From contig JAJYEE010000013.1 of the NCBI GenBank assembly GCA_021790335.1, forward strand, positions 1-61,560: 61,560 nucleotides of DNA, written 5' to 3'. Shown in pieces: positions 1-61,560 of this stretch; the first letter of the stretch is position 1; each line of letters opens with the position of its first letter. The DNA is from Pseudomonadota bacterium. Its GTDB lineage: Bacteria > Pseudomonadota > Gammaproteobacteria > Acidiferrobacterales > UBA6901. The position numbers were made by a program, and so were the translations under genes. Below the pieces are notes generated by a model. It made no database searches, was not told where the DNA came from, and saw only the letters and a program-made list of their open reading frames with translations.

Positions 1-1063
1 GCCGCAACTTCACCAATTCCTGGACATACCCGACATGCGTCCCCTGCTCCAATGCCTTGATGCAGAGCGCGGTCATCATCCGCGGCGACCACCACGAAAA
101 ATTCCGGTAACCATGACGGCAGGCGAGCTCAAATCCGAGGTGAAGATCTCCTTCCGCAACACCATCTCCCGGAAACCTGAGCGCACCATAGCTGCGCATA
201 AAGGCGCAAAGACAGGCGAGCTGAATGCTGCCCGATTCACGCGCGACGTCCCGCACCCGGCGCAATAACGGCTTGGCTGCTTCCGGAATCCCGCGATCCA
301 GATGCACTTCCGCCGCCGACAGGCATGCCAGGGCTTCGAAGAGCGGGGCGCCGGCGCTGTTCGCGACGCGCAACGCAGCCTCGGCCTGTTCCAGTGCCAG
401 CGGCAGATCGCCGTCGACCAGTGCGATCTGCGTGGCGAGCTGATGCAGATGGGCCGCTCCCAGCAGTCCCAGCTGCACGGGGTTCCTGCGTACCGCCTCC
501 CAGGCATGATGCAGTCCCTGCCGGTCACCGAGCCCCAGGCAGGCGCTGATCTCCATCATCTGCAGCGCCCTCGACCAAGACTGAGCGGCATGCCGAACAG
601 CGACTGACTGGGCCTTGCGTATTGTCTCGAGGCACTCGGCGTGTGCGCCGAGCGCATCCTGATGCATCGACTGCAGCAACGCCCACTGGACCTGCACCCC
701 GGGCAATGAACTGCCGCCGATGCCCCCGGAACGAAGCCGGTCGATGAGCAGCGCCGTGCGCGCGGGTCGTCCAAAAAAAACATCGTAGCGCAGCAGCCGC
801 CGCGCCAGGATCAGCCGTGCCGGCAGCCGCAGCATATCGAGACTGTCGCGCGCTCGCTCAGCCCATACGGCCAGCTGCGGATGATGCGGAAGACGGAAGA
901 ACAGTGCGCTGAAAACCGCCGCCGCAATGGAGTGCACCGGGCTGCTGATGCTGTCGGCGGGCAGACGGACCGCATCTGCGATGCACGGGGCGAGCATTGC
1001 ACACTCCCCGCGCGCCAGCGCTGCCTCGATCTGTCTGGTTAAATTGCCGGAGTTTCCGTCCAT
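1..1063 (-). CDS. C-terminal half of a MalT/LuxR-like large regulator (partial, runs off the left edge)
   Basis: The minus-strand frame whose codons end at position 2 is open from a stop at 1175–1177 to the window edge. It encodes an all-helical, Ala/Leu-rich region of TPR type. Near the edge it contains WWSPRMM followed by ALEQGTHVGYVQELV, a pattern I associate with the end of the helical part of large MalT-like or SARP-like ATPase regulators, just before the DNA-binding end. The ATG at 1061–1063 is preceded by a TGAGG-like site; GTG codons at 1085 and 1097 are alternatives. The N-terminal NTPase domain (about 300–400 residues in the family) is absent, because the frame closes at 1175. Either the protein is a stand-alone helical fragment or the gene is 5'-truncated. 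The family call is from pattern memory and the C-terminus is outside the window. Confidence 0.55.
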   Translation of the reverse strand, partial: MDGNSGNLTRQIEAALARGECAMLAPCIADAVRLPADSISSPVHSIAAAVFSALFFRLPHHPQLAVWAERARDSLDMLRLPARLILARRLLRYDVFFGRPARTALLIDRLRSGGIGGSSLPGVQVQWALLQSMHQDALGAHAECLETIRKAQSVAVRHAAQSWSRALQMMEISACLGLGDRQGLHHAWEAVRRNPVQLGLLGAAHLHQLATQIALVDGDLPLALEQAEAALRVANSAGAPLFEALACLSAAEVHLDRGIPEAAKPLLRRVRDVARESGSIQLACLCAFMRSYGALRFPGDGVAEGDLHLGFELACRHGYRNFSWWSPRMMTALCIKALEQGTHVGYVQELVKLR

Positions 1064-1456
1064 GGAGGCGGCCTCAATCGCCCGCACCGCGGCGAACACG
1101 ACGTCGGCGCTGCCGGTTCCAAGGCCACAGCCCGACTGACGAGCGCTGCACCACCTCGGACAAGGGTCCGGAATTCACGTTGCTTTGGCCCGTGGACAGG
1201 CGTGCGCCTGCACCCAGCATGTCCATATCGGCCAATTCATTACTATCCATTATTTTTATACCCCCGGCAGCGCCATCCGCTTTAACAATGCGGATACCCC
1301 GGTCCTGCTTGTTGTGCGCTGCGGATCCCCTGGCAATTCTCGCAACAATATATACAGTTTGATTATTTTCTGCACTGGTGGCGAAGTAAAGCCACCCCGC
1401 TTCCTGTTGCATCGGCACGGTTGACGGCTGTTTTCAGCGGAAATACCGCAGAAGTG
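1064..1456. other. Non-coding stretch upstream of the partial regulator
   Basis: No convincing gene was seen. A 114-codon minus-strand reading frame (1074–1418) overlaps the regulator fragment in another frame and has no recognisable domain. The segment is somewhat AT-richer around 1230–1260 and 1350–1380 than its surroundings. If the regulator is a decayed gene, its missing NTPase part is not here. Confidence 0.3.
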
Positions 1457-2071
1457 CTAGTCGGACCACCAGCTCCAGACAATACGGCGCACCCTGTCGT
1501 GTGCATCCAGATCCATATCGATCTGATATGGCTGTATCTCAAATTCGTCCGGTGCGATGCGCGCGGCGTTCTCGACGTCATACCGCACCCGTCTGCGGTC
1601 CTGATAGGTCGGGGGTCCAAGGACCTGCAGAAAGCGCGAGCGCGCCTCGCCCACGCGCAGGCCGTTTCTCAGGATGTAACTCGGGCTGGTGACACTGACC
1701 CCTACCACGATCAGATTCGCCTTCCGGACTCCGTCGTGCTGCGCAGGCACCTGCGACATCGCAAAGGCCAGTCCCGGAAAATACCAGGTTGTCCAGTGAA
1801 TGGCGGTCGACTCGCCCGATCGCCTGCCGCCGTACCGACCGAGGGCGGAGGCGCGCCGCACGGGCTCGCCGAACCGGTCTACCAGCATCCTCTGGCTCAC
1901 CTTGCCGCTCTGGTCGATCAGTCCCGGCAGGCTTGTCTGGAATACATCGTAACCGAACTGGTCAAGACGCTCCTTTTGGTCCGGGGTCGGTGAACACGAT
2001 TCCGCCCCTGCGCGCACGACACATGAAGTAGCAATCAGAAAAACCAGCAAAAATAGACGCACTGCCGACAT
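1457..2071 (-). CDS. Secreted hypothetical protein
   Basis: A 204-residue protein of unknown function. The chosen ATG at 2071 starts a clear signal peptide (MSAVRLFLLVFLIATSC, then an Ala-x-Ala-like region ending near AGAES), and GGAAG lies just upstream. A start 17 codons earlier would bury this signal, so it was rejected. The mature part has one Cys directly after the predicted cleavage region and ends in a Trp-rich tail (IVWSWWSD). There is no domain I recognise. The next gene on the same strand is more than 300 bp upstream, so it is probably transcribed alone. Confidence 0.6.
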   Translation of the reverse strand: MSAVRLFLLVFLIATSCVVRAGAESCSPTPDQKERLDQFGYDVFQTSLPGLIDQSGKVSQRMLVDRFGEPVRRASALGRYGGRRSGESTAIHWTTWYFPGLAFAMSQVPAQHDGVRKANLIVVGVSVTSPSYILRNGLRVGEARSRFLQVLGPPTYQDRRRVRYDVENAARIAPDEFEIQPYQIDMDLDAHDRVRRIVWSWWSD

Positions 2072-2416
2072 ATCTTCCGGAACTCCCGCCTGGGGACTGC
2101 TACGCGCGCGGCCCCAGCCCAACCCGGCGGGGGAGCGCCCGGCGCTTCGACCCTTGTCCTAAGAAAGTATAGTCGACGTCTGGCATGACAACTTCGTGTC
2201 AATGCCGTAGGCCTTTCCGATTCCGCCGGTCGACACCGGACACAAACAGATTGGGACGGGGAGCGGCAGGCTGATGAAGCCGCAAGCCAAGGAGGCCGGT
2301 CTGACCGGCTGGCGGGCATTTAGTCAGGGTCCAACAGAAGCGAATCGCCGGCTGCCGGCACGTCCCGGTGGCACGGGAGGCTTTCGTGCCATCGCCGGGC
2401 GAGCGCCACCGCGCAC
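2072..2416. other. Intergenic region, no gene seen
   Basis: This 345-bp gap lies between the secreted protein and the NYN gene, both on the minus strand. Only short shadow frames were found. It must carry the promoter of the secreted protein and the 3' end of the NYN transcript, but no strong terminator hairpin with a T-run was identified. Confidence 0.3.
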
Positions 2417-3235
2417 TCACTCGTGGGTAAAGCCGGTGATCACCACCCCTCCGGATTTTTCGTCGCGCTCAAGTTGCAGCAGGTGGCGGGTCTCGGCTTC
2501 GTCCAGCAATTTGCTGAAGGTGCGAAACCCGTAATACGACTCACTGAAACCGGGTTTGCGGCGCTTGAGTGCCTGCTTGACCATGGACCCCCACACCTTC
2601 TCTTCACTGCCGCGCTCGCTGAACAGGGCCTCCACCGTCTCGAGAACCAAGTCGAGCGCCTGCTGTTTGCGGTCCTCGTCCTTCTCCCCGGATTTCTTCT
2701 CGGGCGTCGACGGCTTCCTGTCCGCTGCGCGCCGCCGCGCTTTTTTCTTGCTCTCTTCCTCGCGTACCAGGTCGTCATAGAAAATGAACTCGTCGCAGTT
2801 AGCCACGAGCAGATCGGAGGACGATTGCTTGACCCCTACGCCGATAACCACCTTGTTGTTTTCGCGCAGCTTGCTCACGAGCGGGGAAAAGTCGGAATCG
2901 CCGCTGATGATCACGAACGTATCGACGTGGGATTTCGTGTAGCACAGGTCGAGCGCGTCGACTACCATGCGGATATCGGCCGAGTTCTTCCCGGACATGC
3001 GGACATGTGGAATCTCGATGAGTTCGAATGACGCCTCGTGCATCGGCCCCTTGAACTCCTTGTAGCGCTCCCAGTCGCAGTATGCCTTCTTGACGACGAT
3101 GTTGCCCTTGAGCAGCAGGCGCTCCAGAACCTTATCAATGTCGAACCGCGCATACTCCGCGTCGCGCGCGCCGAGCGCGATGTTCTCGAAGTCGCAAAAC
3201 AGCGCCATGTTGCGCGTTTCAGTCTGTCCGGACAC
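2417..3235 (-). CDS. NYN-domain protein with C-terminal OST-HTH/LOTUS domain
   Basis: A 272-residue protein of the LabA/PIN-like NYN family. The NYN nuclease fold covers about residues 10–165: FCDFENIA with Asp15 near the start, a central ADIRMVVDALD motif, and SGDSDF further on. These are the acidic residues of the NYN metal site. A charged Lys/Arg/Glu linker follows (about 170–205), then a C-terminal OST-HTH/LOTUS domain (about 205–265), which in known families binds RNA. The GTG at 3233–3235 is favoured as start because GGAGG lies about four bases upstream; an ATG at 3208 is the alternative. The likely role is RNA binding or cleavage, but the substrate cannot be told. It appears monocistronic. 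Confidence 0.85.
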   Translation of the reverse strand: MSGQTETRNMALFCDFENIALGARDAEYARFDIDKVLERLLLKGNIVVKKAYCDWERYKEFKGPMHEASFELIEIPHVRMSGKNSADIRMVVDALDLCYTKSHVDTFVIISGDSDFSPLVSKLRENNKVVIGVGVKQSSSDLLVANCDEFIFYDDLVREEESKKKARRRAADRKPSTPEKKSGEKDEDRKQQALDLVLETVEALFSERGSEEKVWGSMVKQALKRRKPGFSESYYGFRTFSKLLDEAETRHLLQLERDEKSGGVVITGFTHE

Positions 3236-3318
3236 ACTGCCTCCATTGAAAGATGTTGAATATTACGGCTCAAACCCCGGGCTCACCGTCGCGCACAGAT
3301 TGCCGCGGTCACCGCCGG

Positions 3319-4092
3319 TCAGGAGCGCATCCCGTAGCCACGATCCAGAAGATACAGACTGATCGCGACGAGAACCAGGATGAAGGCTATGATGATGCCA
3401 TAGGACAGGTCGAGATTGATATCCGATATGCCCAGGAACCCATAGCGAAAGGCGTTGATCATGTACAGGATCGGGTTGCCGAGCGAAATACGCCGCCAGA
3501 ACTCCGGAAGCATCTGGATCGAGTAGAAGATCCCGCCCAGGTAGGTAAGCGGAGTCAGCACGAACGTGGGTACGATGGAGATGTCGTCGAAATTACGGGC
3601 GAAGATGCTGTTGATGAAACCGCCCAGCGAGAACAGCACCGCCGTCAGCAGCACCACGGACACGGACACCCAAGGGTTGTACACGTGCAGACGGCTGAAG
3701 AACAGCGACACCAGGGTCACCACTCCTCCCACCACCAGCCCGCGAGCCACTCCGCCGGCGATGAACCCGGACAGGATGATCCAGTTCGGCGTTGGCGACA
3801 CCAGCATTTCCTCGATACTGCGCTGGAACTTGGCGCCGTAGAACGAAGAAACGACGTTCGAATAGGAATTGGTGATGACTGACATCATGATCAGGCCGGG
3901 AACGATGAAGTCCATGTAGCGGACACCTTCCATGGCATGGATCTGACGTCCGATAAGTCCGCCGAATATAATGAAATACAGCGAAGTGGTGATTACCGGG
4001 GGCAGTATGGTCTGGATCCAGATGCGCGAAAAACGGACGACCTCCTTGTAGAAGATCGTACGGAATGCAACCAGTTTCTGGTCCAGCGTCAC
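3319..4092 (-). CDS. yadH: ABC-2 type transporter permease (YadH-like)
   Basis: A 257-residue integral membrane protein with six hydrophobic segments and the ABC-2 permease signature region (MISVIT-like stretch, then YGAKFQRSIEEMLVSPTPNW). It fits the NodJ/YadH group of exporters in length and in the conserved SPTPNW region. It follows the ATPase gene with a 4-bp overlap (4089–4092), so the two are translationally coupled and form one exporter in the inner membrane. The substrate is unknown; relatives export polysaccharide, lipid or drug-like molecules. The permease is the downstream gene of the pair. Confidence 0.9.
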   Translation of the reverse strand: MTLDQKLVAFRTIFYKEVVRFSRIWIQTILPPVITTSLYFIIFGGLIGRQIHAMEGVRYMDFIVPGLIMMSVITNSYSNVVSSFYGAKFQRSIEEMLVSPTPNWIILSGFIAGGVARGLVVGGVVTLVSLFFSRLHVYNPWVSVSVVLLTAVLFSLGGFINSIFARNFDDISIVPTFVLTPLTYLGGIFYSIQMLPEFWRRISLGNPILYMINAFRYGFLGISDINLDLSYGIIIAFILVLVAISLYLLDRGYGMRS

Positions 4093-5039
4093 GCCTGCCG
4101 TCTCCGGCAGGCCCCGCGGTGCTGCCTGCTGCCCTCCACCAGGCTCATGAAAAGCTGTTCGAGGCGGTTGGTCTTGTTCCTCATGCTGAGCACCTCGATG
4201 TTGCGAGCCGACAGGTCGGCAAACAGCTTGTTGATGCCGCTATCGCGCGAAATTTCCACCTCGAGGGTATGGCCATCCAGCATGCGGATATCATGTCCGG
4301 GCAGTGGCGGAAGCTGGGTCAGAGGCATGCGCAGATCGAGAACAAAGGTTTCCGTGTGCAGCTTGGCAAGAAGCTTCTTCATGGTCGTGTTTTCCACAAG
4401 CAGGCCATTGTCGATGATGGCAATGTGGCGGCAAAGGCTCTCGGCTTCTTCCAAATAATGCGTCGTAAGAATGATGGTCGTGCCGGCGGCATTAATCTCA
4501 CGCAGAAACTCCCACATGGAGCGGCGGATCTCTATGTCGACGCCTGCGGTGGGCTCATCCAGGATCAGCAGTCGGGGATCATGAATGAGCGCGCGAGCAA
4601 TCATCATGCGCCGTTTCATACCGCCTGACAGCGTGCGCACAGCATCGTTGCGCCGGTCCCACAGACCGAGCCGGCCGAGATAGTATTCGGCACGCTCAAG
4701 CGCGCGCCGCCTTGCAATGCCGTAATAGCCGGCCTGGTTCGCCAGGATTTGGATGAGCGGCTCGAAAATATTGAGGTTGATCTCCTGCGGAACCAGTCCT
4801 ATGCAGCTCTTCGCCTTGCTGAAGTCGGTGTCGATATCATGTCCGAATACGGACACCTTCCCGCCGGTCTTGGTCACCAGCGACGTGACGATGCCTATCG
4901 TAGTGGACTTTCCGGCGCCGTTTGGCCCCAGCAACGCAAAAAAATCGCCTGGATTCACATCCAGGTCGATGCCTTTCAGCGCAGTGTAGCCGCTCTGGTA
5001 GGTCTTGGTGAGGTTGCGAATGGACAGCGCTGGCGTCAT
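4089..5039 (-). CDS. yadG: ABC transporter ATP-binding protein (YadG-like)
   Basis: A 316-residue cytoplasmic ATPase of the exporter. Walker A is GPNGAGKST (about residue 38), the signature motif is LSGGMKRR, Walker B is LLILDEPTAGVD, and the switch His lies in TTHYLEEA. After the nucleotide-binding domain (to about 215) there is a roughly 100-residue C-terminal extension typical of NatA/YadG/DrrA ATPases, and a basic tail. It is directly followed by the permease with a 4-bp overlap. A shared 5' region of about 190 bp separates it from the divergent EAL gene. Confidence 0.92.
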   Translation of the reverse strand: MTPALSIRNLTKTYQSGYTALKGIDLDVNPGDFFALLGPNGAGKSTTIGIVTSLVTKTGGKVSVFGHDIDTDFSKAKSCIGLVPQEINLNIFEPLIQILANQAGYYGIARRRALERAEYYLGRLGLWDRRNDAVRTLSGGMKRRMMIARALIHDPRLLILDEPTAGVDIEIRRSMWEFLREINAAGTTIILTTHYLEEAESLCRHIAIIDNGLLVENTTMKKLLAKLHTETFVLDLRMPLTQLPPLPGHDIRMLDGHTLEVEISRDSGINKLFADLSARNIEVLSMRNKTNRLEQLFMSLVEGSRQHRGACRRRQA

Positions 5040-5229
5040 TGTACCTGTCAGCTCCGCTGGCGGCTGGCGAGCGCCCGGAAATTTAGAAGCATTGTAGCAC
5101 AGCGGTCGCGCTCCACGCTGGGTGCGCGTGCTAGCACACCGCTCACGCAGGTGTAAAATGGGCTGACCCGCGGTTTAACTTGAAACCGGTGCCCTCCCCA
5201 ACTCGCACCCAAGGTTGTCCTTCATCGGC

Positions 5230-7110
5230 ATGACGATCAGTTCCAGAGCCAAGTCCATTGCCGCCCATCTCGCACCGCTTGCGATGTGGATGGCGGCCGC
5301 GATGCGCTCCGCCACACGTGCCGCGCGCACCACGGTTGCCGCGCTTTCGGCAGGCATCTTCACGGTTCTGGGGGCACTCGGCTTTCGCAGGGTCCCGCGT
5401 CCTGCCGGCCAGGCACAGCAGCGCAGGCTTGCATTGTTCCCGGAACGCAATCCGGATCCGGTACTGGCCCTGTCCGCGGACGGGCAGGTGATTTACTCCA
5501 ATGCCGGCGCCAGGGAAATGCTGAAGGATCTGGGAGGCAAGGAAGACATCCGCGAACTGCTGCCGACGGATGTGCGACAGCGCCTCGAAATCCTGCGCGC
5601 CCTGCCCTCCGCCAGACAGGTCTGGGAGTACCCCAAGGGCAATCACGTACTTGCCTGCAGCATCCACTTTCTCGCTGACCGGGACGAATTTCACGCCTAT
5701 ATCGCCGATATCACCCGTCACAGCCGTGTCGAGGCCCGGCTGTCGCACCAGGCGCACCACGACACCCTGACCGGACTGCCCAACCGCAGGCAGTTCCAGG
5801 AGCGCATCGAGCAGCTACTGGCGACGCGCGCCGGCGGTCGGCACCTGGCGGTGATCCTGATGGATCTGGACCGATTCAACGTCATCACACGCAGTCTTGG
5901 TCACGGCGTTGGTGACGGCCTGCTGCAGGCGGTAACCGCACGCCTTGAGCACCTGCTCGTCGGGGAGCGGGCCGTGAGTGCCGATGCGACACTTTACCGC
6001 TTCGAGGCGGATGTGTTCGCCATTCTCGTTCCCGGATTCACCGAACCCCAGATTCCGCTGCATCTGGCGGAACGGATGCTTGCCGGCATACAGCAGCCGC
6101 TGTATGTGAACACACGCGAATATTTCGTCACTTTCAGTATCGGCGTGAGCATCTATCCGGTCGATGGCGAAGACGGCATCTCGCTGCTGCGCAATGCCGA
6201 CACGGCAATGCAACGGGCCAAGCAGCGTGGCGGAAACAATCTCCAGGCCTATTCCCAGGAGATGAATGCGCGCGCCGCCGAGTCCCTGTCGCTCGAAAAT
6301 TACCTGCGGCATGCCATGGAACACAACGAGCTGCGCCTGCATTTCCAGCCGGAAGTCGATACGCGCAGCGGGCAAATCACCGGCGTCGAAGTCCTGCTGC
6401 GCTGGACGCATCCGGAACGCGGGGTAATCATGCCTTCGGAGTTTATCCCGCTCGCGGAGGAAACCGGCATGATCGTTCCGATCGGGGAATGGACGTTGCG
6501 GGCTGCGTGCGCGCAAAGCAAGGCATGGAGCAGCGCAGGACTTGCGGCGCTGACCATGGCCGTGAACATTTCCGCGCGCCAGTTCCATCAGCAGGATCTT
6601 CCCGGTCTTGTAAGACGCATTCTGGAGGAAACCGGTCTCGATCCGCTAATGCTGGAGCTCGAGATCACTGAAGGCGTGGCCATGCAGGACGTCGAACACA
6701 CGCGCGCCACTCTCAAGCAGCTGAAAGCCATAGGAGTCCGGCTGTCAATCGATGACTTCGGAACCGGATTTTCGTCGCTCAACTATCTGCGTCGTTTCCC
6801 GATAGACCGACTCAAGATCGACCAGTCGTTCGTGCACAACCTCACCACCGACGAGAATGATGCCGCCGTCACCCGCGCTATCATAGGGCTCGCCCACAGC
6901 CTGAGGCTGAAAGTGATCGCAGAGGGAGTAGAAACCCCTGAGCAGCTCGTCCGGCTGCGCCGCGAGGGCTGCGACATGGTGCAGGGCTACTACATGTACC
7001 GGCCGCTCGGCGCATCGGCCCTGGAAGAAGTTCTGCGCGCGAAACCCGCACCATGGATGACACGCACCGATCCGCAGCGGACACCTGCTAACAGGCGCCC
7101 GGGCTCATAG
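5230..7110 (+). CDS. PAS–GGDEF(degenerate)–EAL protein, probable c-di-GMP phosphodiesterase
   Basis: A protein of about 626 residues. One hydrophobic segment near residues 38–55 may anchor it in the membrane. A PAS domain (about 75–165), a GGDEF domain (about 175–345) and an EAL domain (about 355–610) follow. The cyclase signature reads EADVF at about residue 258 instead of GGDEF, so cyclase activity is unlikely. The EAL domain keeps its catalytic set: E-V-L-L-R-W in the EAL position, the ELEITEG Glu, DDFGTGFSS, LKIDQSFV and AEGVET. It should therefore hydrolyse c-di-GMP, with the GGDEF perhaps sensing GTP. A TTG at 5215 is possible, but it sits directly on the AAGG stretch, so the ATG at 5230 was preferred. 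Confidence 0.88.
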   Translation: MTISSRAKSIAAHLAPLAMWMAAAMRSATRAARTTVAALSAGIFTVLGALGFRRVPRPAGQAQQRRLALFPERNPDPVLALSADGQVIYSNAGAREMLKDLGGKEDIRELLPTDVRQRLEILRALPSARQVWEYPKGNHVLACSIHFLADRDEFHAYIADITRHSRVEARLSHQAHHDTLTGLPNRRQFQERIEQLLATRAGGRHLAVILMDLDRFNVITRSLGHGVGDGLLQAVTARLEHLLVGERAVSADATLYRFEADVFAILVPGFTEPQIPLHLAERMLAGIQQPLYVNTREYFVTFSIGVSIYPVDGEDGISLLRNADTAMQRAKQRGGNNLQAYSQEMNARAAESLSLENYLRHAMEHNELRLHFQPEVDTRSGQITGVEVLLRWTHPERGVIMPSEFIPLAEETGMIVPIGEWTLRAACAQSKAWSSAGLAALTMAVNISARQFHQQDLPGLVRRILEETGLDPLMLELEITEGVAMQDVEHTRATLKQLKAIGVRLSIDDFGTGFSSLNYLRRFPIDRLKIDQSFVHNLTTDENDAAVTRAIIGLAHSLRLKVIAEGVETPEQLVRLRREGCDMVQGYYMYRPLGASALEEVLRAKPAPWMTRTDPQRTPANRRPGS

Positions 7111-7536
7111 ATATCGCACACCCGCGGCGGATCCCGTGCGGTTCCTCGGGCTGATGCATCCCAACAGGCCCGCAATGCGCTCCGCTTCCCGGCCCGAATC
7201 ATTCGGCACATCGCATACGTTCCTCGGGCTGCAGCAGCCTGCTGGACAAATCGTCCGGCCGCACGTCGGGCCGGACACGAATGTCGCCCAGAACTGATCA
7301 TCGCCGGAGGTCCCGTGTCCGGTTCACACCCTCCCCGCTCGGATCGACCGTGCGCGGACCGCGGTGATTGCCGCAACGCACGGCCGGCCCGGTACAAGCC
7401 ACGCGGGGCCGGAAATGCCGATTCCGTCGTGAGGAATGGACGAACCGGCCAAATTACACGCCGAATGGCATGGCTGCAGGCTTACCTCTCCGGAGAATCA
7501 ACGGTATAACTAACGATAATCTGAGGATGAAACGAC
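7111..7536. other. Intergenic region, no gene seen
   Basis: This 426-bp gap lies between the EAL gene and the PilZ gene on the same strand. Only short unsupported frames occur. The stretch just before the PilZ gene (about 7500–7530, GGTATAACTAACGATAAT) is AT-rich and may hold its promoter, followed by a TGAGGA ribosome-binding site. Confidence 0.3.
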
Positions 7537-7980
7537 GTGGGACAATCACTTGAACTTCGAATAAGGGACATTCCGGCAACGGGCCGGGCGGACCGTGCAT
7601 GGGCATACTCGGAAGCGTACACCGCCGCGCCAGCACGTTCCGGAATGCCAGCAGCACAGCGGCGAGGTTACCGCACCAGCCTGCGCAAGCAGATACCGTT
7701 CGAGACCCTGGTAAACTGCGGCATGACGTACTCTGTGCCCTGGAACATCATCAACCTCGGACTGGGTGGCGCGCTCGTCGGGATGGAGCACACAACACTG
7801 CAGGTTGGTGCCACCGTAGAGTTCGAGCTTCGCTTCACCCATCGCGGCCGACGCATCGAGCACGTCATACCCGCAAGAATCGTTCGTCTGGAGCCGCGCG
7901 GCGTCGCCCTGCAGTTCGGCGACTACGATGACGCGACCTATACTGACCTGACCAATTTTTTGTACGACATCGAAGGATAA
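7537..7980 (+). CDS. PilZ-domain protein (c-di-GMP receptor candidate)
   Basis: A 147-residue soluble protein. A GTG at 7537 is the start, with TGAGGA upstream. After about 40 loosely structured residues, a PilZ domain covers about residues 42–145: the basic QRRGYRTSLRKQIPF stretch corresponds to the RxxxR switch, although the spacing is not canonical. It is followed by NLGLGGALVGM in the D/NxSxxG position and the beta-barrel strands up to VALQFGDYDD. The D/NxSxxG serine appears as Leu-Gly, so ligand binding is likely but not certain. The neighbouring EAL gene and the later cyclases fit a local c-di-GMP circuit. Confidence 0.8.
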   Translation: MGQSLELRIRDIPATGRADRAWAYSEAYTAAPARSGMPAAQRRGYRTSLRKQIPFETLVNCGMTYSVPWNIINLGLGGALVGMEHTTLQVGATVEFELRFTHRGRRIEHVIPARIVRLEPRGVALQFGDYDDATYTDLTNFLYDIEG

Positions 7981-8217
7981 CCGGCCTTCCCGGCACGCCG
8001 CCGGCACGCTCAATACGCATCCAGACGGCGCTGCACACCGCAATGACGCAGCGCGCTTTCACGGGTCATCGGAACTTCGCTACCTTGTGTCCGGTACAAC
8101 TTGAACCCGTATCGGGCATCGACCAGACTCAGCTGGTGAAAGCTCCGCTGTGCGCGGCGCGATTGACGCGATGGGTCCTGTGGCGGACCCCATGCACTCG
8201 GATGCTGGAGGTGGTTT

Positions 8218-8391
8218 ATGTTTATGTTCATGTTCAAACTCGGTCTGTGGGTTAGCATTCCGGCCGCATTGGCGCTTATCGCAAGACCGGATGTCGGATC
8301 GTTCGCCGACTTCTGTTACTTCTTCGTCCTGTCCGTCCTGGCGCTGCTGGTCGCAATCCTGCCACACTTGGACCGGCGCACCAAGACCTGA
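8218..8391 (+). CDS. Small membrane protein, 57 residues
   Basis: The frame starts with ATG at 8218 behind an excellent Shine-Dalgarno sequence (GGAGG, six bases upstream) and ends with TGA at 8389–8391. The product begins Met-Phe-Met-Phe-Met-Phe-Lys, then has two hydrophobic segments (about residues 8–22 and 32–49) joined by a short polar loop (ARPDVGSFAD), and ends in a basic tail (DRRTKT). This is the layout of a two-pass inner-membrane miniprotein. I know no family for it. Alternative in-frame ATGs at codons 3 and 5 are possible but lie too far from or too close to the ribosome-binding site. Confidence 0.6.
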   Translation: MFMFMFKLGLWVSIPAALALIARPDVGSFADFCYFFVLSVLALLVAILPHLDRRTKT

Positions 8392-8697
8392 GACAAACTT
8401 CCGGTTTCTTCCGGCTTTAAGTCCGGACCTCGGCAAGATCATCCGCCCGGGCCTGCTGTCGTGTGCAAACGCGCCAGCACCCCGAGCCACTTCGACCCGC
8501 GTACGCCGAAACCAATGGCGATCGAACTCGCCACCCCAAGAACTTCCGCAATCAGGGGTTGGCGCGAGATGCACGGAATCAGGAAGTTGCGGGCCCGATA
8601 TGGGGACCCCCAGTTAGAGCGGCAGGACGACGGGGTGGCTAATACGGGCTTACGGCGCCGTCATGGCGAACACTGAAGGAACCGGATTCTGCCGCGG
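8392..8697. other. Intergenic region between convergent genes
   Basis: This 306-bp gap lies between the small membrane protein (plus) and the lipoprotein gene (minus). Small plus-strand frames exist but show no ribosome-binding site or domain. Short CCGG inverted repeats occur near 8401–8430, without a clear T-run. Confidence 0.25.
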
Positions 8698-9357
8698 TTA
8701 CGGCAATTTGGCGATCAAACGGCGCGCTGCATCCTCAACGACCTTCCGGAAAGTCACCGGCTTTTCCCGGTCGGTGTCATAGGCGTAGTTCAGCTCCTCG
8801 GCGCCCTCCCAGGCGATGGTGCCATCCTTGCTGTCCCAGATCTGGAGAAACAACCGGACGTTGGCGTGCAGAGTCTGAAACAGCCGAACCCCGAGCGCGC
8901 TAAAACGCTCGTTGGAGCCCTGGCTGAATCCGGCTAGCTTGAGCTGTGCCAGATATCGCGCCCCTATGACATGCCCGATCTGCTGCAACGTAGAACGGTC
9001 GAAGATGCCCGTATCCTGGTAATCCTGATACATTTTCTTGTATTGGGTAGCGAGACCAGCACGGTTGATGTCACTCAACGTCTGCGCAAGGATCACCACC
9101 CGGTACTGGGGCCGTTCTTTCATGAGCACATCGCCGAAGGCCATTGCCAGCGCCTGCTTGTCCTGTTCGTGCCCGGTGGCGGTCGACGGCGTGATGAACG
9201 CAATGCCGCCTCTGCGGATATCACCGGCTTTGAGAGAAATCGAGCTGTGGAGTTCGGATGAGTGCACCTGATCGGTCGAACAGGCGCTGACCAGGCTGAG
9301 CGCTGCCAACAATGCGATTACCATCGCGCTGCCTATAAATTTCCATCGTCCATGCAT
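8698..9357 (-). CDS. Putative lipoprotein of unknown function
   Basis: A 219-residue protein with a lipoprotein signal: a basic start (MHGRWK), a hydrophobic core, and the lipobox LVSAC around residue 25–29. The ATG at 9355–9357 was chosen over an in-frame GTG three codons earlier because AAGG lies eight bases upstream of the ATG. The mature protein has a mixed alpha/beta character with an ITPSTATGHEQDKQAL stretch and a central region that recalls envelope proteins which combine a parameter (GARYLAQLKL) with a WDSKDGTIAWEG strand. It is probably anchored in the outer or inner membrane facing the periplasm. No specific role can be given. Confidence 0.65.
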   Translation of the reverse strand: MHGRWKFIGSAMVIALLAALSLVSACSTDQVHSSELHSSISLKAGDIRRGGIAFITPSTATGHEQDKQALAMAFGDVLMKERPQYRVVILAQTLSDINRAGLATQYKKMYQDYQDTGIFDRSTLQQIGHVIGARYLAQLKLAGFSQGSNERFSALGVRLFQTLHANVRLFLQIWDSKDGTIAWEGAEELNYAYDTDREKPVTFRKVVEDAARRLIAKLP

Positions 9358-9481
9358 TTGACACACCTTCGCCCGGCCGGGGATTATGGTATCTGAACGA
9401 ATTATAGCCTAATCGTCCGGAACACTTCCTCTCGGAAATCGGGCAGGGACGGGAACATGGTAACGGGGCCGCTACAGCGGC

Positions 9482-10066
9482 TTAGCGAGGTCTAAACATG
9501 CGTCGCAACGTATCGTCTCCCGCGAATTGATGCAGAAAGGCCATCCCGATGTGGCCGCACCAGTAGGTCCACGCGAGCTTCGAAATCAAGGAATGCAGAT
9601 CGCCGATATGGTGTGCCAACGCACTCGGATCCCCATTCGCCGGAAACATCACGAACAGCATCCCGCCCGTGACGGCAACTGCACTCACCGCCAACAGGCC
9701 GAGGCCGTGCACCAGCCCCGACAGACCACCGCGCGGTCCGCAACGCGCGAGCCGCCCGGAAAGAAGTTCGCGTAGTTCAACGGCAATTTCCCGACGGCCG
9801 TCGCGGGTTAACGGAAACAGATGGCCGAGACCGGCCGAGCCGGAACTCAGGATCGACCATGTCCAGTGGGCCAATACAATACACAGGGCGCACAGACCCG
9901 CCCACTCGTGCACGAGAAACCCCACATGCCCCAGGAGCGTCGAGGGATGACGGCTACCCGGCGGTACCATGAACAGGCTTACCAGCAGCTGGACGGTCAC
10001 GGTCAGGGCAAGGCCCAGGTGCAGAAAACGTGTTGGTCTGTCCCAAACGGAAGATTCATTCGTCAT
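9482..10066 (-). CDS. Cytochrome b561-type membrane protein
   Basis: A 194-residue protein with four hydrophobic helices. Histidines suitable for two b-type haems lie in the helices (FLHLGLAL, VHEWAGLCA, VHGLGLLA, and a late WCGHIGMAFLHQF), which is the pattern of the bacterial cytochrome b561/b6-like family. The length is typical. Such proteins pass electrons between quinol or small carriers and partners in the inner membrane. There is no redox partner gene next to it, so the partner is unknown. The start MTNESSVWDRPTRFLHLG matches the family's start. Confidence 0.8.
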   Translation of the reverse strand: MTNESSVWDRPTRFLHLGLALTVTVQLLVSLFMVPPGSRHPSTLLGHVGFLVHEWAGLCALCIVLAHWTWSILSSGSAGLGHLFPLTRDGRREIAVELRELLSGRLARCGPRGGLSGLVHGLGLLAVSAVAVTGGMLFVMFPANGDPSALAHHIGDLHSLISKLAWTYWCGHIGMAFLHQFAGDDTLRRMFRPR

Positions 10067-10473
10067 GGGGTCATGCTACGCGGTCTGGCTTACGCGATGC
10101 TTAAATTGGCCGGTAACCGCGTCTGCACGAAAGTGCGCATTCGCAATGCTGACCAGCATACTTCCGAAGCATGTCGAACCGGCCGACCGGGAAATGAATT
10201 CGGACCCTGCGTTTCGGGCGAACACGCGGCCCCGCCTTTCGGATCACGCCGCGAAACCATCGCGACGCCGGATTGTGCGTACGCCACGGATCCACAACTG
10301 GCCTCGCAAACAGCCCCGGGTTCCGGAACGATCAACACGACATTCCGCCCCCGGAGCCGGAACGCAACCGTGTCGCCACGGCGCCCCGCGGTCACCGGCA
10401 TCGCCTTCGATACACCGCTTCGGGCGCCCGCCCCATTTCACCGCCACCGCGCGCGGCCCCTCCATGCCGCTTT
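10067..10473. other. Intergenic region, no supported gene
   Basis: This 407-bp gap lies between the cytochrome b561 gene and the acyltransferase gene, both on the minus strand. Two overlapping minus-strand frames of 64 and 103 codons lie here, but they have no domain, no clear ribosome-binding site and a Cys/Arg-rich composition typical of antisense frames. Confidence 0.25.
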
Positions 10474-11073
10474 TCAGGCACGGGGATTAATCCTCACCTC
10501 CCCTTTCTTGTGCGGATACAGGCCGACCTTGTCGGCGTAGAATTCCCGTATCGGCACCATGTCCGCTTCGATGTTTCCGGTAGGCATGAGCACCGGACCG
10601 ATCCCCAGGATTTTGCGCGCGTAGTCGACGTAGCCCAGAGCGATCGGAATACCGGCCCGAAGTGCAAGATAGTAGAAGCCGCTCCTCCAGTGCTCGGTAC
10701 GACTGCGCGTACCCTCGGGTGTGATGACGACAACCAGTTCCCGGCTTGCATGGATCTGGTCCGCCATCTGGTCTATGAAATTATTCGGTGCCCGGCGGTT
10801 GACCGGTATGCCCCCCAGCCACCGCATGAATCCGCCGAACGGCCATCGAAACAGGCTGTCCTTCCCTATCCAACGGAAGCGGATGCTCAGCGCCCACCTG
10901 GCCAGCAGCGCAAGCACGAAATCCCAGTTGGAGGTGTGCGGGGCACCGATCAGGACGTATTTCGGAATCGCGGGTCCGGCTCCTTCAACCCGCCAGCCCA
11001 TGACACGCAGCACCACCAGTGCCAGGCGCTGCGCAAAGCGGCCAGATCCGGGCTCAGGAATGCCGGGGTTCAT
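10474..11073 (-). CDS. 1-acyl-glycerol-3-phosphate acyltransferase-like protein
   Basis: A protein of about 199 residues in the PlsC-like acyltransferase superfamily. The catalytic H-x4-D motif reads HTSNWD, and the second conserved block reads TPEGTRSR; both are in the expected order and spacing. This compact form with HTSNWD is found in small soluble-like acyltransferases acting on glycerophospholipids or on lipid A-like substrates. Upstream in-frame codons extend the frame to 11202, but the ATG at 11073 removes a poorly conserved Gly/Gln-rich stretch and was preferred. The ribosome-binding site is weak, so the start is uncertain. It is a single gene on the minus strand. Confidence 0.8.
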   Translation of the reverse strand: MNPGIPEPGSGRFAQRLALVVLRVMGWRVEGAGPAIPKYVLIGAPHTSNWDFVLALLARWALSIRFRWIGKDSLFRWPFGGFMRWLGGIPVNRRAPNNFIDQMADQIHASRELVVVITPEGTRSRTEHWRSGFYYLALRAGIPIALGYVDYARKILGIGPVLMPTGNIEADMVPIREFYADKVGLYPHKKGEVRINPRA

Positions 11074-11238
11074 GAATGCTCGGACAAACAGATGGGTCTG
11101 CGAGGGAATCGCAATGGATGGGTTCCTTGGGCCGGGCTGCACATCGAATTGTGCCTGGACTGAGAACCCAGCACCACCGCCGGTCGTGATGCCGCAGGCC
11201 ATGAAATCCGATGGAACCGCTCGGACGCGATGTCTGCA

Positions 11239-12396
11239 TCAGTCCATGCGCGCAAGACTTTCCTTGATGGATTTCAGCTCCTGCCCGATCTCAAGCGAAA
11301 ATTTCGCATTACAGAATTCAAGCAGCGGGACTGCGCTCAGCGCAAGCTGCAGCGCGTATGGCTCAAGCTGTCCGATTTCATTACGCGCAAGCAACCGCAG
11401 GGCCTCGTCGAGACCGGGCTGCTCGATGACCGCTTCCTCGATCCGATGAACATCCGAATCGTCGCCGACACAGCTGCGGTCTCCGGTGGAGGCAGCCGTC
11501 TTCAGGCGCTTGTAGGCGAGACTATGCAGCTCCTCCAGCGAGCCGCCCGGATCATGGCCCGAAGAGACGAGGCCGAGACTGACAGTCACGGCCGCATCTA
11601 CTCCATCGTGTCTGAATGGCTGCGATGAAACTGCCGCGCGCAGGCGCTCGCACAGCATCGCTGCCTCCAACCGCCCGAGAGACAGGGTCATGACGGAAAA
11701 TTCCGAATTCCCGGTACGCGAGATCAGGTCTTCCTTGCGTGTCTTCGTCCGAACCAGATCGGCGATCCAGATCAGCACGTGGTCCGCATACTCGTCTCCG
11801 TGCCGGGCACGCAGCGAGATGAAATCATCGACGCTCAGGCGCAGAACCGAAACCAGATTCCCGGTCGCGAGCGCCGCGGCCAGAACCTCCCGACCGCGTT
11901 CGAGGAAGCGGCGGCGATTATCAAGGCGGGTTAGGCTGTCGATATGAGACTGATCACCAAGTGATGCAGCTGTTGCCGCTACGTCGGCGCCTTCCTGATC
12001 GGACTGGGCCAAATTACGGACACAGGCCAGCAGCTGTACCGAATCGATCGGCTTGGTGATAAAGTCGTTTGCTCCGCAGGCATAGGCACGCTCACGGGTG
12101 ATATCGTCTTCCGCACCGGTGATGACGACCACCGGTACCCCGCTGATGCGCGATTCGTCGGCTGCACGAATTCGGCAGATCAGCGAGTACCCGTCAAGCT
12201 TTGGCATCATCACGTCGCTGATGACAACCTGAATGCGGTTATCGTGTCGCAATTTCTCCCAGCCGGACTCACCGTCCTCCGACTCGACGAGATCAAACTC
12301 CTGACTGAGAACGCGCTGAACAGCCACACGCATAAGGCGTGAGTCGTCCACCACCAAGACCCGCGTTTTTTCTGCCGCTCTTTCGCCCGTCTGCAT
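11239..12396 (-). CDS. Response regulator REC–GGDEF(degenerate)
   Basis: A 385-residue protein. The receiver domain (about 10–130) keeps the acidic pair Asp17-Asp18, the phospho-acceptor Asp61 (ISDVMMPK) and Lys115, so it can be phosphorylated. The GGDEF domain (about 150–310) has the signature GNSEF at 229–233 in place of GGDEF, so cyclase activity is doubtful. A C-terminal extension of about 70 residues has no recognised domain. The ATG at 12396 is preceded by GGAAG at good spacing; an upstream in-frame start at 12468 is less likely. No partner histidine kinase is adjacent, so it is an orphan regulator whose output may be protein binding. Confidence 0.85.
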   Translation of the reverse strand: MQTGERAAEKTRVLVVDDSRLMRVAVQRVLSQEFDLVESEDGESGWEKLRHDNRIQVVISDVMMPKLDGYSLICRIRAADESRISGVPVVVITGAEDDITRERAYACGANDFITKPIDSVQLLACVRNLAQSDQEGADVAATAASLGDQSHIDSLTRLDNRRRFLERGREVLAAALATGNLVSVLRLSVDDFISLRARHGDEYADHVLIWIADLVRTKTRKEDLISRTGNSEFSVMTLSLGRLEAAMLCERLRAAVSSQPFRHDGVDAAVTVSLGLVSSGHDPGGSLEELHSLAYKRLKTAASTGDRSCVGDDSDVHRIEEAVIEQPGLDEALRLLARNEIGQLEPYALQLALSAVPLLEFCNAKFSLEIGQELKSIKESLARMD

Positions 12397-13029
12397 AGTT
12401 TTCTTCCGCAAAATCTCGCCGCCGACGTCTGTCCATCCGGCATACTGCCAGCGCCCTGACCGCCGCACACCGGCGTCGGCCCTTCATAAAAACTAGCACA
12501 AAGTGTGCCAAATGCCCGGATATTGACGCTGGCTGGGGGCACCGGCCTGACGGAGCTGAAACGATGAAAAGCCCATTCACCGGGCAAGCGCAATCGCGCC
12601 CCGGTCGCTGACGGCATTCCGCGCGATGGCGAGCCAGTACCGTTGCCCTATTTCCCTGCCGTTGTCTGCAAGCCAGGATGCAGTCATACGCCTGCAGGCA
12701 TGATCGCCAAGACCAGCCGCTACAGGCAGCGGAATAAAGAGCGTGCGGACCATGCTGCACCCGGGCATAAATCGCAGACATGTCAGGGCGGTTTGTCTGC
12801 CTGGGTCGCGCCTATACCGCTGCAACCTGCAGTCGAGATCGCTCGAAGGACTGCCGGTCCTGAAGCAATGCGTCGTCCGGCCCGCATGGCATGGAGATTG
12901 CATGTAACCTTATTGAAAATCTCCATGAAGGGGCCGTAATGAACAAAAACGGGCGGCCCTGGCACTACAGCAGTTTTTGCCTTCCGGTTCGGCACCGAAC
13001 CCGCTGCGGGCTGCTCTTTAGCAGTCCGG
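12397..13029. other. Divergent intergenic region upstream of the stressosome operon
   Basis: This 633-bp region lies between the REC-GGDEF gene (minus) and the operon starting at 13030 (plus). It should hold promoters for both. Several minus-strand frames lie in it (12577–12903 is the longest that does not shadow a gene), but none has a domain or a ribosome-binding site. No convincing sigma-factor boxes or palindromes were found by eye. Confidence 0.3.
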
Positions 13030-14025
13030 ATGCAGCCGGCTACGGTGACCCCTATGCCGGAAAAGAATGTGGCCAATGACATGAAACAGCTGCTCAGCCT
13101 GACGATCATGATCGAGCCGGACCGCCGACGTCTTGCGCGGTTTGCGATCGATGCCGTGCAGGCCGCTGGCGGCAATGTCTTTGCGGCGGCGGTCTCGCTG
13201 GACGCGATCCTGAGCGATCTGCGCGGAGCGGGAACTGGCGCGATCGAACCGTCGCGTGCCGAGTTGTCGGTCGATGACGACCGCATGTATCTCACGTGGA
13301 ACGGACACCGAGGGCTTCTGAGCCGCCTTCCGGAAAAACTGTCCGACGTGGAATTGAACAAGCTTAGCGAGCAATTTCGCCGTGCCGGAGAATCGACCGA
13401 CCCCGAGCTTCTGCGCCGGCGCAACCAGGAGATCAGTGCGGAGCTGGAACGCGCCAAGGTACGCGCGGCAGCCGAAATGGCCGGACTCGAAGCAGCACTC
13501 GACAGGAAGAAAGCCGAACTTCGGGAATCGATACGCGTGGCCGAAACGGACAGCCTCACCGGACTGATGAACCGCGGCGCCTATGATGCCCGGCTGCATG
13601 AGGCAGTAGCGCGCTGTCAGCGGCAACACGAGAAGCTGTGTCTGATCCTTCTCGATCTGGACAAGTTCAAGGAAATCAACGACACACATGGACACCAATT
13701 CGGAGATGAATATCTAAAGCGCATGGCCGCGGCCATGCGCGCATCCGTACGCGATAACGTTGATCTTCCCTGCCGTACGGGAGGAGACGAATTCGCCATC
13801 ATCCTGTTCGCCGACATGGCGATCGCGCGGCACGCGGCGCGACGGATCCTCGAAAGAATGGAAGGCCGCACCAGTATCGGCATCACCGAACTGCGAAATC
13901 AGGACAACACCACATCGTTTGTGGCCCGCGCCGATGCTGCCCTTTACGAAGCAAAGCGTCAGGGACGCGGCCGCTACGTGGATTTCGATTCAATGACGCC
14001 TCAGGAAATTCGGGAAAAAGCATGA
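13030..14025 (+). CDS. Diguanylate cyclase, first gene of a stressosome-like operon
   Basis: A 331-residue soluble protein. An N-terminal alpha/beta region (about 18–105) of unknown family is followed by a helical, probably coiled-coil linker (about 105–172, rich in Glu, Arg and Ala) and a complete GGDEF domain (about 172–325). The signature GGDEF stands at 251–255, preceded by the metal and base contacts (LDLDKFKEIND, GHQFGDEYL). No RxxD inhibitory site is visible five residues upstream, so product inhibition by the classical I-site is not expected. The stop codon overlaps the next start (ATGA at 14022–14025), which ties it to the RsbT–RsbX-like gene. In-frame ATGs at 13054 and 13081 are alternative starts. 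It is the probable output enzyme of the unit. Confidence 0.88.
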   Translation: MQPATVTPMPEKNVANDMKQLLSLTIMIEPDRRRLARFAIDAVQAAGGNVFAAAVSLDAILSDLRGAGTGAIEPSRAELSVDDDRMYLTWNGHRGLLSRLPEKLSDVELNKLSEQFRRAGESTDPELLRRRNQEISAELERAKVRAAAEMAGLEAALDRKKAELRESIRVAETDSLTGLMNRGAYDARLHEAVARCQRQHEKLCLILLDLDKFKEINDTHGHQFGDEYLKRMAAAMRASVRDNVDLPCRTGGDEFAIILFADMAIARHAARRILERMEGRTSIGITELRNQDNTTSFVARADAALYEAKRQGRGRYVDFDSMTPQEIREKA

Positions 14026-15077
14026 ACGACGCGCAGATGGCCCCGACGCCGGTCCGCATGCTCGTGGAGCAGAGCGTAAAAAGCGAAAGCGGACAGGTAC
14101 TTCTGCGCTCCAAGCTGCGCGCCGTATCCCGCCGCATGGGATTCTCCCAAATCGCGCGTGAACGCATGGAGCTGGTTTGCAATGAAATGGTCACCAACCA
14201 GATGAAGTTCGCCAACGGCAGCGGCCTGGTGCAGGTGTGGGAAATGCACCTGCCGCAGCCGGCGCTCGACATATTCGCCCTGGATTACGGTCCGGGCATT
14301 CCCGACCTGGAACGCGCGCTGCGCGACGGCTTCACGACAGCCAATACGCTTGGAAAGGGTCTGGGCGCCATACACCGGCTCGCACACGAAAGTGCAATCT
14401 ACTCGGTCCCACAGGCGAATGCCACGGAGCTACCTTGGCATGGAACAGCAATCTGGGCGCGTTTCAACACCATTGAATCCAGGCCCATACAGTCGCCGAT
14501 ACCGCAATACGGTATCTGCCTGCGCGCCTACCAGGACAGCCTGTTTAACGGCGATGCGCTTGCCGTGACCACCAACCGTACGCAGACGCGATGGCTGCAC
14601 GTGGACGGCCTCGGTCACGGGCAGGAAGCTGCCGAGGCAGTGCGGGGCGCCGAGACCATCCTGCGCGAAAACGCGTCTCTGGGCACACTGATGAAGTCTC
14701 TCGATCAGCGGCTCAGTGGCTCGCGCGGGGCTGTGGGTCTGCTGTGCGAGACCGATCATGCGCGAAACTCGCTGGCTTTCATAGGCGTCGGAGACGTTAG
14801 CGCCTATCTGATCTGCAACGGAGAGCGGCGCAGTATCGCGTTTCCGCCTGGCATTCTGGGTCACGACCATAGAAACCCGCACGTCGAATCACTGCAGTTT
14901 CCGCCGCAGGCCCTGTTCCTGACGAGCTCCGACGGCCTGCGCAGAAACTGGACGCTACGGTCATTTCCGGGATTGTGGAGGCTGCACCCGCAGCTCATTG
15001 CCTTCGTTCTCTCCCAGGTAACGAGCCGCGGAAACGACGACCGGTCGCTGTTCGTGATCCGAACCGCACCAAATTGA
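14022..15077 (+). CDS. RsbT–RsbX fusion: HATPase anti-sigma-type kinase joined to a PP2C/SpoIIE phosphatase
   Basis: A 351-residue protein with two halves. Residues about 20–150 form a GHKL kinase domain of RsbT/RsbW type: an N-box (ELVCNEMVTNQMKFA), the G1 box DYGPGIPD, and the G2 box LGKGLGAIHRL. Residues about 160–350 form a PP2C-like phosphatase of RsbX/SpoIIE type with the metal-binding Asp residues in HVDGLGHG, TSSDGL and GNDDRSL. In Bacillus these are two proteins of opposite function: RsbT phosphorylates RsbR and RsbS, and RsbX removes the phosphates. Here one chain carries both. It overlaps the cyclase gene by 4 bp and is followed ten bases later by the RsbR-like gene. Confidence 0.85.
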   Translation: MNDAQMAPTPVRMLVEQSVKSESGQVLLRSKLRAVSRRMGFSQIARERMELVCNEMVTNQMKFANGSGLVQVWEMHLPQPALDIFALDYGPGIPDLERALRDGFTTANTLGKGLGAIHRLAHESAIYSVPQANATELPWHGTAIWARFNTIESRPIQSPIPQYGICLRAYQDSLFNGDALAVTTNRTQTRWLHVDGLGHGQEAAEAVRGAETILRENASLGTLMKSLDQRLSGSRGAVGLLCETDHARNSLAFIGVGDVSAYLICNGERRSIAFPPGILGHDHRNPHVESLQFPPQALFLTSSDGLRRNWTLRSFPGLWRLHPQLIAFVLSQVTSRGNDDRSLFVIRTAPN

Positions 15078-15087
15078 GGACACTTCC

Positions 15088-15966
15088 ATGACGACACCCG
15101 CACCCGCCCGACGCACGACGAATCAAATTCTGATCGACCTGCTCATGCTCAACGTCGGGAAGATTTCGACCATCATTGAGCAGCAGGGTCATAGCATATT
15201 CGGCCAGGCCAACCTGCTGTCCAAGGAAGAGATCAACGACTACAGCCTCGAATTCCTCGAACTCGTGGTCATGCTGCTCCAGTCCGCAACCCACATGGAT
15301 AGGCGCAGTGCCGAATTCAATGCGCTGCGCAAGTTCTTTACGACTTTTTCCCAGCAGATCCAGGCACGCGGCAGCAATCTCGACGAGTTCGTACGCTACA
15401 TTCAGTTCCTCCAACGCGTCTTCCTCGACAACCTGGAGGCTGATGCCACTGTCGATTTTGCCCAGTCGCGCGAGATACTGCTATTGCTCGCATCCATTTT
15501 CAACGACATCATACTGGATGTCTTCCACGTCTATCTCGAAGAGAAGGAGCGCACCATCCAGGCACAGCAGGAGGAATTGCGCCAGACGTCGACTCCGATC
15601 ACCGAGATCTGGGACGGGGTGCTGACCCTGCCGATCATCGGCACCCTGGACTCCACGCGCACCATGATGGTAATGGAGCACCTGCTGTCTCGAATCGAGG
15701 CGGAAAGGGCCAGGGTGGTCGTCATCGACGTTACCGGAGTAATGGCCATCGACTCGCAGGTTTCACATCATCTTATTCAGATGATTCGCGCTGTGGGGTT
15801 AATGGGCGCCGATGCCGTGCTCACCGGTATCCGCCCAGAGATCGCACGATCCCTGACCAGTCTGAACATTGACCTCGGCATGGTCACGACCCGCGCGACC
15901 CTGTCAGAGGGTCTGAAAGAAGCGTTCCGCCGGCTGCGAGTGGAAGTCCGCCAGGGTAACGGCTAG
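15088..15966 (+). CDS. RsbR-like stressosome sensor with C-terminal STAS domain
   Basis: A 292-residue protein. The N-terminal half (about 1–160) is helical and resembles the sensory domains of RsbR paralogues (RsbRD-like) rather than a globin with a clear haem His. A short helix with Glu/Gln (EEKERTIQAQQEELRQTS) joins it to a STAS domain (about 172–285). Within it, DVTGVMAIDS and LTGI keep threonines in the positions that RsbT phosphorylates in Bacillus RsbR (Thr171 and Thr205). A good ribosome-binding site, GAGG, stands eight bases before the ATG. It should form the stressosome shell together with the RsbS-like protein. Confidence 0.85.
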   Translation: MTTPAPARRTTNQILIDLLMLNVGKISTIIEQQGHSIFGQANLLSKEEINDYSLEFLELVVMLLQSATHMDRRSAEFNALRKFFTTFSQQIQARGSNLDEFVRYIQFLQRVFLDNLEADATVDFAQSREILLLLASIFNDIILDVFHVYLEEKERTIQAQQEELRQTSTPITEIWDGVLTLPIIGTLDSTRTMMVMEHLLSRIEAERARVVVIDVTGVMAIDSQVSHHLIQMIRAVGLMGADAVLTGIRPEIARSLTSLNIDLGMVTTRATLSEGLKEAFRRLRVEVRQGNG

Positions 15967-16013
15967 CACGTCCCGACCCTCATCGCCCAGTCCGTGATCC
16001 GCATAAAACTTTC

Positions 16014-16403
16014 ATGATACCCGGAATACATCTCACTCCCATCGGCGACGACAGCGTGCTGCTGGAGCCTGGCGACGGCCTCGACCCGACCGACCCAAAC
16101 GCCTATCTCGTGCCGCTGCTCGCGTTTCTACAAAAAAAACGAGCGCGTTTTCTGATCTACGACCTCAAGAACGTGGCGCTGATCGACCGCGTATACTATG
16201 AATGGATGACCGCCATGAATTCGCTTTGCCTGATATCCGGCATCCGGATGGTGGTGGCAAATATCCGTCCGTACGCTGCCTTCGCGCTATCACAACTGAT
16301 AAGCGACGACCCGCCATTTGCCTGCGCACTGGACGTCGACAGTGCACGCCAGGCCATTTCGCGTCTTGCCGGATCGGATACCGGGACTGGCACCGGCCCA
16401 TAG
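16014..16403 (+). CDS. RsbS-like STAS protein lacking the phosphorylatable serine
   Basis: A 129-residue protein that is essentially one STAS domain (about 1–120), the size of RsbS. The loop before the second helix reads YDLKNVALIDRVYY: the Asp is kept at 58 but residue 59 is Arg, where RsbS has the Ser (Ser59 in Bacillus) that RsbT phosphorylates. The core hydrophobic strands (FLIYDLK, RMVVANI) are intact, so it is not a decayed gene. It lies 47 bp after the RsbR-like gene and ends the operon. A Gly/Thr tail (DTGTGTGP) follows the domain. The family call rests on fold pattern, length and position. Confidence 0.75.
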   Translation: MIPGIHLTPIGDDSVLLEPGDGLDPTDPNAYLVPLLAFLQKKRARFLIYDLKNVALIDRVYYEWMTAMNSLCLISGIRMVVANIRPYAAFALSQLISDDPPFACALDVDSARQAISRLAGSDTGTGTGP

Positions 16404-16672
16404 CTACATCGATGCACCTAGCACGCAGACCGGCGCCGCCGGGCGGGCCACGGACGCTGCCGCGTGGCGATCGCACATGGGCTTGTTTCACCTCACAGCG
16501 ACCTTTTCTGGCACGCCAGGCTGGTCAGATCAAAACCCCCGATCCGTGACGTGATCGAATCTCGACACCCGTCGGAAAGACGCCGCATACTCCCTCCGGC
16601 ATGTCAACGTATTGCTGTGTCGAAACGTTATTTTCTTGGAAAATGAAGTATTGCGGACATCACGAGGCGGAC

Positions 16673-17710
16673 ATGCGGAGCATCCACAGAGCGGTCACCC
16701 TGTTTTTCGTTGCGCTGACGATCCTGGCAGCGCCACGGGTTTCTCTCGGCCAGATCAGCGTTGGCGTATCCATCTCGATCGGACCCCCGGCTTTGCCCGT
16801 TTACGTTCAGCCTCCCTGTCCCGGACCGCGCTTCATGTGGATTCCAGGTTTCTGGGCATGGGCCACAAACGGCTATTACTGGGTTCCGGGCACCTGGGTT
16901 CTTGTCCCTCGGCCGGGCCTCCTATGGACCCCGGGCTATTGGGGATGGCGTGCGGGCTTCTATGTGTGGCACCCGGGATACTGGGCTCGTCGTGTCGGGT
17001 ACTATGGCGGCATCAACTACGGTTTCGGCTATACCGGGTACGGATACGCCGGGGGCTATTGGCATCGCGGAGTCTTTTTCTATAACCGCAGCGTCAACAA
17101 CATCGACGTCAATGTCATTCGCAACACATACTACCGCGCCGTCGTCCGCAACGTGACGGAGAACCGTGCAAGCTACAACGGAGGACCCGGCGGAATCACC
17201 CTGCGCCCGACTCGCGCGCAGCTCATATATGCACGTGAACGGCATTATGGGTTGACCCGGGTGCAGGAGCTCCACAATCGCACAGCCCGGGGAATACCGA
17301 CGCTTCGCGCCTCCGTCAATCGTGGCCGGCCCATGATCGCGGCAACGCAAAGGCCAGGGGCATTCCATGGGCGTGGAGTGGTCCCGGCTGCCAGGTTGGG
17401 CGGCCGCTACCCGCCGCGCATGAGCCCGATGCGGCCTGAACGGCGCTTTCCGGCACCGTCACAGCGGCCCTATGGCCGCAATGAACACCCCGGCAACCAC
17501 GGAAATCTTTTCGAGCACCCCCAGCCCTCGAATACCCGCAGCGATCACTTCCGGCCGGGCCCAATGCGGAACGGGCCGAATCCAGGCCGCAGGCGACCCC
17601 CGCAGGCAGCGGGGCGGCACGAGCGCCGCCGGCCGCAGAACGGGAGACAGCCAGATCGCCAACGCCAACGCGAAAATCGCAGGAATAACAACGGCCAGAG
17701 ATTCCCATAG
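16673..17710 (+). CDS. Secreted protein with aromatic WxPGxW-type repeats
   Basis: A 345-residue exported protein. The ATG at 16673 is preceded by GAGG and starts a signal peptide (MRSIHRAVTLFFVALTILAA, cleavage near SLGQ). The mature N-terminal half is extremely rich in Trp, Tyr, Gly and Pro and carries repeats of the form W-x-P-G-x-W (WIPGFWAW, WVPGTWVL, WTPGYWGW, WHPGYW). This pattern is known from YXWXPGXW-repeat proteins of Proteobacteria, whose function is not settled but which are linked to the envelope. The C-terminal 150 residues are Arg, Pro, Asn and Gln-rich and look disordered and strongly basic. Confidence 0.8.
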   Translation: MRSIHRAVTLFFVALTILAAPRVSLGQISVGVSISIGPPALPVYVQPPCPGPRFMWIPGFWAWATNGYYWVPGTWVLVPRPGLLWTPGYWGWRAGFYVWHPGYWARRVGYYGGINYGFGYTGYGYAGGYWHRGVFFYNRSVNNIDVNVIRNTYYRAVVRNVTENRASYNGGPGGITLRPTRAQLIYARERHYGLTRVQELHNRTARGIPTLRASVNRGRPMIAATQRPGAFHGRGVVPAARLGGRYPPRMSPMRPERRFPAPSQRPYGRNEHPGNHGNLFEHPQPSNTRSDHFRPGPMRNGPNPGRRRPPQAAGRHERRRPQNGRQPDRQRQRENRRNNNGQRFP

Positions 17711-18088
17711 CCTGTCAGGCGGCGCTGCTCAGCAGCGATGCTGATTGATAGCCATTCTTATCACGATATTCATATCGGAAGGCGCGCTGCTTTCAGGACA
17801 CGCCCTCTCTGCAAGAACACGGGTTCCGGCTTTCCGAATATCAGGCGGTTTCTGTGCGAGGGAAAACTCTGCGATGGGTTCGAGTTCCGGACCCAGTCGC
17901 AGGCCCCGCCCCGGATCGGTCTTCGCTTCAATGGCCTCGCGATCAATTGCATGAGGCGGGGTGATGTGGCGCGTCGCGAATGTCACCTCCCCGTTTGGGA
18001 CTATCCCGCCGAACGGTCCCTGTCGAATGCGGCTGACAGCGGGTCTTCCGGAAAGCCTGGCCCCACGTACACCGCAGTCTCGCAGCGG
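17711..18088. other. Intergenic region between convergent genes
   Basis: The frameshifted metallo-hydrolase truly ends at 18089, leaving 378 bp with no gene. Frames seen on both strands between 17738 and 17990 have no domain. A GCTGCTCAGCAGC inverted repeat lies just after the repeat-protein stop, but without a T-run. Confidence 0.3.
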
Positions 18089-19145
18089 CTAGTCGGGAAG
18101 CGCGTTCAGGCGATACAAAGTGCCCACCACGCTTGGAGCATAGCGGCCGGGGGCAAAGACATTGGCCAAGCGCGCCTTGGCCCGCCAGCCGGTGCAGTGG
18201 TCCGGGGGCAACCAGGCGCGGGGCGATACGCGCCTCGAGATCACGGACCGTTGCCTCGATCCTTCGCTCTATCACCTTGCCGGCGAGGTGGTAGCCACCG
18301 AGCACGATGTCGACGGGGAGGTCGGGGAAATGCGTCTTCGCCCCCAGACAGGCGTTAACAATCCCTGCATGCGAACAGGCAGAAAACACGCTTACGCCGC
18401 GACCCCGAACCCAGGCTGCGACGAACCGCTCGTCCATGATCAGAGGATCGGGCTCACCGGCCTCGCCGCGGAACGTATGGTGACCCGCCAGCCCGGTTTC
18501 ATATTCGGTGACCCGGTCGATCGCACCGCTTCCGAGAAAGAAGCCGCCGCAGATGGCGTGGGATTCGCCGTGTTTGATAATCTCGCCGCCTGCTTGCGCG
18601 ATCGCCTCGAACGTGGGGTCCGGAGGGAGCATGGTCATCACGCCGTTAGGCAGCAGGATACCGCGCTGATCGGGGCGATTCGGATGCAGATCGACAACCG
18701 GTTGGCCCAGACCTGCAGCCGCCCGCGCCGCGCCGATGGCCGCAATCACCTGTGGGAAGCCGCCGCTGTGATCGAAATGCCAGTGCGACAAAAAGATGTG
18801 TTCGATGCTCGCAAGATCGATGCCCAGCCGCCGTGCGTTGTCGAGCCAGATTTCTGGATAAGGACCTACATCGAACAGCAGACTGTGGGTGCGGTCTGCG
18901 CGGCGGCCGGTAAGCAATACCGAGAGACCGTGGCAGCCACAACAAAGCTGATCGAACACGGTCTTGCATTGGTGGCCGGCGTAAGTCCGTTCCGTCGGCG
19001 TACGCGCTGCAAGGTGGACAACCTCAGGAATCTGCGGCACACCGTCATCGACGCTCGACAGCGTATCCGTCTCATTGTCAACGACGACCATGACCTCGAG
19101 CGAATCGAGCGGCACTATGCCGCAGGCACGCAATTCCTGAGCCAT
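18089..19145 (-). pseudogene. Metallo-beta-lactamase-fold hydrolase, frameshifted near its 3' end
   Basis: The first about 315 codons encode a complete MBL-fold core with the metal motif LSHWHFDHSGG (H-x-H-x-D-H) and an early DVGPYPEIW strand, as in the 7,8-dihydropterin/AIM-1-like group of hydrolases. At 18199–18200 there is one extra base (a GG pair on the plus strand). Before it the frame reads RLVAPG; after removing one base, the sequence continues HCTGWRAKARLA and YAPSVVGTLY and stops at TAG (18089–18091), giving about 351 residues. This is the expected end of the family. Left as it is, the frame runs with foreign composition to 17943. It may be a real lesion or a sequencing error. Confidence 0.75.
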
Positions 19146-19984
19146 TAGAGCATCCTCACTTTACAGCCGGCGGCCAATGGCCGGTACGATAACAGGTGCC
19201 GGGTCGTCGGCAATGGTGCCTCTTTACGAATTTGCAGACAAGCTCCATTGCAGATCGATGAAAGGCTCGCCCCGGTACCGACCGAACCGCCGGCGCCCGT
19301 CGAGCCAGAGCGTACCGCAGGCCAATGAAAAGAATTTCGCGAGACAGCGCCACAGGGTCGGGCATGGTCTGAGCCGACCCCGATCGGCTCGGGCGGTCGC
19401 AAATCGAGCCAGACAGCTGCCCTCGGGGCAGGCCCTGGGTCCCGAGGCAGGGCCTACGGACCGGACACGAGCACCTTTCGCCCGAGGCCGCTCTTCTTCA
19501 TTCACGCGCGGTGCCTGCCCGACCCCCTGTCGATGGGCCTTCGGCACCGTGCAAGATGGGCTTTCACGCCGGCTGCCTAGGCCTCGACAAACAAAAGGCC
19601 CGCCATCCATTGATTGCGGTATGAGACAGGGGCAGATATGCGAACTTGCCGACAGCCGGGTGCAGCAGAGCGCCACCATGAACCTGCACGGTAAGCAGTC
19701 GACGCGAACCAGGGTCTACGGGGCTTTCGAGATTCCGACCCCCGGATATCGACACGGCCATCATCGTCGGAACCAGACAGCTGGCCCTGTAAAGACACGC
19801 TATAAGGACATGCCAGGAACCCGGTCCGACGTCCCGGTTCGAACCAGGTGCGCCATTTCCCGCGCGAAAAACAGCCACCTTGCACTGTCCGACATGCCGC
19901 ACAGATTCATCCGTGCTCACCGGTGCGCGATCCGGTCGCCGGACCGGATCGCGCACAGTGTTGAACAGCCGCCAGGACGTGCTG
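19146..19984. other. 839-bp stretch without a supported gene
   Basis: Long frames exist on both strands (19177–20049 plus, 19224–19679 minus), but they overlap each other, carry Arg/Cys-rich sequence and no domain, and the plus frame runs into the lipoprotein gene on the other strand. A minus-strand 69-codon frame (19156–19365) is the least improbable, without evidence beyond length. The stretch may be decayed DNA. Confidence 0.3.
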
Positions 19985-20374
19985 CTAGCGAGACCAGTTG
20001 TAGGCGCGGACGATTCCGCGCCAGTCGAACTGCACCTCGAGTATCTTGAGATGCGCGCCGCTGAGGCGCGGCAGCCTGCCTTGACCGTAAAAGTACTGCC
20101 ATTTCGTGAAGCGCTTGCCGTCCGCCTGGACTACGATGCCCGTGCTACTCGGAGCACCGAGCCAGTTCCGAACCTGCGCCTCGGTGGTGTGGCCGAGATC
20201 CACGCGGCTGGCGAAGGTCCGTATATCGAAGTTACGCCCGACCTGCACGGTGCTGCAGGCCCCGACGAGCAGGGCCACCCAGCCGATGGCAACGACACCG
20301 CGCAGCCTCCGTCCCGTCGTGGCAGATCCGGTTCGGGCCGAAGCCTGCCACCAGTGCCGTTCGGCCAGATTCAT
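19985..20374 (-). CDS. SmpA/OmlA-like outer-membrane lipoprotein
   Basis: A 129-residue protein with a lipobox LLVGAC (Cys at about 40) after a hydrophobic stretch, and a SmpA/BamE-like fold. DLGHTTEAQVRNWLGAPSS is the helix-turn typical of that domain, followed by beta strands (KWQYFYGQGR, LEVQFDWRGIV). It overlaps the upstream serine protease gene by 4 bp (20371–20374), so the two are coupled. The length is close to that of the family. The role is likely envelope maintenance alongside the protease. A start a few codons later would give a shorter signal. Confidence 0.7.
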   Translation of the reverse strand: MNLAERHWWQASARTGSATTGRRLRGVVAIGWVALLVGACSTVQVGRNFDIRTFASRVDLGHTTEAQVRNWLGAPSSTGIVVQADGKRFTKWQYFYGQGRLPRLSGAHLKILEVQFDWRGIVRAYNWSR

Positions 20375-21879
20375 GGGCTGATTACCACGAACATGTTCGT
20401 GTCTCTACGTTTGATGAGAAGCAGCACGCTCTGATTCTTGCCGAGCTTGGAGGTGATACGCCGGTAATCCTCGAGATTGTGTACCGCCTGGCGGTTGATC
20501 TGCGTGATCACATCGCCGGATTGCAGGCCGACGGCGGCCGCAGCACTATCCGGGTTCACCTCCGTAATCACCACGCCCGATGCGTCACGCGGCAGACCGA
20601 GCTGACGCGCGATTCCCGGCGACAGGTCCTGGACGGTCAACCCGGAAAGCAGGGTATGCGCACTTTCCTGAGACGGTCCACCTCCCTCGCTGGCTTCGAG
20701 AACCTTCTTGGTCTGTTCGGCGATCTTGACCCGCAATGTCTTCGCCTTGCGGTCACGGATAATCGTCACTTCGACTTCCTTCCCGACGGGGGTACTGGCA
20801 ACCAGATTGCGCAGTGTCGTCGGCGTGTCGATCGTCTTGCCGTCGAACTTGATGATGACGTCACCGGTCCGCAGCCCGGCACGGGCTGCCGGGCTGTCCT
20901 TGAACACCTGACCTACCAAGGCGCCGTTCGGTGTGGACAGACCGAAGTTCTTGGCAAGCGCCGGCGTGACTTCCTGAATCGAAACGCCGAGCCAGCCGCG
21001 GATCACGCGTCCGTGCTTGATGAGCTGGGTCATGACACTGCGTGCCATGTTGCTTGGAATGGCGAACCCGATGCCCATGTAGCCACCGCTGCGCGTGTAG
21101 ATCGCCGTATTGATCCCCACCAGCTGGCCCCTGGTGTTCACCAGCGCACCACCGGAATTTCCGGGATTGATCGCCGCATCGGTCTGGATGAAGTCTTCGT
21201 AATTGTCGATCCCCACGTTTTCCCGCCCGAGCGCGCTGACAATGCCCATGGTGACGGTCTGGTTCAGACCGAACGGATTGCCCATCGCCAGCACGTATTG
21301 GCCGACTTGCAGTTTCCGCGAATTGCCCCAGGGGATAACCGGCAGGTTCGTGGCATTGATCTTCACCACCGCGATGTCCGTCTGCGGATCGGCGCCGACG
21401 ACTTTGCCCTTGTAGACGCGGTTGTTGCCCAGTATCACCTTGATCGTGTCAGCCTTGGCGATGACATGGTTATTCGTGATGATGTAGCCGTTGGAGCTGA
21501 CGATCACCCCGGAACCGAGGGCGCTCTCGCGCTGCTCGCGCGGGATCTGGAAATTGTGGAAAAACTGGTTACCAAAGAACTGGCGGAAAAAAGGATCCTC
21601 CCCGAACGGAGAATTCATGTTCTGGGCCGGAGATTTGATGATGCGCGTCGTCGAGATATTCACGATCGCCGGCAGGTCTGCCTTGACAATGGGGACAAAG
21701 TCCGGACCCGCATCGACCTTGATCGGCGGCGGTTGCGTATCGACACCCGCGAATGCGGTATTGGTTGCGGAAGAGGCGCTACCCATACGCATGACAAACA
21801 CCGCGCCGATTGCCACCCCTATGATCAGGAACAACCCGGCAACCACGCCTATCTTGAAGGAACGACGGTCGATCGACAT
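20371..21879 (-). CDS. Periplasmic serine protease of DegP/MucD type
   Basis: A 502-residue HtrA-family protease and chaperone. An N-terminal hydrophobic segment (about 10–30) is a signal or anchor. The catalytic triad is visible: His138 (NNHVI), Asp168 (QTDIAVVKI) and Ser242 (GNSGGALV). Two PDZ domains follow (about 290–380 and 405–495, starting VIRGWLGVSIQ and VQDLSPGIA). This is the DegQ/MucD layout. It degrades misfolded envelope proteins in the periplasm and in Pseudomonas feeds into the sigma-E (AlgU) pathway. The next gene, an SmpA-like lipoprotein, is coupled by a 4-bp overlap. Confidence 0.9.
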   Translation of the reverse strand: MSIDRRSFKIGVVAGLFLIIGVAIGAVFVMRMGSASSATNTAFAGVDTQPPPIKVDAGPDFVPIVKADLPAIVNISTTRIIKSPAQNMNSPFGEDPFFRQFFGNQFFHNFQIPREQRESALGSGVIVSSNGYIITNNHVIAKADTIKVILGNNRVYKGKVVGADPQTDIAVVKINATNLPVIPWGNSRKLQVGQYVLAMGNPFGLNQTVTMGIVSALGRENVGIDNYEDFIQTDAAINPGNSGGALVNTRGQLVGINTAIYTRSGGYMGIGFAIPSNMARSVMTQLIKHGRVIRGWLGVSIQEVTPALAKNFGLSTPNGALVGQVFKDSPAARAGLRTGDVIIKFDGKTIDTPTTLRNLVASTPVGKEVEVTIIRDRKAKTLRVKIAEQTKKVLEASEGGGPSQESAHTLLSGLTVQDLSPGIARQLGLPRDASGVVITEVNPDSAAAAVGLQSGDVITQINRQAVHNLEDYRRITSKLGKNQSVLLLIKRRDTNMFVVISP

Positions 21880-21970
21880 CCAGAAACCTCCAGGTGAAAA
21901 CCGCGAGCGATGAAAATTAACGATTCCAGGGCCAGACAGCCCGCCTACCGGATCGGGATATACCCTTCCA

Positions 21971-21998
21971 AATGGATCATCAATCGGGCGAAAAGTTC
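21971..21998 (-). promoter_or_regulatory. Possible sigma-E-type promoter upstream of the degP/mucD-like gene
   Basis: Reading on the minus strand, GAACTT (21998–21993) stands 16 bases before TCCATT (21976–21971), about 90 bp upstream of the protease start. The first box matches the sigma-E/AlgU consensus well; the second is poor (consensus TCTGA or TCAAA). The context supports it because degP-type genes are classic sigma-E targets. This is a weak call. Confidence 0.35.
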
Positions 21999-22117
21999 TA
22001 TTTCACCCGGATTATTGCCCGATCCTTCGTGAATAACGGCCGCTTTTCCGGGCGGCGGATCTGGCACGCCAATGCCTGCGGAACCCACGCGGGCCCGCTA
22101 CGGCCGGAGCAGCCATG

Positions 22118-22963
22118 CTACTCGAATCGCGCGAGATCCGGGTCATTGATCTTCTGCTTCGGCAACCCGGTGATGGCAGGAAGCTCAGACAGCTTCGGCA
22201 GGCCATAAATCGCCCGAACGACCCCGGCCTTGTCTTTCCACACCAGGGTTGGTGTCCCATTCGACCCGAAGCGGGTCATGAGCCGGCCATTTTCGCTGAT
22301 ACGGGAAAGACTTGCAGCAGCGGGATTGCTTAGCGGCCGGATGCCGCCATCCTCCGTGGCCTTGTTGAACCGCGATTCATTATCCCGAAATGCGGCCTCG
22401 GGATCCTTCGCCTGCATGATCGCTGCGGCTTTTGCGGCCGAAGTCGGCTTGAGAAAGGCGACCGGGATCCAGCGCACCTGCAGCCCGGCTCTTTCATACG
22501 GCTGCAGCGCCTTCCAGGTCAGGTGACAATAGATGCAGTTGGGATCGAAAAAAACGTACAGGGTGCTCTTGGCGTGACTGACCGCCCCTTCGACGATGTA
22601 TCCGGTTGAACCGAGCCCACCGAACAACGCCGCATAATCAGGCTTCGGGATGAATTTGGCGCCATACGCAGACGTCAGATCGGTTCCGGCCTTGTCCATC
22701 AGAATACCGATAATCATGGTCTTCCGGTCCGGCGTGGTAAACGCCATCGTGTATTGACCTTGCCTGGAAAGCACCCAGCCTGTAAGGCCGGAAACAGCAG
22801 GGAACATTCTGACCACCTTCATCCCGGAATGGACGGCCGCCCGGATGGGCGGCGGGTAATCCTTCGGCGCCGTTCCGGCTAGCGCGGCGCCGGCGGTCAG
22901 CAAGCCGCAGAAAGTCAGCGCCACCGCGCGAATCAGTCTGCCCGTCAAATCCGGTCTATCCAT
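22118..22963 (-). CDS. dsbG: DsbG-like thiol:disulfide interchange protein
   Basis: A 281-residue periplasmic protein of the DsbC/DsbG group. The ATG at 22963 begins a signal peptide (LIRAVALTFCGLLTAGAALAG). An N-terminal dimerisation region (about 35–110) is followed by a thioredoxin-fold domain with the active site FFDPNCIYCH, in which the two Cys flank Ile-Tyr, and a cis-Pro in NGTPTLV near 235. The Cys-Ile-Tyr-Cys dipeptide is unusual (Cys-Pro-Tyr-Cys is typical of DsbG). Its likely work is repair of oxidised or misoxidised envelope proteins. An upstream in-frame start at 23122 would add a long basic stretch and was rejected. Confidence 0.82.
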   Translation of the reverse strand: MDRPDLTGRLIRAVALTFCGLLTAGAALAGTAPKDYPPPIRAAVHSGMKVVRMFPAVSGLTGWVLSRQGQYTMAFTTPDRKTMIIGILMDKAGTDLTSAYGAKFIPKPDYAALFGGLGSTGYIVEGAVSHAKSTLYVFFDPNCIYCHLTWKALQPYERAGLQVRWIPVAFLKPTSAAKAAAIMQAKDPEAAFRDNESRFNKATEDGGIRPLSNPAAASLSRISENGRLMTRFGSNGTPTLVWKDKAGVVRAIYGLPKLSELPAITGLPKQKINDPDLARFE

Positions 22964-23051
22964 CGGCAACCTTAGCTGTAAGCTCACAAAAATCCTGCAG
23001 GAATAAAAAGATGATACTTGATTATGCCACAATTGCGGCGCTGAGTGTGTC

Positions 23052-23657
23052 CTAGGCGGAACCGCGCGGTGCCTGGACCTGGTTGCGCAGCAGGTCATTC
23101 TCGTCCTCGAGCACGGCGACACAATCGGCCAGCTCGCGGTTGACGCGGCCCACCCGGTCGATCTGTTTGAGCAGCTCGCTGCTACCCTGCTCCGGGTCTG
23201 CGACGACTTTCGCCACGTGATCCTTGAGGCTCTCGATCTCCTTGGCGGTGCTCTCTATCAGCGCCCGGGTATCCACCGACCTGGCTGCCGCAAGCTCGGC
23301 GGCTGTTGCCGGCCTGGCGGGCTTCCCCAGAGTTGACAGCCGCCCGCTGAGCGCCGCCCAAAAATCTTCGTCACGATTGGGTCGCTCGGCACACTCGCGC
23401 TCCAGGTCAAGATAGTCGGCTCGCAGTTTCAGGACGGCAGCGACGGCGCTGTCTCCGGCTGCCTTGATACGCACGCGTGTCTGCTGCAGCTCATGGTCCA
23501 GATAGGCGCTCGCCGTCGGCGCCGCCCGCGTCTGGTGCCGGGCCATGGCCGCCCGCACCGCCCTGCGTGCCCGCACGTACCAGTACACCATGAGAGCGGC
23601 AACGACGAACAAGGCTTCGAGCAAAACCAGGAACACCGGGATGCTGAGCTCGATCAT
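23052..23657 (-). CDS. Membrane-anchored coiled-coil protein
   Basis: A 201-residue protein with one N-terminal transmembrane helix (about 5–26, IPVFLVLLEALFVVAALMVYW), a basic stretch (RARRAVRAAM), and long helices rich in Glu, Arg, Ala and Leu (about 50–195). The end (LEDENDLLRNQVQ) has coiled-coil heptads. No domain is recognised. Its start overlaps the stop of the VWA gene by 4 bp (23654–23657), so the pair is co-translated and may form one membrane complex. Confidence 0.65.
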   Translation of the reverse strand: MIELSIPVFLVLLEALFVVAALMVYWYVRARRAVRAAMARHQTRAAPTASAYLDHELQQTRVRIKAAGDSAVAAVLKLRADYLDLERECAERPNRDEDFWAALSGRLSTLGKPARPATAAELAAARSVDTRALIESTAKEIESLKDHVAKVVADPEQGSSELLKQIDRVGRVNRELADCVAVLEDENDLLRNQVQAPRGSA

Positions 23658-25267
23658 CCTCCCTCCCCATCCTCATCCTGCTCGTCTGCAGACTCCGCAT
23701 CGGCAACGTGCGGATGCCTGAGGGCCATGACCAGCATGACGATGCCGGCACCGACGATGTTGAGAAGCGCGAAGATCCCCAACACCGGCCACAGGCTCGC
23801 TCGCCGCCTGGCGGGCATAACCGGCTGCGGCGCAGAGCGATGCGGTGCGACAGCCGGTACCGGCATTGATTTGGCGGTAACCGGCGGTGGCGTCGGCTTT
23901 GCCGATTGGGCCGCAGTCGGAAGCGGGACGGCCGTGGGCTGCAGGGTTGCGGGCAAGGGCACCGGCGTGGGGTTCACATAGAAATACCGTACCGTTTCAC
24001 GCTCGAAGGTCTTGCCCTTGGCGATGAAGGTTACTTTGTCCAGACCCGCTTTCCAGAAAAGCACCCGCCCGAAGTAGACTCCATCCCCCACTGTCTTGCC
24101 GGGAGGGGGCAAAGGCGCGTGGAGCCGGTACCTGCCGGTCACCTCATCGCCTTGCCGGACTGTCACCTGCATCTGGGTCGTTGCCAACACCTGCGGCTCG
24201 GTGACCGTCTGGCCGGCGCGCGCAAGCCATGCCCGAAGCATCAGTTCGGATCCCTGCAGCACGCCGTGGATGCTGTTATCGGTCATGAGCTTCAGATCGG
24301 TAAGCACATAGGCCTTGTCGGCGCCAGAACTGGCGAGCACTGCCCAGCGGCCGGGATCGGGGTGGGGGACGGTGATCATGTCGAAAAGCGTGGAGGCAAA
24401 CCAGCGCATGGACGGCGGCGCGGTATGCGCGCCGTAGCGTACGCCGCGCGGATTCTGCAGCACGATTTTCACCCCTGCGCCACTCTTTGAGGCCACCACC
24501 GTGACTTCTTTCACAGAATCGTCGACCAGGAAGCGCCCGCCTTTGACGACGAGCATGTTGGGGTGCTTGGTGCTCTCGAAAATATCGGTGAAGACGCGAT
24601 GAAGGTCGGAATCGGTGCGCGCCAACCGGAACTGCCCCAACGTATCCCGCGCGATGATTCCGAGCAGTGCAGCGTCGGAATTCACGGTAAAGGCAATTGT
24701 ATCGACACGTATTCCCTGTTTTTTGAGCTGCGGCAGCAGCTGGGTCTCGATCCGCCGCGTCAGGGATTTGTCGAGCGTCTTGTGCCCGGTATCCATCTTG
24801 CCGTCGGACATGAGAATGATGTAGCGCCGTCGATCGGGATTCCCTTCCCGAACGAGCATCTTCTGGGCGCTGCGCAGCGCATCATAGAGGTTCGTGTGCG
24901 CGCCGCGCGACGAAATCTTGTCGATGGCATCGAACAGCAGGTGCCGGTCACGCACCGACTGGGGCGCAGTGAGTCCGATCACCGGATAGCCCAGGTCGCT
25001 GAAGCTGATCACTGCGACCCGGTCGTGGGCTCCAAGCAGCGACACGAAGAGCTTTGCCGCCGGCACCCGAAGCTTCAGCGGGTCATGGTATCTCATGCTT
25101 CCTGAGCTATCGATCGTCAGCACCGCGTCAATGCCGCGATCGGCGGCGGCTTGCGCCGGGCACACCGAGAACAGCAGCAACATCAGCACCCCTGCGGCTG
25201 CACCAAGACCCCGCGTGAGCCGGCATCCGGCAGGGGGATCGAATCGCCCAGACGCAGCGGCTGCCAT
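23654..25267 (-). CDS. VWA-domain membrane protein
   Basis: A protein of about 537 residues. A signal or anchor (about 20–40, LMLLLFSVCPAQAAA) is followed by a von Willebrand factor A domain (about 45–225) with a complete MIDAS: DSSGSM, a Thr in HTNLYDAL, and Asp in MSDGKMD. A middle region with beta-sandwich character and a Pro-rich segment (about 440–500) follow, and a C-terminal helix (about 505–530) is membrane-spanning. So a periplasmic VWA and beta region hang from a C-terminal anchor, and the tail EQDEDGEGG is acidic. The ATG at 25267 was chosen; the frame extends to 25447 without a better start. The metal-dependent VWA suggests protein–protein or surface assembly work. Confidence 0.75.
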   Translation of the reverse strand: MAAAASGRFDPPAGCRLTRGLGAAAGVLMLLLFSVCPAQAAADRGIDAVLTIDSSGSMRYHDPLKLRVPAAKLFVSLLGAHDRVAVISFSDLGYPVIGLTAPQSVRDRHLLFDAIDKISSRGAHTNLYDALRSAQKMLVREGNPDRRRYIILMSDGKMDTGHKTLDKSLTRRIETQLLPQLKKQGIRVDTIAFTVNSDAALLGIIARDTLGQFRLARTDSDLHRVFTDIFESTKHPNMLVVKGGRFLVDDSVKEVTVVASKSGAGVKIVLQNPRGVRYGAHTAPPSMRWFASTLFDMITVPHPDPGRWAVLASSGADKAYVLTDLKLMTDNSIHGVLQGSELMLRAWLARAGQTVTEPQVLATTQMQVTVRQGDEVTGRYRLHAPLPPPGKTVGDGVYFGRVLFWKAGLDKVTFIAKGKTFERETVRYFYVNPTPVPLPATLQPTAVPLPTAAQSAKPTPPPVTAKSMPVPAVAPHRSAPQPVMPARRRASLWPVLGIFALLNIVGAGIVMLVMALRHPHVADAESADEQDEDGEGG

Positions 25268-26405
25268 GTATACCGAGAAACGCAGAAACTCTCCTCGATC
25301 GATCAGGTTATTGATTGTCAAAGTATAGCCGCTCGTTTGCGCAGCCGACTGCGGTCTGAAAGCCGCCTCCGAGGTGTCACCCACAGAGATGCATGCCAAC
25401 CGCGGCCGCGGGCCGGCATGTCCGGTTCCGGTACAGCGGTGCATCACTGTTCGGAAACCGGCCTGACCGTGACCTGATCCGGCTTGTCAGCGGTTCGGCG
25501 TCATGCTCCATCCGCTCGGGATCGTTGTTACAGCTATCGACCTAGACATTGAAAATAACATTTTTTCAACAACTTATATGGTACGTGTTTATCGACCTCT
25601 GCGCCAGCAGGCGCCGATTGGAGCGATAGCGACCGGTGGGTTAAGCTATTTGGAAGCAGCGGCAGAGAGACCTCAGCCTACCGGATTGCCGAAGGGCTCA
25701 TCGACCGCAATCGACAACCAGAGGTGTGATTGCCTTCCATGCGGATCGGCACGACTCGGCTGCGGTACGACTTCCCGGCCCCGGGAATCCGGGGGACAAC
25801 GTCGGAGGCGTCGCAGAGTCACGCGGTTACGGCATCTTCCGATGCCTCGGGACGCCGCCACGATGGGGGTGCGGCGCACTGGTCGCGCCCGCCGGTGGTG
25901 CGCGTGGTGGAAGGCGCGCTGGTGGAGAAAGCTCCGAATTCGGATACCGCCTGGTCTGCGGTCCGAAGAATGACTGCCCTGCGAGGTCGAATAATTCCGG
26001 CCCCCGGAGGACAACCGGGCGAGGATGTGCACTCGCGCAACGCGATCTCAGTGTACGCGAGAACCAGCAGCCCCGACAGCCAAGGCTCGCTGCTCGATCG
26101 CTACGCGTAGAAATCTGGCGGACTGCGGGAGGACGTAAGGCCGGGAGGCGGAGCCGAGTACCGGGCGCATTCGAGTCCGGACCGCGCAATACATCGGCAG
26201 TTGCAGGATACGCAGATGCCCACGGACGAGATGGAGGGCCGGGCAGTGAGTCCGCGCACGACCCGTCTCGCCTGAATCGGACATTTGCCGTGCCATGACT
26301 GCTGCTCCCCGGCCGGGAGGGACTCTATGAAGCGCTGCCGAAGCTGTCACAGGCAGGAGCACTCGGAGCGGGTGTGCACGGGATTCTGTCCCAAGGCACC
26401 TGCGG
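25268..26405. other. 1.1-kb region without a supported gene
   Basis: The only firm content is an AT-rich patch (about 25535–25590) that contrasts with the GC-rich surroundings and contains an inverted repeat (TTGAAAA, seven bases apart from TTTTCAA, 25549–25569). Long plus-strand frames (25503–25973, 25726–26298) have Arg-rich, low-complexity translations and no domain. The region may hold promoters for the divergent neighbours. Confidence 0.35.
25549..25569. repeat. AT-rich inverted repeat in a GC-rich intergenic patch
   Basis: A 7-bp inverted repeat (TTGAAAA / TTTTCAA, 7-base spacer) in a roughly 55-bp AT-rich island. It could bind a regulator or mark a junction of foreign DNA. No gene starts close by; the nearest are the VWA gene (minus, 280 bp away) and the hydrolase (plus, 840 bp away). 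Confidence 0.3.
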
Positions 26406-27359
26406 ATGAAAATCGAAGCGCGCGTGGCGACTGCAACCCCGGTCATCCGCAACCAAAGGCCGGACCATCACATGCCGAGCGACGTCGACGAATCCAGCGC
26501 CCTGCATCGGCCGGACGGGGTCACCATCGCCTACCGGAGATGGTCGGCGGGAGCCAGCTCTGCAGACCTGATCGTGCTCATCCACGGAATGGCCAGCAAC
26601 ATGACGCGCTGGTCGGAGTTTGTCCGCGACACGGCACTCAGGCAGACCTGGGATATTGTGCGGCTCGACTTGCGCGGCCACGCCGGATCGATCGTACGCG
26701 CGCGACTCGGGATGCCTCTGTGGTGCGAAGACATCGCCGCGATCCTCGAAGCCGAACGGCACTCCCGGGCGGTGCTGATCGGCCACTGTCTCGGGGCGAA
26801 TATCGCCCTGCAGTTCGCTGCCCGATATCCGGAGCAGACCCGTGGTCTGGTGCTGATCGAACCGATGCTGCCTGCGGCGCTGTCCGGCCCCCTCCGGACC
26901 ATCCGTGCGCTGAGGCCCTGCGTTGCGGCGCTGGCTGCGGGTCTGCGCGTCGCAAACCGGATGGGCATTTACCGGCGGCGGATACCGCCGCTCGATCTCG
27001 AGTACCTAGACCGCGTCACACGACTGGCCATGGCGACGGATCATAGTGCGCAATCCCTGACACGGCGTTATGCCTCTCCGTGGCAGGACCTGAGGTTCAT
27101 GCCTAGCGCCAACTACCTGGAAGATCTGCTGGCGGTAAGCGGCCCCCTTCCTCCGTTGACCAAGGTGCGTGCACCGTCACTGGCACTGCTTTCGACGAGT
27201 GCGGCATTCAGCGACCTGGGGCGCACGCGGGAATTGCTGGCGCAGCTCAGCGGGTGCCGCATCCTTACACTGGATTCCCGTCACTGGATTCCGACCGAGG
27301 CGCCCGATGCCATGCGCCAGGCAATCGAGCACTGGTGTGCGGGTCTCGACGCTGGCTAG
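26406..27359 (+). CDS. Alpha/beta hydrolase with a Cys in the nucleophile position
   Basis: A protein of 317 residues (or 295 if the ATG at 26472 is the start). The fold is clear: an HG oxyanion loop (LIHGMASNMTRW), a nucleophile elbow at 126–130, and a late His (DSRHWIPTEAP) as catalytic base. The elbow reads G-H-C-L-G, so the usual Ser is Cys128 (codon TGT at 26787). A lid-like helical region (about 155–230, RTIRALRPCVAALAAG) covers the site. Cys nucleophiles are known in dienelactone hydrolases, but this sequence looks more like the esterase or haloperoxidase-like branch. The substrate is unknown. Confidence 0.8.
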   Translation: MKIEARVATATPVIRNQRPDHHMPSDVDESSALHRPDGVTIAYRRWSAGASSADLIVLIHGMASNMTRWSEFVRDTALRQTWDIVRLDLRGHAGSIVRARLGMPLWCEDIAAILEAERHSRAVLIGHCLGANIALQFAARYPEQTRGLVLIEPMLPAALSGPLRTIRALRPCVAALAAGLRVANRMGIYRRRIPPLDLEYLDRVTRLAMATDHSAQSLTRRYASPWQDLRFMPSANYLEDLLAVSGPLPPLTKVRAPSLALLSTSAAFSDLGRTRELLAQLSGCRILTLDSRHWIPTEAPDAMRQAIEHWCAGLDAG

Positions 27360-27379
27360 GCGCCTGCAAGTCCCGGTAT

Positions 27380-29932
27380 TCAAACCGTCCCGCGTCTGCG
27401 TACGCTGCGTGCTGTCGGTACCGCCTTCCACGGGTCGTCCGGCCACGGGTGCCTGGGATAGCGGCCCTTGAGTTCCTTGCGCACATCGGCGTAGGTGCGG
27501 TTCCAGAATCCGCGCAAATCCTGCGTCACCTGGATCGGGCGGCGTGCTGGTGACAGCAGATGCAACGTTACCGGCACCCGGTCACGCGCCACGCGCGGCG
27601 TGTCGGCAAGCCCGAAAAGTTCCTGCAACTTCACTGCCAGCACCGGCGGTGCATGCAGCTGGTATTCCAGCGCAACGAGCGAACCGCTCGGCACTCTGAG
27701 GTGCGTGGGGGCATCGCGTCCGAGTCGCTGGCTCTGGCTCCAGTCAAGGCATCCGGCCAGAATGCGAACCAGGTCGAGCCGCGCAAAGTGTTCACGCCGT
27801 GTCACGCCGTCGAGATGCGGTCCGAGCCAGTCATCGAGCGTGGCGCCGAGAACACGGTCCGAAACATCCGGCCAGCCCTCCTCCGGAAACCAGCCGCGCA
27901 TGCACAGCACCCGGACCTGCCATTGCCGCGCCTCTTTGCTCCACGGCAGCGCCTGCAACCCGAGTTGCCGAATGCCATCAATGACGGCGGCGCGCAGCAT
28001 TGCGGGCGGCGCCTTCGAAAGCGGCACACTGGCAAGCAGCAGCGCTCCCATGCGCTGCTCACGACGAGCAATGACGGATTGCTGCTGAACATCCCAGCGT
28101 ACCACCTCTTCGCTGCGCAGATGCTCTGCAAACAGGCATTCAAGATCATCCGCAGCAAGCGGTGCTGCGAGGTGAATCAGTCCTTCCGGATTTGCCGCGG
28201 CGCCGGCGCATTCCGGCGCGCCAGAATCGGCATTTGCCACCGCCAGAAACGGATGGCGCAGACTCGTTTCGCGTTCGGGCAACCGCACTCCCCGTCCGTG
28301 AACCAGGACATACCTGGATCCGGCGCCGGCACGCTGCATCGCAACGCGATCCGGATAGGCCAGCGCCAGCAACTTGCCCACGTCGGTGGCGACAAAAACA
28401 CTATCCTGAGCAGGCGCCGCGACCAGACGGAGAAACTGGCGCGCCGCCTGATCTGCACGCGCACAGCGTTCGGCATCGGCACCGCGCGCCTGTGCCGCAC
28501 GCCGCCCCTGGACGCGGAAGTCGCGCAGCGCTTCGACGCGCACGCCCAGATCGCAGGACAGGCGCGCTTCGCCCGCAAGGATATCGCGTTCCGAGATCAG
28601 CGCAGCGACATCGCATGCCAACGCGGTCAGCCCTTCGCTGCGCGCAGCCATCAGCATATGGGAAAGCCGCGGATGCAGCGGCAACTGCGCCATGCTGCGG
28701 CCCACGGCACTGATCCGCCCGTCGGAGTCGAGGGCTCCCAGCTGGCGCAGCAGCTCGCGCGCCTGGGCAAGCGCGGCGGTGGGTGGCGGATCGAGCCAGG
28801 ACAGGCTCGCGGTATCGTGCACGCCCCACGCTGCCAGCTCCAGCGCGAGAGGCGCCAGATCCGCACCGCGTATTTCCGGAATCGTCTGGGGCAACAGCCC
28901 GCGCTGCGTGCTTTCGCTCCATAGCCGCAGACACACGCCCGGCGCGGTTCGTCCGGCACGTCCGCTGCGCTGATCGGCGGAAGCGCACGAAATCCGCTGG
29001 GTCACCAGTCGGGTGAGACCGCTCTTCGGGTCAAACTGCGGCATGCGCGCATACCCCGAATCGATCACTACGCGTATGCCGTCGATAGTGAGGCTGGTTT
29101 CCGCAATGGGGGTCGCCAGCACCACTTTGCGTCTGACCCCCGGACCACAGGGACGAATGGCGCGCTCCTGAAGTTCCCACGGCAGATCGCCGTAGAGCGG
29201 AAAAACCTCCAGCACATCCGGCGCCAGTCTGTCTTCGAGCAGTTCCCGGGTACGGCGGATCTCCCGGGCGCCCGGCAAAAATGCCAGCACATCACCCTCG
29301 TAATCGCGCAACGCACGAGCGACTGCCTGTGCGACGGACTCGGCCAGAGGCCCGGCGGGGTCGCGCTCACAGTACTGCACGGTCACCGGAAAGCTGCGAC
29401 CCGGGCTGGCGACGATCGGCGCCCGGTGGAGAAGCCGCGATACCGCGGCGCCGTCGAGGGTTGCGGACATCACCAGAATACGCAGGTCCTCGCGCAGACC
29501 GTGCTGGCTGTCGAGCGCCAGCGCAAGTGCCAGGTCACCATGAAGATGGCGCTCGTGGAACTCGTCGAAAATCACCATCCCCACTCCATCGAGTCCCGGA
29601 TCCGCCTGCAGGCGGCGAGTGAGAATGCCCTCGGTCACGACTTCGATGCGTGTGCGTGCCGACACCCTGCTTTCGAAGCGTATGCGATAACCGACCGTCC
29701 CGCCCGTCTGTTCGCCGTATAGCTGGGCCATGCGGGCGGCAGCCGCCCGTGCCGCAAGGCGTCGCGGCTCCAGAATCACTATGGACCGTCCGGCGAGCCA
29801 GGGCTCCTCGAGCAGAGCCACAGGCACCAACGTCGTCTTGCCTGCCCCGGGGGGCGCCTGCAGCACGACGGACCGGTGGGTAGCGAGCGTCGCACGCAGT
29901 TGCGGCAATGCCTCTTCGATCGGCAGGGTCAT
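27380..29932 (-). CDS. hrpB: ATP-dependent helicase HrpB
   Basis: An 850-residue DEAH-box RNA helicase-like protein. Motif I is PPGAGKTT (about residue 28), motif II reads DEFHERH (DExH, about 122), motif III is SAT, and motif VI (QRSGRAGRTAPG) lies near 335. A helicase-associated domain and the HrpB-specific C-terminal region (with LLSPARRPIQVTQDLRGFW) follow. The length matches HrpB (about 810–850). It follows the 2-hydroxyacid dehydrogenase gene by 17 bp on the same strand and likely shares its transcript. The physiological substrate is not established in the family. Confidence 0.95.
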   Translation of the reverse strand: MTLPIEEALPQLRATLATHRSVVLQAPPGAGKTTLVPVALLEEPWLAGRSIVILEPRRLAARAAAARMAQLYGEQTGGTVGYRIRFESRVSARTRIEVVTEGILTRRLQADPGLDGVGMVIFDEFHERHLHGDLALALALDSQHGLREDLRILVMSATLDGAAVSRLLHRAPIVASPGRSFPVTVQYCERDPAGPLAESVAQAVARALRDYEGDVLAFLPGAREIRRTRELLEDRLAPDVLEVFPLYGDLPWELQERAIRPCGPGVRRKVVLATPIAETSLTIDGIRVVIDSGYARMPQFDPKSGLTRLVTQRISCASADQRSGRAGRTAPGVCLRLWSESTQRGLLPQTIPEIRGADLAPLALELAAWGVHDTASLSWLDPPPTAALAQARELLRQLGALDSDGRISAVGRSMAQLPLHPRLSHMLMAARSEGLTALACDVAALISERDILAGEARLSCDLGVRVEALRDFRVQGRRAAQARGADAERCARADQAARQFLRLVAAPAQDSVFVATDVGKLLALAYPDRVAMQRAGAGSRYVLVHGRGVRLPERETSLRHPFLAVANADSGAPECAGAAANPEGLIHLAAPLAADDLECLFAEHLRSEEVVRWDVQQQSVIARREQRMGALLLASVPLSKAPPAMLRAAVIDGIRQLGLQALPWSKEARQWQVRVLCMRGWFPEEGWPDVSDRVLGATLDDWLGPHLDGVTRREHFARLDLVRILAGCLDWSQSQRLGRDAPTHLRVPSGSLVALEYQLHAPPVLAVKLQELFGLADTPRVARDRVPVTLHLLSPARRPIQVTQDLRGFWNRTYADVRKELKGRYPRHPWPDDPWKAVPTARSVRRRGTV

Positions 29933-29949
29933 CAGGTTGGAGGCTTCGC

Positions 29950-30909
29950 CTATACCACTCGGTTGCGGGCTTCACCGCGAAAAAATGCGGCGATGTTTTC
30001 GATCACCTCGTCCGCCAGTCGCTGCTGCGCCTGACGGCTCGCCCAGGCAATGTGCGGCGTGACGAGCAGATTCGGCAACCCTGCCGATATCAGCGGGTGA
30101 TTCGCTGCCGGCGGCTCTTCTCCGAGCACGTCCAGACAGGCGCCTGCGAGATGCCCGCCACGCAGCGCCGCAAGCAGTGCGGTCTCGTCGACAATGCCGC
30201 CGCGGGCGGTATTGATCAGTATGGTGGTGGGCTTCATGCGCGCCAGCTCGTCACGTCCGATCAGGTTGCGTGTCTGCGGCGTGAGCGGCAGGTGCAGGCT
30301 TATGATATCGGAGTCCGACAATACCCGATCGAACGCCGCGCGCTGCGGCCGCACCATCTGCGCGCCGCGCCGCTCCGCCAGCAGCACGTTCATGCCGAAC
30401 GCCTCGCCGAGTTTTGCCACCGACTGGCCGAGCGCACCAGCTCCCACGATGCCGAGGGTGGAACCCGCCAGATCTTCGATGGAATCGGTTAGCAGGCAGA
30501 ATGAGCCCGAACGCGCCCATTCTCCGGCCTGCACCGCCTGCCGATAGCGCAACAGATTGCGACGCAGCGCCAGCAGCATGGCGAAGACATGTTCCGGCAC
30601 GCTGTGGATCGCATACCCGCGCACATTGCACACCGCAACCTTGCGGCGCCGCGCCTCATCCACATCCACGTTATCGACACCGGTTGCCGCACACGCAACT
30701 AGCCGCAGGCGCGGCAGCTGTGCGATCAGCGCCGCCGGCATAGGAACCTTGTTCGTGACCACGACCTCGGCATCCCGGGCGCGCTCCAGAACCAGCTCCG
30801 GAGGCGTGTGGGAATGATCGTGCCACGATCGGCCGGCCACACCCGCGCCGGGCGCAGCGAAACGCACCGTGGCCGCAAAGGTACCGCGGTCAAGAAAGAC
30901 GATGCTCAT
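29950..30909 (-). CDS. D-2-hydroxyacid dehydrogenase (hydroxypyruvate/glycerate dehydrogenase type)
   Basis: A 319-residue NAD(P)-dependent dehydrogenase. The Rossmann motif GIVGAGALGQSVAKL lies near residue 150. The catalytic Arg is in NTARGGIVDE (about 235), the Glu follows near 263 (GEEPP), and the His lies in VTPHIAWAS (about 285). It acts on a 2-hydroxy acid such as glycerate or hydroxypyruvate in the cytoplasm. It stands just upstream of hrpB. The size and motifs match the HprA/GhrA-type group, but the exact substrate is not fixed. Confidence 0.88.
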   Translation of the reverse strand: MSIVFLDRGTFAATVRFAAPGAGVAGRSWHDHSHTPPELVLERARDAEVVVTNKVPMPAALIAQLPRLRLVACAATGVDNVDVDEARRRKVAVCNVRGYAIHSVPEHVFAMLLALRRNLLRYRQAVQAGEWARSGSFCLLTDSIEDLAGSTLGIVGAGALGQSVAKLGEAFGMNVLLAERRGAQMVRPQRAAFDRVLSDSDIISLHLPLTPQTRNLIGRDELARMKPTTILINTARGGIVDETALLAALRGGHLAGACLDVLGEEPPAANHPLISAGLPNLLVTPHIAWASRQAQQRLADEVIENIAAFFRGEARNRVV

Positions 30910-31004
30910 GGTTCATTAAGGACGGGCTGTCGGCCGATCGCCGCTGCCGGTGGCGTCGCAAAGACTCAAAGACATGGCCCATCGGCAGTCATCCGGCGAA
31001 ACCG

Positions 31005-32363
31005 TCACTGGCGGGGGCCGCTGCTGGACTTGCGCGCCACGGTTGCAGCGATAAGCACCGGGTCGTAAACCGGCGCGAATGGCGGCGCATAGCACAGGTC
31101 GAGCGACTCCACATCGTGCGCACTCATGCGTGCGCGCAGCGCCGTGGCGAAAACGTCGATGCGCTTGGCGACGGTATCGGCTCCGGCCATCTGTGCACCG
31201 AGAAGCCGGCCGCTGCCACGCTCGACAAATACCACCGTCGTGATCTGCACCGAACCCGGATAGTGATGACCGCGGCTGCTGTGGCGCGAAACGCTCGAAA
31301 GCACGTCCAGACCGTCACTGCCGATCTCCGCGGCGCCGACCCCGGTGCGCGCCACTTCAAGATCGAATACCCGGAACCCGGCGGTTCCGGCGATGCCGGC
31401 AAAGCGCTCTTCGCCGCCCGCTGCATTGGCGCCGGCAATCCTGCCCTGCTTGTTGGCGGTCGTGCCCAGAGGTATGTAGGCCGGCCGGCGCAGTACTTCG
31501 TGAAACGCCTCGGCGCAGTCTCCGGCAGCGAAGATGTTGTCGATGTTTGTTCTCTGCATCGCATCCACGGCAATTGCCCCGGTTGCGCCCAGCTGCACGC
31601 CGGCCGACTGCGCCAGCACGACGCTCGGGCGCACCCCGACCGATACGATCACCAGGTCGGTGGCCACCTCGCCCTTGTCGGTGCGCACGATCAGGCCCTG
31701 TCCGGCGGCGTCAATCCCGTGCACGGTCACGCCGGTGTCGACGTGCACGCCGTGACGATGCAGCCGCTCGGCAACGATGTCCGAGATAACCGGCTCGAAA
31801 CCTGGAATGACCTGGCTCGCGCGCTCCAGAACGTGCACCGCCAGGCCACGCTGGCTCAGCACGTCGGCCATCTCCATGCCGATGTAGCCGGCACCTATGA
31901 TCGCGGCACGGCGCGGCGCGGCCTCGTCGATGAAGTGCTTGATCGCTGCCCCATCGGTCAGTTCGCGCAGCAGAAACACACCCGGCAGGTCCAGTCCCGA
32001 GACCGCAGGACGAACGGCTTGCGCTCCGGTTGCGATCACCAGCCTGTCGTAGCGTTGCGTGTAATCCCGCGCGGCGGCGTGATCGCGGACCACAAGCTCC
32101 TTGCGGTCTGGATCGATCGCGCGCACCTCATGGCGGGTACGCACGTCGATTCCACGCACGTGCCTGAATTCCTCGGCAGTAATGACGATCAGATCATCGA
32201 TATCACGCTGCGGATCCTCGATATTGTACGGCATTCCGCAGGCCCCATAAGAGACATAAGAACCACGTTCGAGGGCGATGACCTCGGCGTCGGGCATGCG
32301 CCGCTTTGCCTGGCTGGCTGCGCTCATGCCGGCTGCAACACCGCCGATGACTACGATCTGCAT
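31005..32363 (-). CDS. CoA-disulfide reductase-like flavoprotein
   Basis: A 452-residue FAD/NAD(P)H-dependent disulfide oxidoreductase. The FAD-binding GxGxxG-type start reads VVIGGVAAGMSAA, and the NAD(P)H site is IIGAGYIGMEMA. A single redox Cys42 in SYGACGMPY corresponds to the active Cys of CoA-disulfide reductases, NADH oxidases and persulfide reductases. The C-terminal dimerisation domain follows (about 330–450). It lies three bases after the ArsM-like methyltransferase gene, so the two are one operon. The electron acceptor (CoA disulfide, persulfide or oxygen) is not decidable from sequence. Confidence 0.85.
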   Translation of the reverse strand: MQIVVIGGVAAGMSAASQAKRRMPDAEVIALERGSYVSYGACGMPYNIEDPQRDIDDLIVITAEEFRHVRGIDVRTRHEVRAIDPDRKELVVRDHAAARDYTQRYDRLVIATGAQAVRPAVSGLDLPGVFLLRELTDGAAIKHFIDEAAPRRAAIIGAGYIGMEMADVLSQRGLAVHVLERASQVIPGFEPVISDIVAERLHRHGVHVDTGVTVHGIDAAGQGLIVRTDKGEVATDLVIVSVGVRPSVVLAQSAGVQLGATGAIAVDAMQRTNIDNIFAAGDCAEAFHEVLRRPAYIPLGTTANKQGRIAGANAAGGEERFAGIAGTAGFRVFDLEVARTGVGAAEIGSDGLDVLSSVSRHSSRGHHYPGSVQITTVVFVERGSGRLLGAQMAGADTVAKRIDVFATALRARMSAHDVESLDLCYAPPFAPVYDPVLIAATVARKSSSGPRQ

Positions 32364-32366
32364 GGC

Positions 32367-33494
32367 TCAGCAGCAGCCGTCGCTGCCACAACTCCCGGAA
32401 TGGATGGCGCCCTTGCTCTGCGCGGCCGGCCGGCGGGTTCCCGGCACAGCACACCACGGCCTCGGCTCACACGCCGCTGCGGGCGGCACACCGATGAAAT
32501 TGTCGCGGTACGGACCTTCGGTGAGAAAGTGGTAGGTGCGCTCGCATACCGCCATGCGCTCTCCGCGCGGAAAGATGTTATTCTCGTCGTCGCGCACCTC
32601 CGCATACGGACCGCGATAAATCACCGCGTGCCCGCAGTCGAGGCTCGGCCCAGCCGCAGCCTTCACCGCGGTGAGCGTCACCGAGCGGAATTCAATGCCC
32701 TCCACCACCTGCCAGGGCTTCGGATCCCACTTGTCGTAGCCGACCGCCCGAAAGCCTGCGTCGGTGAAGGCGCACAGGAACTCATGCTCCTGGAACGCCC
32801 CCGAGATGCAGCCGCTCCACAGCGTGGCATCCGCCTTGAGGTGCGCCGGCACCGGCTCGTCGCTGACGATGTCCGATATGGCAACACGCCCTCCGGGCTT
32901 GAGCACCCGGTGGATTTCGCGTATCAGCTGGCGACGATGAGCCTCATCCACGAGGTTCAGAACGCAATTCGAAATCACCACGTCGACGCTGGCGTCGGGA
33001 ATCAGCGGAGTGCACGCACGCTGCTCGCTGCGCCAGTTCTCGAACGCTGCGAGATTCGCGCTGCTGCCTACGGGATGGGCGGCAAGCCAGCGGTCCTGCG
33101 CATCCACATCCAGGGCCAGATCCTGGATTTGGCCCTTGAGGAAACTGACCCGATCGCCGCCAAGCCTGGCAGCCATCTCCTTCTGGTACTTGCGCGCGAG
33201 CCCGAGCATGTCGTCGTTCATGTCCACCCCGATCACGCGCCCGGCGGGACCGACGATCTGTGCGGCGATGTAGCACAGCTTTCCCGCGCCGCTACCCAGA
33301 TCGAGCACCGTGTCGCCGGCACGCACGTACCGCGAAGGATCGCCGCAGCCGTAATCCTTCTCGATGATCTCAGCCGGCAGCAAGTCGAGCAGCCGGGCAT
33401 CGTAATTCACCGGGCAACAGAGTGATGGCTGCCGTACAGCGGCGCCCTCCGAATAGCGTTCCAGAACCGCCTGTTGTTGCGACCCCATATGCAA
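32367..33494 (-). CDS. ArsM-like SAM-dependent methyltransferase with Cys-rich tail
   Basis: A 375-residue protein. The SAM-binding motif is VLDLGSGAGKLCY (about 63–75), preceded by the family Cys block GCGDP (about 50) and an earlier SLCCPVNYD. Further conserved Cys occur in SNCVLNLV and in SGCISGA, the arrangement of arsenite methyltransferases (three or four Cys that bind As(III)). The C-terminal 110 residues form an added domain and end in SGSCGSDGCC, a Cys-rich metal or metalloid ligand. The gene is longer than the classical roughly 280-residue ArsM. It precedes the CoA-disulfide-reductase-like gene by three bases. Arsenic is the favoured substrate, selenium or tellurium possible. Confidence 0.75.
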   Translation of the reverse strand: MHMGSQQQAVLERYSEGAAVRQPSLCCPVNYDARLLDLLPAEIIEKDYGCGDPSRYVRAGDTVLDLGSGAGKLCYIAAQIVGPAGRVIGVDMNDDMLGLARKYQKEMAARLGGDRVSFLKGQIQDLALDVDAQDRWLAAHPVGSSANLAAFENWRSEQRACTPLIPDASVDVVISNCVLNLVDEAHRRQLIREIHRVLKPGGRVAISDIVSDEPVPAHLKADATLWSGCISGAFQEHEFLCAFTDAGFRAVGYDKWDPKPWQVVEGIEFRSVTLTAVKAAAGPSLDCGHAVIYRGPYAEVRDDENNIFPRGERMAVCERTYHFLTEGPYRDNFIGVPPAAACEPRPWCAVPGTRRPAAQSKGAIHSGSCGSDGCC

Positions 33495-33603
33495 ACTCCT
33501 TCGCCCTCGCTATCGGGCGCATGAAAAGATAAACGAACCAGCTGCCATGCCCGCGAACCGCGCTTCCGCCACTTACGGCGCCCGTCCGGCATATCAGACA
33601 CGA

Positions 33604-34437
33604 TCAAAAATCTGGCGGCAGCGGCTTTGCGGCATCCAGTCGATTGCATATCGCCTCGCCATCGCCCCGCTTCCCGCCCGAAGCATCGGCGCGCAGGGCC
33701 GTGCGACGGCGCACGGAGTTCCGATCGGAATACGCCGCAGTTTGGCCCCGGCCGTCGGCAAACAGAACCTTCGGCGCACGGCATACGCGCTTGATCGCGC
33801 GCAGGAACTTTTCGGCACGCGTGTGCCGGAAGTAGACCCTGTCGGCGTCCGAAACTTCACTGTAGCATTTTCGGTACTTGTGCTTGATCCAGGCATTGAA
33901 GTCGATCTTGACGGCCAGATCATAGAGAAAGTGGTTGATGGGGGCAAAACAGCGCTTGCGTCTGATGGCTATCCCGAAATCGACGATCCCCGGACTTCCT
34001 CCAGGCAGAACCATCAGGTTATGCTTGCGCTTGAGGTCGAAATGCGCGATCCCGCGACGGTGCAACTCCTCGATCAGGCAGAACAGTTCGGCATAGTATT
34101 TCGCGCGGTCTTCGGCTTCGGCATGGCGCAGCGACTGCCCCTCCAGGTATTCCAGAACCAGGTAACGGCCTCCGATCAGGCCATAACAGTGCGGACATCC
34201 GCGCAACCCGGCCAGATGCGAATAGGCCTTGAATTCGTTGCGCAGCATGTAGCAGCGCAGCCACCGCATCGGGCCGCGGCCGGAGGCGGCCTTGACGACC
34301 AGACGCCTGCCGTTCTCGTTGAAAAAGTAGACATGACCCTGGTAACCGCTCGCGAGGATGTCGCTGCGGCGAACGGCACAGCGCTCGATCCACTGGATCA
34401 GTTCGTCATCGGTGACGCCGGTGAACGCGGTGTTCAT
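33604..34437 (-). CDS. Lipopolysaccharide-kinase-like (RIO/Kdo-kinase superfamily) protein
   Basis: A 277-residue cytoplasmic kinase-like protein. The nucleotide-binding Lys (LVVKAASG), the catalytic loop HFDLKRKHNLMV (H-x-D-L-K-x4-N), and the metal motif IVDFGIA are all in order. The set matches the lipopolysaccharide core-heptose or Kdo kinases (RfaP/KdkA-like) better than protein kinases. The C-terminal about 60 residues are less conserved. It follows a phospholipid-type methyltransferase by 7 bp, so both may act on the membrane or the outer envelope. Confidence 0.75.
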   Translation of the reverse strand: MNTAFTGVTDDELIQWIERCAVRRSDILASGYQGHVYFFNENGRRLVVKAASGRGPMRWLRCYMLRNEFKAYSHLAGLRGCPHCYGLIGGRYLVLEYLEGQSLRHAEAEDRAKYYAELFCLIEELHRRGIAHFDLKRKHNLMVLPGGSPGIVDFGIAIRRKRCFAPINHFLYDLAVKIDFNAWIKHKYRKCYSEVSDADRVYFRHTRAEKFLRAIKRVCRAPKVLFADGRGQTAAYSDRNSVRRRTALRADASGGKRGDGEAICNRLDAAKPLPPDF

Positions 34438-34444
34438 AGCTCAT

Positions 34445-35047
34445 TCAGACCATCTTGAGGTGCAGCAGGTAGAGGCAACCCCCCAGAAAAGCCGCGATAA
34501 GGGGCTCACCGTTAACCCTCAGGCTTTGCCGCAGCGACCATTCGCCTCGTATCCCGGCCCGGAACGGGGTCAGGCTGGGAACGAGCGCCCGGGTATGCGC
34601 GCGCCAATTCTCCCATGCACTGCCGAACAGCCGGTGCAGCAGCCCGTCCTCGTGAGCGATGGCCGGCGGAAAAAACGCCAGGGCGAGTGCCACCCACAGC
34701 GGAAGACTCCACCACAGGCCAGACGCCAGACAGAATCCCGCGACGATCACGTTGTTGCCGACATACAGCGGATGCCTCACGAAAGCATAGGGGCCGGTGG
34801 TCGCCAGAATCCTGTCCTTTTTCACATGGCCGGAAGCCCATATGCGCACCGCTTCTCCGGTGACCACCAAGACCATGCCCGGCCAAAACAGCGCCGGAAC
34901 CCGCTGCGGAAGCCCGATCAAGCTGAGCAGCATGACATAGGCGATGGTGACGAACTGGCGGTGCCGGTAACGCCGTCTGGCCAGGTCTGACCACAACCGC
35001 TGCAGTCCCAGTTCGGACAGCGTCGGCATTCTCAACCGCCGGAACAT
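34445..35047 (-). CDS. Isoprenylcysteine/phospholipid methyltransferase family membrane protein
   Basis: A protein of 200 residues with four or five hydrophobic segments and the conserved motif GPYAFVRHPLYVGN (about residue 85–98) of the ICMT/PEMT-like membrane methyltransferases. A second conserved EDGLLHRLFGSAWENWRA block binds SAM. The ATG at 35047 was chosen; the frame extends to 35137, but that N-terminal extension is polar and Ser-rich. It is the first gene of a pair with the LPS-kinase-like gene 7 bp away. The substrate is unknown. Confidence 0.8.
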   Translation of the reverse strand: MFRRLRMPTLSELGLQRLWSDLARRRYRHRQFVTIAYVMLLSLIGLPQRVPALFWPGMVLVVTGEAVRIWASGHVKKDRILATTGPYAFVRHPLYVGNNVIVAGFCLASGLWWSLPLWVALALAFFPPAIAHEDGLLHRLFGSAWENWRAHTRALVPSLTPFRAGIRGEWSLRQSLRVNGEPLIAAFLGGCLYLLHLKMV

Positions 35048-35318
35048 GTATTCCGCCTTCCTGGAAGAACGTGCAGCATCGGTCAGAGAACCGGAAGAAG
35101 GCTGGGGAACCAATCTTCCGCTGCGCGTACCATCCATTGTTTACTGTGCAAGACGATGGATCCATTCAACCGGGACAGCGCTTGCATGATAGAGCAGAAC
35201 GTCCGCCTTTGACAAACCTTCCAATTGCGGCCACCGGTCCCGGGCCGGAACCTGCTGTCAGGCGCACGCCGCGCCCGGCAGCGGCACACTGCAAATCAGC
35301 GCGGCCCGCGAAAGAGAC

Positions 35319-37922
35319 TCATCCGCTCGCCGAGCGTCTGCGTGAACCTTCGCGGTGGAATCCGAGCTTGTCGCCGTGCACATCGACCACGATACTGTCC
35401 CCGACGCCGAATTTGCCGGCGAGTATTTCCTGCGCGAGCGGATTCTCGACCGATTGCTGAATTGCACGTTTCAGCGGACGGGCACCATAGACCGGATCGA
35501 ATCCTGCCTGTGCCAGCCTGTCCAGAGCCTGGTCGGTCAGACGCAAATCCATGTCGCGCGCCTGCAGCCGTTCGCGCAGATACTGGATCTGGATCATCGC
35601 GATGCGATGCAGCTGTTCACGCGCGAGCGGATGGAACACCACGATATCGTCGATGCGGTTGATGAACTCCGGGCGGAAATGTTGACTGACAACCTCCATC
35701 ACCGCCGCCTTCATGCGGTCGTAGTTGTCTTCTCCGGCCAGCTCCTGGATGGCCTGCGATCCCAGATTCGAAGTCATGACAATCACGGTATTGCGAAAGT
35801 CCACCGTGCGTCCCTGCCCGTCGGTAAGTCGTCCGTCATCGAGCACTTGAAGCAGCACGTTGAACACTTCCGGATGCGCCTTCTCGACCTCGTCCAGCAG
35901 CACCACAGAATAAGGTTTGCGCCGCACCGCTTCAGTGAGATAGCCGCCTTCCTCGTAACCGACATAGCCGGGCGGAGCGCCGATCAGTCGCGCCACCGAA
36001 TGCCGTTCCATGAATTCCGACATGTCGATGCGCACCATGGCCTCCTCGGTATCGAACAAAAAGGCGGCCAGCGCCTTGGTCAGCTCGGTCTTGCCCACGC
36101 CCGTCGGACCGAGAAACAGAAAAGAGCCGTTCGGCCTGTTGGGATCGGAAAGCCCGGCACGCGCACGGCGGATCGCGTTCGCTACGGCCGTGATGGCCTC
36201 GGTCTGTCCGACGACGCGCCGGCCCAGCTCCTCCTCCATGCGCAACAGCTTGTCGCGCTCGCCTTCCATCATCTTCGCCACCGGTATGCCAGTCCAGCGC
36301 GCCACCACCTCGGCCACCTCGTTTTCCGTGACGGCCGAACGCAGCAGCTTGCGCTCTTTGCCCTCGGCCACGGCGGCCGCGGCCAGCTGCTTTTCGAGTT
36401 CCGGAATACGGCCGTACTGAAGTTCCGACATGCGCGCCAGGTCGCCCGCACGGCGCGCGGTTTCGATCTCAACGCGCGCCCGGTCCAGTTCCTCCTTGAT
36501 ATGCTGTGCTCCGGCGACCGCGGACTTCTCGGCTTTCCACACCTCTTCCAGATCGGCGTACTCGCGCTCAAGCTTGTGCAGCTCGCCTTCCAGCGCCTCG
36601 AGGCGCTTCTTGGACGCCTCGTCGGCCTCCTTCTTGAGCGCCTCACGCTCGATCTTGAGCTGGATCATGCGCCGGTCCAGGCGGTCCATCGATTCGGGTT
36701 TGGAATCGATTTCCATGCGGATGCGCGAGGCCGCTTCGTCGACCAGGTCGATCGCCTTGTCGGGAAGCTGGCGATCGGTAATGTAACGATGCGAAAGCGT
36801 CGCCGCCGCCACGATCGCAGGATCGGTGATGTCCACGCCGTGGTGAACCTCGTACTTCTCTTTCAGCCCGCGCAGGATGGCGATCGTGTCTTCGACGCTG
36901 GGTTCGTCGACCAACACCTTCTGGAAGCGGCGCTCAAGCGCCGCATCTTTTTCTATGTACTTGCGGTACTCATCGAGCGTCGTGGCCCCGATACAGTGCA
37001 GTTCCCCGCGTGCCAGAGCGGGTTTGAGCATGTTTCCGGCATCCATCGCGCCTTCGGCCTTGCCCGCACCGACCATGGTGTGCAGCTCGTCGATAAACAG
37101 AATGATCCGGCCTTCCTGTTTGCCGAGATCGCTCAGCACGGCTTTCAGGCGCTCCTCGAATTCTCCGCGGTACTTGGCGCCGGCGATCAGCGCGCCCATG
37201 TCGAGCGACAGCAGCCGGCGGCCCTTGAGTCCTTCGGGAACTTCGCCATTCACCATGCGCAGGGCCAGACCTTCCACGATGGCGGTCTTGCCCACACCCG
37301 GCTCACCGATCAGTACCGGGTTGTTCTTGGTGCGTCGCTGCAGGATCTGAACTACGCGGCGGATTTCCTCGTCCCGACCGACCACCGGATCGAGCTTGCC
37401 CTGTTCCGCACGCTCGGTCAGATCTATGGTGTAGCGCTCCAGCGCCTGGCGCTGGTCTTCGGCGCCCGCATCGCGCACGTTCTGGCCGCCGCGCAACGCG
37501 TCGATTGCCTTTTCCATCCCCCCCCTGGAGGCGCCGGCCTCTTTGAGCAGGCGTCCGAGCTCGCCCTTGTCGTCCAGAGCGGCAAGCACGAAAAGCTCGC
37601 TCGAAATGAACTGGTCATTACGCTGCTGCGCGAGCTTATCGGTGATATTGAGCAGCTTCGTAAGGTCGTTCGAAACGTGCACCTCGCCGCCGGCCCCTTC
37701 GACCGAGGGCAGCCTGTCGATCGCCTGGCTCAGCCGCGAACGCAGGGCATTGACGTTGACGTCCGCCTGCGTCAGCAGATGGCGGCTCGTTCCGCCTTCC
37801 TGGTCCAGCAATGCGGCCATCAAATGCACCGGCTCGATGAACTGGTGGTCGCGGCCAACCGCAAGGCTCTGGGCCTCGGCCAGGGCGGTCTGGAATTTCG
37901 TGGTCAATTTGTCCATGCGCAT
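35319..37922 (-). CDS. clpB: ClpB disaggregase
   Basis: An 867-residue AAA+ chaperone that resolves protein aggregates together with DnaK. The N-domain (about 1–145, [21 protein letters not shown]) is followed by the first NBD with Walker [10 protein letters not shown], the coiled-coil middle domain (about 400–525, ERRFQKVL region and onward), and the second NBD with Walker [10 protein letters not shown] and a DEVEKAHPE Walker B. The C-terminal domain ends in a charged tail. The length matches ClpB (about 860). The ATG at 37922 was chosen because MRMDKLT is the family's start and GAGAG lies upstream; an earlier ATG (37937) is less likely. It is under a heat-shock promoter. Confidence 0.96.
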
Positions 37923-37956
37923 TGGAATTTCTCTCAAACCGTGTCTTATGGATTGA

Positions 37957-37984
37957 CAATGGGGCGTATCCGTACATTTTCAAG
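37957..37984 (-). promoter_or_regulatory. Sigma-32 heat-shock promoter of clpB
   Basis: On the minus strand CTTGAAA (37984–37978) and CCCCATTG (37964–37957) are separated by 13 bases. This fits the RpoH consensus (CTTGAAA, 13–15 bases, CCCCAT-T) almost exactly. The expected start of transcription falls about 25–30 bases before the clpB ATG at 37922. It is the clearest promoter in the window. Confidence 0.85.
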
Positions 37985-38090
37985 CGAATCCCAGCTTTCC
38001 GCTCGGAAACCACGGCTGCAGGAGCGGACGGCAGACCCGTTCCGTGACCACAGAACCGGCGCGTCCCGCCCGGCTCGGACCGCTGCACGC

Positions 38091-38786
38091 TCATTTTCCG
38101 GTCAGCATCGACTGCAGGCGCCTCAGGAAGCGGTCGGCATCACCTTCCCGCAAGTGTAAGGGCGGAAAATGCCGCAGCCGCGCGTGACTGCGCAGAAACA
38201 CCGCGGAAACCGTACGGCCCGCGCCGCGTATGCCCTCGACCCGCACCGGGATGACCGGTGCGCCGCTGGCGCGGGCCAGATACGCGACCCCGCGCTTGAG
38301 CGGTACCACAGGCTCATGATCCAGATGAATTCGGCCCTGCGGAAACAGCGCAACGACCTCACCGCGCTCCAGCGCCTTGAGCGCCGCTGCCAGCGCCGCG
38401 CGCGGGTTCCGGCCGCGCCTGACCGGTATGCAGCCGATCATCACGAACAGTCCGTGCAACCCGGGCCGTTCATACTGCTCCCGGGCGATCAGGAAACGCA
38501 GCGGCCTTCGGCTGGCAGCCGCCATCAGCAATGGATCGAGTCCGGACACGTGATTGGCGACCACCAGCGCCGGGCCCTCCGCAGGAAGACCGATCTCCCC
38601 GTGGTGCAGGCGGTGAAAACGTCTGCACCAGATGCGATTGAGTCCGTCGAGCCGGTTGAGCCACTTACCGCCCCAGTCGGCCACCTGCGCCGAATCGAGC
38701 CGCCGCATAAGGCCGCGCCATGCGTAGACCGCAGCAGCGAAACCGGCGACAGCTATCGCCCCGAGCGCGAACAGCCTCAGTGCCAT
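38091..38786 (-). CDS. 1-acyl-sn-glycerol-3-phosphate acyltransferase-like protein
   Basis: A 231-residue membrane-associated acyltransferase. A hydrophobic N-terminal helix (about 1–22) is followed by the catalytic H-x4-D motif (NHVSGLDPLL, about 80–90) and FPQGRIH in the place of FPEGTR: the usual Glu is Gln and the Thr is Ile. This is a PlsC-family variation, so activity is likely but the acyl-acceptor is uncertain. The ATG at 38786 (MALRLFALGAIAV) starts at the hydrophobic helix; a start at 38888 would add a basic stretch. It lies divergent to the antiporter gene. Confidence 0.8.
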   Translation of the reverse strand: MALRLFALGAIAVAGFAAAVYAWRGLMRRLDSAQVADWGGKWLNRLDGLNRIWCRRFHRLHHGEIGLPAEGPALVVANHVSGLDPLLMAAASRRPLRFLIAREQYERPGLHGLFVMIGCIPVRRGRNPRAALAAALKALERGEVVALFPQGRIHLDHEPVVPLKRGVAYLARASGAPVIPVRVEGIRGAGRTVSAVFLRSHARLRHFPPLHLREGDADRFLRRLQSMLTGK

Positions 38787-38947
38787 GCCTTTCGCACACC
38801 GCTGGCCGGTGGCCGGCGGACATACCGTGGAAGCACCGCGGCGCCTGACCGCGACCGGACCGCCACCTCTCGTAGCGCGGCGCACCATCCGTTACACTCT
38901 CGCCACCCGCCGATTCCCATTGTCCGTGACTGCGCTGCGAACATTTC

Positions 38948-40159
38948 ATGCACACCCAGGTCTTCTTTCTCGTTCTGATCGCCGTTCTGCTCGCCGCGCG
39001 CATTCTCGGAGAGTTCGTGGCGCGCCTCGGCGCTCCGGCAGTGATCGGCGAGCTGCTGGCCGGCATCCTGCTCGGGCCGAGCCTGCTCGGATGGGCGGAA
39101 CCCACAAACAGTCTGCGGCTGCTGTCCGAAATCGGCATCGTACTGCTGCTGTTCGAAGTCGGACTCGAGACCGATGTCATGCGCCTGATGAAAACCGGCC
39201 TGCAGCCGTTCATCGTCGCAACTGCCGGATTCGCGATGCCGATGGCGCTTGGCTATGCGCTCAGCCATTACCTGTTCTCGCAGGGACGGGTCGCGTCATT
39301 GTTCGTCGCCGGCACCCTCACAGCCACGAGCATTGGCATCACCGTGCGCATGCTCACCAATCTGCGGCGCAACGCAAGCGACGAGGCTCAGGTCGTGCTG
39401 GGTGCAGCGGTGATCGATGACGTTCTCGGCGTGGTCCTGCTCGCTTTCCTTTACCAGTCCACAACACGCGGCAGACATATCGACTTCGCCGCAGCGGGCA
39501 AGGTGTTGCTGTTCATCGCCCTGTTCCTGGTGCTCGCCCCGATTGCGGCAAGAGCGATCGCCGGCATCATAGAGCGCTTCAACCGGGTTAGCCAGATACC
39601 CGGGCTTATCCCTACCACGGTCGTATCGCTGGTCTTATTCTTTGCCTGGCTTGCGAACGCGATAGACGCACCGCAGCTGCTCGGGGGATTCGCTGCCGGA
39701 CTGGCGCTATCGCGCAGGTTTCGCTGGCCGTTCGGATCCGGCGCACGCCCTGACGCCGGATTCACGGCCGAGGTCGAGCGGGCAATGCGTCCGATCGTCC
39801 ATCTGTTCGCACCGATATTCTTTGTGATGGTCGGATTGTCGCTGAATCTGCGCGCCATCGACTGGTCGTCGCCGTTCGTGTGGACCTTTGCGCTGTCGCT
39901 GTTCGCGGTTGCGGTTGCCGGCAAGATCGCGGCCGGATTCCTGGTGCGCAGACGGTTTCTGTCGCGCCTTGCCATCGGGATGGCCATGGTCCCGCGCGGC
40001 GAAGTCGGGCTCATTTTCGTGGCGCTCGGCCAATCCACCGGAATCCTCAACGGCACGCTTTCCGCCGTCCTGGTCCTTGTGATCGCGTTCAGCACGCTGC
40101 TGCCGCCGTTCGCGATGAAGTGGCTCTACGTGCGCTACGCAGCGCAGCTGTCCGGGTGA
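38948..40159 (+). CDS. CPA2-family cation:proton antiporter
   Basis: A 403-residue membrane protein with about 12 hydrophobic segments. The conserved pattern of the CPA2 Na+/H+ or K+/H+ antiporter family is visible: GELLAGILLGPSLLGW near residue 38, the Asp pair in VIDDVLGVVLLA near 156 that forms the ion-binding site, and PRGEVGLIFVALG near 344. There is no C-terminal RCK/TrkA-N domain, so it is the short form. It likely exchanges monovalent cations for protons at the inner membrane. It shares a 160-bp divergent region with the acyltransferase gene. Confidence 0.88.
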   Translation: MHTQVFFLVLIAVLLAARILGEFVARLGAPAVIGELLAGILLGPSLLGWAEPTNSLRLLSEIGIVLLLFEVGLETDVMRLMKTGLQPFIVATAGFAMPMALGYALSHYLFSQGRVASLFVAGTLTATSIGITVRMLTNLRRNASDEAQVVLGAAVIDDVLGVVLLAFLYQSTTRGRHIDFAAAGKVLLFIALFLVLAPIAARAIAGIIERFNRVSQIPGLIPTTVVSLVLFFAWLANAIDAPQLLGGFAAGLALSRRFRWPFGSGARPDAGFTAEVERAMRPIVHLFAPIFFVMVGLSLNLRAIDWSSPFVWTFALSLFAVAVAGKIAAGFLVRRRFLSRLAIGMAMVPRGEVGLIFVALGQSTGILNGTLSAVLVLVIAFSTLLPPFAMKWLYVRYAAQLSG

Positions 40160-40304
40160 ACAGCCAGCTGGACCGACCCGCTCAGTCCGGTTCGACGGCA
40201 CCGGTCGCTTGCGGCTGCCGCAAACGGGCATTCCAGGACAAGGTCCGAAGGCAGGCCCTGGCAACCGGTTCCGCACCGCCGTTTTGTGGTTAAATATCCG
40301 GCCT

Positions 40305-41180
40305 ATGTCAAATAACGATTCCTTGCACGGAACGATTCCGACACCTACTTCGCACGACGTGACCGAAAGCGTGCGTCGGGCGCTGACTGAGGACATGGGT
40401 ACCGGTGATCTGACGGCTGCCCTGATCGGAGCGCAAACCCCAGCCACTGCCCGGGTCATCAGCCGCGAGCCCGCGGTACTGTGCGGTGTTCCGTGGTTCG
40501 AGGAGGTATTCCGGCAACTCGATGCGCGGGTCCGGGTTTCCTGGATGGTGGCTGACGGCGATCGGATCGAACCCGACCAAGTCCTGTGTCGGCTTCACGG
40601 GCAGGCACGTCCGCTGCTCAGTGGCGAGCGAACGGCGCTCAATTTTCTGCAACTGCTCTCCGGCACTGCCACGCTCACCAGGCGTTACGTGGATGCCGTC
40701 GCCGGCACCGGCGCGCGCATCCTCGACACCCGAAAGACGATTCCCGGGCTGCGCAATGCGCAGAAGTATGCAGTCCGTTGCGGTGGAGGCAGCAACCATC
40801 GCATGGGGCTGTACGACGCCATTCTGATCAAGGAAAACCACATTTTCTCCGCGGGATCGATCAGCGCCGCGGTTCGCAACGCCCGCACCCTTTCCCCGCC
40901 GGGCACGCCGGTGGAAATCGAGGTTGAAACTCTCGAACAGCTGCGTGAGGCGCTGGCCGCCGGGGCACAGCGGCTGCTGCTCGACAACTTCGACGTCACC
41001 GCGCTGTGCGCCGCTGTGCGGGAGACCGGCGGCCGCGCGCGTCTCGAGGCTTCGGGTGGCGTCACGCTCCAGACGGTACGCGCCATTGCCGAAACCGGAG
41101 TGGACGAGGTCTCCGTCGGCAGCCTCACCAAAAGCCCGCAGTCCATCGACCTGTCCATGCGATTCGATGCGCTGCCCTGA
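40305..41180 (+). CDS. nadC: Nicotinate-nucleotide pyrophosphorylase (quinolinate phosphoribosyltransferase)
   Basis: A 291-residue enzyme converting quinolinate and PRPP to nicotinate mononucleotide, the last step of de novo NAD synthesis before the common pathway. Conserved regions are the ERTALNFLQ helix, the DTRKTIPGLR loop with the substrate-binding Arg and Lys, GGGSNHRMGL, LIKENHI, LLDNF, LEASGGV and VDEVSVGSLT. The ATG at 40305 matches the family's start after a short variable stretch; a longer frame begins at 40209. The other NAD gene of the window, nadE, lies 5 kb away and is not linked. Confidence 0.95.
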   Translation: MSNNDSLHGTIPTPTSHDVTESVRRALTEDMGTGDLTAALIGAQTPATARVISREPAVLCGVPWFEEVFRQLDARVRVSWMVADGDRIEPDQVLCRLHGQARPLLSGERTALNFLQLLSGTATLTRRYVDAVAGTGARILDTRKTIPGLRNAQKYAVRCGGGSNHRMGLYDAILIKENHIFSAGSISAAVRNARTLSPPGTPVEIEVETLEQLREALAAGAQRLLLDNFDVTALCAAVRETGGRARLEASGGVTLQTVRAIAETGVDEVSVGSLTKSPQSIDLSMRFDALP

Positions 41181-41201
41181 CCGGACGGCACGGGCAATTG
41201 C

Positions 41202-41245
41202 TTGGAGCCTTGCCGTCGGATGAGCTAGAATTCCAAATTGGAATT
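41202..41245 (+). promoter_or_regulatory. Promoter with overlapping palindrome upstream of the HD-GYP gene
   Basis: TTGGAG (41202–41207), an 18-base spacer and TAGAAT (41226–41231) form a possible sigma-70 promoter. A perfect palindrome with 8-bp arms, AATTCCAA-A-TTGGAATT (41229–41245), overlaps the start-site region, as expected for a repressor operator. It lies about 95 bp upstream of the HD-GYP start. The binding factor is unknown. Confidence 0.45.
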
Positions 41246-41337
41246 GCTGTAGAGAGCGGCCGAACTGGAGCCGAGGATGACAGCCGCTGCAGGGGCCGTT
41301 GTGCACATTCGTAATGCCGCACTAGACGCAATTGCTG

Positions 41338-42612
41338 ATGAGCCGAAAGATCGATGTTCACGAGCTGCGCAAGGGAATGTATGTTTGCGAGCTTGATCGC
41401 CCCTGGGTAGGAACTCCATTCCTGTTCCAGGGCTTCGAGATCCGGACCGATGAGGAACTCGAGAAACTGCGCGGCCTGTGTCGCCACGTGTACGTTACCG
41501 ACGAACCGGCGACGCCTGCCGTTACGCATCGCAAGGCGGCTGCTCCCTCCGGCCCATCGGCGATCTTGTCCAGCGTCACCACCGTTGACCATGTCCGCGA
41601 CTTCGGCGCATTCCCCAAATCGCGCCGGGCGCCGCCACGCTACCGCGACCAGGTCAGCCTGGAGGAAGAGATGGAGGCGGCACGTCCGCTGGAATCGGGC
41701 ACGCGCGCGCTGATTCATTCGATCATGGACGATGTGCGCCTCGGAAACAGTCTCAATGCCACGCCAGTAAGACAGGCCGTCGACGGAATGGTCAACAGCA
41801 TAGTGCGCAATCCCGACGCGCTGGTGTGGCTGACCCAGCTCAAGAACAAGGATGAGTACACCGCCCTGCACAGCCTGCGGGTATGCATCCTGGCGCTGAC
41901 GTTCGGCCGTCATCTGGATCTTTCGGAGGAGGAACTCAATGTACTCGGTACCGGAGCGCTGCTGCACGATATCGGCAAACTCAGGGTTCCCAACGACATC
42001 CTGAACAAGCCGGCGCGGCTCACCGACCAGGAGTATGAGATCATGAAGACGCACGTCCCGCTCGGCGTGCGGATTCTCGACAATACCCACGGTATTCATG
42101 CGGCGGCTATTGCAGTAGCACGCTGCCACCATGAGCGCTACAGCGGCTCAGGCTACATCAACGGCATTACCGGAGACCAGATCGGTCTGTTCGGTCTGAT
42201 CGGCGCCATCGTGGATACCTATGATGCGATCACCAGCGATCGCGCCTACCACAACGGGCTTTCGGCATACGACGCGCTGAAAAAACTCTACGAAGGGCGC
42301 GACAAGGATTTCCACCCAGGTCTCGTGGAACAGTTCATCCAGTGCATGGGCATCTATCCGATCGGCAGCATCGTGGAATTGAATACCGGCAGCGTGGGTG
42401 TGGTGATTACCGTGAACCGCGAACGCCGCCTGCGACCGAAGGTCGCGCTGGTGCTCGATGAAAACAAAAATCCCCATGCGATCTCCCCGGTTCTCGATCT
42501 GTTCCACACCCTTTCCGATACTTCCGGGGCGGCCCTCGAGATACGCCGGGTTCTGCCGTCCGGTGCCTACGGCATCAATCCCAACAGCTTTCTGCCATCC
42601 GTCAAGGCTTAA
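41338..42612 (+). CDS. HD-GYP-type c-di-GMP phosphodiesterase with N-terminal DUF3391
   Basis: A 424-residue protein. An N-terminal DUF3391-type domain (about 1–130; DVHELRKGMYVCELDRPWVGTPF) leads to the HD-GYP domain (about 155–330). The HD pair is in LLHDIGK, further metal ligands lie in KTHV and in HHERYSGSGYINGI, and DTYDAITSDR follows. In that last signature the Pro of GYP is replaced by Ile (G-Y-I). The metal ligands are kept, so hydrolysis of c-di-GMP to GMP is still plausible, but partner binding through GYP may differ. The ATG at 41338 was chosen over TTG at 41332. Confidence 0.85.
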   Translation: MSRKIDVHELRKGMYVCELDRPWVGTPFLFQGFEIRTDEELEKLRGLCRHVYVTDEPATPAVTHRKAAAPSGPSAILSSVTTVDHVRDFGAFPKSRRAPPRYRDQVSLEEEMEAARPLESGTRALIHSIMDDVRLGNSLNATPVRQAVDGMVNSIVRNPDALVWLTQLKNKDEYTALHSLRVCILALTFGRHLDLSEEELNVLGTGALLHDIGKLRVPNDILNKPARLTDQEYEIMKTHVPLGVRILDNTHGIHAAAIAVARCHHERYSGSGYINGITGDQIGLFGLIGAIVDTYDAITSDRAYHNGLSAYDALKKLYEGRDKDFHPGLVEQFIQCMGIYPIGSIVELNTGSVGVVITVNRERRLRPKVALVLDENKNPHAISPVLDLFHTLSDTSGAALEIRRVLPSGAYGINPNSFLPSVKA

Positions 42613-42660
42613 GGGACACGTTCCCGTCGCAACGGGAAATCGCGCTGTGCCGTACCGGTA

Positions 42661-43425
42661 TCAGCGCTCGAGCCAGATGAGCGATGCCATGCGTCCGCAG
42701 GCACCGTCGCGGCGGTAGGAATAGAACCTCTCCGATTCCGTCACGGTGCAGAACCCGCCGCCATAAACGCGCCCGATACCCGCCCGCCGCAGGCGCAGGC
42801 GCGCCAGCCCGTAAAGATCGGCAAGCAGTCTGCCCTGCCGGCCTTCGGCAAACAGACCGTGTGCCGCGCCGTCATGGTTGGAAAATACTTCACGCACCTC
42901 CGGACCGACTTCGAATGCCGCCGGCCCGATCGCCGGCCCGAGCCAGGCCATGAGGCCCGCCGGCTCAAGCTCCATCGCCGCCACACCGCTTTCGACGATG
43001 CCGGCCGCAAGACCTCGCCAGCCGGCGTGCAGGACAGCGACCCGGGTCCCCGACATGTCGCACAGGAAAACCGGCAGGCAGTCGGCGGTCAGGACCGCGC
43101 AAACGAACCCCGGGCCGTCGGCATAGCTGCCATCCGCCGCGGCGCCCTCGCCGGCCTGTCCAGCGTGGATTACGCGGTTCCCGTGCACCTGCTGAAGCCA
43201 GGCCGGCTCGGCCGGCAGATTCAACGCCGCGCACAGCTGCTCGCGGTTGCGTGCCACGGCCTGCGGGTCATCCCCTACATGGTTCGCGAGGTTGAAGCTG
43301 TCGTAGGGCCGGCGACTTGTTCCGCCGCTGCGCACGGTGGTGAGCGCCCTGACCCACGGCGCGGCGGGCCATTCGGGGACCACGCAATCGCCGAGGCTAG
43401 GCACGACGTCCGCGCGCGGATCCAT
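42661..43425 (-). CDS. pgeF: PgeF/YfiH family multicopper-like protein (laccase-domain, peptidoglycan-editing)
   Basis: A 254-residue cytoplasmic protein of the YfiH family. The metal-binding His and Cys are present: QQVHGN, LTADCLP (Cys) and HAGWRG. The last strand block reads YGGGFCTVTESERFYSYRRDG. YfiH homologues remove wrongly incorporated L-Ser-containing peptides from peptidoglycan or act as purine-nucleoside phosphorylases; both have been reported for relatives. It overlaps the upstream rluD gene by 29 bp on the same strand, the same order as in E. coli (rluD–yfiH). Confidence 0.9.
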   Translation of the reverse strand: MDPRADVVPSLGDCVVPEWPAAPWVRALTTVRSGGTSRRPYDSFNLANHVGDDPQAVARNREQLCAALNLPAEPAWLQQVHGNRVIHAGQAGEGAAADGSYADGPGFVCAVLTADCLPVFLCDMSGTRVAVLHAGWRGLAAGIVESGVAAMELEPAGLMAWLGPAIGPAAFEVGPEVREVFSNHDGAAHGLFAEGRQGRLLADLYGLARLRLRRAGIGRVYGGGFCTVTESERFYSYRRDGACGRMASLIWLER

Positions 43426-44458
43426 GGGCCTGCCTATCCGCCTCCAGCGCCTTCAGCAGCGCCGCCATATCAGCCGGCAGGGGGCTCGTCCAGTGCATGG
43501 TTTCGCCGCTCGCCGGGTGGACCACAGCCAGACGGGCGGCATGCAGTGCCTGACGCCGGAACGCGCGCAGAGCGGCGGCAAATTGCCCGCTGCTGAGTGG
43601 CGGGATCTGCAGCCGGCCACCGTATACCGGATCTCCCAATATCGGAAACCGCCGGTGCGCCATGTGCACCCGGATCTGGTGTGTACGTCCTGATTCTAGT
43701 CTGACCCGCAACAGGCTGTGCGCACGGTAGCGTGCCTCGACCCGGAAATGGCTGACTGCCTCCCTGCCACCCTCGCTTACAGCCATACGCGTACGATGCA
43801 CCCGGTGGCGTCCGATGGGCGCGTCGATCGTTCCGCCTGCGACGGCAATGCCACAAACGATCGCCAGGTACTCCCGCTGCAGGCTACGCTGGCGGAGCTG
43901 CTCGATCAGGTCGCGGCGCGCCCGCTCGACACGCGCCACGACCAGCAATCCGGAGGTATCCTTGTCCAGACGGTGGACGATTCCGGCACGCGGCAGGTGG
44001 CGGAGCCCGGGATCGTGGTTGAGGAGCGCATTTAGCATGGTTCCCTCCCAGTTGCCGGCAGCGGGATGCACCACCAATCCCGCCGGCTTGTCGATCACCA
44101 GAAGCTCATCGTCCTCGTACACCACCTCCAGCGGGATGGCCTGCGCCTCCCAGTCCACCGCAGGCGCCTGCGGAACCGCGATGCGAACCTGCTCTCCACC
44201 GCGTATGCGGTCGCGTGCACGCGCCGGCGCCGCGTCCACCTGAACCAGTCCGGAACGGATCCACTTCTGGATCTGGGATCGGGTGAACTCGGAGAACAGG
44301 CCGGCCAGCGCCTGATCCAGGCGCTGGCCCACATACTCGGACGGCACACGTGCCGACAGCTCGGTCCCGTCAGGGGAAGTCACGGGCGTCTGTCCGGCTT
44401 CTCGTATCCGGAGATTCGGAGTATTCTTCGCGTCACCAAAAGTTCGACCTGAAACCAT
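43397..44458 (-). CDS. rluD: 23S rRNA pseudouridine synthase RluD
   Basis: A 353-residue enzyme that forms pseudouridine in helix 69 of 23S rRNA. It has an N-terminal S4 RNA-binding domain (about 30–90, GQRLDQALAGLFSEFTRSQIQKW) and the catalytic domain with HRLDKDTSGLLVVAR, in which the Asp is the nucleophile. The ATG at 44456–44458 overlaps the bamD ATG on the other strand by two bases; a GTG at 44383 is the alternative and would leave room for a bamD promoter. Its order with bamD and pgeF is conserved in Gammaproteobacteria. Confidence 0.9.
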   Translation of the reverse strand: MVSGRTFGDAKNTPNLRIREAGQTPVTSPDGTELSARVPSEYVGQRLDQALAGLFSEFTRSQIQKWIRSGLVQVDAAPARARDRIRGGEQVRIAVPQAPAVDWEAQAIPLEVVYEDDELLVIDKPAGLVVHPAAGNWEGTMLNALLNHDPGLRHLPRAGIVHRLDKDTSGLLVVARVERARRDLIEQLRQRSLQREYLAIVCGIAVAGGTIDAPIGRHRVHRTRMAVSEGGREAVSHFRVEARYRAHSLLRVRLESGRTHQIRVHMAHRRFPILGDPVYGGRLQIPPLSSGQFAAALRAFRRQALHAARLAVVHPASGETMHWTSPLPADMAALLKALEADRQAHGSARGRRA

Positions 44459-45239
44459 GCTACCCATATCCCTGCGCCGCATCGCGCCCGTCGTTGTACT
44501 CGCGCTCCTTGCCGGCTGCTCTACCCTGAAGAAGCCTGAAGACAGCGCGGGTTCGGCGGAGCACTTCTACAATAAAGGTCTGACCGCGCTCAACCTGGGA
44601 GACTATCCCCGGGCGATCAGGAACTTCCAGACACTCGATGCGCGCTACCCTTATGGCGCCTATGCCGAACAGGCACAGATCGACATCGCCTACGCATATT
44701 ATAAGAATAATCACCCGAACGAGGCTATCGACGCTGCGGATCGGTTCATCCGCCTGCATCCGACATACCGGTATGTCGACTACGCCTACTACCTCAAGGG
44801 CCTGGCAAATTTTCACTTCAAGCACAGCGCTCTGGCGAACCTGTTTACGGGCAGTAACCTTTCCGACCGCGACACCAAACGGCTGGCCGACGCCTACGAT
44901 GCCTTCCGCGTGGTCATCACCCGCTTCCCCCACAGCCGCTATGTAGCCGACAGCCGCAAACGCATGGCCTATCTGCTCAACCTCATGGCAGAGAGCGAAA
45001 TCAATATCGCCCGGTTTTACTACAAGCGCGGAGCCTACGTCGCCGCGGCGAATCGCGCAAAGTACGTCATTGACCATTACCAGCGCACGCCGGCGGTCGA
45101 AGACGCTCTCGGTATTCAGGCCATGGCATACAAGAGGATGGGGATGAAACAGCTCGCCAGCGACACGCTGCGGGTGCTGCAGCTGAACTTTCCCGGCAGC
45201 CACTACATCTGGCAGATCCAGGCACTTCCTGCCGGATGA
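44457..45239 (+). CDS. bamD: Outer-membrane assembly lipoprotein BamD
   Basis: A 260-residue lipoprotein of the BAM complex that inserts beta-barrel proteins into the outer membrane; BamD binds BamA and is essential in E. coli. The lipobox LLAGC places Cys21 as the lipidated residue. Five TPR motifs follow (about 35–245), with the conserved HFYNKGLTALNLGDY and FPHSRYVADSRKRM stretches. Length and motifs match the family (about 245–260). It is divergent from rluD and convergent with glnB. Confidence 0.95.
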   Translation: MLPISLRRIAPVVVLALLAGCSTLKKPEDSAGSAEHFYNKGLTALNLGDYPRAIRNFQTLDARYPYGAYAEQAQIDIAYAYYKNNHPNEAIDAADRFIRLHPTYRYVDYAYYLKGLANFHFKHSALANLFTGSNLSDRDTKRLADAYDAFRVVITRFPHSRYVADSRKRMAYLLNLMAESEINIARFYYKRGAYVAAANRAKYVIDHYQRTPAVEDALGIQAMAYKRMGMKQLASDTLRVLQLNFPGSHYIWQIQALPAG

Positions 45240-45264
45240 TGCGGCGCGTATGCGCCACGCCCGA

Positions 45265-47330
<2,066 letters not shown>

Positions 47331-47548
47331 CAGACCTTCCTCCGGAACACGCACCGCGCCTGCGCCACGTGGCAATAGGCGGCTGCGGGTGCTCCGGGCA
47401 ATATCGTCGTATCCATTGAGCGTTGTGCCGGCCTGCTACGATCCACGGCGATTGCCGGATCGCAACGGCCGCGCGCTATTCTGGGCCAATCCACCTGATA
47501 TTTCAAAACGCCATGGCCTGCTGCCCCGCACGGTATTAAACTGACGGC

Positions 47549-48694
47549 ATGCGGCTGTCGGTAGCAGAAAGCCTCGAACAGGTCCGGCCGGAGGACTGGG
47601 ATCGCGTGGCCGGCGGCCATGACCCTTTCCTGAGCCATGCGTTTCTCCATGCGCTCGAACGCAGCGGATGCGCCTGTGACTCCAGCGGCTGGTCCGCGCG
47701 GCACCTGTTGCTGCACGCCTCCGACGGCCGCCTCGCTGCGGCGGTGCCGCTGTACCTCAAAAGCCACTCCTTCGGAGAATTCGTATTCGACTGGGCCTGG
47801 GCGGACGCCTACCGCCGCGCCGGCCTGCGCTACTATCCGAAACTGGTGGCCACGGTTCCGTTCACACCGGTGACCGGTACCCGCATGCTCGTGGCCGCGG
47901 GCGAGGACCGGGATGCAATCAGGCGCCAGCTGATAGGCGCGGCACGCGACCTTGCCGACAGGCTCGGGGCTTCTTCGCTCCATTGGCTGTTCACCACGGC
48001 CGACGATACCGCAGCACTTGAGACGCATGGCATGATGCGCAGGACCGGATACCAGTTCCACTGGCACAACCGCGGCTACCGCGATTTCGACGATTTTCTT
48101 GCCGGTTTCTCGTCCCAGAAGCGCAAGAAGATCAGGCGCGAACGCCTGCAGGTACGTAAAGCAGGTGTCGAGACCGTGCTGCTCACAGGCGATGACCTCA
48201 CCCCGGCACACTGGGAGCGGTTCTACGGATTTCACCTCGCCACGCTCCGCAAGCACGGTGCCGCTCCGTACCTGACACCGGGGTTCTTCCAGGCCTTGGG
48301 TGAAGCCCTGCGCGAGCATGTCGTCATGGTCGTCGCCCGCCGCGGCCAGGCCGATGTGGCCGCAGCCCTCAACCTGCGCGGCGCGGACGCGCTTTACGGC
48401 CGCTACTGGGGCGGGACCCAGGATATCCCGGGCCTGCATTTCGAGACCTGCTACTACCGGGCGATCGAGTACTGCATTGCCGCCGGCATCCCGCGGTTCG
48501 AAGGTGGAGCCCAGGGCGGTCACAAGCTGGCGCGCGGATTCCTTCCGAGCAAGACGTTTTCTGCGCACTGGCTGCGCCACCCGGAATTCGAGCGTGCCGT
48601 TGCGGACTTCCTGGAACGAGAGCGCAACGGACTGGAGGCCCATCTGGATGAACTTAACGAACATTCCCCGTTCAAAAAAGATGAGGGAATCTGA
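47549..48694 (+). CDS. GNAT-family acetyltransferase-like protein (FemAB/DUF482 type)
   Basis: A 381-residue protein of the peptidogalycan-biosynthesis/DUF482 group, which has two tandem GNAT-like folds. Conserved features are the early DPFLSHAFLHALE, the FSSQKRKKIRRER block, and the late GGAQGGHKLARGFLP stretch. Its function in the family is not settled; peptidoglycan or protein modification has been proposed. It stands 45 bp upstream of aat and may share its transcript, which would put it with the N-degron genes. Confidence 0.8.
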   Translation: MRLSVAESLEQVRPEDWDRVAGGHDPFLSHAFLHALERSGCACDSSGWSARHLLLHASDGRLAAAVPLYLKSHSFGEFVFDWAWADAYRRAGLRYYPKLVATVPFTPVTGTRMLVAAGEDRDAIRRQLIGAARDLADRLGASSLHWLFTTADDTAALETHGMMRRTGYQFHWHNRGYRDFDDFLAGFSSQKRKKIRRERLQVRKAGVETVLLTGDDLTPAHWERFYGFHLATLRKHGAAPYLTPGFFQALGEALREHVVMVVARRGQADVAAALNLRGADALYGRYWGGTQDIPGLHFETCYYRAIEYCIAAGIPRFEGGAQGGHKLARGFLPSKTFSAHWLRHPEFERAVADFLERERNGLEAHLDELNEHSPFKKDEGI

Positions 48695-48739
48695 CGCTTC
48701 GGGTATTCCAGCGGGTCGGACCATGCGACAGCGCCTGCC

Positions 48740-49453
48740 ATGCCGATATTGATGCCATCCAACTCAAAGTTTCTGTTTCCGCCTCCCGAGACCGCGTCTG
48801 CGGAAGGGCTGCTGGCGATCGGCGGCGATCTGGGCAGCGAGCGCCTGCTCGAGGCCTATCGCCGCGGCATCTTCCCCTGGTACAACGCCGGACAGCCGGT
48901 GCTGTGGTGGTCACCGGATCCACGTATGGTGCTTTTTCCACAGCAGCTGAAGATTTCCCGCAGCCTGCGCAAGACGCTGAGACACGGAGGATTCCGCGTT
49001 ACCCTGGACACGGCGTTTCGCGCGGTCATCGAAGGCTGTGCGGCGCCGCGCCGCAACAGTCCCGGCGCCGGCACCTGGATCACCGCAGAGATGCGGGATG
49101 CTTATTGCCGCCTGCATGCGGAGGGCCACGCCCACTCGGTAGAAACCTGGCAGGGCAATGACCTCGTGGGCGGCCTGTACGGTGTTTCGCTAGGTGGTGC
49201 GTTTTTCGGGGAATCCATGTTCAGCCTGGCCACCGACGCGTCCAAGGTCGCCCTCGCCCATCTGGTACGCCAGCTCGAGGCATGGAACTTCAGTCTGATA
49301 GACTGTCAGGTGGCGTCTGCGCATCTTTTCAGCCTTGGCGCCGAAGAGATTCCCAGGTCCAGATTTCTTGCGCTGCTCGCAGCCGCCCTCAAGGCTCCGG
49401 GGCGGCACGGCGCCTGGAGACTTGAAACACAGCCCGCGGCAACCCACCCATGA
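48740..49453 (+). CDS. aat: Leucyl/phenylalanyl-tRNA–protein transferase
   Basis: A 237-residue enzyme that adds Leu or Phe to proteins with N-terminal Arg or Lys, creating an N-degron. Conserved stretches are [76 protein letters not shown] and [14 protein letters not shown]. It overlaps bpt by 4 bp (49450–49453), so the two transferases are coupled. Its product is read by ClpS, encoded 5 kb downstream. Confidence 0.96.
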
Positions 49454-50211
49454 CAGCCACCCAGGACAAACCCGACCTGTACCTTTCGATGCCGCATCCG
49501 TGCAGCTACCTTGCGGGGCGAACCAGCACGATCGTGTTTGTGGACCCACATCAGCCGCTCGATGCCAGCCGCTATGCGGACTTCGTTCGACAGGGGTTCC
49601 GCCGCAGCGGCGAGCTGGTCTATCGACCCTATTGCCAGCGATGCGCAGCCTGCGTTCCGGTGCGCATCCCGGTACCGCGTTTCCGTCCTTCGCGAGGGCA
49701 GAGGCGGGTATGGAAGAGGAACACCGACATCCGCGTGACGATCAGACCGGCGATTTTCAGCCCCGAGCATTTTTCGCTCTACCGCCATTATCAGGCCGGG
49801 CGCCACGCCGGCTCCACCATGGATGATCCGGATCCGGAGAAATACATCGGCTTTCTGCGCAGCCCGCACATAGAAACCGTTTTCTGCGAACTGCGCGTGG
49901 CCGACCCGGCAGTCGATGCGTCCGCCCCGCAACCGCGCAGCGACGGGACCTTGCTGGGCGTTGCGGTCACGGACGTGCTTCCGGACGCCCTGTCCGCCGT
50001 CTATACGTTCTACGATCCCGACGAAAAGGCGCGTGGCCTGGGGGTTTATGCGATTCTCTGGCAGATCGCCGAGGCGCAACGGCGCGGGCTGTCCTGGGTG
50101 TACCTCGGCTACTGGATCGCCCAGAGCCCGAAAATGGCCTACAAAACGAACTTCCAGCCACTGGAAGCCCTGCACGACGGGCAGTGGACAACCCCCCGGA
50201 CAGACGTTTGA
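49450..50211 (+). CDS. bpt: Aspartate/glutamate leucyltransferase (arginyltransferase-like, Bpt)
   Basis: A 253-residue enzyme of the ATE family. In bacteria, Bpt transfers Leu to N-terminal Asp and Glu. Conserved pieces are [12 protein letters not shown], the Cys-rich [17 protein letters not shown] near residue 58, and [18 protein letters not shown] near the end. The coupling with aat (4-bp overlap) and the nearby clpS and clpA give the complete bacterial N-degron input set. The length matches Bpt (about 240–255). Confidence 0.94.
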
Positions 50212-50367
50212 GCGGTCATCATACCGTCATGGTTCTGCGCTAAGTTGGCGCCGGATACCGATGAATTTCGGCCGAACGTCAGTGCTATGGCCACCCATCG
50301 GAAACGGTCCAGCACCTGATGCAGGGCGCAGACGGCAAGCGGATTGCTCCAACCCGGGGACAAAACC

Positions 50368-50616
50368 ATGCTCAGCTTTCTATTCCGCCTCATTCATGAC
50401 TTCCATGCTGGTCACGGGTTCAACCCTAATACACTGTATATCAATACTTTTCATTACCGTAACCTGCGAGAGAGCGTCCCTGGTCTGACGGCCGATTCCG
50501 ATCTCGCCCGCTTTCTCGACGTCGACATCATCCTCAGCGAAGAGTCCATTCACCCGCATGTCGCTTGGTTGATCCCGCAAAGCCGCCAGCGCGCTGGCGG
50601 CAGGTCCGGGCGATAG
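50368..50616 (+). CDS. Small hypothetical protein
   Basis: An 82-residue protein. The ATG at 50368 is preceded by a GGGGAC region, and the product starts with a hydrophobic/aromatic stretch ([21 protein letters not shown]). The compact helical middle ([21 protein letters not shown]) looks structured. No family is recognised. It is placed between bpt and infA on the same strand with gaps of about 150 and 140 bp. Confidence 0.5.
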
Positions 50617-50755
50617 GACCCACCGGCAAGCCACAGCCTGTCCCGGCGTGCCCCCCTCCGAAATGCGGCTTTACGCCCATCCACGAGTGGGGCATCATAC
50701 GGCGCCAGCACACGGGGCAACGTTCCCGTTCCGAAATTCATCCGCGAGGTCAGGT

Positions 50756-50974
50756 GTGGCGAGAGAAGAAAACATTGAAATGGAAGGGACGATCATCGAG
50801 ACCCTGCCCAACACCCTGTTTCGGGTGCAGCTTGAGAACGGTCATATAGTCACCGCCCACATTTCCGGCAAGATGCGCAAGAATTACATCCGCATCCTTA
50901 CCGGCGACAAGGTCACCGTCCAGCTTACGCCTTACGACCTCTCGAAAGGTCGCATCACGTTCCGCGCACGCTGA
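50756..50974 (+). CDS. infA: Translation initiation factor IF-1
   Basis: A 72-residue OB-fold protein that binds the A-site of the 30S subunit with IF-2 and IF-3. The start is GTG at 50756: the product [19 protein letters not shown] matches IF-1 exactly from the second residue, and no ATG is possible at this place. The rest ([28 protein letters not shown]) is canonical. A longer frame from 50648 was rejected because IF-1 is always about 72 residues. Confidence 0.96.
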
Positions 50975-51011
50975 CGAAACCGGCTGCGGTCCGAAGGGAT
51001 TCCGCCGGACT

Positions 51012-51356
51012 TCAGCTCCAGCATTTTTCGCCCACAAGCAGTGCCTCGGGCATCAAGGCCTTAAGCGCTCCGGCAATTTCCAGGATCACCCCGGGCCTGG
51101 GACGCACCGACACCCACAGCAGGTTTAGACGCATGTTGAGGTCGGCGAACACCACTTCGGCATAGCGGCCCAGCACCGCCTGCATGCTGCCTAGGGCTTC
51201 TGCAAGCTGATGTGCCGGGCGGTCGCGCAGGCCCGGAAACAGGATCATGAAATCGCTCAGCCGCTGACCGCATTCGTCACGCGTTGGCACACGCTCGTAT
51301 AGCGGCCGGTTCGCCCCCAGCGTCAGCGAAGGCTGCGACTGGATCATGAATTTCAT
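51012..51356 (-). CDS. Hypothetical protein, 114 residues
   Basis: A minus-strand frame with good coding character: regular hydrophobic spacing (LSDFMILFPGL, LAEALGSMQAVLGRYAEVVFADLNMRL), and a C-terminal Cys-Trp-Ser end. A start at codon 4 is also possible. I know no family. It lies directly downstream of the DsrE-like gene on the same strand, separated by tandem hairpins, and converges with infA. Confidence 0.45.
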   Translation of the reverse strand: MKFMIQSQPSLTLGANRPLYERVPTRDECGQRLSDFMILFPGLRDRPAHQLAEALGSMQAVLGRYAEVVFADLNMRLNLLWVSVRPRPGVILEIAGALKALMPEALLVGEKCWS

Positions 51357-51416
51357 GCCACTACCCTAAGCCAAGGTGCCGATCCGAGGCAAGCGATCGA
51401 TGGCACAGCGTATCCG

Positions 51417-51484
51417 CCCAAGGACTCCGGATGTCAGCATCCGGAGTCCTTGGGGTGGACACCGGCAGTGGCAGCCACTGCCGG
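51417..51484. repeat. Two tandem perfect stem-loops between the DsrE-like gene and the downstream gene
   Basis: The first hairpin is a perfect 17-bp stem with a TCAG loop (arms 51417–51433 and 51438–51454, CCCAAGGACTCCGGATG and its complement). The second has a perfect 10-bp stem with a 3-base loop (51462–51484, CCGGCAGTGG / CCACTGCCGG). They start 13 bases after the stop of the DsrE-like gene (minus strand). Neither is followed by a T-run on either strand, so they are not classical intrinsic terminators. They could stabilise the mRNA, bind protein, or act as a factor-dependent terminator. Confidence 0.6.
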
Positions 51485-51496
51485 CTGCCGGACCGG

Positions 51497-51925
51497 TTAC
51501 GGACGCACCAGCGTGTAGCCGCGGTGCACCAGCTTCACGATCTGCACGATGCCGGCGGGAACCGGATGTGCATACGGATCGAGTTTCGGCTTGTAGCCGA
51601 GCTGCTTGGTCATGGCTGCCAGCGTATTCTCGCAGGCATCGAACCGGACACCGGAAGCCCACAGACTCTGTATGCGACCGACGTTGGGGTTCTTGGCGAA
51701 CAGCAGCTTCAGACCCGGCCCGAACGCGACCACATGGATTTTCACGTGATCGAGGCCATAGGATTTGATGAGGTTGTTGGCGACATTGAGCACCAGGGTC
51801 TCTTTGGCGGGCGTTGCATCGCTGATCTGCAGCACTACCTTGGTCTCGGCTGCCTGTGCCGGCGGACTCGCATACAGCATCGCACCGAAAACCAGCAGGG
51901 CCAGCAACATTAGGCGATTACGCAT
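51497..51925 (-). CDS. Exported DsrE/DsrF-like family protein
   Basis: A 142-residue protein. The ATG at 51925 is preceded by GGAGTG and starts a clear signal peptide (MRNRLMLLALLVFGAMLYASPPAQAA, cleavage after QAA). The mature part (about 115 residues) has the alternating strands and helices of the DsrE/DsrF/TusD-like fold (KVVLQISDATPAKETLVLNVANNLIKSY, VHVVAFGPGLKLLF). One Cys (RFDACENTLAAM) lies in the position used by some sulfur-relay members. Cytoplasmic members carry sulfur; this exported form is less well known. The role is not fixed. Confidence 0.7.
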   Translation of the reverse strand: MRNRLMLLALLVFGAMLYASPPAQAAETKVVLQISDATPAKETLVLNVANNLIKSYGLDHVKIHVVAFGPGLKLLFAKNPNVGRIQSLWASGVRFDACENTLAAMTKQLGYKPKLDPYAHPVPAGIVQIVKLVHRGYTLVRP

Positions 51926-52389
51926 GAGACACTCCTCCATTTCAGTGGTTATCTTGATAAACATCGGAGCTCGGTGAAGCCGGGTCTGTGCCCTTGGGTT
52001 CGGACCACCCCCGGGTCGAGCTTTTTTTACGTGGGCCATCAAACGGTAAGACGATTCAACGCGCGGATTTATTTCCGCTCCGATGCGGGATGCATCCGGA
52101 CGCAGTCAGCGGCCGCTCCCAGAGAAAGCCGGGGAATGTAGGTCCGCCTTCACAACGAATTGCCGGGGCCAGACGATAACCGGGTTCGGTAGGCCCTTTT
52201 AAACCGTAGGGCTTCTCGGACTCCGCAAGCCGTGCCCCAGCCTGGACAGGGGCACGGCTTGGCAAAACCAGGTCCGGCGGAATCCGCAAAAGGCACCCCC
52301 ACATCGCAGCGGGGTGCTTCGCTGCTGCCCGATGAGGAGGATTTCCGCTGCTTGGCCGGCCCGGCAGACCGCGGCCAGGGCCGGGGGCG
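51926..52389. other. Intergenic region with hairpins, no gene
   Basis: This 464-bp region lies between clpA (ends 52390, minus) and the DsrE-like gene (starts 51925, minus). It holds the clpA terminator (52286–52317) and a second strong stem-loop: CAAGCCGTGCCCC (52226–52238) and its complement (52249–52261), with a 10-base loop. No protein frame or tRNA is supported. Confidence 0.5.
52286..52317 (-). terminator. Rho-independent terminator of clpA
   Basis: On the minus strand, GCACCCC (52317–52311), an 11-base loop, GGGGTGC (52299–52293) and CTTTTGC form a stem-loop with a short T-run, 70 bases after the clpA stop codon. Confidence 0.6.
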
Positions 52390-54627
52390 CTAGAACTCGA
52401 AAACGAGTTCGTCGTCCTTGATGCCCACACGCACGTGTCCGCCACCCGCAAGCTTGCCGAACAGCAGTTCGTCAGCCAGGGGCTTTTTCACCTTCTCGCG
52501 GATCAGGCGCGCCATGGGCCGGGCACCCATTGCCGCGTCATAACCGTGCTCGGCCAGCCACGCGCGGGCGCCTTCGTCGAACTCTATCGTGACATTGCGT
52601 TCCTCCAGCTGCGCTTCGAGCTCGAGGATGAACTTGTCCACCACATGCACGATCGTGCCCTTGTCCAGCCGCTTGAACGCAATGACCGCGTCCAGCCGAT
52701 TACGAAATTCGGGACTGAATATCCGCTTGATCGCCTCGACATCATCGCCACTGTGGTCCTGGTGGCGGAATCCCATCGAGGAACGGCTCATGGAATCGGC
52801 ACCGGCATTCGTCGTCATCACGATGATGATGTTACGAAAGTCCGCCTTGCGGCCGTTGTTGTCCGTCAGAGTACCGTGGTCCATTACCTGGAGCAGTAGA
52901 TTGAACACATCCTGATGGGCCTTCTCGATTTCATCGAGCAGCAGCACCGCATGCGGATGCTTTGTCACCGCATCGGTCAGTAGGCCGCCCTGATCGAATC
53001 CGACGTAGCCCGGCGGCGCGCCGATCAGGCGCGAAACCGTGTGCCGCTCCATGTACTCCGACATGTCGAAGCGGATCAGCTCGAGCCCCAGCACCTTCGC
53101 AAGCTGGCGCGTGACCTCGGTCTTGCCGACGCCGGTCGGGCCCGAGAACAGGTAGGAGCCTATCGGCTTTTCCGGCTGACCCAGCCCGGAACGCGCCATC
53201 TTGATCGACGTCGCCAACGCGTCGATCGCCTGATCCTGTCCGAACACCACCAGCTTCAGATCCCTTTCCAGGGTGCGCAATGCTTTCATGTCTGAAGAGG
53301 ACACGCTCCTCGGGGGAATGCGCGCGATCTTGGCAACAATGTCTTCGACATCGCTCACCCCGATGGTCTTCTTGCGCTTGGCCGGCGCCAGAAGATGCAT
53401 GCCGGCCCCCGCCTCGTCGATCACGTCAATTGCCTTATCGGGCAGATGCCGATCGTTGATGAAGCGCGCCGACAGTTCAGCGGCGCTGCGCAGCGCCTGG
53501 CTGGTGTAGCGCACGCCGTGGTGCTCCTCGAAACGCGCCTTCAGCCCGTGCAGTATCTGAACGGTCTCTTCGACGCTGGGCTCGGTCACGTCTATCTTTT
53601 GGAACCGCCGCGAGAGCGCCCGATCCTTCTCGAAAATGCCGCGATACTCCTGGTAAGTCGTGGACCCGATGCATTTCAGGTCACCGGAGGAAAGCACCGG
53701 CTTGAGCAGATTAGAAGCATCCATGGCGCCGCCGGAAGCGGCGCCGGCGCCAATGATGGTATGGATCTCGTCGATAAACAGGATCGCGTGCTCCTGCTTC
53801 TTGAGGTGATGCAGCACGGCCTTCAGGCGCTTCTCGAAGTCGCCGCGGTATTTCGTTCCGGCGAGCAGTGCCCCCATGTCGAGCGCATAGATCGTGTTCT
53901 TCGACAGGACTTCCGGCACTTCCTCGTCGACGATCTTCTTCGCGAGCCCCTCGGCGATCGCTGTCTTGCCGACACCGGCCTCACCCACATACAGCGGGTT
54001 GTTCTTGCGGCGACGGCATAGGATCTGGATCGTACGCTGCAGTTCGTGCTCGCGGCCGATGAGCGGATCGATCTTTCCGGCGCGTGCACGCTCGTTCAGA
54101 TTGACCGTAAAGATGTCGAGCGGACTGCGCTCCGTCGCCCCGCCGCCCTCTTCGCCCTCTTCCGGCGCCGGCAGCTCGGGCTGGCCCTCTCCGGGAACCT
54201 TCGAGATCCCATGGGAGATGAAGTTCACCACATCGAAACGGCTGATATTCTGCTTGTGCAGAAAATACACCGCATGCGAGTCCTTCTCCCCGAAAATCGC
54301 AACCAAGACATTGGCGCCGGTAACCTCCTTCTTGCCGACACCCTGGACGTGCAGGACCGCACGCTGGATCACGCGCTGGAAACCGAGCGTGGGCTGGGTA
54401 TCGCTTTCGCTGCCGGCCGGAATGCTGGGGACACCCTCGTCGAGGAAGGTCTTGAGGTTCTTGCGAAGCTCGTCGATATTGCCGCCGCAGGCGCGGATTA
54501 CACGCGCCGCGCTGGGATTATCCAACAGTGCGGCAAGCAGATGCTCCACCGTAATGTATTCATGGCGCTTCTCGCGCGCGTCCTGAAATGCCGCATTCAG
54601 CGAGAACTCCAGTTCCTGAGACAACAT
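52390..54627 (-). CDS. clpA: ATP-dependent Clp protease ATP-binding subunit ClpA
   Basis: A 745-residue AAA+ unfoldase that feeds substrates to ClpP. The N-domain (about 1–145), the first NBD with Walker [10 protein letters not shown], and the second NBD with GPTGVGKTE and DEIEKAH are in order. The ClpP-binding loop is present as SSMGFRHQ, where IGL/IGF-type motifs lie in ClpA. The ATG at 54627 ([14 protein letters not shown]) is the family start and has GGGAGG upstream; an in-frame extension to 54723 was rejected. It lies 75 bp after clpS on the same strand; ClpS directs N-degron substrates to ClpA. Confidence 0.95.
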
Positions 54628-54701
54628 CTGGCTACCCTCCCGGAAACACTTCCGGCGCAAGCTTTGGCGCGGGCCGTCGCGCGCAACAATTTCCCCAGGA
54701 G

Positions 54702-55019
54702 CTATTCTGGCTCCATCGTACACTGCAGCGGATGCTGGTTATCCGCAGAAAACACCATCACCTGACGCACCTTCGTTTCAGCCACCTCGCGCGTATAAAG
54801 GCCGCACACACCGATACCCTTCTGGTGCACATGCAGCATGATGCGCGTCGCCTCCTCCCGGTTCTTGTGGAAAAAACGCTCCAGCACCACAATCACAAAC
54901 TCCATGGGCGTATAATCGTCATTCAGCAAAATAACTTTATAGAGCTGCGGTCTCTTTAGCTGCGGCTTAACCTCCTGAACGACGAGACCATCAGTATATT
55001 GCAGCTGTTTGTCGCTCAT
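54702..55019 (-). CDS. clpS: ClpS, N-degron adaptor of ClpAP
   Basis: A 105-residue adaptor. The conserved block [17 protein letters not shown] carries the Asn-Asp-Asp residues that bind N-terminal Leu, Phe, Trp or Tyr; [21 protein letters not shown] follows with the conserved His; the C-terminal helix interacts with the ClpA N-domain. It lies just upstream of clpA, the usual arrangement. A weak sigma-32-like pair (CTTGAAT, 13 bases, TCCCAAAAT on the minus strand around 55069–55096) lies about 50–75 bp upstream of its start, with a stem-loop (55067–55087) inside it. Confidence 0.96.
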
Positions 55020-55385
55020 GACGCTCTATTACTCACAGATTAGACCATACCCGCTAAGTATCTACATTTTGGGACCGTCGCCCAAAAATTCAAGACTTTT
55101 CAGAAATTAAGCCGGTCCTGACGGGGAATAAAGTCCCGGCGATGTCAGCTGCCAGACACCGCCGCCGCACACGGTCCAGAGCGGCCATAAGCTTCCGGTT
55201 GTCAACGTGCAATATCCTTGACTTGGACAAAAAAAGCGGGAAGATGATGCACGTGCGGGCTTGATTTTATGCGGAAAAGCGCCGTCAAGAACGGGGTTGC
55301 GATTCCGGTTTCAGGGACGCACTCTTGTCTTGGCAATAAAAATGGCGCCGCAATACGGCTCCGTTGAGAACTAGGGGGATGTGGC
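55020..55385. other. Divergent region between clpS and the cold-shock gene
   Basis: This 366-bp region contains a 7-bp stem (TTTTGGG 55067–55073 / CCCAAAA 55081–55087) and AT-rich stretches (55080–55100, 55225–55290, 55335–55345). It should hold the clpS promoter and the promoter and long 5' leader of the csp gene, as is usual for cold-shock genes. No exact start site can be fixed by eye. Confidence 0.4.
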
Positions 55386-55592
55386 ATGGCAACAGGTACT
55401 GTTAAATGGTTTAACGCCAGCAAAGGGTACGGTTTTATTTCACCCGCAAATGGCGGTGATGATGTATTCGCCCACTTTTCAGCAATTGAAATGGACGGAT
55501 ACAAAACCCTCAAAGAAGGGCAACAGGTCGAATTTGAAATACAGGAAGGGCCAAAGGGTCCGCAGGCAACCAACATTCGCGCATTGGCATAG
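55386..55592 (+). CDS. Cold-shock-like protein
   Basis: A 68-residue CSD-fold RNA-binding protein. RNP1 is KGYGFI (about 13–18) and RNP2 is DVFAHFS (about 26–32); both are complete, and the start [18 protein letters not shown] is canonical. It melts RNA secondary structure. It is followed by an intrinsic terminator at 55629–55654, so it is monocistronic. The short AGGGGG before the ATG is a fair ribosome-binding site. Confidence 0.95.
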
Positions 55593-55628
55593 CGCGATCC
55601 GGTCCTGCCGGAAGGTGTCATTCCTGAG

Positions 55629-55654
55629 CCCGGCGCCTGCCGGGTTTTCTTTTT
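55629..55654 (+). terminator. Rho-independent terminator of the cold-shock gene
   Basis: CCCGGC (55629–55634), GCCT loop, GCCGGG (55639–55644), then TTTTCTTTTT (55645–55654): a short perfect GC stem followed by a T-tract, 37 bases after the csp stop. Confidence 0.85.
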
Positions 55655-55772
55655 CCGGAGACCCGAAACATCCGCCCGTTCGCCGGGTCAAAGGGACTTA
55701 CGGCGGAAGTCTGCGGGACACGCGCCCCGGATAGCGCGCAACACGCCCGTACGGGCGGGAGGACAGCCTAAG

Positions 55773-55997
55773 ATGAATGTCAGAAAGCTGGAAGACGGAC
55801 GCATTGTGCTGGAACTGGAGAAGGCCGAACTCGACTCGCTGGCACGACCGGTTATCGCGCATGCCGAAGAGATGCACAGTGCCCTGCTCGATCTGGCGGA
55901 TATCCTGCGCAGCGCCGGATATGGCATGCGCGATCAGTTCCGGCAGCCACCCCATCCGTGGGACGCCGGCGCGCAGCATCCGAGCATCGAAAAGTGA
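55773..55997 (+). CDS. Small hypothetical protein, 74 residues
   Basis: The ATG at 55773 is preceded by GGAGG at about ten bases. The product is acidic-helical (LEDGRIVLELEKAELDSLARPVIAHAEEMHSALLDLADILRS) with a polar Pro/Gly tail (HPWDAGAQHPSIEK). It is followed ten bases later by another small gene on the same strand, so they may form an operon. No family is recognised; the helix could be a regulatory or adaptor protein. Confidence 0.55.
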   Translation: MNVRKLEDGRIVLELEKAELDSLARPVIAHAEEMHSALLDLADILRSAGYGMRDQFRQPPHPWDAGAQHPSIEK

Positions 55998-56007
55998 GGT
56001 GCCACTC

Positions 56008-56214
56008 ATGAACATCGCGAATCAGACCGCCGAGTCGCTAAGCGTGATCCTGGACCCTGAAGAAGCGCAACGCCTGGTCGAGGGATTGAGCGAACATCTG
56101 ACGCTGCTGGGCCAGCCCGCAGAGAAGCTGCTCAACCTGCTGCTCGGTGCAGGCGTACGGGCGCCCCAGCCGGCGGGACATGTCCGCACCGAATACATGC
56201 CTCCACTCAAGTAG
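56008..56214 (+). CDS. Small hypothetical protein, 68 residues (left, intact copy)
   Basis: The ATG at 56008 has GAGGTG upstream. The product is mainly helical: MNIANQTAESLSVILDPEE, then LVEGLSEHLTLLGQPAEKL and a C-terminal EYMPPLK. Its codons from about 56041 onward lie inside the 587-bp direct repeat, so a copy without its own start exists at 58115–58288. It ends 10 bp before the 3' end of the truncated icd copy on the other strand. The role is unknown. Confidence 0.55.
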   Translation: MNIANQTAESLSVILDPEEAQRLVEGLSEHLTLLGQPAEKLLNLLLGAGVRAPQPAGHVRTEYMPPLK

Positions 56215-56627
56215 GGAACCCCCGCTACATTCGGGCGATGAGGGCTTCGCCGAAACCGGAGCAGGAAACCTGGGTGAGGCCGTCGACGCCAGCCAGCACC
56301 CGCGCCAGGTCGTAGGTAACGGTGCGGGCAGCGATCGCCGCGGTCATGCCCTTGATGATCAGATCGGCCGCCTCGCTCCAGCCGAGATAGCGCAGCATCA
56401 TCTCCGCGGAAAGAATCATGGACCCGGGATTCACCTGGTTCTTTCCGGCATACCTGGGCGCCGTGCCATGGGTCGCTTCAAACACGGCGACTGAATCCGC
56501 GATATTCGCACCCGGAGCGATGCCGATCCCCCCGACCTGGGCGGCGAGCGCATCGGAAATGTAGTCGCCGTTCAGATTGAGCGTGGCGATCACGTCGTAT
56601 TCCGCCGGCCGCAGCAGGATCTGCTGC
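56041..56627. repeat. Left copy of the 587-bp direct repeat flanking the TA cassette
   Basis: The 587 bp from 56041 reappear at 58115–58701 in the same orientation (offset 2074). I see one mismatch (T at 56058, C at 58132). The copy spans most of the 68-codon gene and the last about 134 codons of icd. Both edges are abrupt: outside it the two sequences are unrelated. Confidence 0.95.
56225..56627 (-). pseudogene. Truncated icd 3' fragment
   Basis: The last about 134 codons of isocitrate dehydrogenase, identical in translation to the end of the complete gene at 58299–59564. The sequence breaks at 56627 (within QQILLRP), after which the frame reads MLERP and then unrelated DNA, so no full enzyme can be made. 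It lies on the minus strand and converges with the 68-codon gene. It is one part of the left repeat. Confidence 0.92.
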
Positions 56628-57310
56628 GGTCTTTCCAGCACGCTTCAGCAGTTCCCCGTTACTATGTTCCCGCCCCTGTCGGCCTTGAGCTTCGCTTCGG
56701 TATTCCCGGCATGACCGTGGAACAGTGCACGGTGCCGGCCGCCATCGGCACGGATTTTGTGCTGTCGCACGCGGAGACTCAACATCCCAAAGCACAAGAT
56801 CTGGTTCTCTCGCGCGAACTCAAGCATCTGCACAAGCGCCAGATCATTTTCTGAGCCTGGCCAACATCCGATATGTCGCATTCCAGACGGCGGTTACAGA
56901 CGATGAACCGGAAAGCCAGCGAGCCATAGGCGGCCTGTTCACTGTTGCGGCTGGAGAATGTCCCGGTGGTGTGCCCGCGGATCAGCGGCGACAGCAGCGT
57001 CGCCAAGCGGTACGCAGCGCGGCCATTGTCCGCGAGCACGCCAGGGCGCAACCAGATCCAGGATTCACGGCACTTCCACGACATAATGCGCCAGGTGCGC
57101 GTCGGGCAGAAACTCCTGCGCAGCGGTAGCAACAGATAGCTCGAATCCCGGTCGATCGGGTGGATGTCATCGTCTTCTGCCACTTGTTTGAATGAGCACC
57201 GGTTATCTCGAAATGACCTGCGACAAGTCCGGCGGAGCCTAAACACGGCCCCCGCTGCGATTCACGGCCAGAATCGTGGACCCCGGTAACTGTTTGCTGG
57301 TAACATGGCA
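56628..57310. other. Left part of the cassette between the repeats, no clear complete gene
   Basis: About 680 bp. A plus-strand reading frame reads on through the repeat junction and, from an ATG at 56712, encodes about 47 residues (GMTVEQCTVPAAIGTDFVL..., ending at TGA near 56853); codon use looks coding, but it has no known domain, so it may be the 3' end of a truncated gene. Minus-strand frames (56779–57246 and 56982–57311) are Cys/Arg-rich and unsupported. No integrase or transposase was recognised. Confidence 0.35.
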
Positions 57311-57313
57311 ATG

Positions 57314-57338
57314 TGCCACAATTAATTTAATTGTGTCA
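57314..57338. promoter_or_regulatory. Palindromic operator candidate before the toxin–antitoxin genes
   Basis: A perfect palindrome CACAATTAA-T-TTAATTGTG (57317–57335) extended outwards with one mismatch to 57314–57338. It lies 15 bases before the antitoxin ATG (57353), overlapping the likely promoter. Antitoxins of the Phd/YefM type bind such sites for autoregulation. Confidence 0.6.
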
Positions 57339-57352
57339 CGAAGGATCATGCC

Positions 57353-57580
57353 ATGAAAAAACTCAGTATCCGGGAGGTCCGCAAGGAACTGGCGCAGCTT
57401 GACGAACTGGTGTCGCGCGAGGGCGAGGTGATGATTACGCGTCGTGGCCAGCCGATTGCACGCCTGCTGCCGCTTCGCAGCAAACGGATAATGCCCTCGC
57501 ACGCTGACCTGCGCGCCGGCATGCCTCGCCTGAAAAAGGGCAGCGAAAAACTGATCCGCGCCGAGCGGAACGAGCGCTGA
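57353..57580 (+). CDS. Antitoxin of Phd/YefM type
   Basis: A 75-residue protein. The N-terminal fold reads SIREVRKELAQLDELVSREGEVMITRRGQPIARLLPL, the pattern of the DNA-binding Phd/YefM domain (about 1–50). The C-terminal 25 residues are basic and would wrap around the toxin. GAAGGA precedes the ATG. Its stop shares one base with the toxin start (TGATG, 57578–57582), which couples translation. It should repress its own promoter through the palindrome at 57314–57338 and neutralise the PIN toxin. Confidence 0.85.
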   Translation: MKKLSIREVRKELAQLDELVSREGEVMITRRGQPIARLLPLRSKRIMPSHADLRAGMPRLKKGSEKLIRAERNER

Positions 57581-58017
57581 TGGGGCCATACCTTGATACC
57601 AGCGCGCTAGCCAAGTGGTATCTCAACGAGCCGTTTTCCGAAGAGTTCGAGGCGTTTATACAGAAACAGGCCGCGGCCGCCATCAGCCGCCTTACCATTG
57701 TCGAATTGCGCTGTCTGCTTGCCCGACGCCGGCGTGCAAATGAGATCACGAAGGCAGTCGAGTCACGCGTGTTCGCTTCGTTCGAAGAGGACATGCGTGC
57801 CGGGTTTTTGCAGGTTCACCCGGTCACGGACGAGCAGGTGATTGCGGCGTCTGGTCTCATCACCCGGCTTGGCAGGTACTCGTTGCGAACTTTGGACGCT
57901 ATGCACTTAGCCATTGCTCACGATATTCATGCCCGCGAGCTGGCCACGGCGGACAAGACAATGGCGAACGCGGGAAAAGCGATGGGATTGGAGATTGCGG
58001 GTTTTTTCAGGCGCTAG
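57580..58017 (+). CDS. PIN-domain (VapC-like) toxin
   Basis: A 145-residue ribonuclease toxin of the PIN family. The acidic metal site is visible: Asp6 (YLDTSAL), Glu42 (VELR), Asp106 (TLDAMHLA) and Asp125 (ATADKTMA). In the family such toxins cleave tRNA or rRNA. It is translationally coupled to the antitoxin by a TGATG overlap. It ends 98 bp before the right copy of the repeat. The pair is the only complete transcription unit in the cassette. Confidence 0.88.
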   Translation: MGPYLDTSALAKWYLNEPFSEEFEAFIQKQAAAAISRLTIVELRCLLARRRRANEITKAVESRVFASFEEDMRAGFLQVHPVTDEQVIAASGLITRLGRYSLRTLDAMHLAIAHDIHARELATADKTMANAGKAMGLEIAGFFRR

Positions 58018-58114
58018 CACCCGATTCCGACATCATCGGAATACGGGTCGCGATTTGCTCCGACGGAACCGCTACGGACATTCGATTCAGCATGCGTGCC
58101 ATTCGGGGTCCTGG

Positions 58115-58288
58115 AGCGTGATCCTGGACCCCGAAGAAGCGCAACGCCTGGTCGAGGGATTGAGCGAACATCTGACGCTGCTGGGCCAGCCCGCAGAGAA
58201 GCTGCTCAACCTGCTGCTCGGTGCAGGCGTACGGGCGCCCCAGCCGGCGGGACATGTCCGCACCGAATACATGCCTCCACTCAAGTAG
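58115..58288 (+). pseudogene. Second copy of the 68-codon gene, 5'-truncated
   Basis: The codons from ILDPEEAQRL to the final MPPLK are present, but the original ATG and ribosome-binding site are missing; the frame runs upstream into cassette DNA without a proper start (a GTG at 58118 is possible but has no site). It lies at the beginning of the right repeat. Confidence 0.8.
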
Positions 58289-58298
58289 GGAACCCCCG

Positions 58299-59564
<1,266 letters not shown>

Positions 59565-59929
59565 GAGCAGGATTCTCTGACAATAGGGTTAAATTAAGCC
59601 TTGGGAGTTCGGAAAAAAGAGCCGTAGTATACCGGGAAATACGTAGTCTGCGTTCCCCCGGACGCGCGCGTCGCGAGTTGCCTCGCGCCGGGCCCGCGTA
59701 TGCCTGCGATTCGGCGATCAGCGCGTGATTCCGGCAGCCAGCTGGACCCGGCATCGGGCGGCGGTGCACCCGAGCCTGCGGACTCGATCGGGCGATTTCG
59801 CCACCGATGGGCCGGTATATGGCGAGAATATGGAAACCTGGCCATCTGCGTGCACCGCCCACCCGAGAGGCGGGCACATGGTCCGTAGCCGGAGGGATTC
59901 GTTAACGGTCGTCAAATGCAGTTTCTCGA
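59565..59929. other. Intergenic region upstream of icd
   Basis: No gene was supported. Minus-strand frames (59594–59845, 59440–59877) are Arg/Pro/Ser-rich shadows. An AT-rich stretch at about 59575–59635 directly upstream of icd may hold its promoter. Confidence 0.35.
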
Positions 59930-60176
59930 GCACAGCGGATGGGCAGGAGCATGGGGGGGTGGGGTGAAAAAGCTCCGGAAAGCCGCGTCGTCAATATGGT
60001 AGCTGACCAAGCCTGTCATATGAAAAGCCGCTCTTTTTACGTCCAGCGGGAGATAGACCGCACTGCCGATGCCGATCCATTTTTCAAGTTTCTCAAACGT
60101 GGCGAGAAGCATCGTTGAACGGGTCGGGGCTGGAATAGACGTTGTCGATGATCTCAAAACGCGCCTGATAATCTCT
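59930..60176 (-). pseudogene. Decayed N-terminal remnant of a LuxR-like regulator paralogue
   Basis: The minus strand reads DYQARFEIIDNVYSSPDPFND until a stop, and in the next frame FEKLEKWIGIGSAVYLPLDV, then LVSYHIDDAAFRSFF. These line up in order with the N-terminal sensor region of the intact regulator at 60248–61285 (DYKNILETIDIIYSVPN, LSERLRKFIGVYSAIFVPVD, YEIYNNSEGAMLAYLAHYA). At least one frameshift and a stop break it, and no HTH part follows. So it is a remnant of a tandem paralogue, about 80 codons long. Confidence 0.75.
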
Positions 60177-60247
60177 CTAGGACGAACGGCGTGGCATCAT
60201 TAGACGTTGTCTCGGTAAGAACCGGTTTTGCCATGAATCACAAGCTT

Positions 60248-61285
60248 TCAGTTCCGAGGCGTGAATCCCAGCACTTTCGCTGCAAGCTCGCCTCTGCGCC
60301 TGACTTCGAGTTTCCCGAATATGCTCTTGAGGTGGTCTTTCACGGTCATCTCGCTGATGAACAGGCGTTCGGCGATTTCGCGGTTCGAGTGGCCCCGGAC
60401 GACGAGCGCTGCAACCTCCTTTTCCCTATCGCTGAGCGTGAAACCATCCAGTCTGGCGCTCATTTTATGTTCAGGTGGATGCTGTTCCAGTATGATGAAT
60501 CTGCCTCTCTTCTTCCCGCCGATAGGCACAGTGCGCACCCGGTAGATGCAGGGCCCGCTTCTGAAAAAGGCAGCTTTTGAACCCAGGCCAGGATCAGGAA
60601 CGGATCTGGACGCCCTGCCTCGGAGCACCCGCTGCGCAATGGTGTTTATAAAACAAGGCCTGCCTTCTTCATCGGTCATGATCACGCCATGCGTATCGCC
60701 CAGGAGCGCTCCACCACTCATCAATTCACGGTTGCGGATGGACATCGCCACGTGCGGAAGCAGACAATTCACGATCGCTTTGTGCCGACCGCTGAAATTT
60801 CCGTCACACTTCTGCCGGTGTATACCCAATATCCCGACCACATCGCCCTGGACCCTGAGCGTGGAAGCGAGGACATAAAACACGGAGGCCAAGGGCATGA
60901 GGAAATCACGGGCGAATTCGGTTCCAATCAACTTCGGATGCAGGTCGGTGTTTCGTGCGACCTCGTTTGGGTGGTCCCTAAACCAGCCGCACGATACAAA
61001 CGGGTCCTGCGGGGCATAGTGCGCGAGATAGGCAAGCATAGCCCCCTCCGAATTGTTGTAGATTTCATAGCCGCCAAAGAGCATAGCCCCGGTCCTGGCA
61101 TCGACAGGAACGAAAATGGCGCTGTAGACGCCTATGAATTTCCGCAGCCTCTCGCTGAGCGCATGGAACATCGTGCCTGTGTTCGGAACTGAATAGATGA
61201 TATCGATGGTTTCGAGAATATTCTTGTAGTCGTTGCCCGAAAGAACCATTGCGGCCGCTCCCGTTACCCGATCAAAGTATGCCAT
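60248..61285 (-). CDS. LuxR-family transcriptional regulator with unknown sensor domain
   Basis: A 345-residue regulator. The C-terminal GerE/LuxR helix-turn-helix (about 275–340) is complete: LSDREKEVAALVVRGHSNREIAERLFISEMTVKDHLKSIFGKL. The N-terminal about 250 residues have no recognised family, although an early helix (LSGNDYKNILETIDIIYSVPN) and the core PVDARTGAMLFGG are shared with the remnant at 59930–60176. No AHL synthase or partner kinase is nearby. It is monocistronic and 71 bp upstream of that remnant on the same strand. Confidence 0.85.
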   Translation of the reverse strand: MAYFDRVTGAAAMVLSGNDYKNILETIDIIYSVPNTGTMFHALSERLRKFIGVYSAIFVPVDARTGAMLFGGYEIYNNSEGAMLAYLAHYAPQDPFVSCGWFRDHPNEVARNTDLHPKLIGTEFARDFLMPLASVFYVLASTLRVQGDVVGILGIHRQKCDGNFSGRHKAIVNCLLPHVAMSIRNRELMSGGALLGDTHGVIMTDEEGRPCFINTIAQRVLRGRASRSVPDPGLGSKAAFFRSGPCIYRVRTVPIGGKKRGRFIILEQHPPEHKMSARLDGFTLSDREKEVAALVVRGHSNREIAERLFISEMTVKDHLKSIFGKLEVRRRGELAAKVLGFTPRN

Positions 61286-61560
61286 TCACTTCCCAAATAA
61301 CCCATATTTTCCTTCAGCCTGCCCTCTTGGGTGTTGCTCATATTTCAATGGCGCCTGCGCCAAGCGTCGTGGCCCGCACCGGACTTGCGCGCTGAAGGCT
61401 GGCGAGGCGCGGCAGGTTGAAACCTGTGGCATCACCTTTCTATTACACACATCTTTTGAGGACCAACACCGTGATGGTGTCAATATCGCGATGATGATCT
61501 AGCTGTTGCAGAGCCGTTGGCGGAAGTCGCGTGCGAGCGGGTAGATCCAGATGCTTTTAA
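61286..61560. other. Right edge of the window, no supported gene
   Basis: Promoter region of the LuxR gene and sequence beyond. A minus-strand frame that ends at TAG 61499–61501 and runs off the edge (…WIYPLARDFRQRLCNS) may be the C-terminus of a gene outside the window, but about 20 residues are too few to judge. Confidence 0.25.

Follow-up and report, generated by a model that had tools for sequence, protein, structure and literature searches.

The RsbRST stressosome is a particle of about 1.8 MDa, built from R and S proteins, that sequesters and releases a kinase. In Moorella thermoacetica, homologues of RsbR, RsbS, RsbT and RsbX are tied to a GGDEF enzyme, MtG; later accounts of that work describe MtG as RsbU_N-GAF-GGDEF and MtS as retaining its serine (Quin et al. 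2012, cited in PMC12143880 and PMC4976288). Control over MtG is exerted by the RsbU N-domain together with RsbT, and RsbT acts on RsbU by ordering a coiled-coil linker (PMC12143880). A stressosome driving a second-messenger enzyme has thus already been published, and rsbRSTX modules near c-di-GMP enzymes have been listed: those of Proteobacteria, found in Vibrio vulnificus and others, have varied outputs, some of them adjoining c-di-GMP enzymes (PMC9237108). The SiaABCD system of Pseudomonas aeruginosa combines a kinase/phosphatase switch with a diguanylate cyclase that has a long coiled-coil stalk, SiaD, which SiaC activates by binding the stalk (PMC8457831).

We describe a related four-gene module from a gammaproteobacterial genome of the order Acidiferrobacterales. 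The window is the whole stretch of DNA analysed, 61,560 nucleotides of contig JAJYEE010000013.1. The initial annotation had called an operon of a diguanylate cyclase (DGC), an RsbT–RsbX fusion (TX), an RsbR-like protein (R) and an RsbS-like protein (S), and all four open reading frames were found in place, on the forward strand and in one operon:

13030-14025, + strand: DGC, with an alternative ATG at 13081 as probable true start
14022-15077, + strand: TX, a HATPase kinase-PP2C fusion with HATPase_c_2 and SpoIIE Pfam matches
15088-15966, + strand: R, an RsbR-like sensor with STAS and weak RsbRD_N Pfam matches
16014-16403, + strand: S, an RsbS-like single STAS protein whose family profile matches RsbS

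The later DGC start is the one that the alignment suggests. Overlaps of 4 bp had been described for the operon; this is right for DGC and TX only, the TX-R and R-S junctions being gaps of 10 and 47 bp. The DGC/TX overlap fits a coupled pair. A scan for promoters and terminators gave nothing exceeding chance.

Looking for the same gene order in other genomes, a check proposed with the initial annotation, gave a positive answer. Complete, contiguous DGC-TX-R-S loci are present in 27 gammaproteobacterial genomes, and two further loci end at contig ends; this recurrence is well beyond chance. Of 369 genomes sampled from the class, 15 gave strong matches to the S profile, and among 398 genomes of the phylum its strong matches were confined to the same class, with one addition (G622). 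All module loci found are from Gammaproteobacteria, and related records include Sulfuricaulis, order Acidiferrobacterales. Flanking genes are shared only among close relatives and other gene companions vary, and so we take the four genes to be the unit. Judged by its sequences, the unit has intact enzymes and an intact sensor and has been conserved as a whole. Three genomes (G012, G048 and G082) carry a separate R-S-T-X module besides DGC-TX-R-S, which makes the latter a parallel, separate system.

The rest of the window's genome, which is 97.6% complete, agrees with the earlier statement that the operon has no sigma factor and no RsbU, RsbV or RsbW gene: no other HATPase_c_2 match passed the cut-off, leaving no second RsbT/W-like kinase at that level, and there is no RsbU-like phosphatase. 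Next to the one other SpoIIE/PP2C match is an FHA-domain-like protein, and the match itself resembles a phosphatase of the PrpC/Stp type. The remaining STAS matches comprise a transporter of the SulP type and, judging by its neighbours, a probable MlaB.

The window holds further c-di-GMP-related genes that had been proposed to work alongside the module:

5215-7110, + strand: GGDEF-EAL protein
7666-7965, + strand: PilZ protein
41332-42612, + strand: DUF3391/HD-GYP-type protein

These genes are present as described, but the proposed link is not supported, since in distant genomes they are not found next to the module. Upstream of the module and divergent from it lies a gene for a REC-GGDEF protein (11239-12468, - strand), which neighbours the module in the four genomes compared from the window's genus; its signature is degenerate (RTGNSEF), and so it is probably inactive as a cyclase. 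Downstream, 16601-17710 (+ strand) encodes a secreted-looking, low-complexity protein with WXXGXW repeats.

TX matches HATPase_c_2 (E 1.3e-6) and SpoIIE (E 9.6e-7) in Pfam. An RsbT-like HATPase kinase domain (residues ~11-150) is followed by an RsbX-class PP2C phosphatase domain (~160-348), and the kinase residues Glu55 and Asn59 and the PP2C aspartate are conserved in 28 of 28 relatives. The closest structure to the phosphatase half is Moorella RsbX (3zt9, E 4e-22), and B. subtilis RsbX is matched at E 1e-10; these matches assign it to the RsbX class, so that the module would have the feedback phosphatase of RsbX type as a fused domain. Module X domains form one clade in the X-domain tree. 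Module kinase domains likewise form one clade (support 100/100), apart from stand-alone RsbT; in the midpoint-rooted tree they group beside the T' domains of the HATPase-PP2C fusions from R-S-T-T'X operons (97/90), a placement that we treat as moderate evidence, given a short joining branch, a long branch to the module and midpoint rooting. The kinase occurs in the module only as a fused domain, and a stand-alone RsbT is lacking.

R has a STAS match at E 4e-15 and a weak RsbRD_N match, the latter made also by all 21 aligned relatives, and its STAS domain matches the RsbR of a solved stressosome at E about 1e-29. It consists of a globin-like N-domain, a linker helix and the STAS domain. Its structure model superposes on full-length Listeria RsbR with Z 18.8 over 265 residues (rmsd 14.8) and on the RsbR N-domain 2bnl with Z 13.4. 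The T171-type acceptor is Ser223 in the window and is kept in 29 of 29 R proteins (26 Ser, 3 Thr), whereas the T205-type site is Ala in 22 of 29 and Ser255 in the window. R thus has what marks an RsbR, an N-terminal sensor and a STAS domain with a T171-type acceptor. No invariant His is present in its N-domain, and the model places His147, found in 24 of 29, in the long linker helix, which makes heme binding unlikely. A plasmid search for R returned only distant RsbR-like proteins, below 60% identity.

S is so diverged that single-sequence searches scarcely detect it; alone it scores 12 bits against Pfam STAS, under the cut-off. The family profile matches RsbS of solved stressosomes (E 8e-7) and aligns at 96% probability with RsbS of separate R-S-T-X loci. 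S has the single STAS domain of an RsbS, but not its S59-type acceptor. Arg59 of the window protein occupies that position, which among 28 S members holds R, E, G, N, A, T, K, P, Q or D and in no case Ser, though the Asp preceding it is invariant; RsbS from six separate R-S-T-X loci keeps the Ser in all six. The position is Thr in three of the 28, which may be phosphorylated there. A conserved DxxYxxW motif starts the helix after the S59 position, with Tyr61 and Trp64 each found in 27 of 28. At Thr8 (16035-16037), part of an HLT motif in the first strand, all 28 members have Ser or Thr.

Two features of an RsbRST stressosome, the S59-type acceptor and a stand-alone RsbT, are missing, and so we call the module stressosome-derived rather than canonical. 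Its assembly into an R/S particle is putative.

DGC matches the Pfam GGDEF domain at E 1e-35. Its structure model (mean pLDDT 88) shows an alpha/beta N-domain (about residues 18-104) in the order strand-helix-helix-three strands-helix. Residues 105-172 form a helix and coiled-coil stalk with a SESxDxELLxRRN motif, a 48-residue stalk helix running into the intact GGDEF domain (173-318). The GGDEF signature and substrate residues are kept in 28 of 28 module DGCs, which would make them intact cyclases. At the I-site none of the 28 has RxxD, and 25 have RxxxD, with the Arg displaced by one residue; the RxxD product-inhibition site is unnecessary for cyclase activity.

The N-domain matched no Pfam family. 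With E values up to 1 allowed, RsbU_N matched neither the window DGC nor any of 20 module N-domains; since the model is alpha/beta and not a four-helix bundle, we rejected RsbU_N as its identity. A degenerate RsbT or STAS domain, also considered, gave no signal in profile comparison. Searches and profile comparison found no sequence similarity to RsbT or to any known RsbT target, and a profile of the N-region had no significant match to solved structures. The best Foldseek match of the whole model is SiaD, in match lists filled by GGDEF domains and so covering the GGDEF part rather than the N-domain. The N-domain profile matched 10 of 185 genomes of the class, all ten S-positive, with one copy each and always within the module. 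We regard it as a new cyclase input domain, seen so far only with the module in this 185-genome sample. Mirror-tree residuals, after removal of the background, singled out no partner for it.

The module differs from each of the systems described above. Its likeness to Moorella is the tie of R, S, T and X homologues to a GGDEF enzyme; it differs in the T-X fusion, the order DGC-TX-R-S, the acceptor-less S and the DGC N-domain. With the Proteobacterial rsbRSTX modules it shares being a Gram-negative R/S/T/X set without a sigma factor, but there T and X are separate genes downstream of R and S, and S keeps its Ser. R-S-T-T'X operons share the HATPase-PP2C fusion and additionally carry a separate RsbT, which the module lacks; two such loci (L050, L053) include a hybrid histidine kinase, and L123 holds the R-S-T-T'X part. 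The hybrid kinases (L050:6432-8600, L053:242-2608) begin with an RsbT-like HATPase_c_2 domain (E about 1e-16) followed by HisKA, an arrangement in which the output would contain a switch-kinase domain of its own. Two other loci, L119 and L121, have R-S-TX with a kinase-phosphatase fusion, and the search found no separate RsbT in them; their T sits with stand-alone RsbT in the tree, so T-X fusion may have more than one origin. The SiaABCD system resembles the module in its kinase/phosphatase switch and stalked DGC, but SiaC, in contrast to S, carries an acceptor Thr of its own and is no STAS protein of the RsbS type.

On balance, we think that the four genes probably constitute a self-contained, stressosome-derived partner switch whose dedicated output is its own DGC. 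R, with globin-like sensor and STAS domain, and the acceptor-less S would form a STAS core holding the bifunctional TX. A stress signal arriving via the globin-like domain of R would alter this holding. TX would phosphorylate R at Ser223, the only acceptor that all family members retain, and R would be reset by the PP2C domain fused to the kinase; S would have turned into a structural component or an adaptor. TX, once released or moved to a new position (most likely), or S, once released, would then engage the N-domain and stalk of DGC. The engaged partner would order the coiled coil, such that two GGDEF domains dimerise and produce c-di-GMP.

A canonical stressosome with a DGC output would instead work like that of Moorella, with RsbS phosphorylation freeing RsbT to bind an RsbU-type domain of the cyclase. 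This account is favoured by the operon itself, which joins a DGC to homologues of R, S, T and X, by the MtG precedent and by the known rsbRSTX modules adjoining c-di-GMP enzymes. What stands of the initial annotation's proposal is the kinship to stressosomes and the DGC as the sole conserved companion. The Moorella arrangement itself does not: the Ser is missing from all 28 S proteins, the cyclase has a modelled alpha/beta domain in place of RsbU_N, and the kinase, rather than being a stand-alone RsbT, forms its own clade, closer (by the midpoint-rooted tree) to T' of the T'X fusions. We therefore judge this account unlikely.

Alternatively, DGC could itself be the sequestered subunit, its N-domain being an eroded GHKL domain of RsbT type through which it docks on R/S while TX competes for the same STAS surface. 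The N-domain follows the order strand-helix-helix-strand-strand, as GHKL domains such as SpoIIAB do in their first half; the output histidine kinase of the related R-S-T-T'X operons has an N-terminal RsbT-like HATPase_c_2 domain; and the N-domain is found only together with the module. Profile comparison of the N-domain with RsbT and the module T domains nevertheless gave a probability under 1%, and we consider docking of this kind improbable. Equally doubtful is the wider proposal that joins this docking to a natural stressosome-like signalling without RsbS phosphorylation and with one RsbR acceptor, c-di-GMP synthesis being switched by direct release of a DGC that the STAS core holds via a degenerate RsbT-like N-domain. 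That S is a SiaC/HsbA-like activator binding the DGC stalk, its availability governed by TX and R, is very unlikely: S has lost its acceptor and gained the conserved DxxYxxW surface, and the DGC stalk and GGDEF domain are similar to those of SiaD, but SiaC and HsbA are regulated by their own phosphorylation while S lacks the usual site, and DGC scores 124 bits on the NCBIfam SiaD equivalog, below its cut-off of 290, with no SiaD match for the N-region profile.

For the four-gene arrangement, the acceptor-less RsbS and the DGC N-domain, we found no description in the literature searched, mostly papers open without subscription. The necessity of RsbS phosphorylation for stressosomes is debated. 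In B. subtilis, an RsbS S59A mutant still responds; S59 phosphorylation boosts efficiency, is non-essential and has been suggested to be a later addition to a more basic mechanism (PMC3944199). Among the 28 S proteins of the module family, a naturally occurring lineage, none has the S59-type Ser, and the kinase, phosphatase and RsbR acceptor are retained, so that the question of RsbS phosphorylation can be asked in a native system. The self-contained, stressosome-derived switch that we favour makes the module a candidate for a minimal four-protein stress-to-c-di-GMP switch in environmental gammaproteobacteria.
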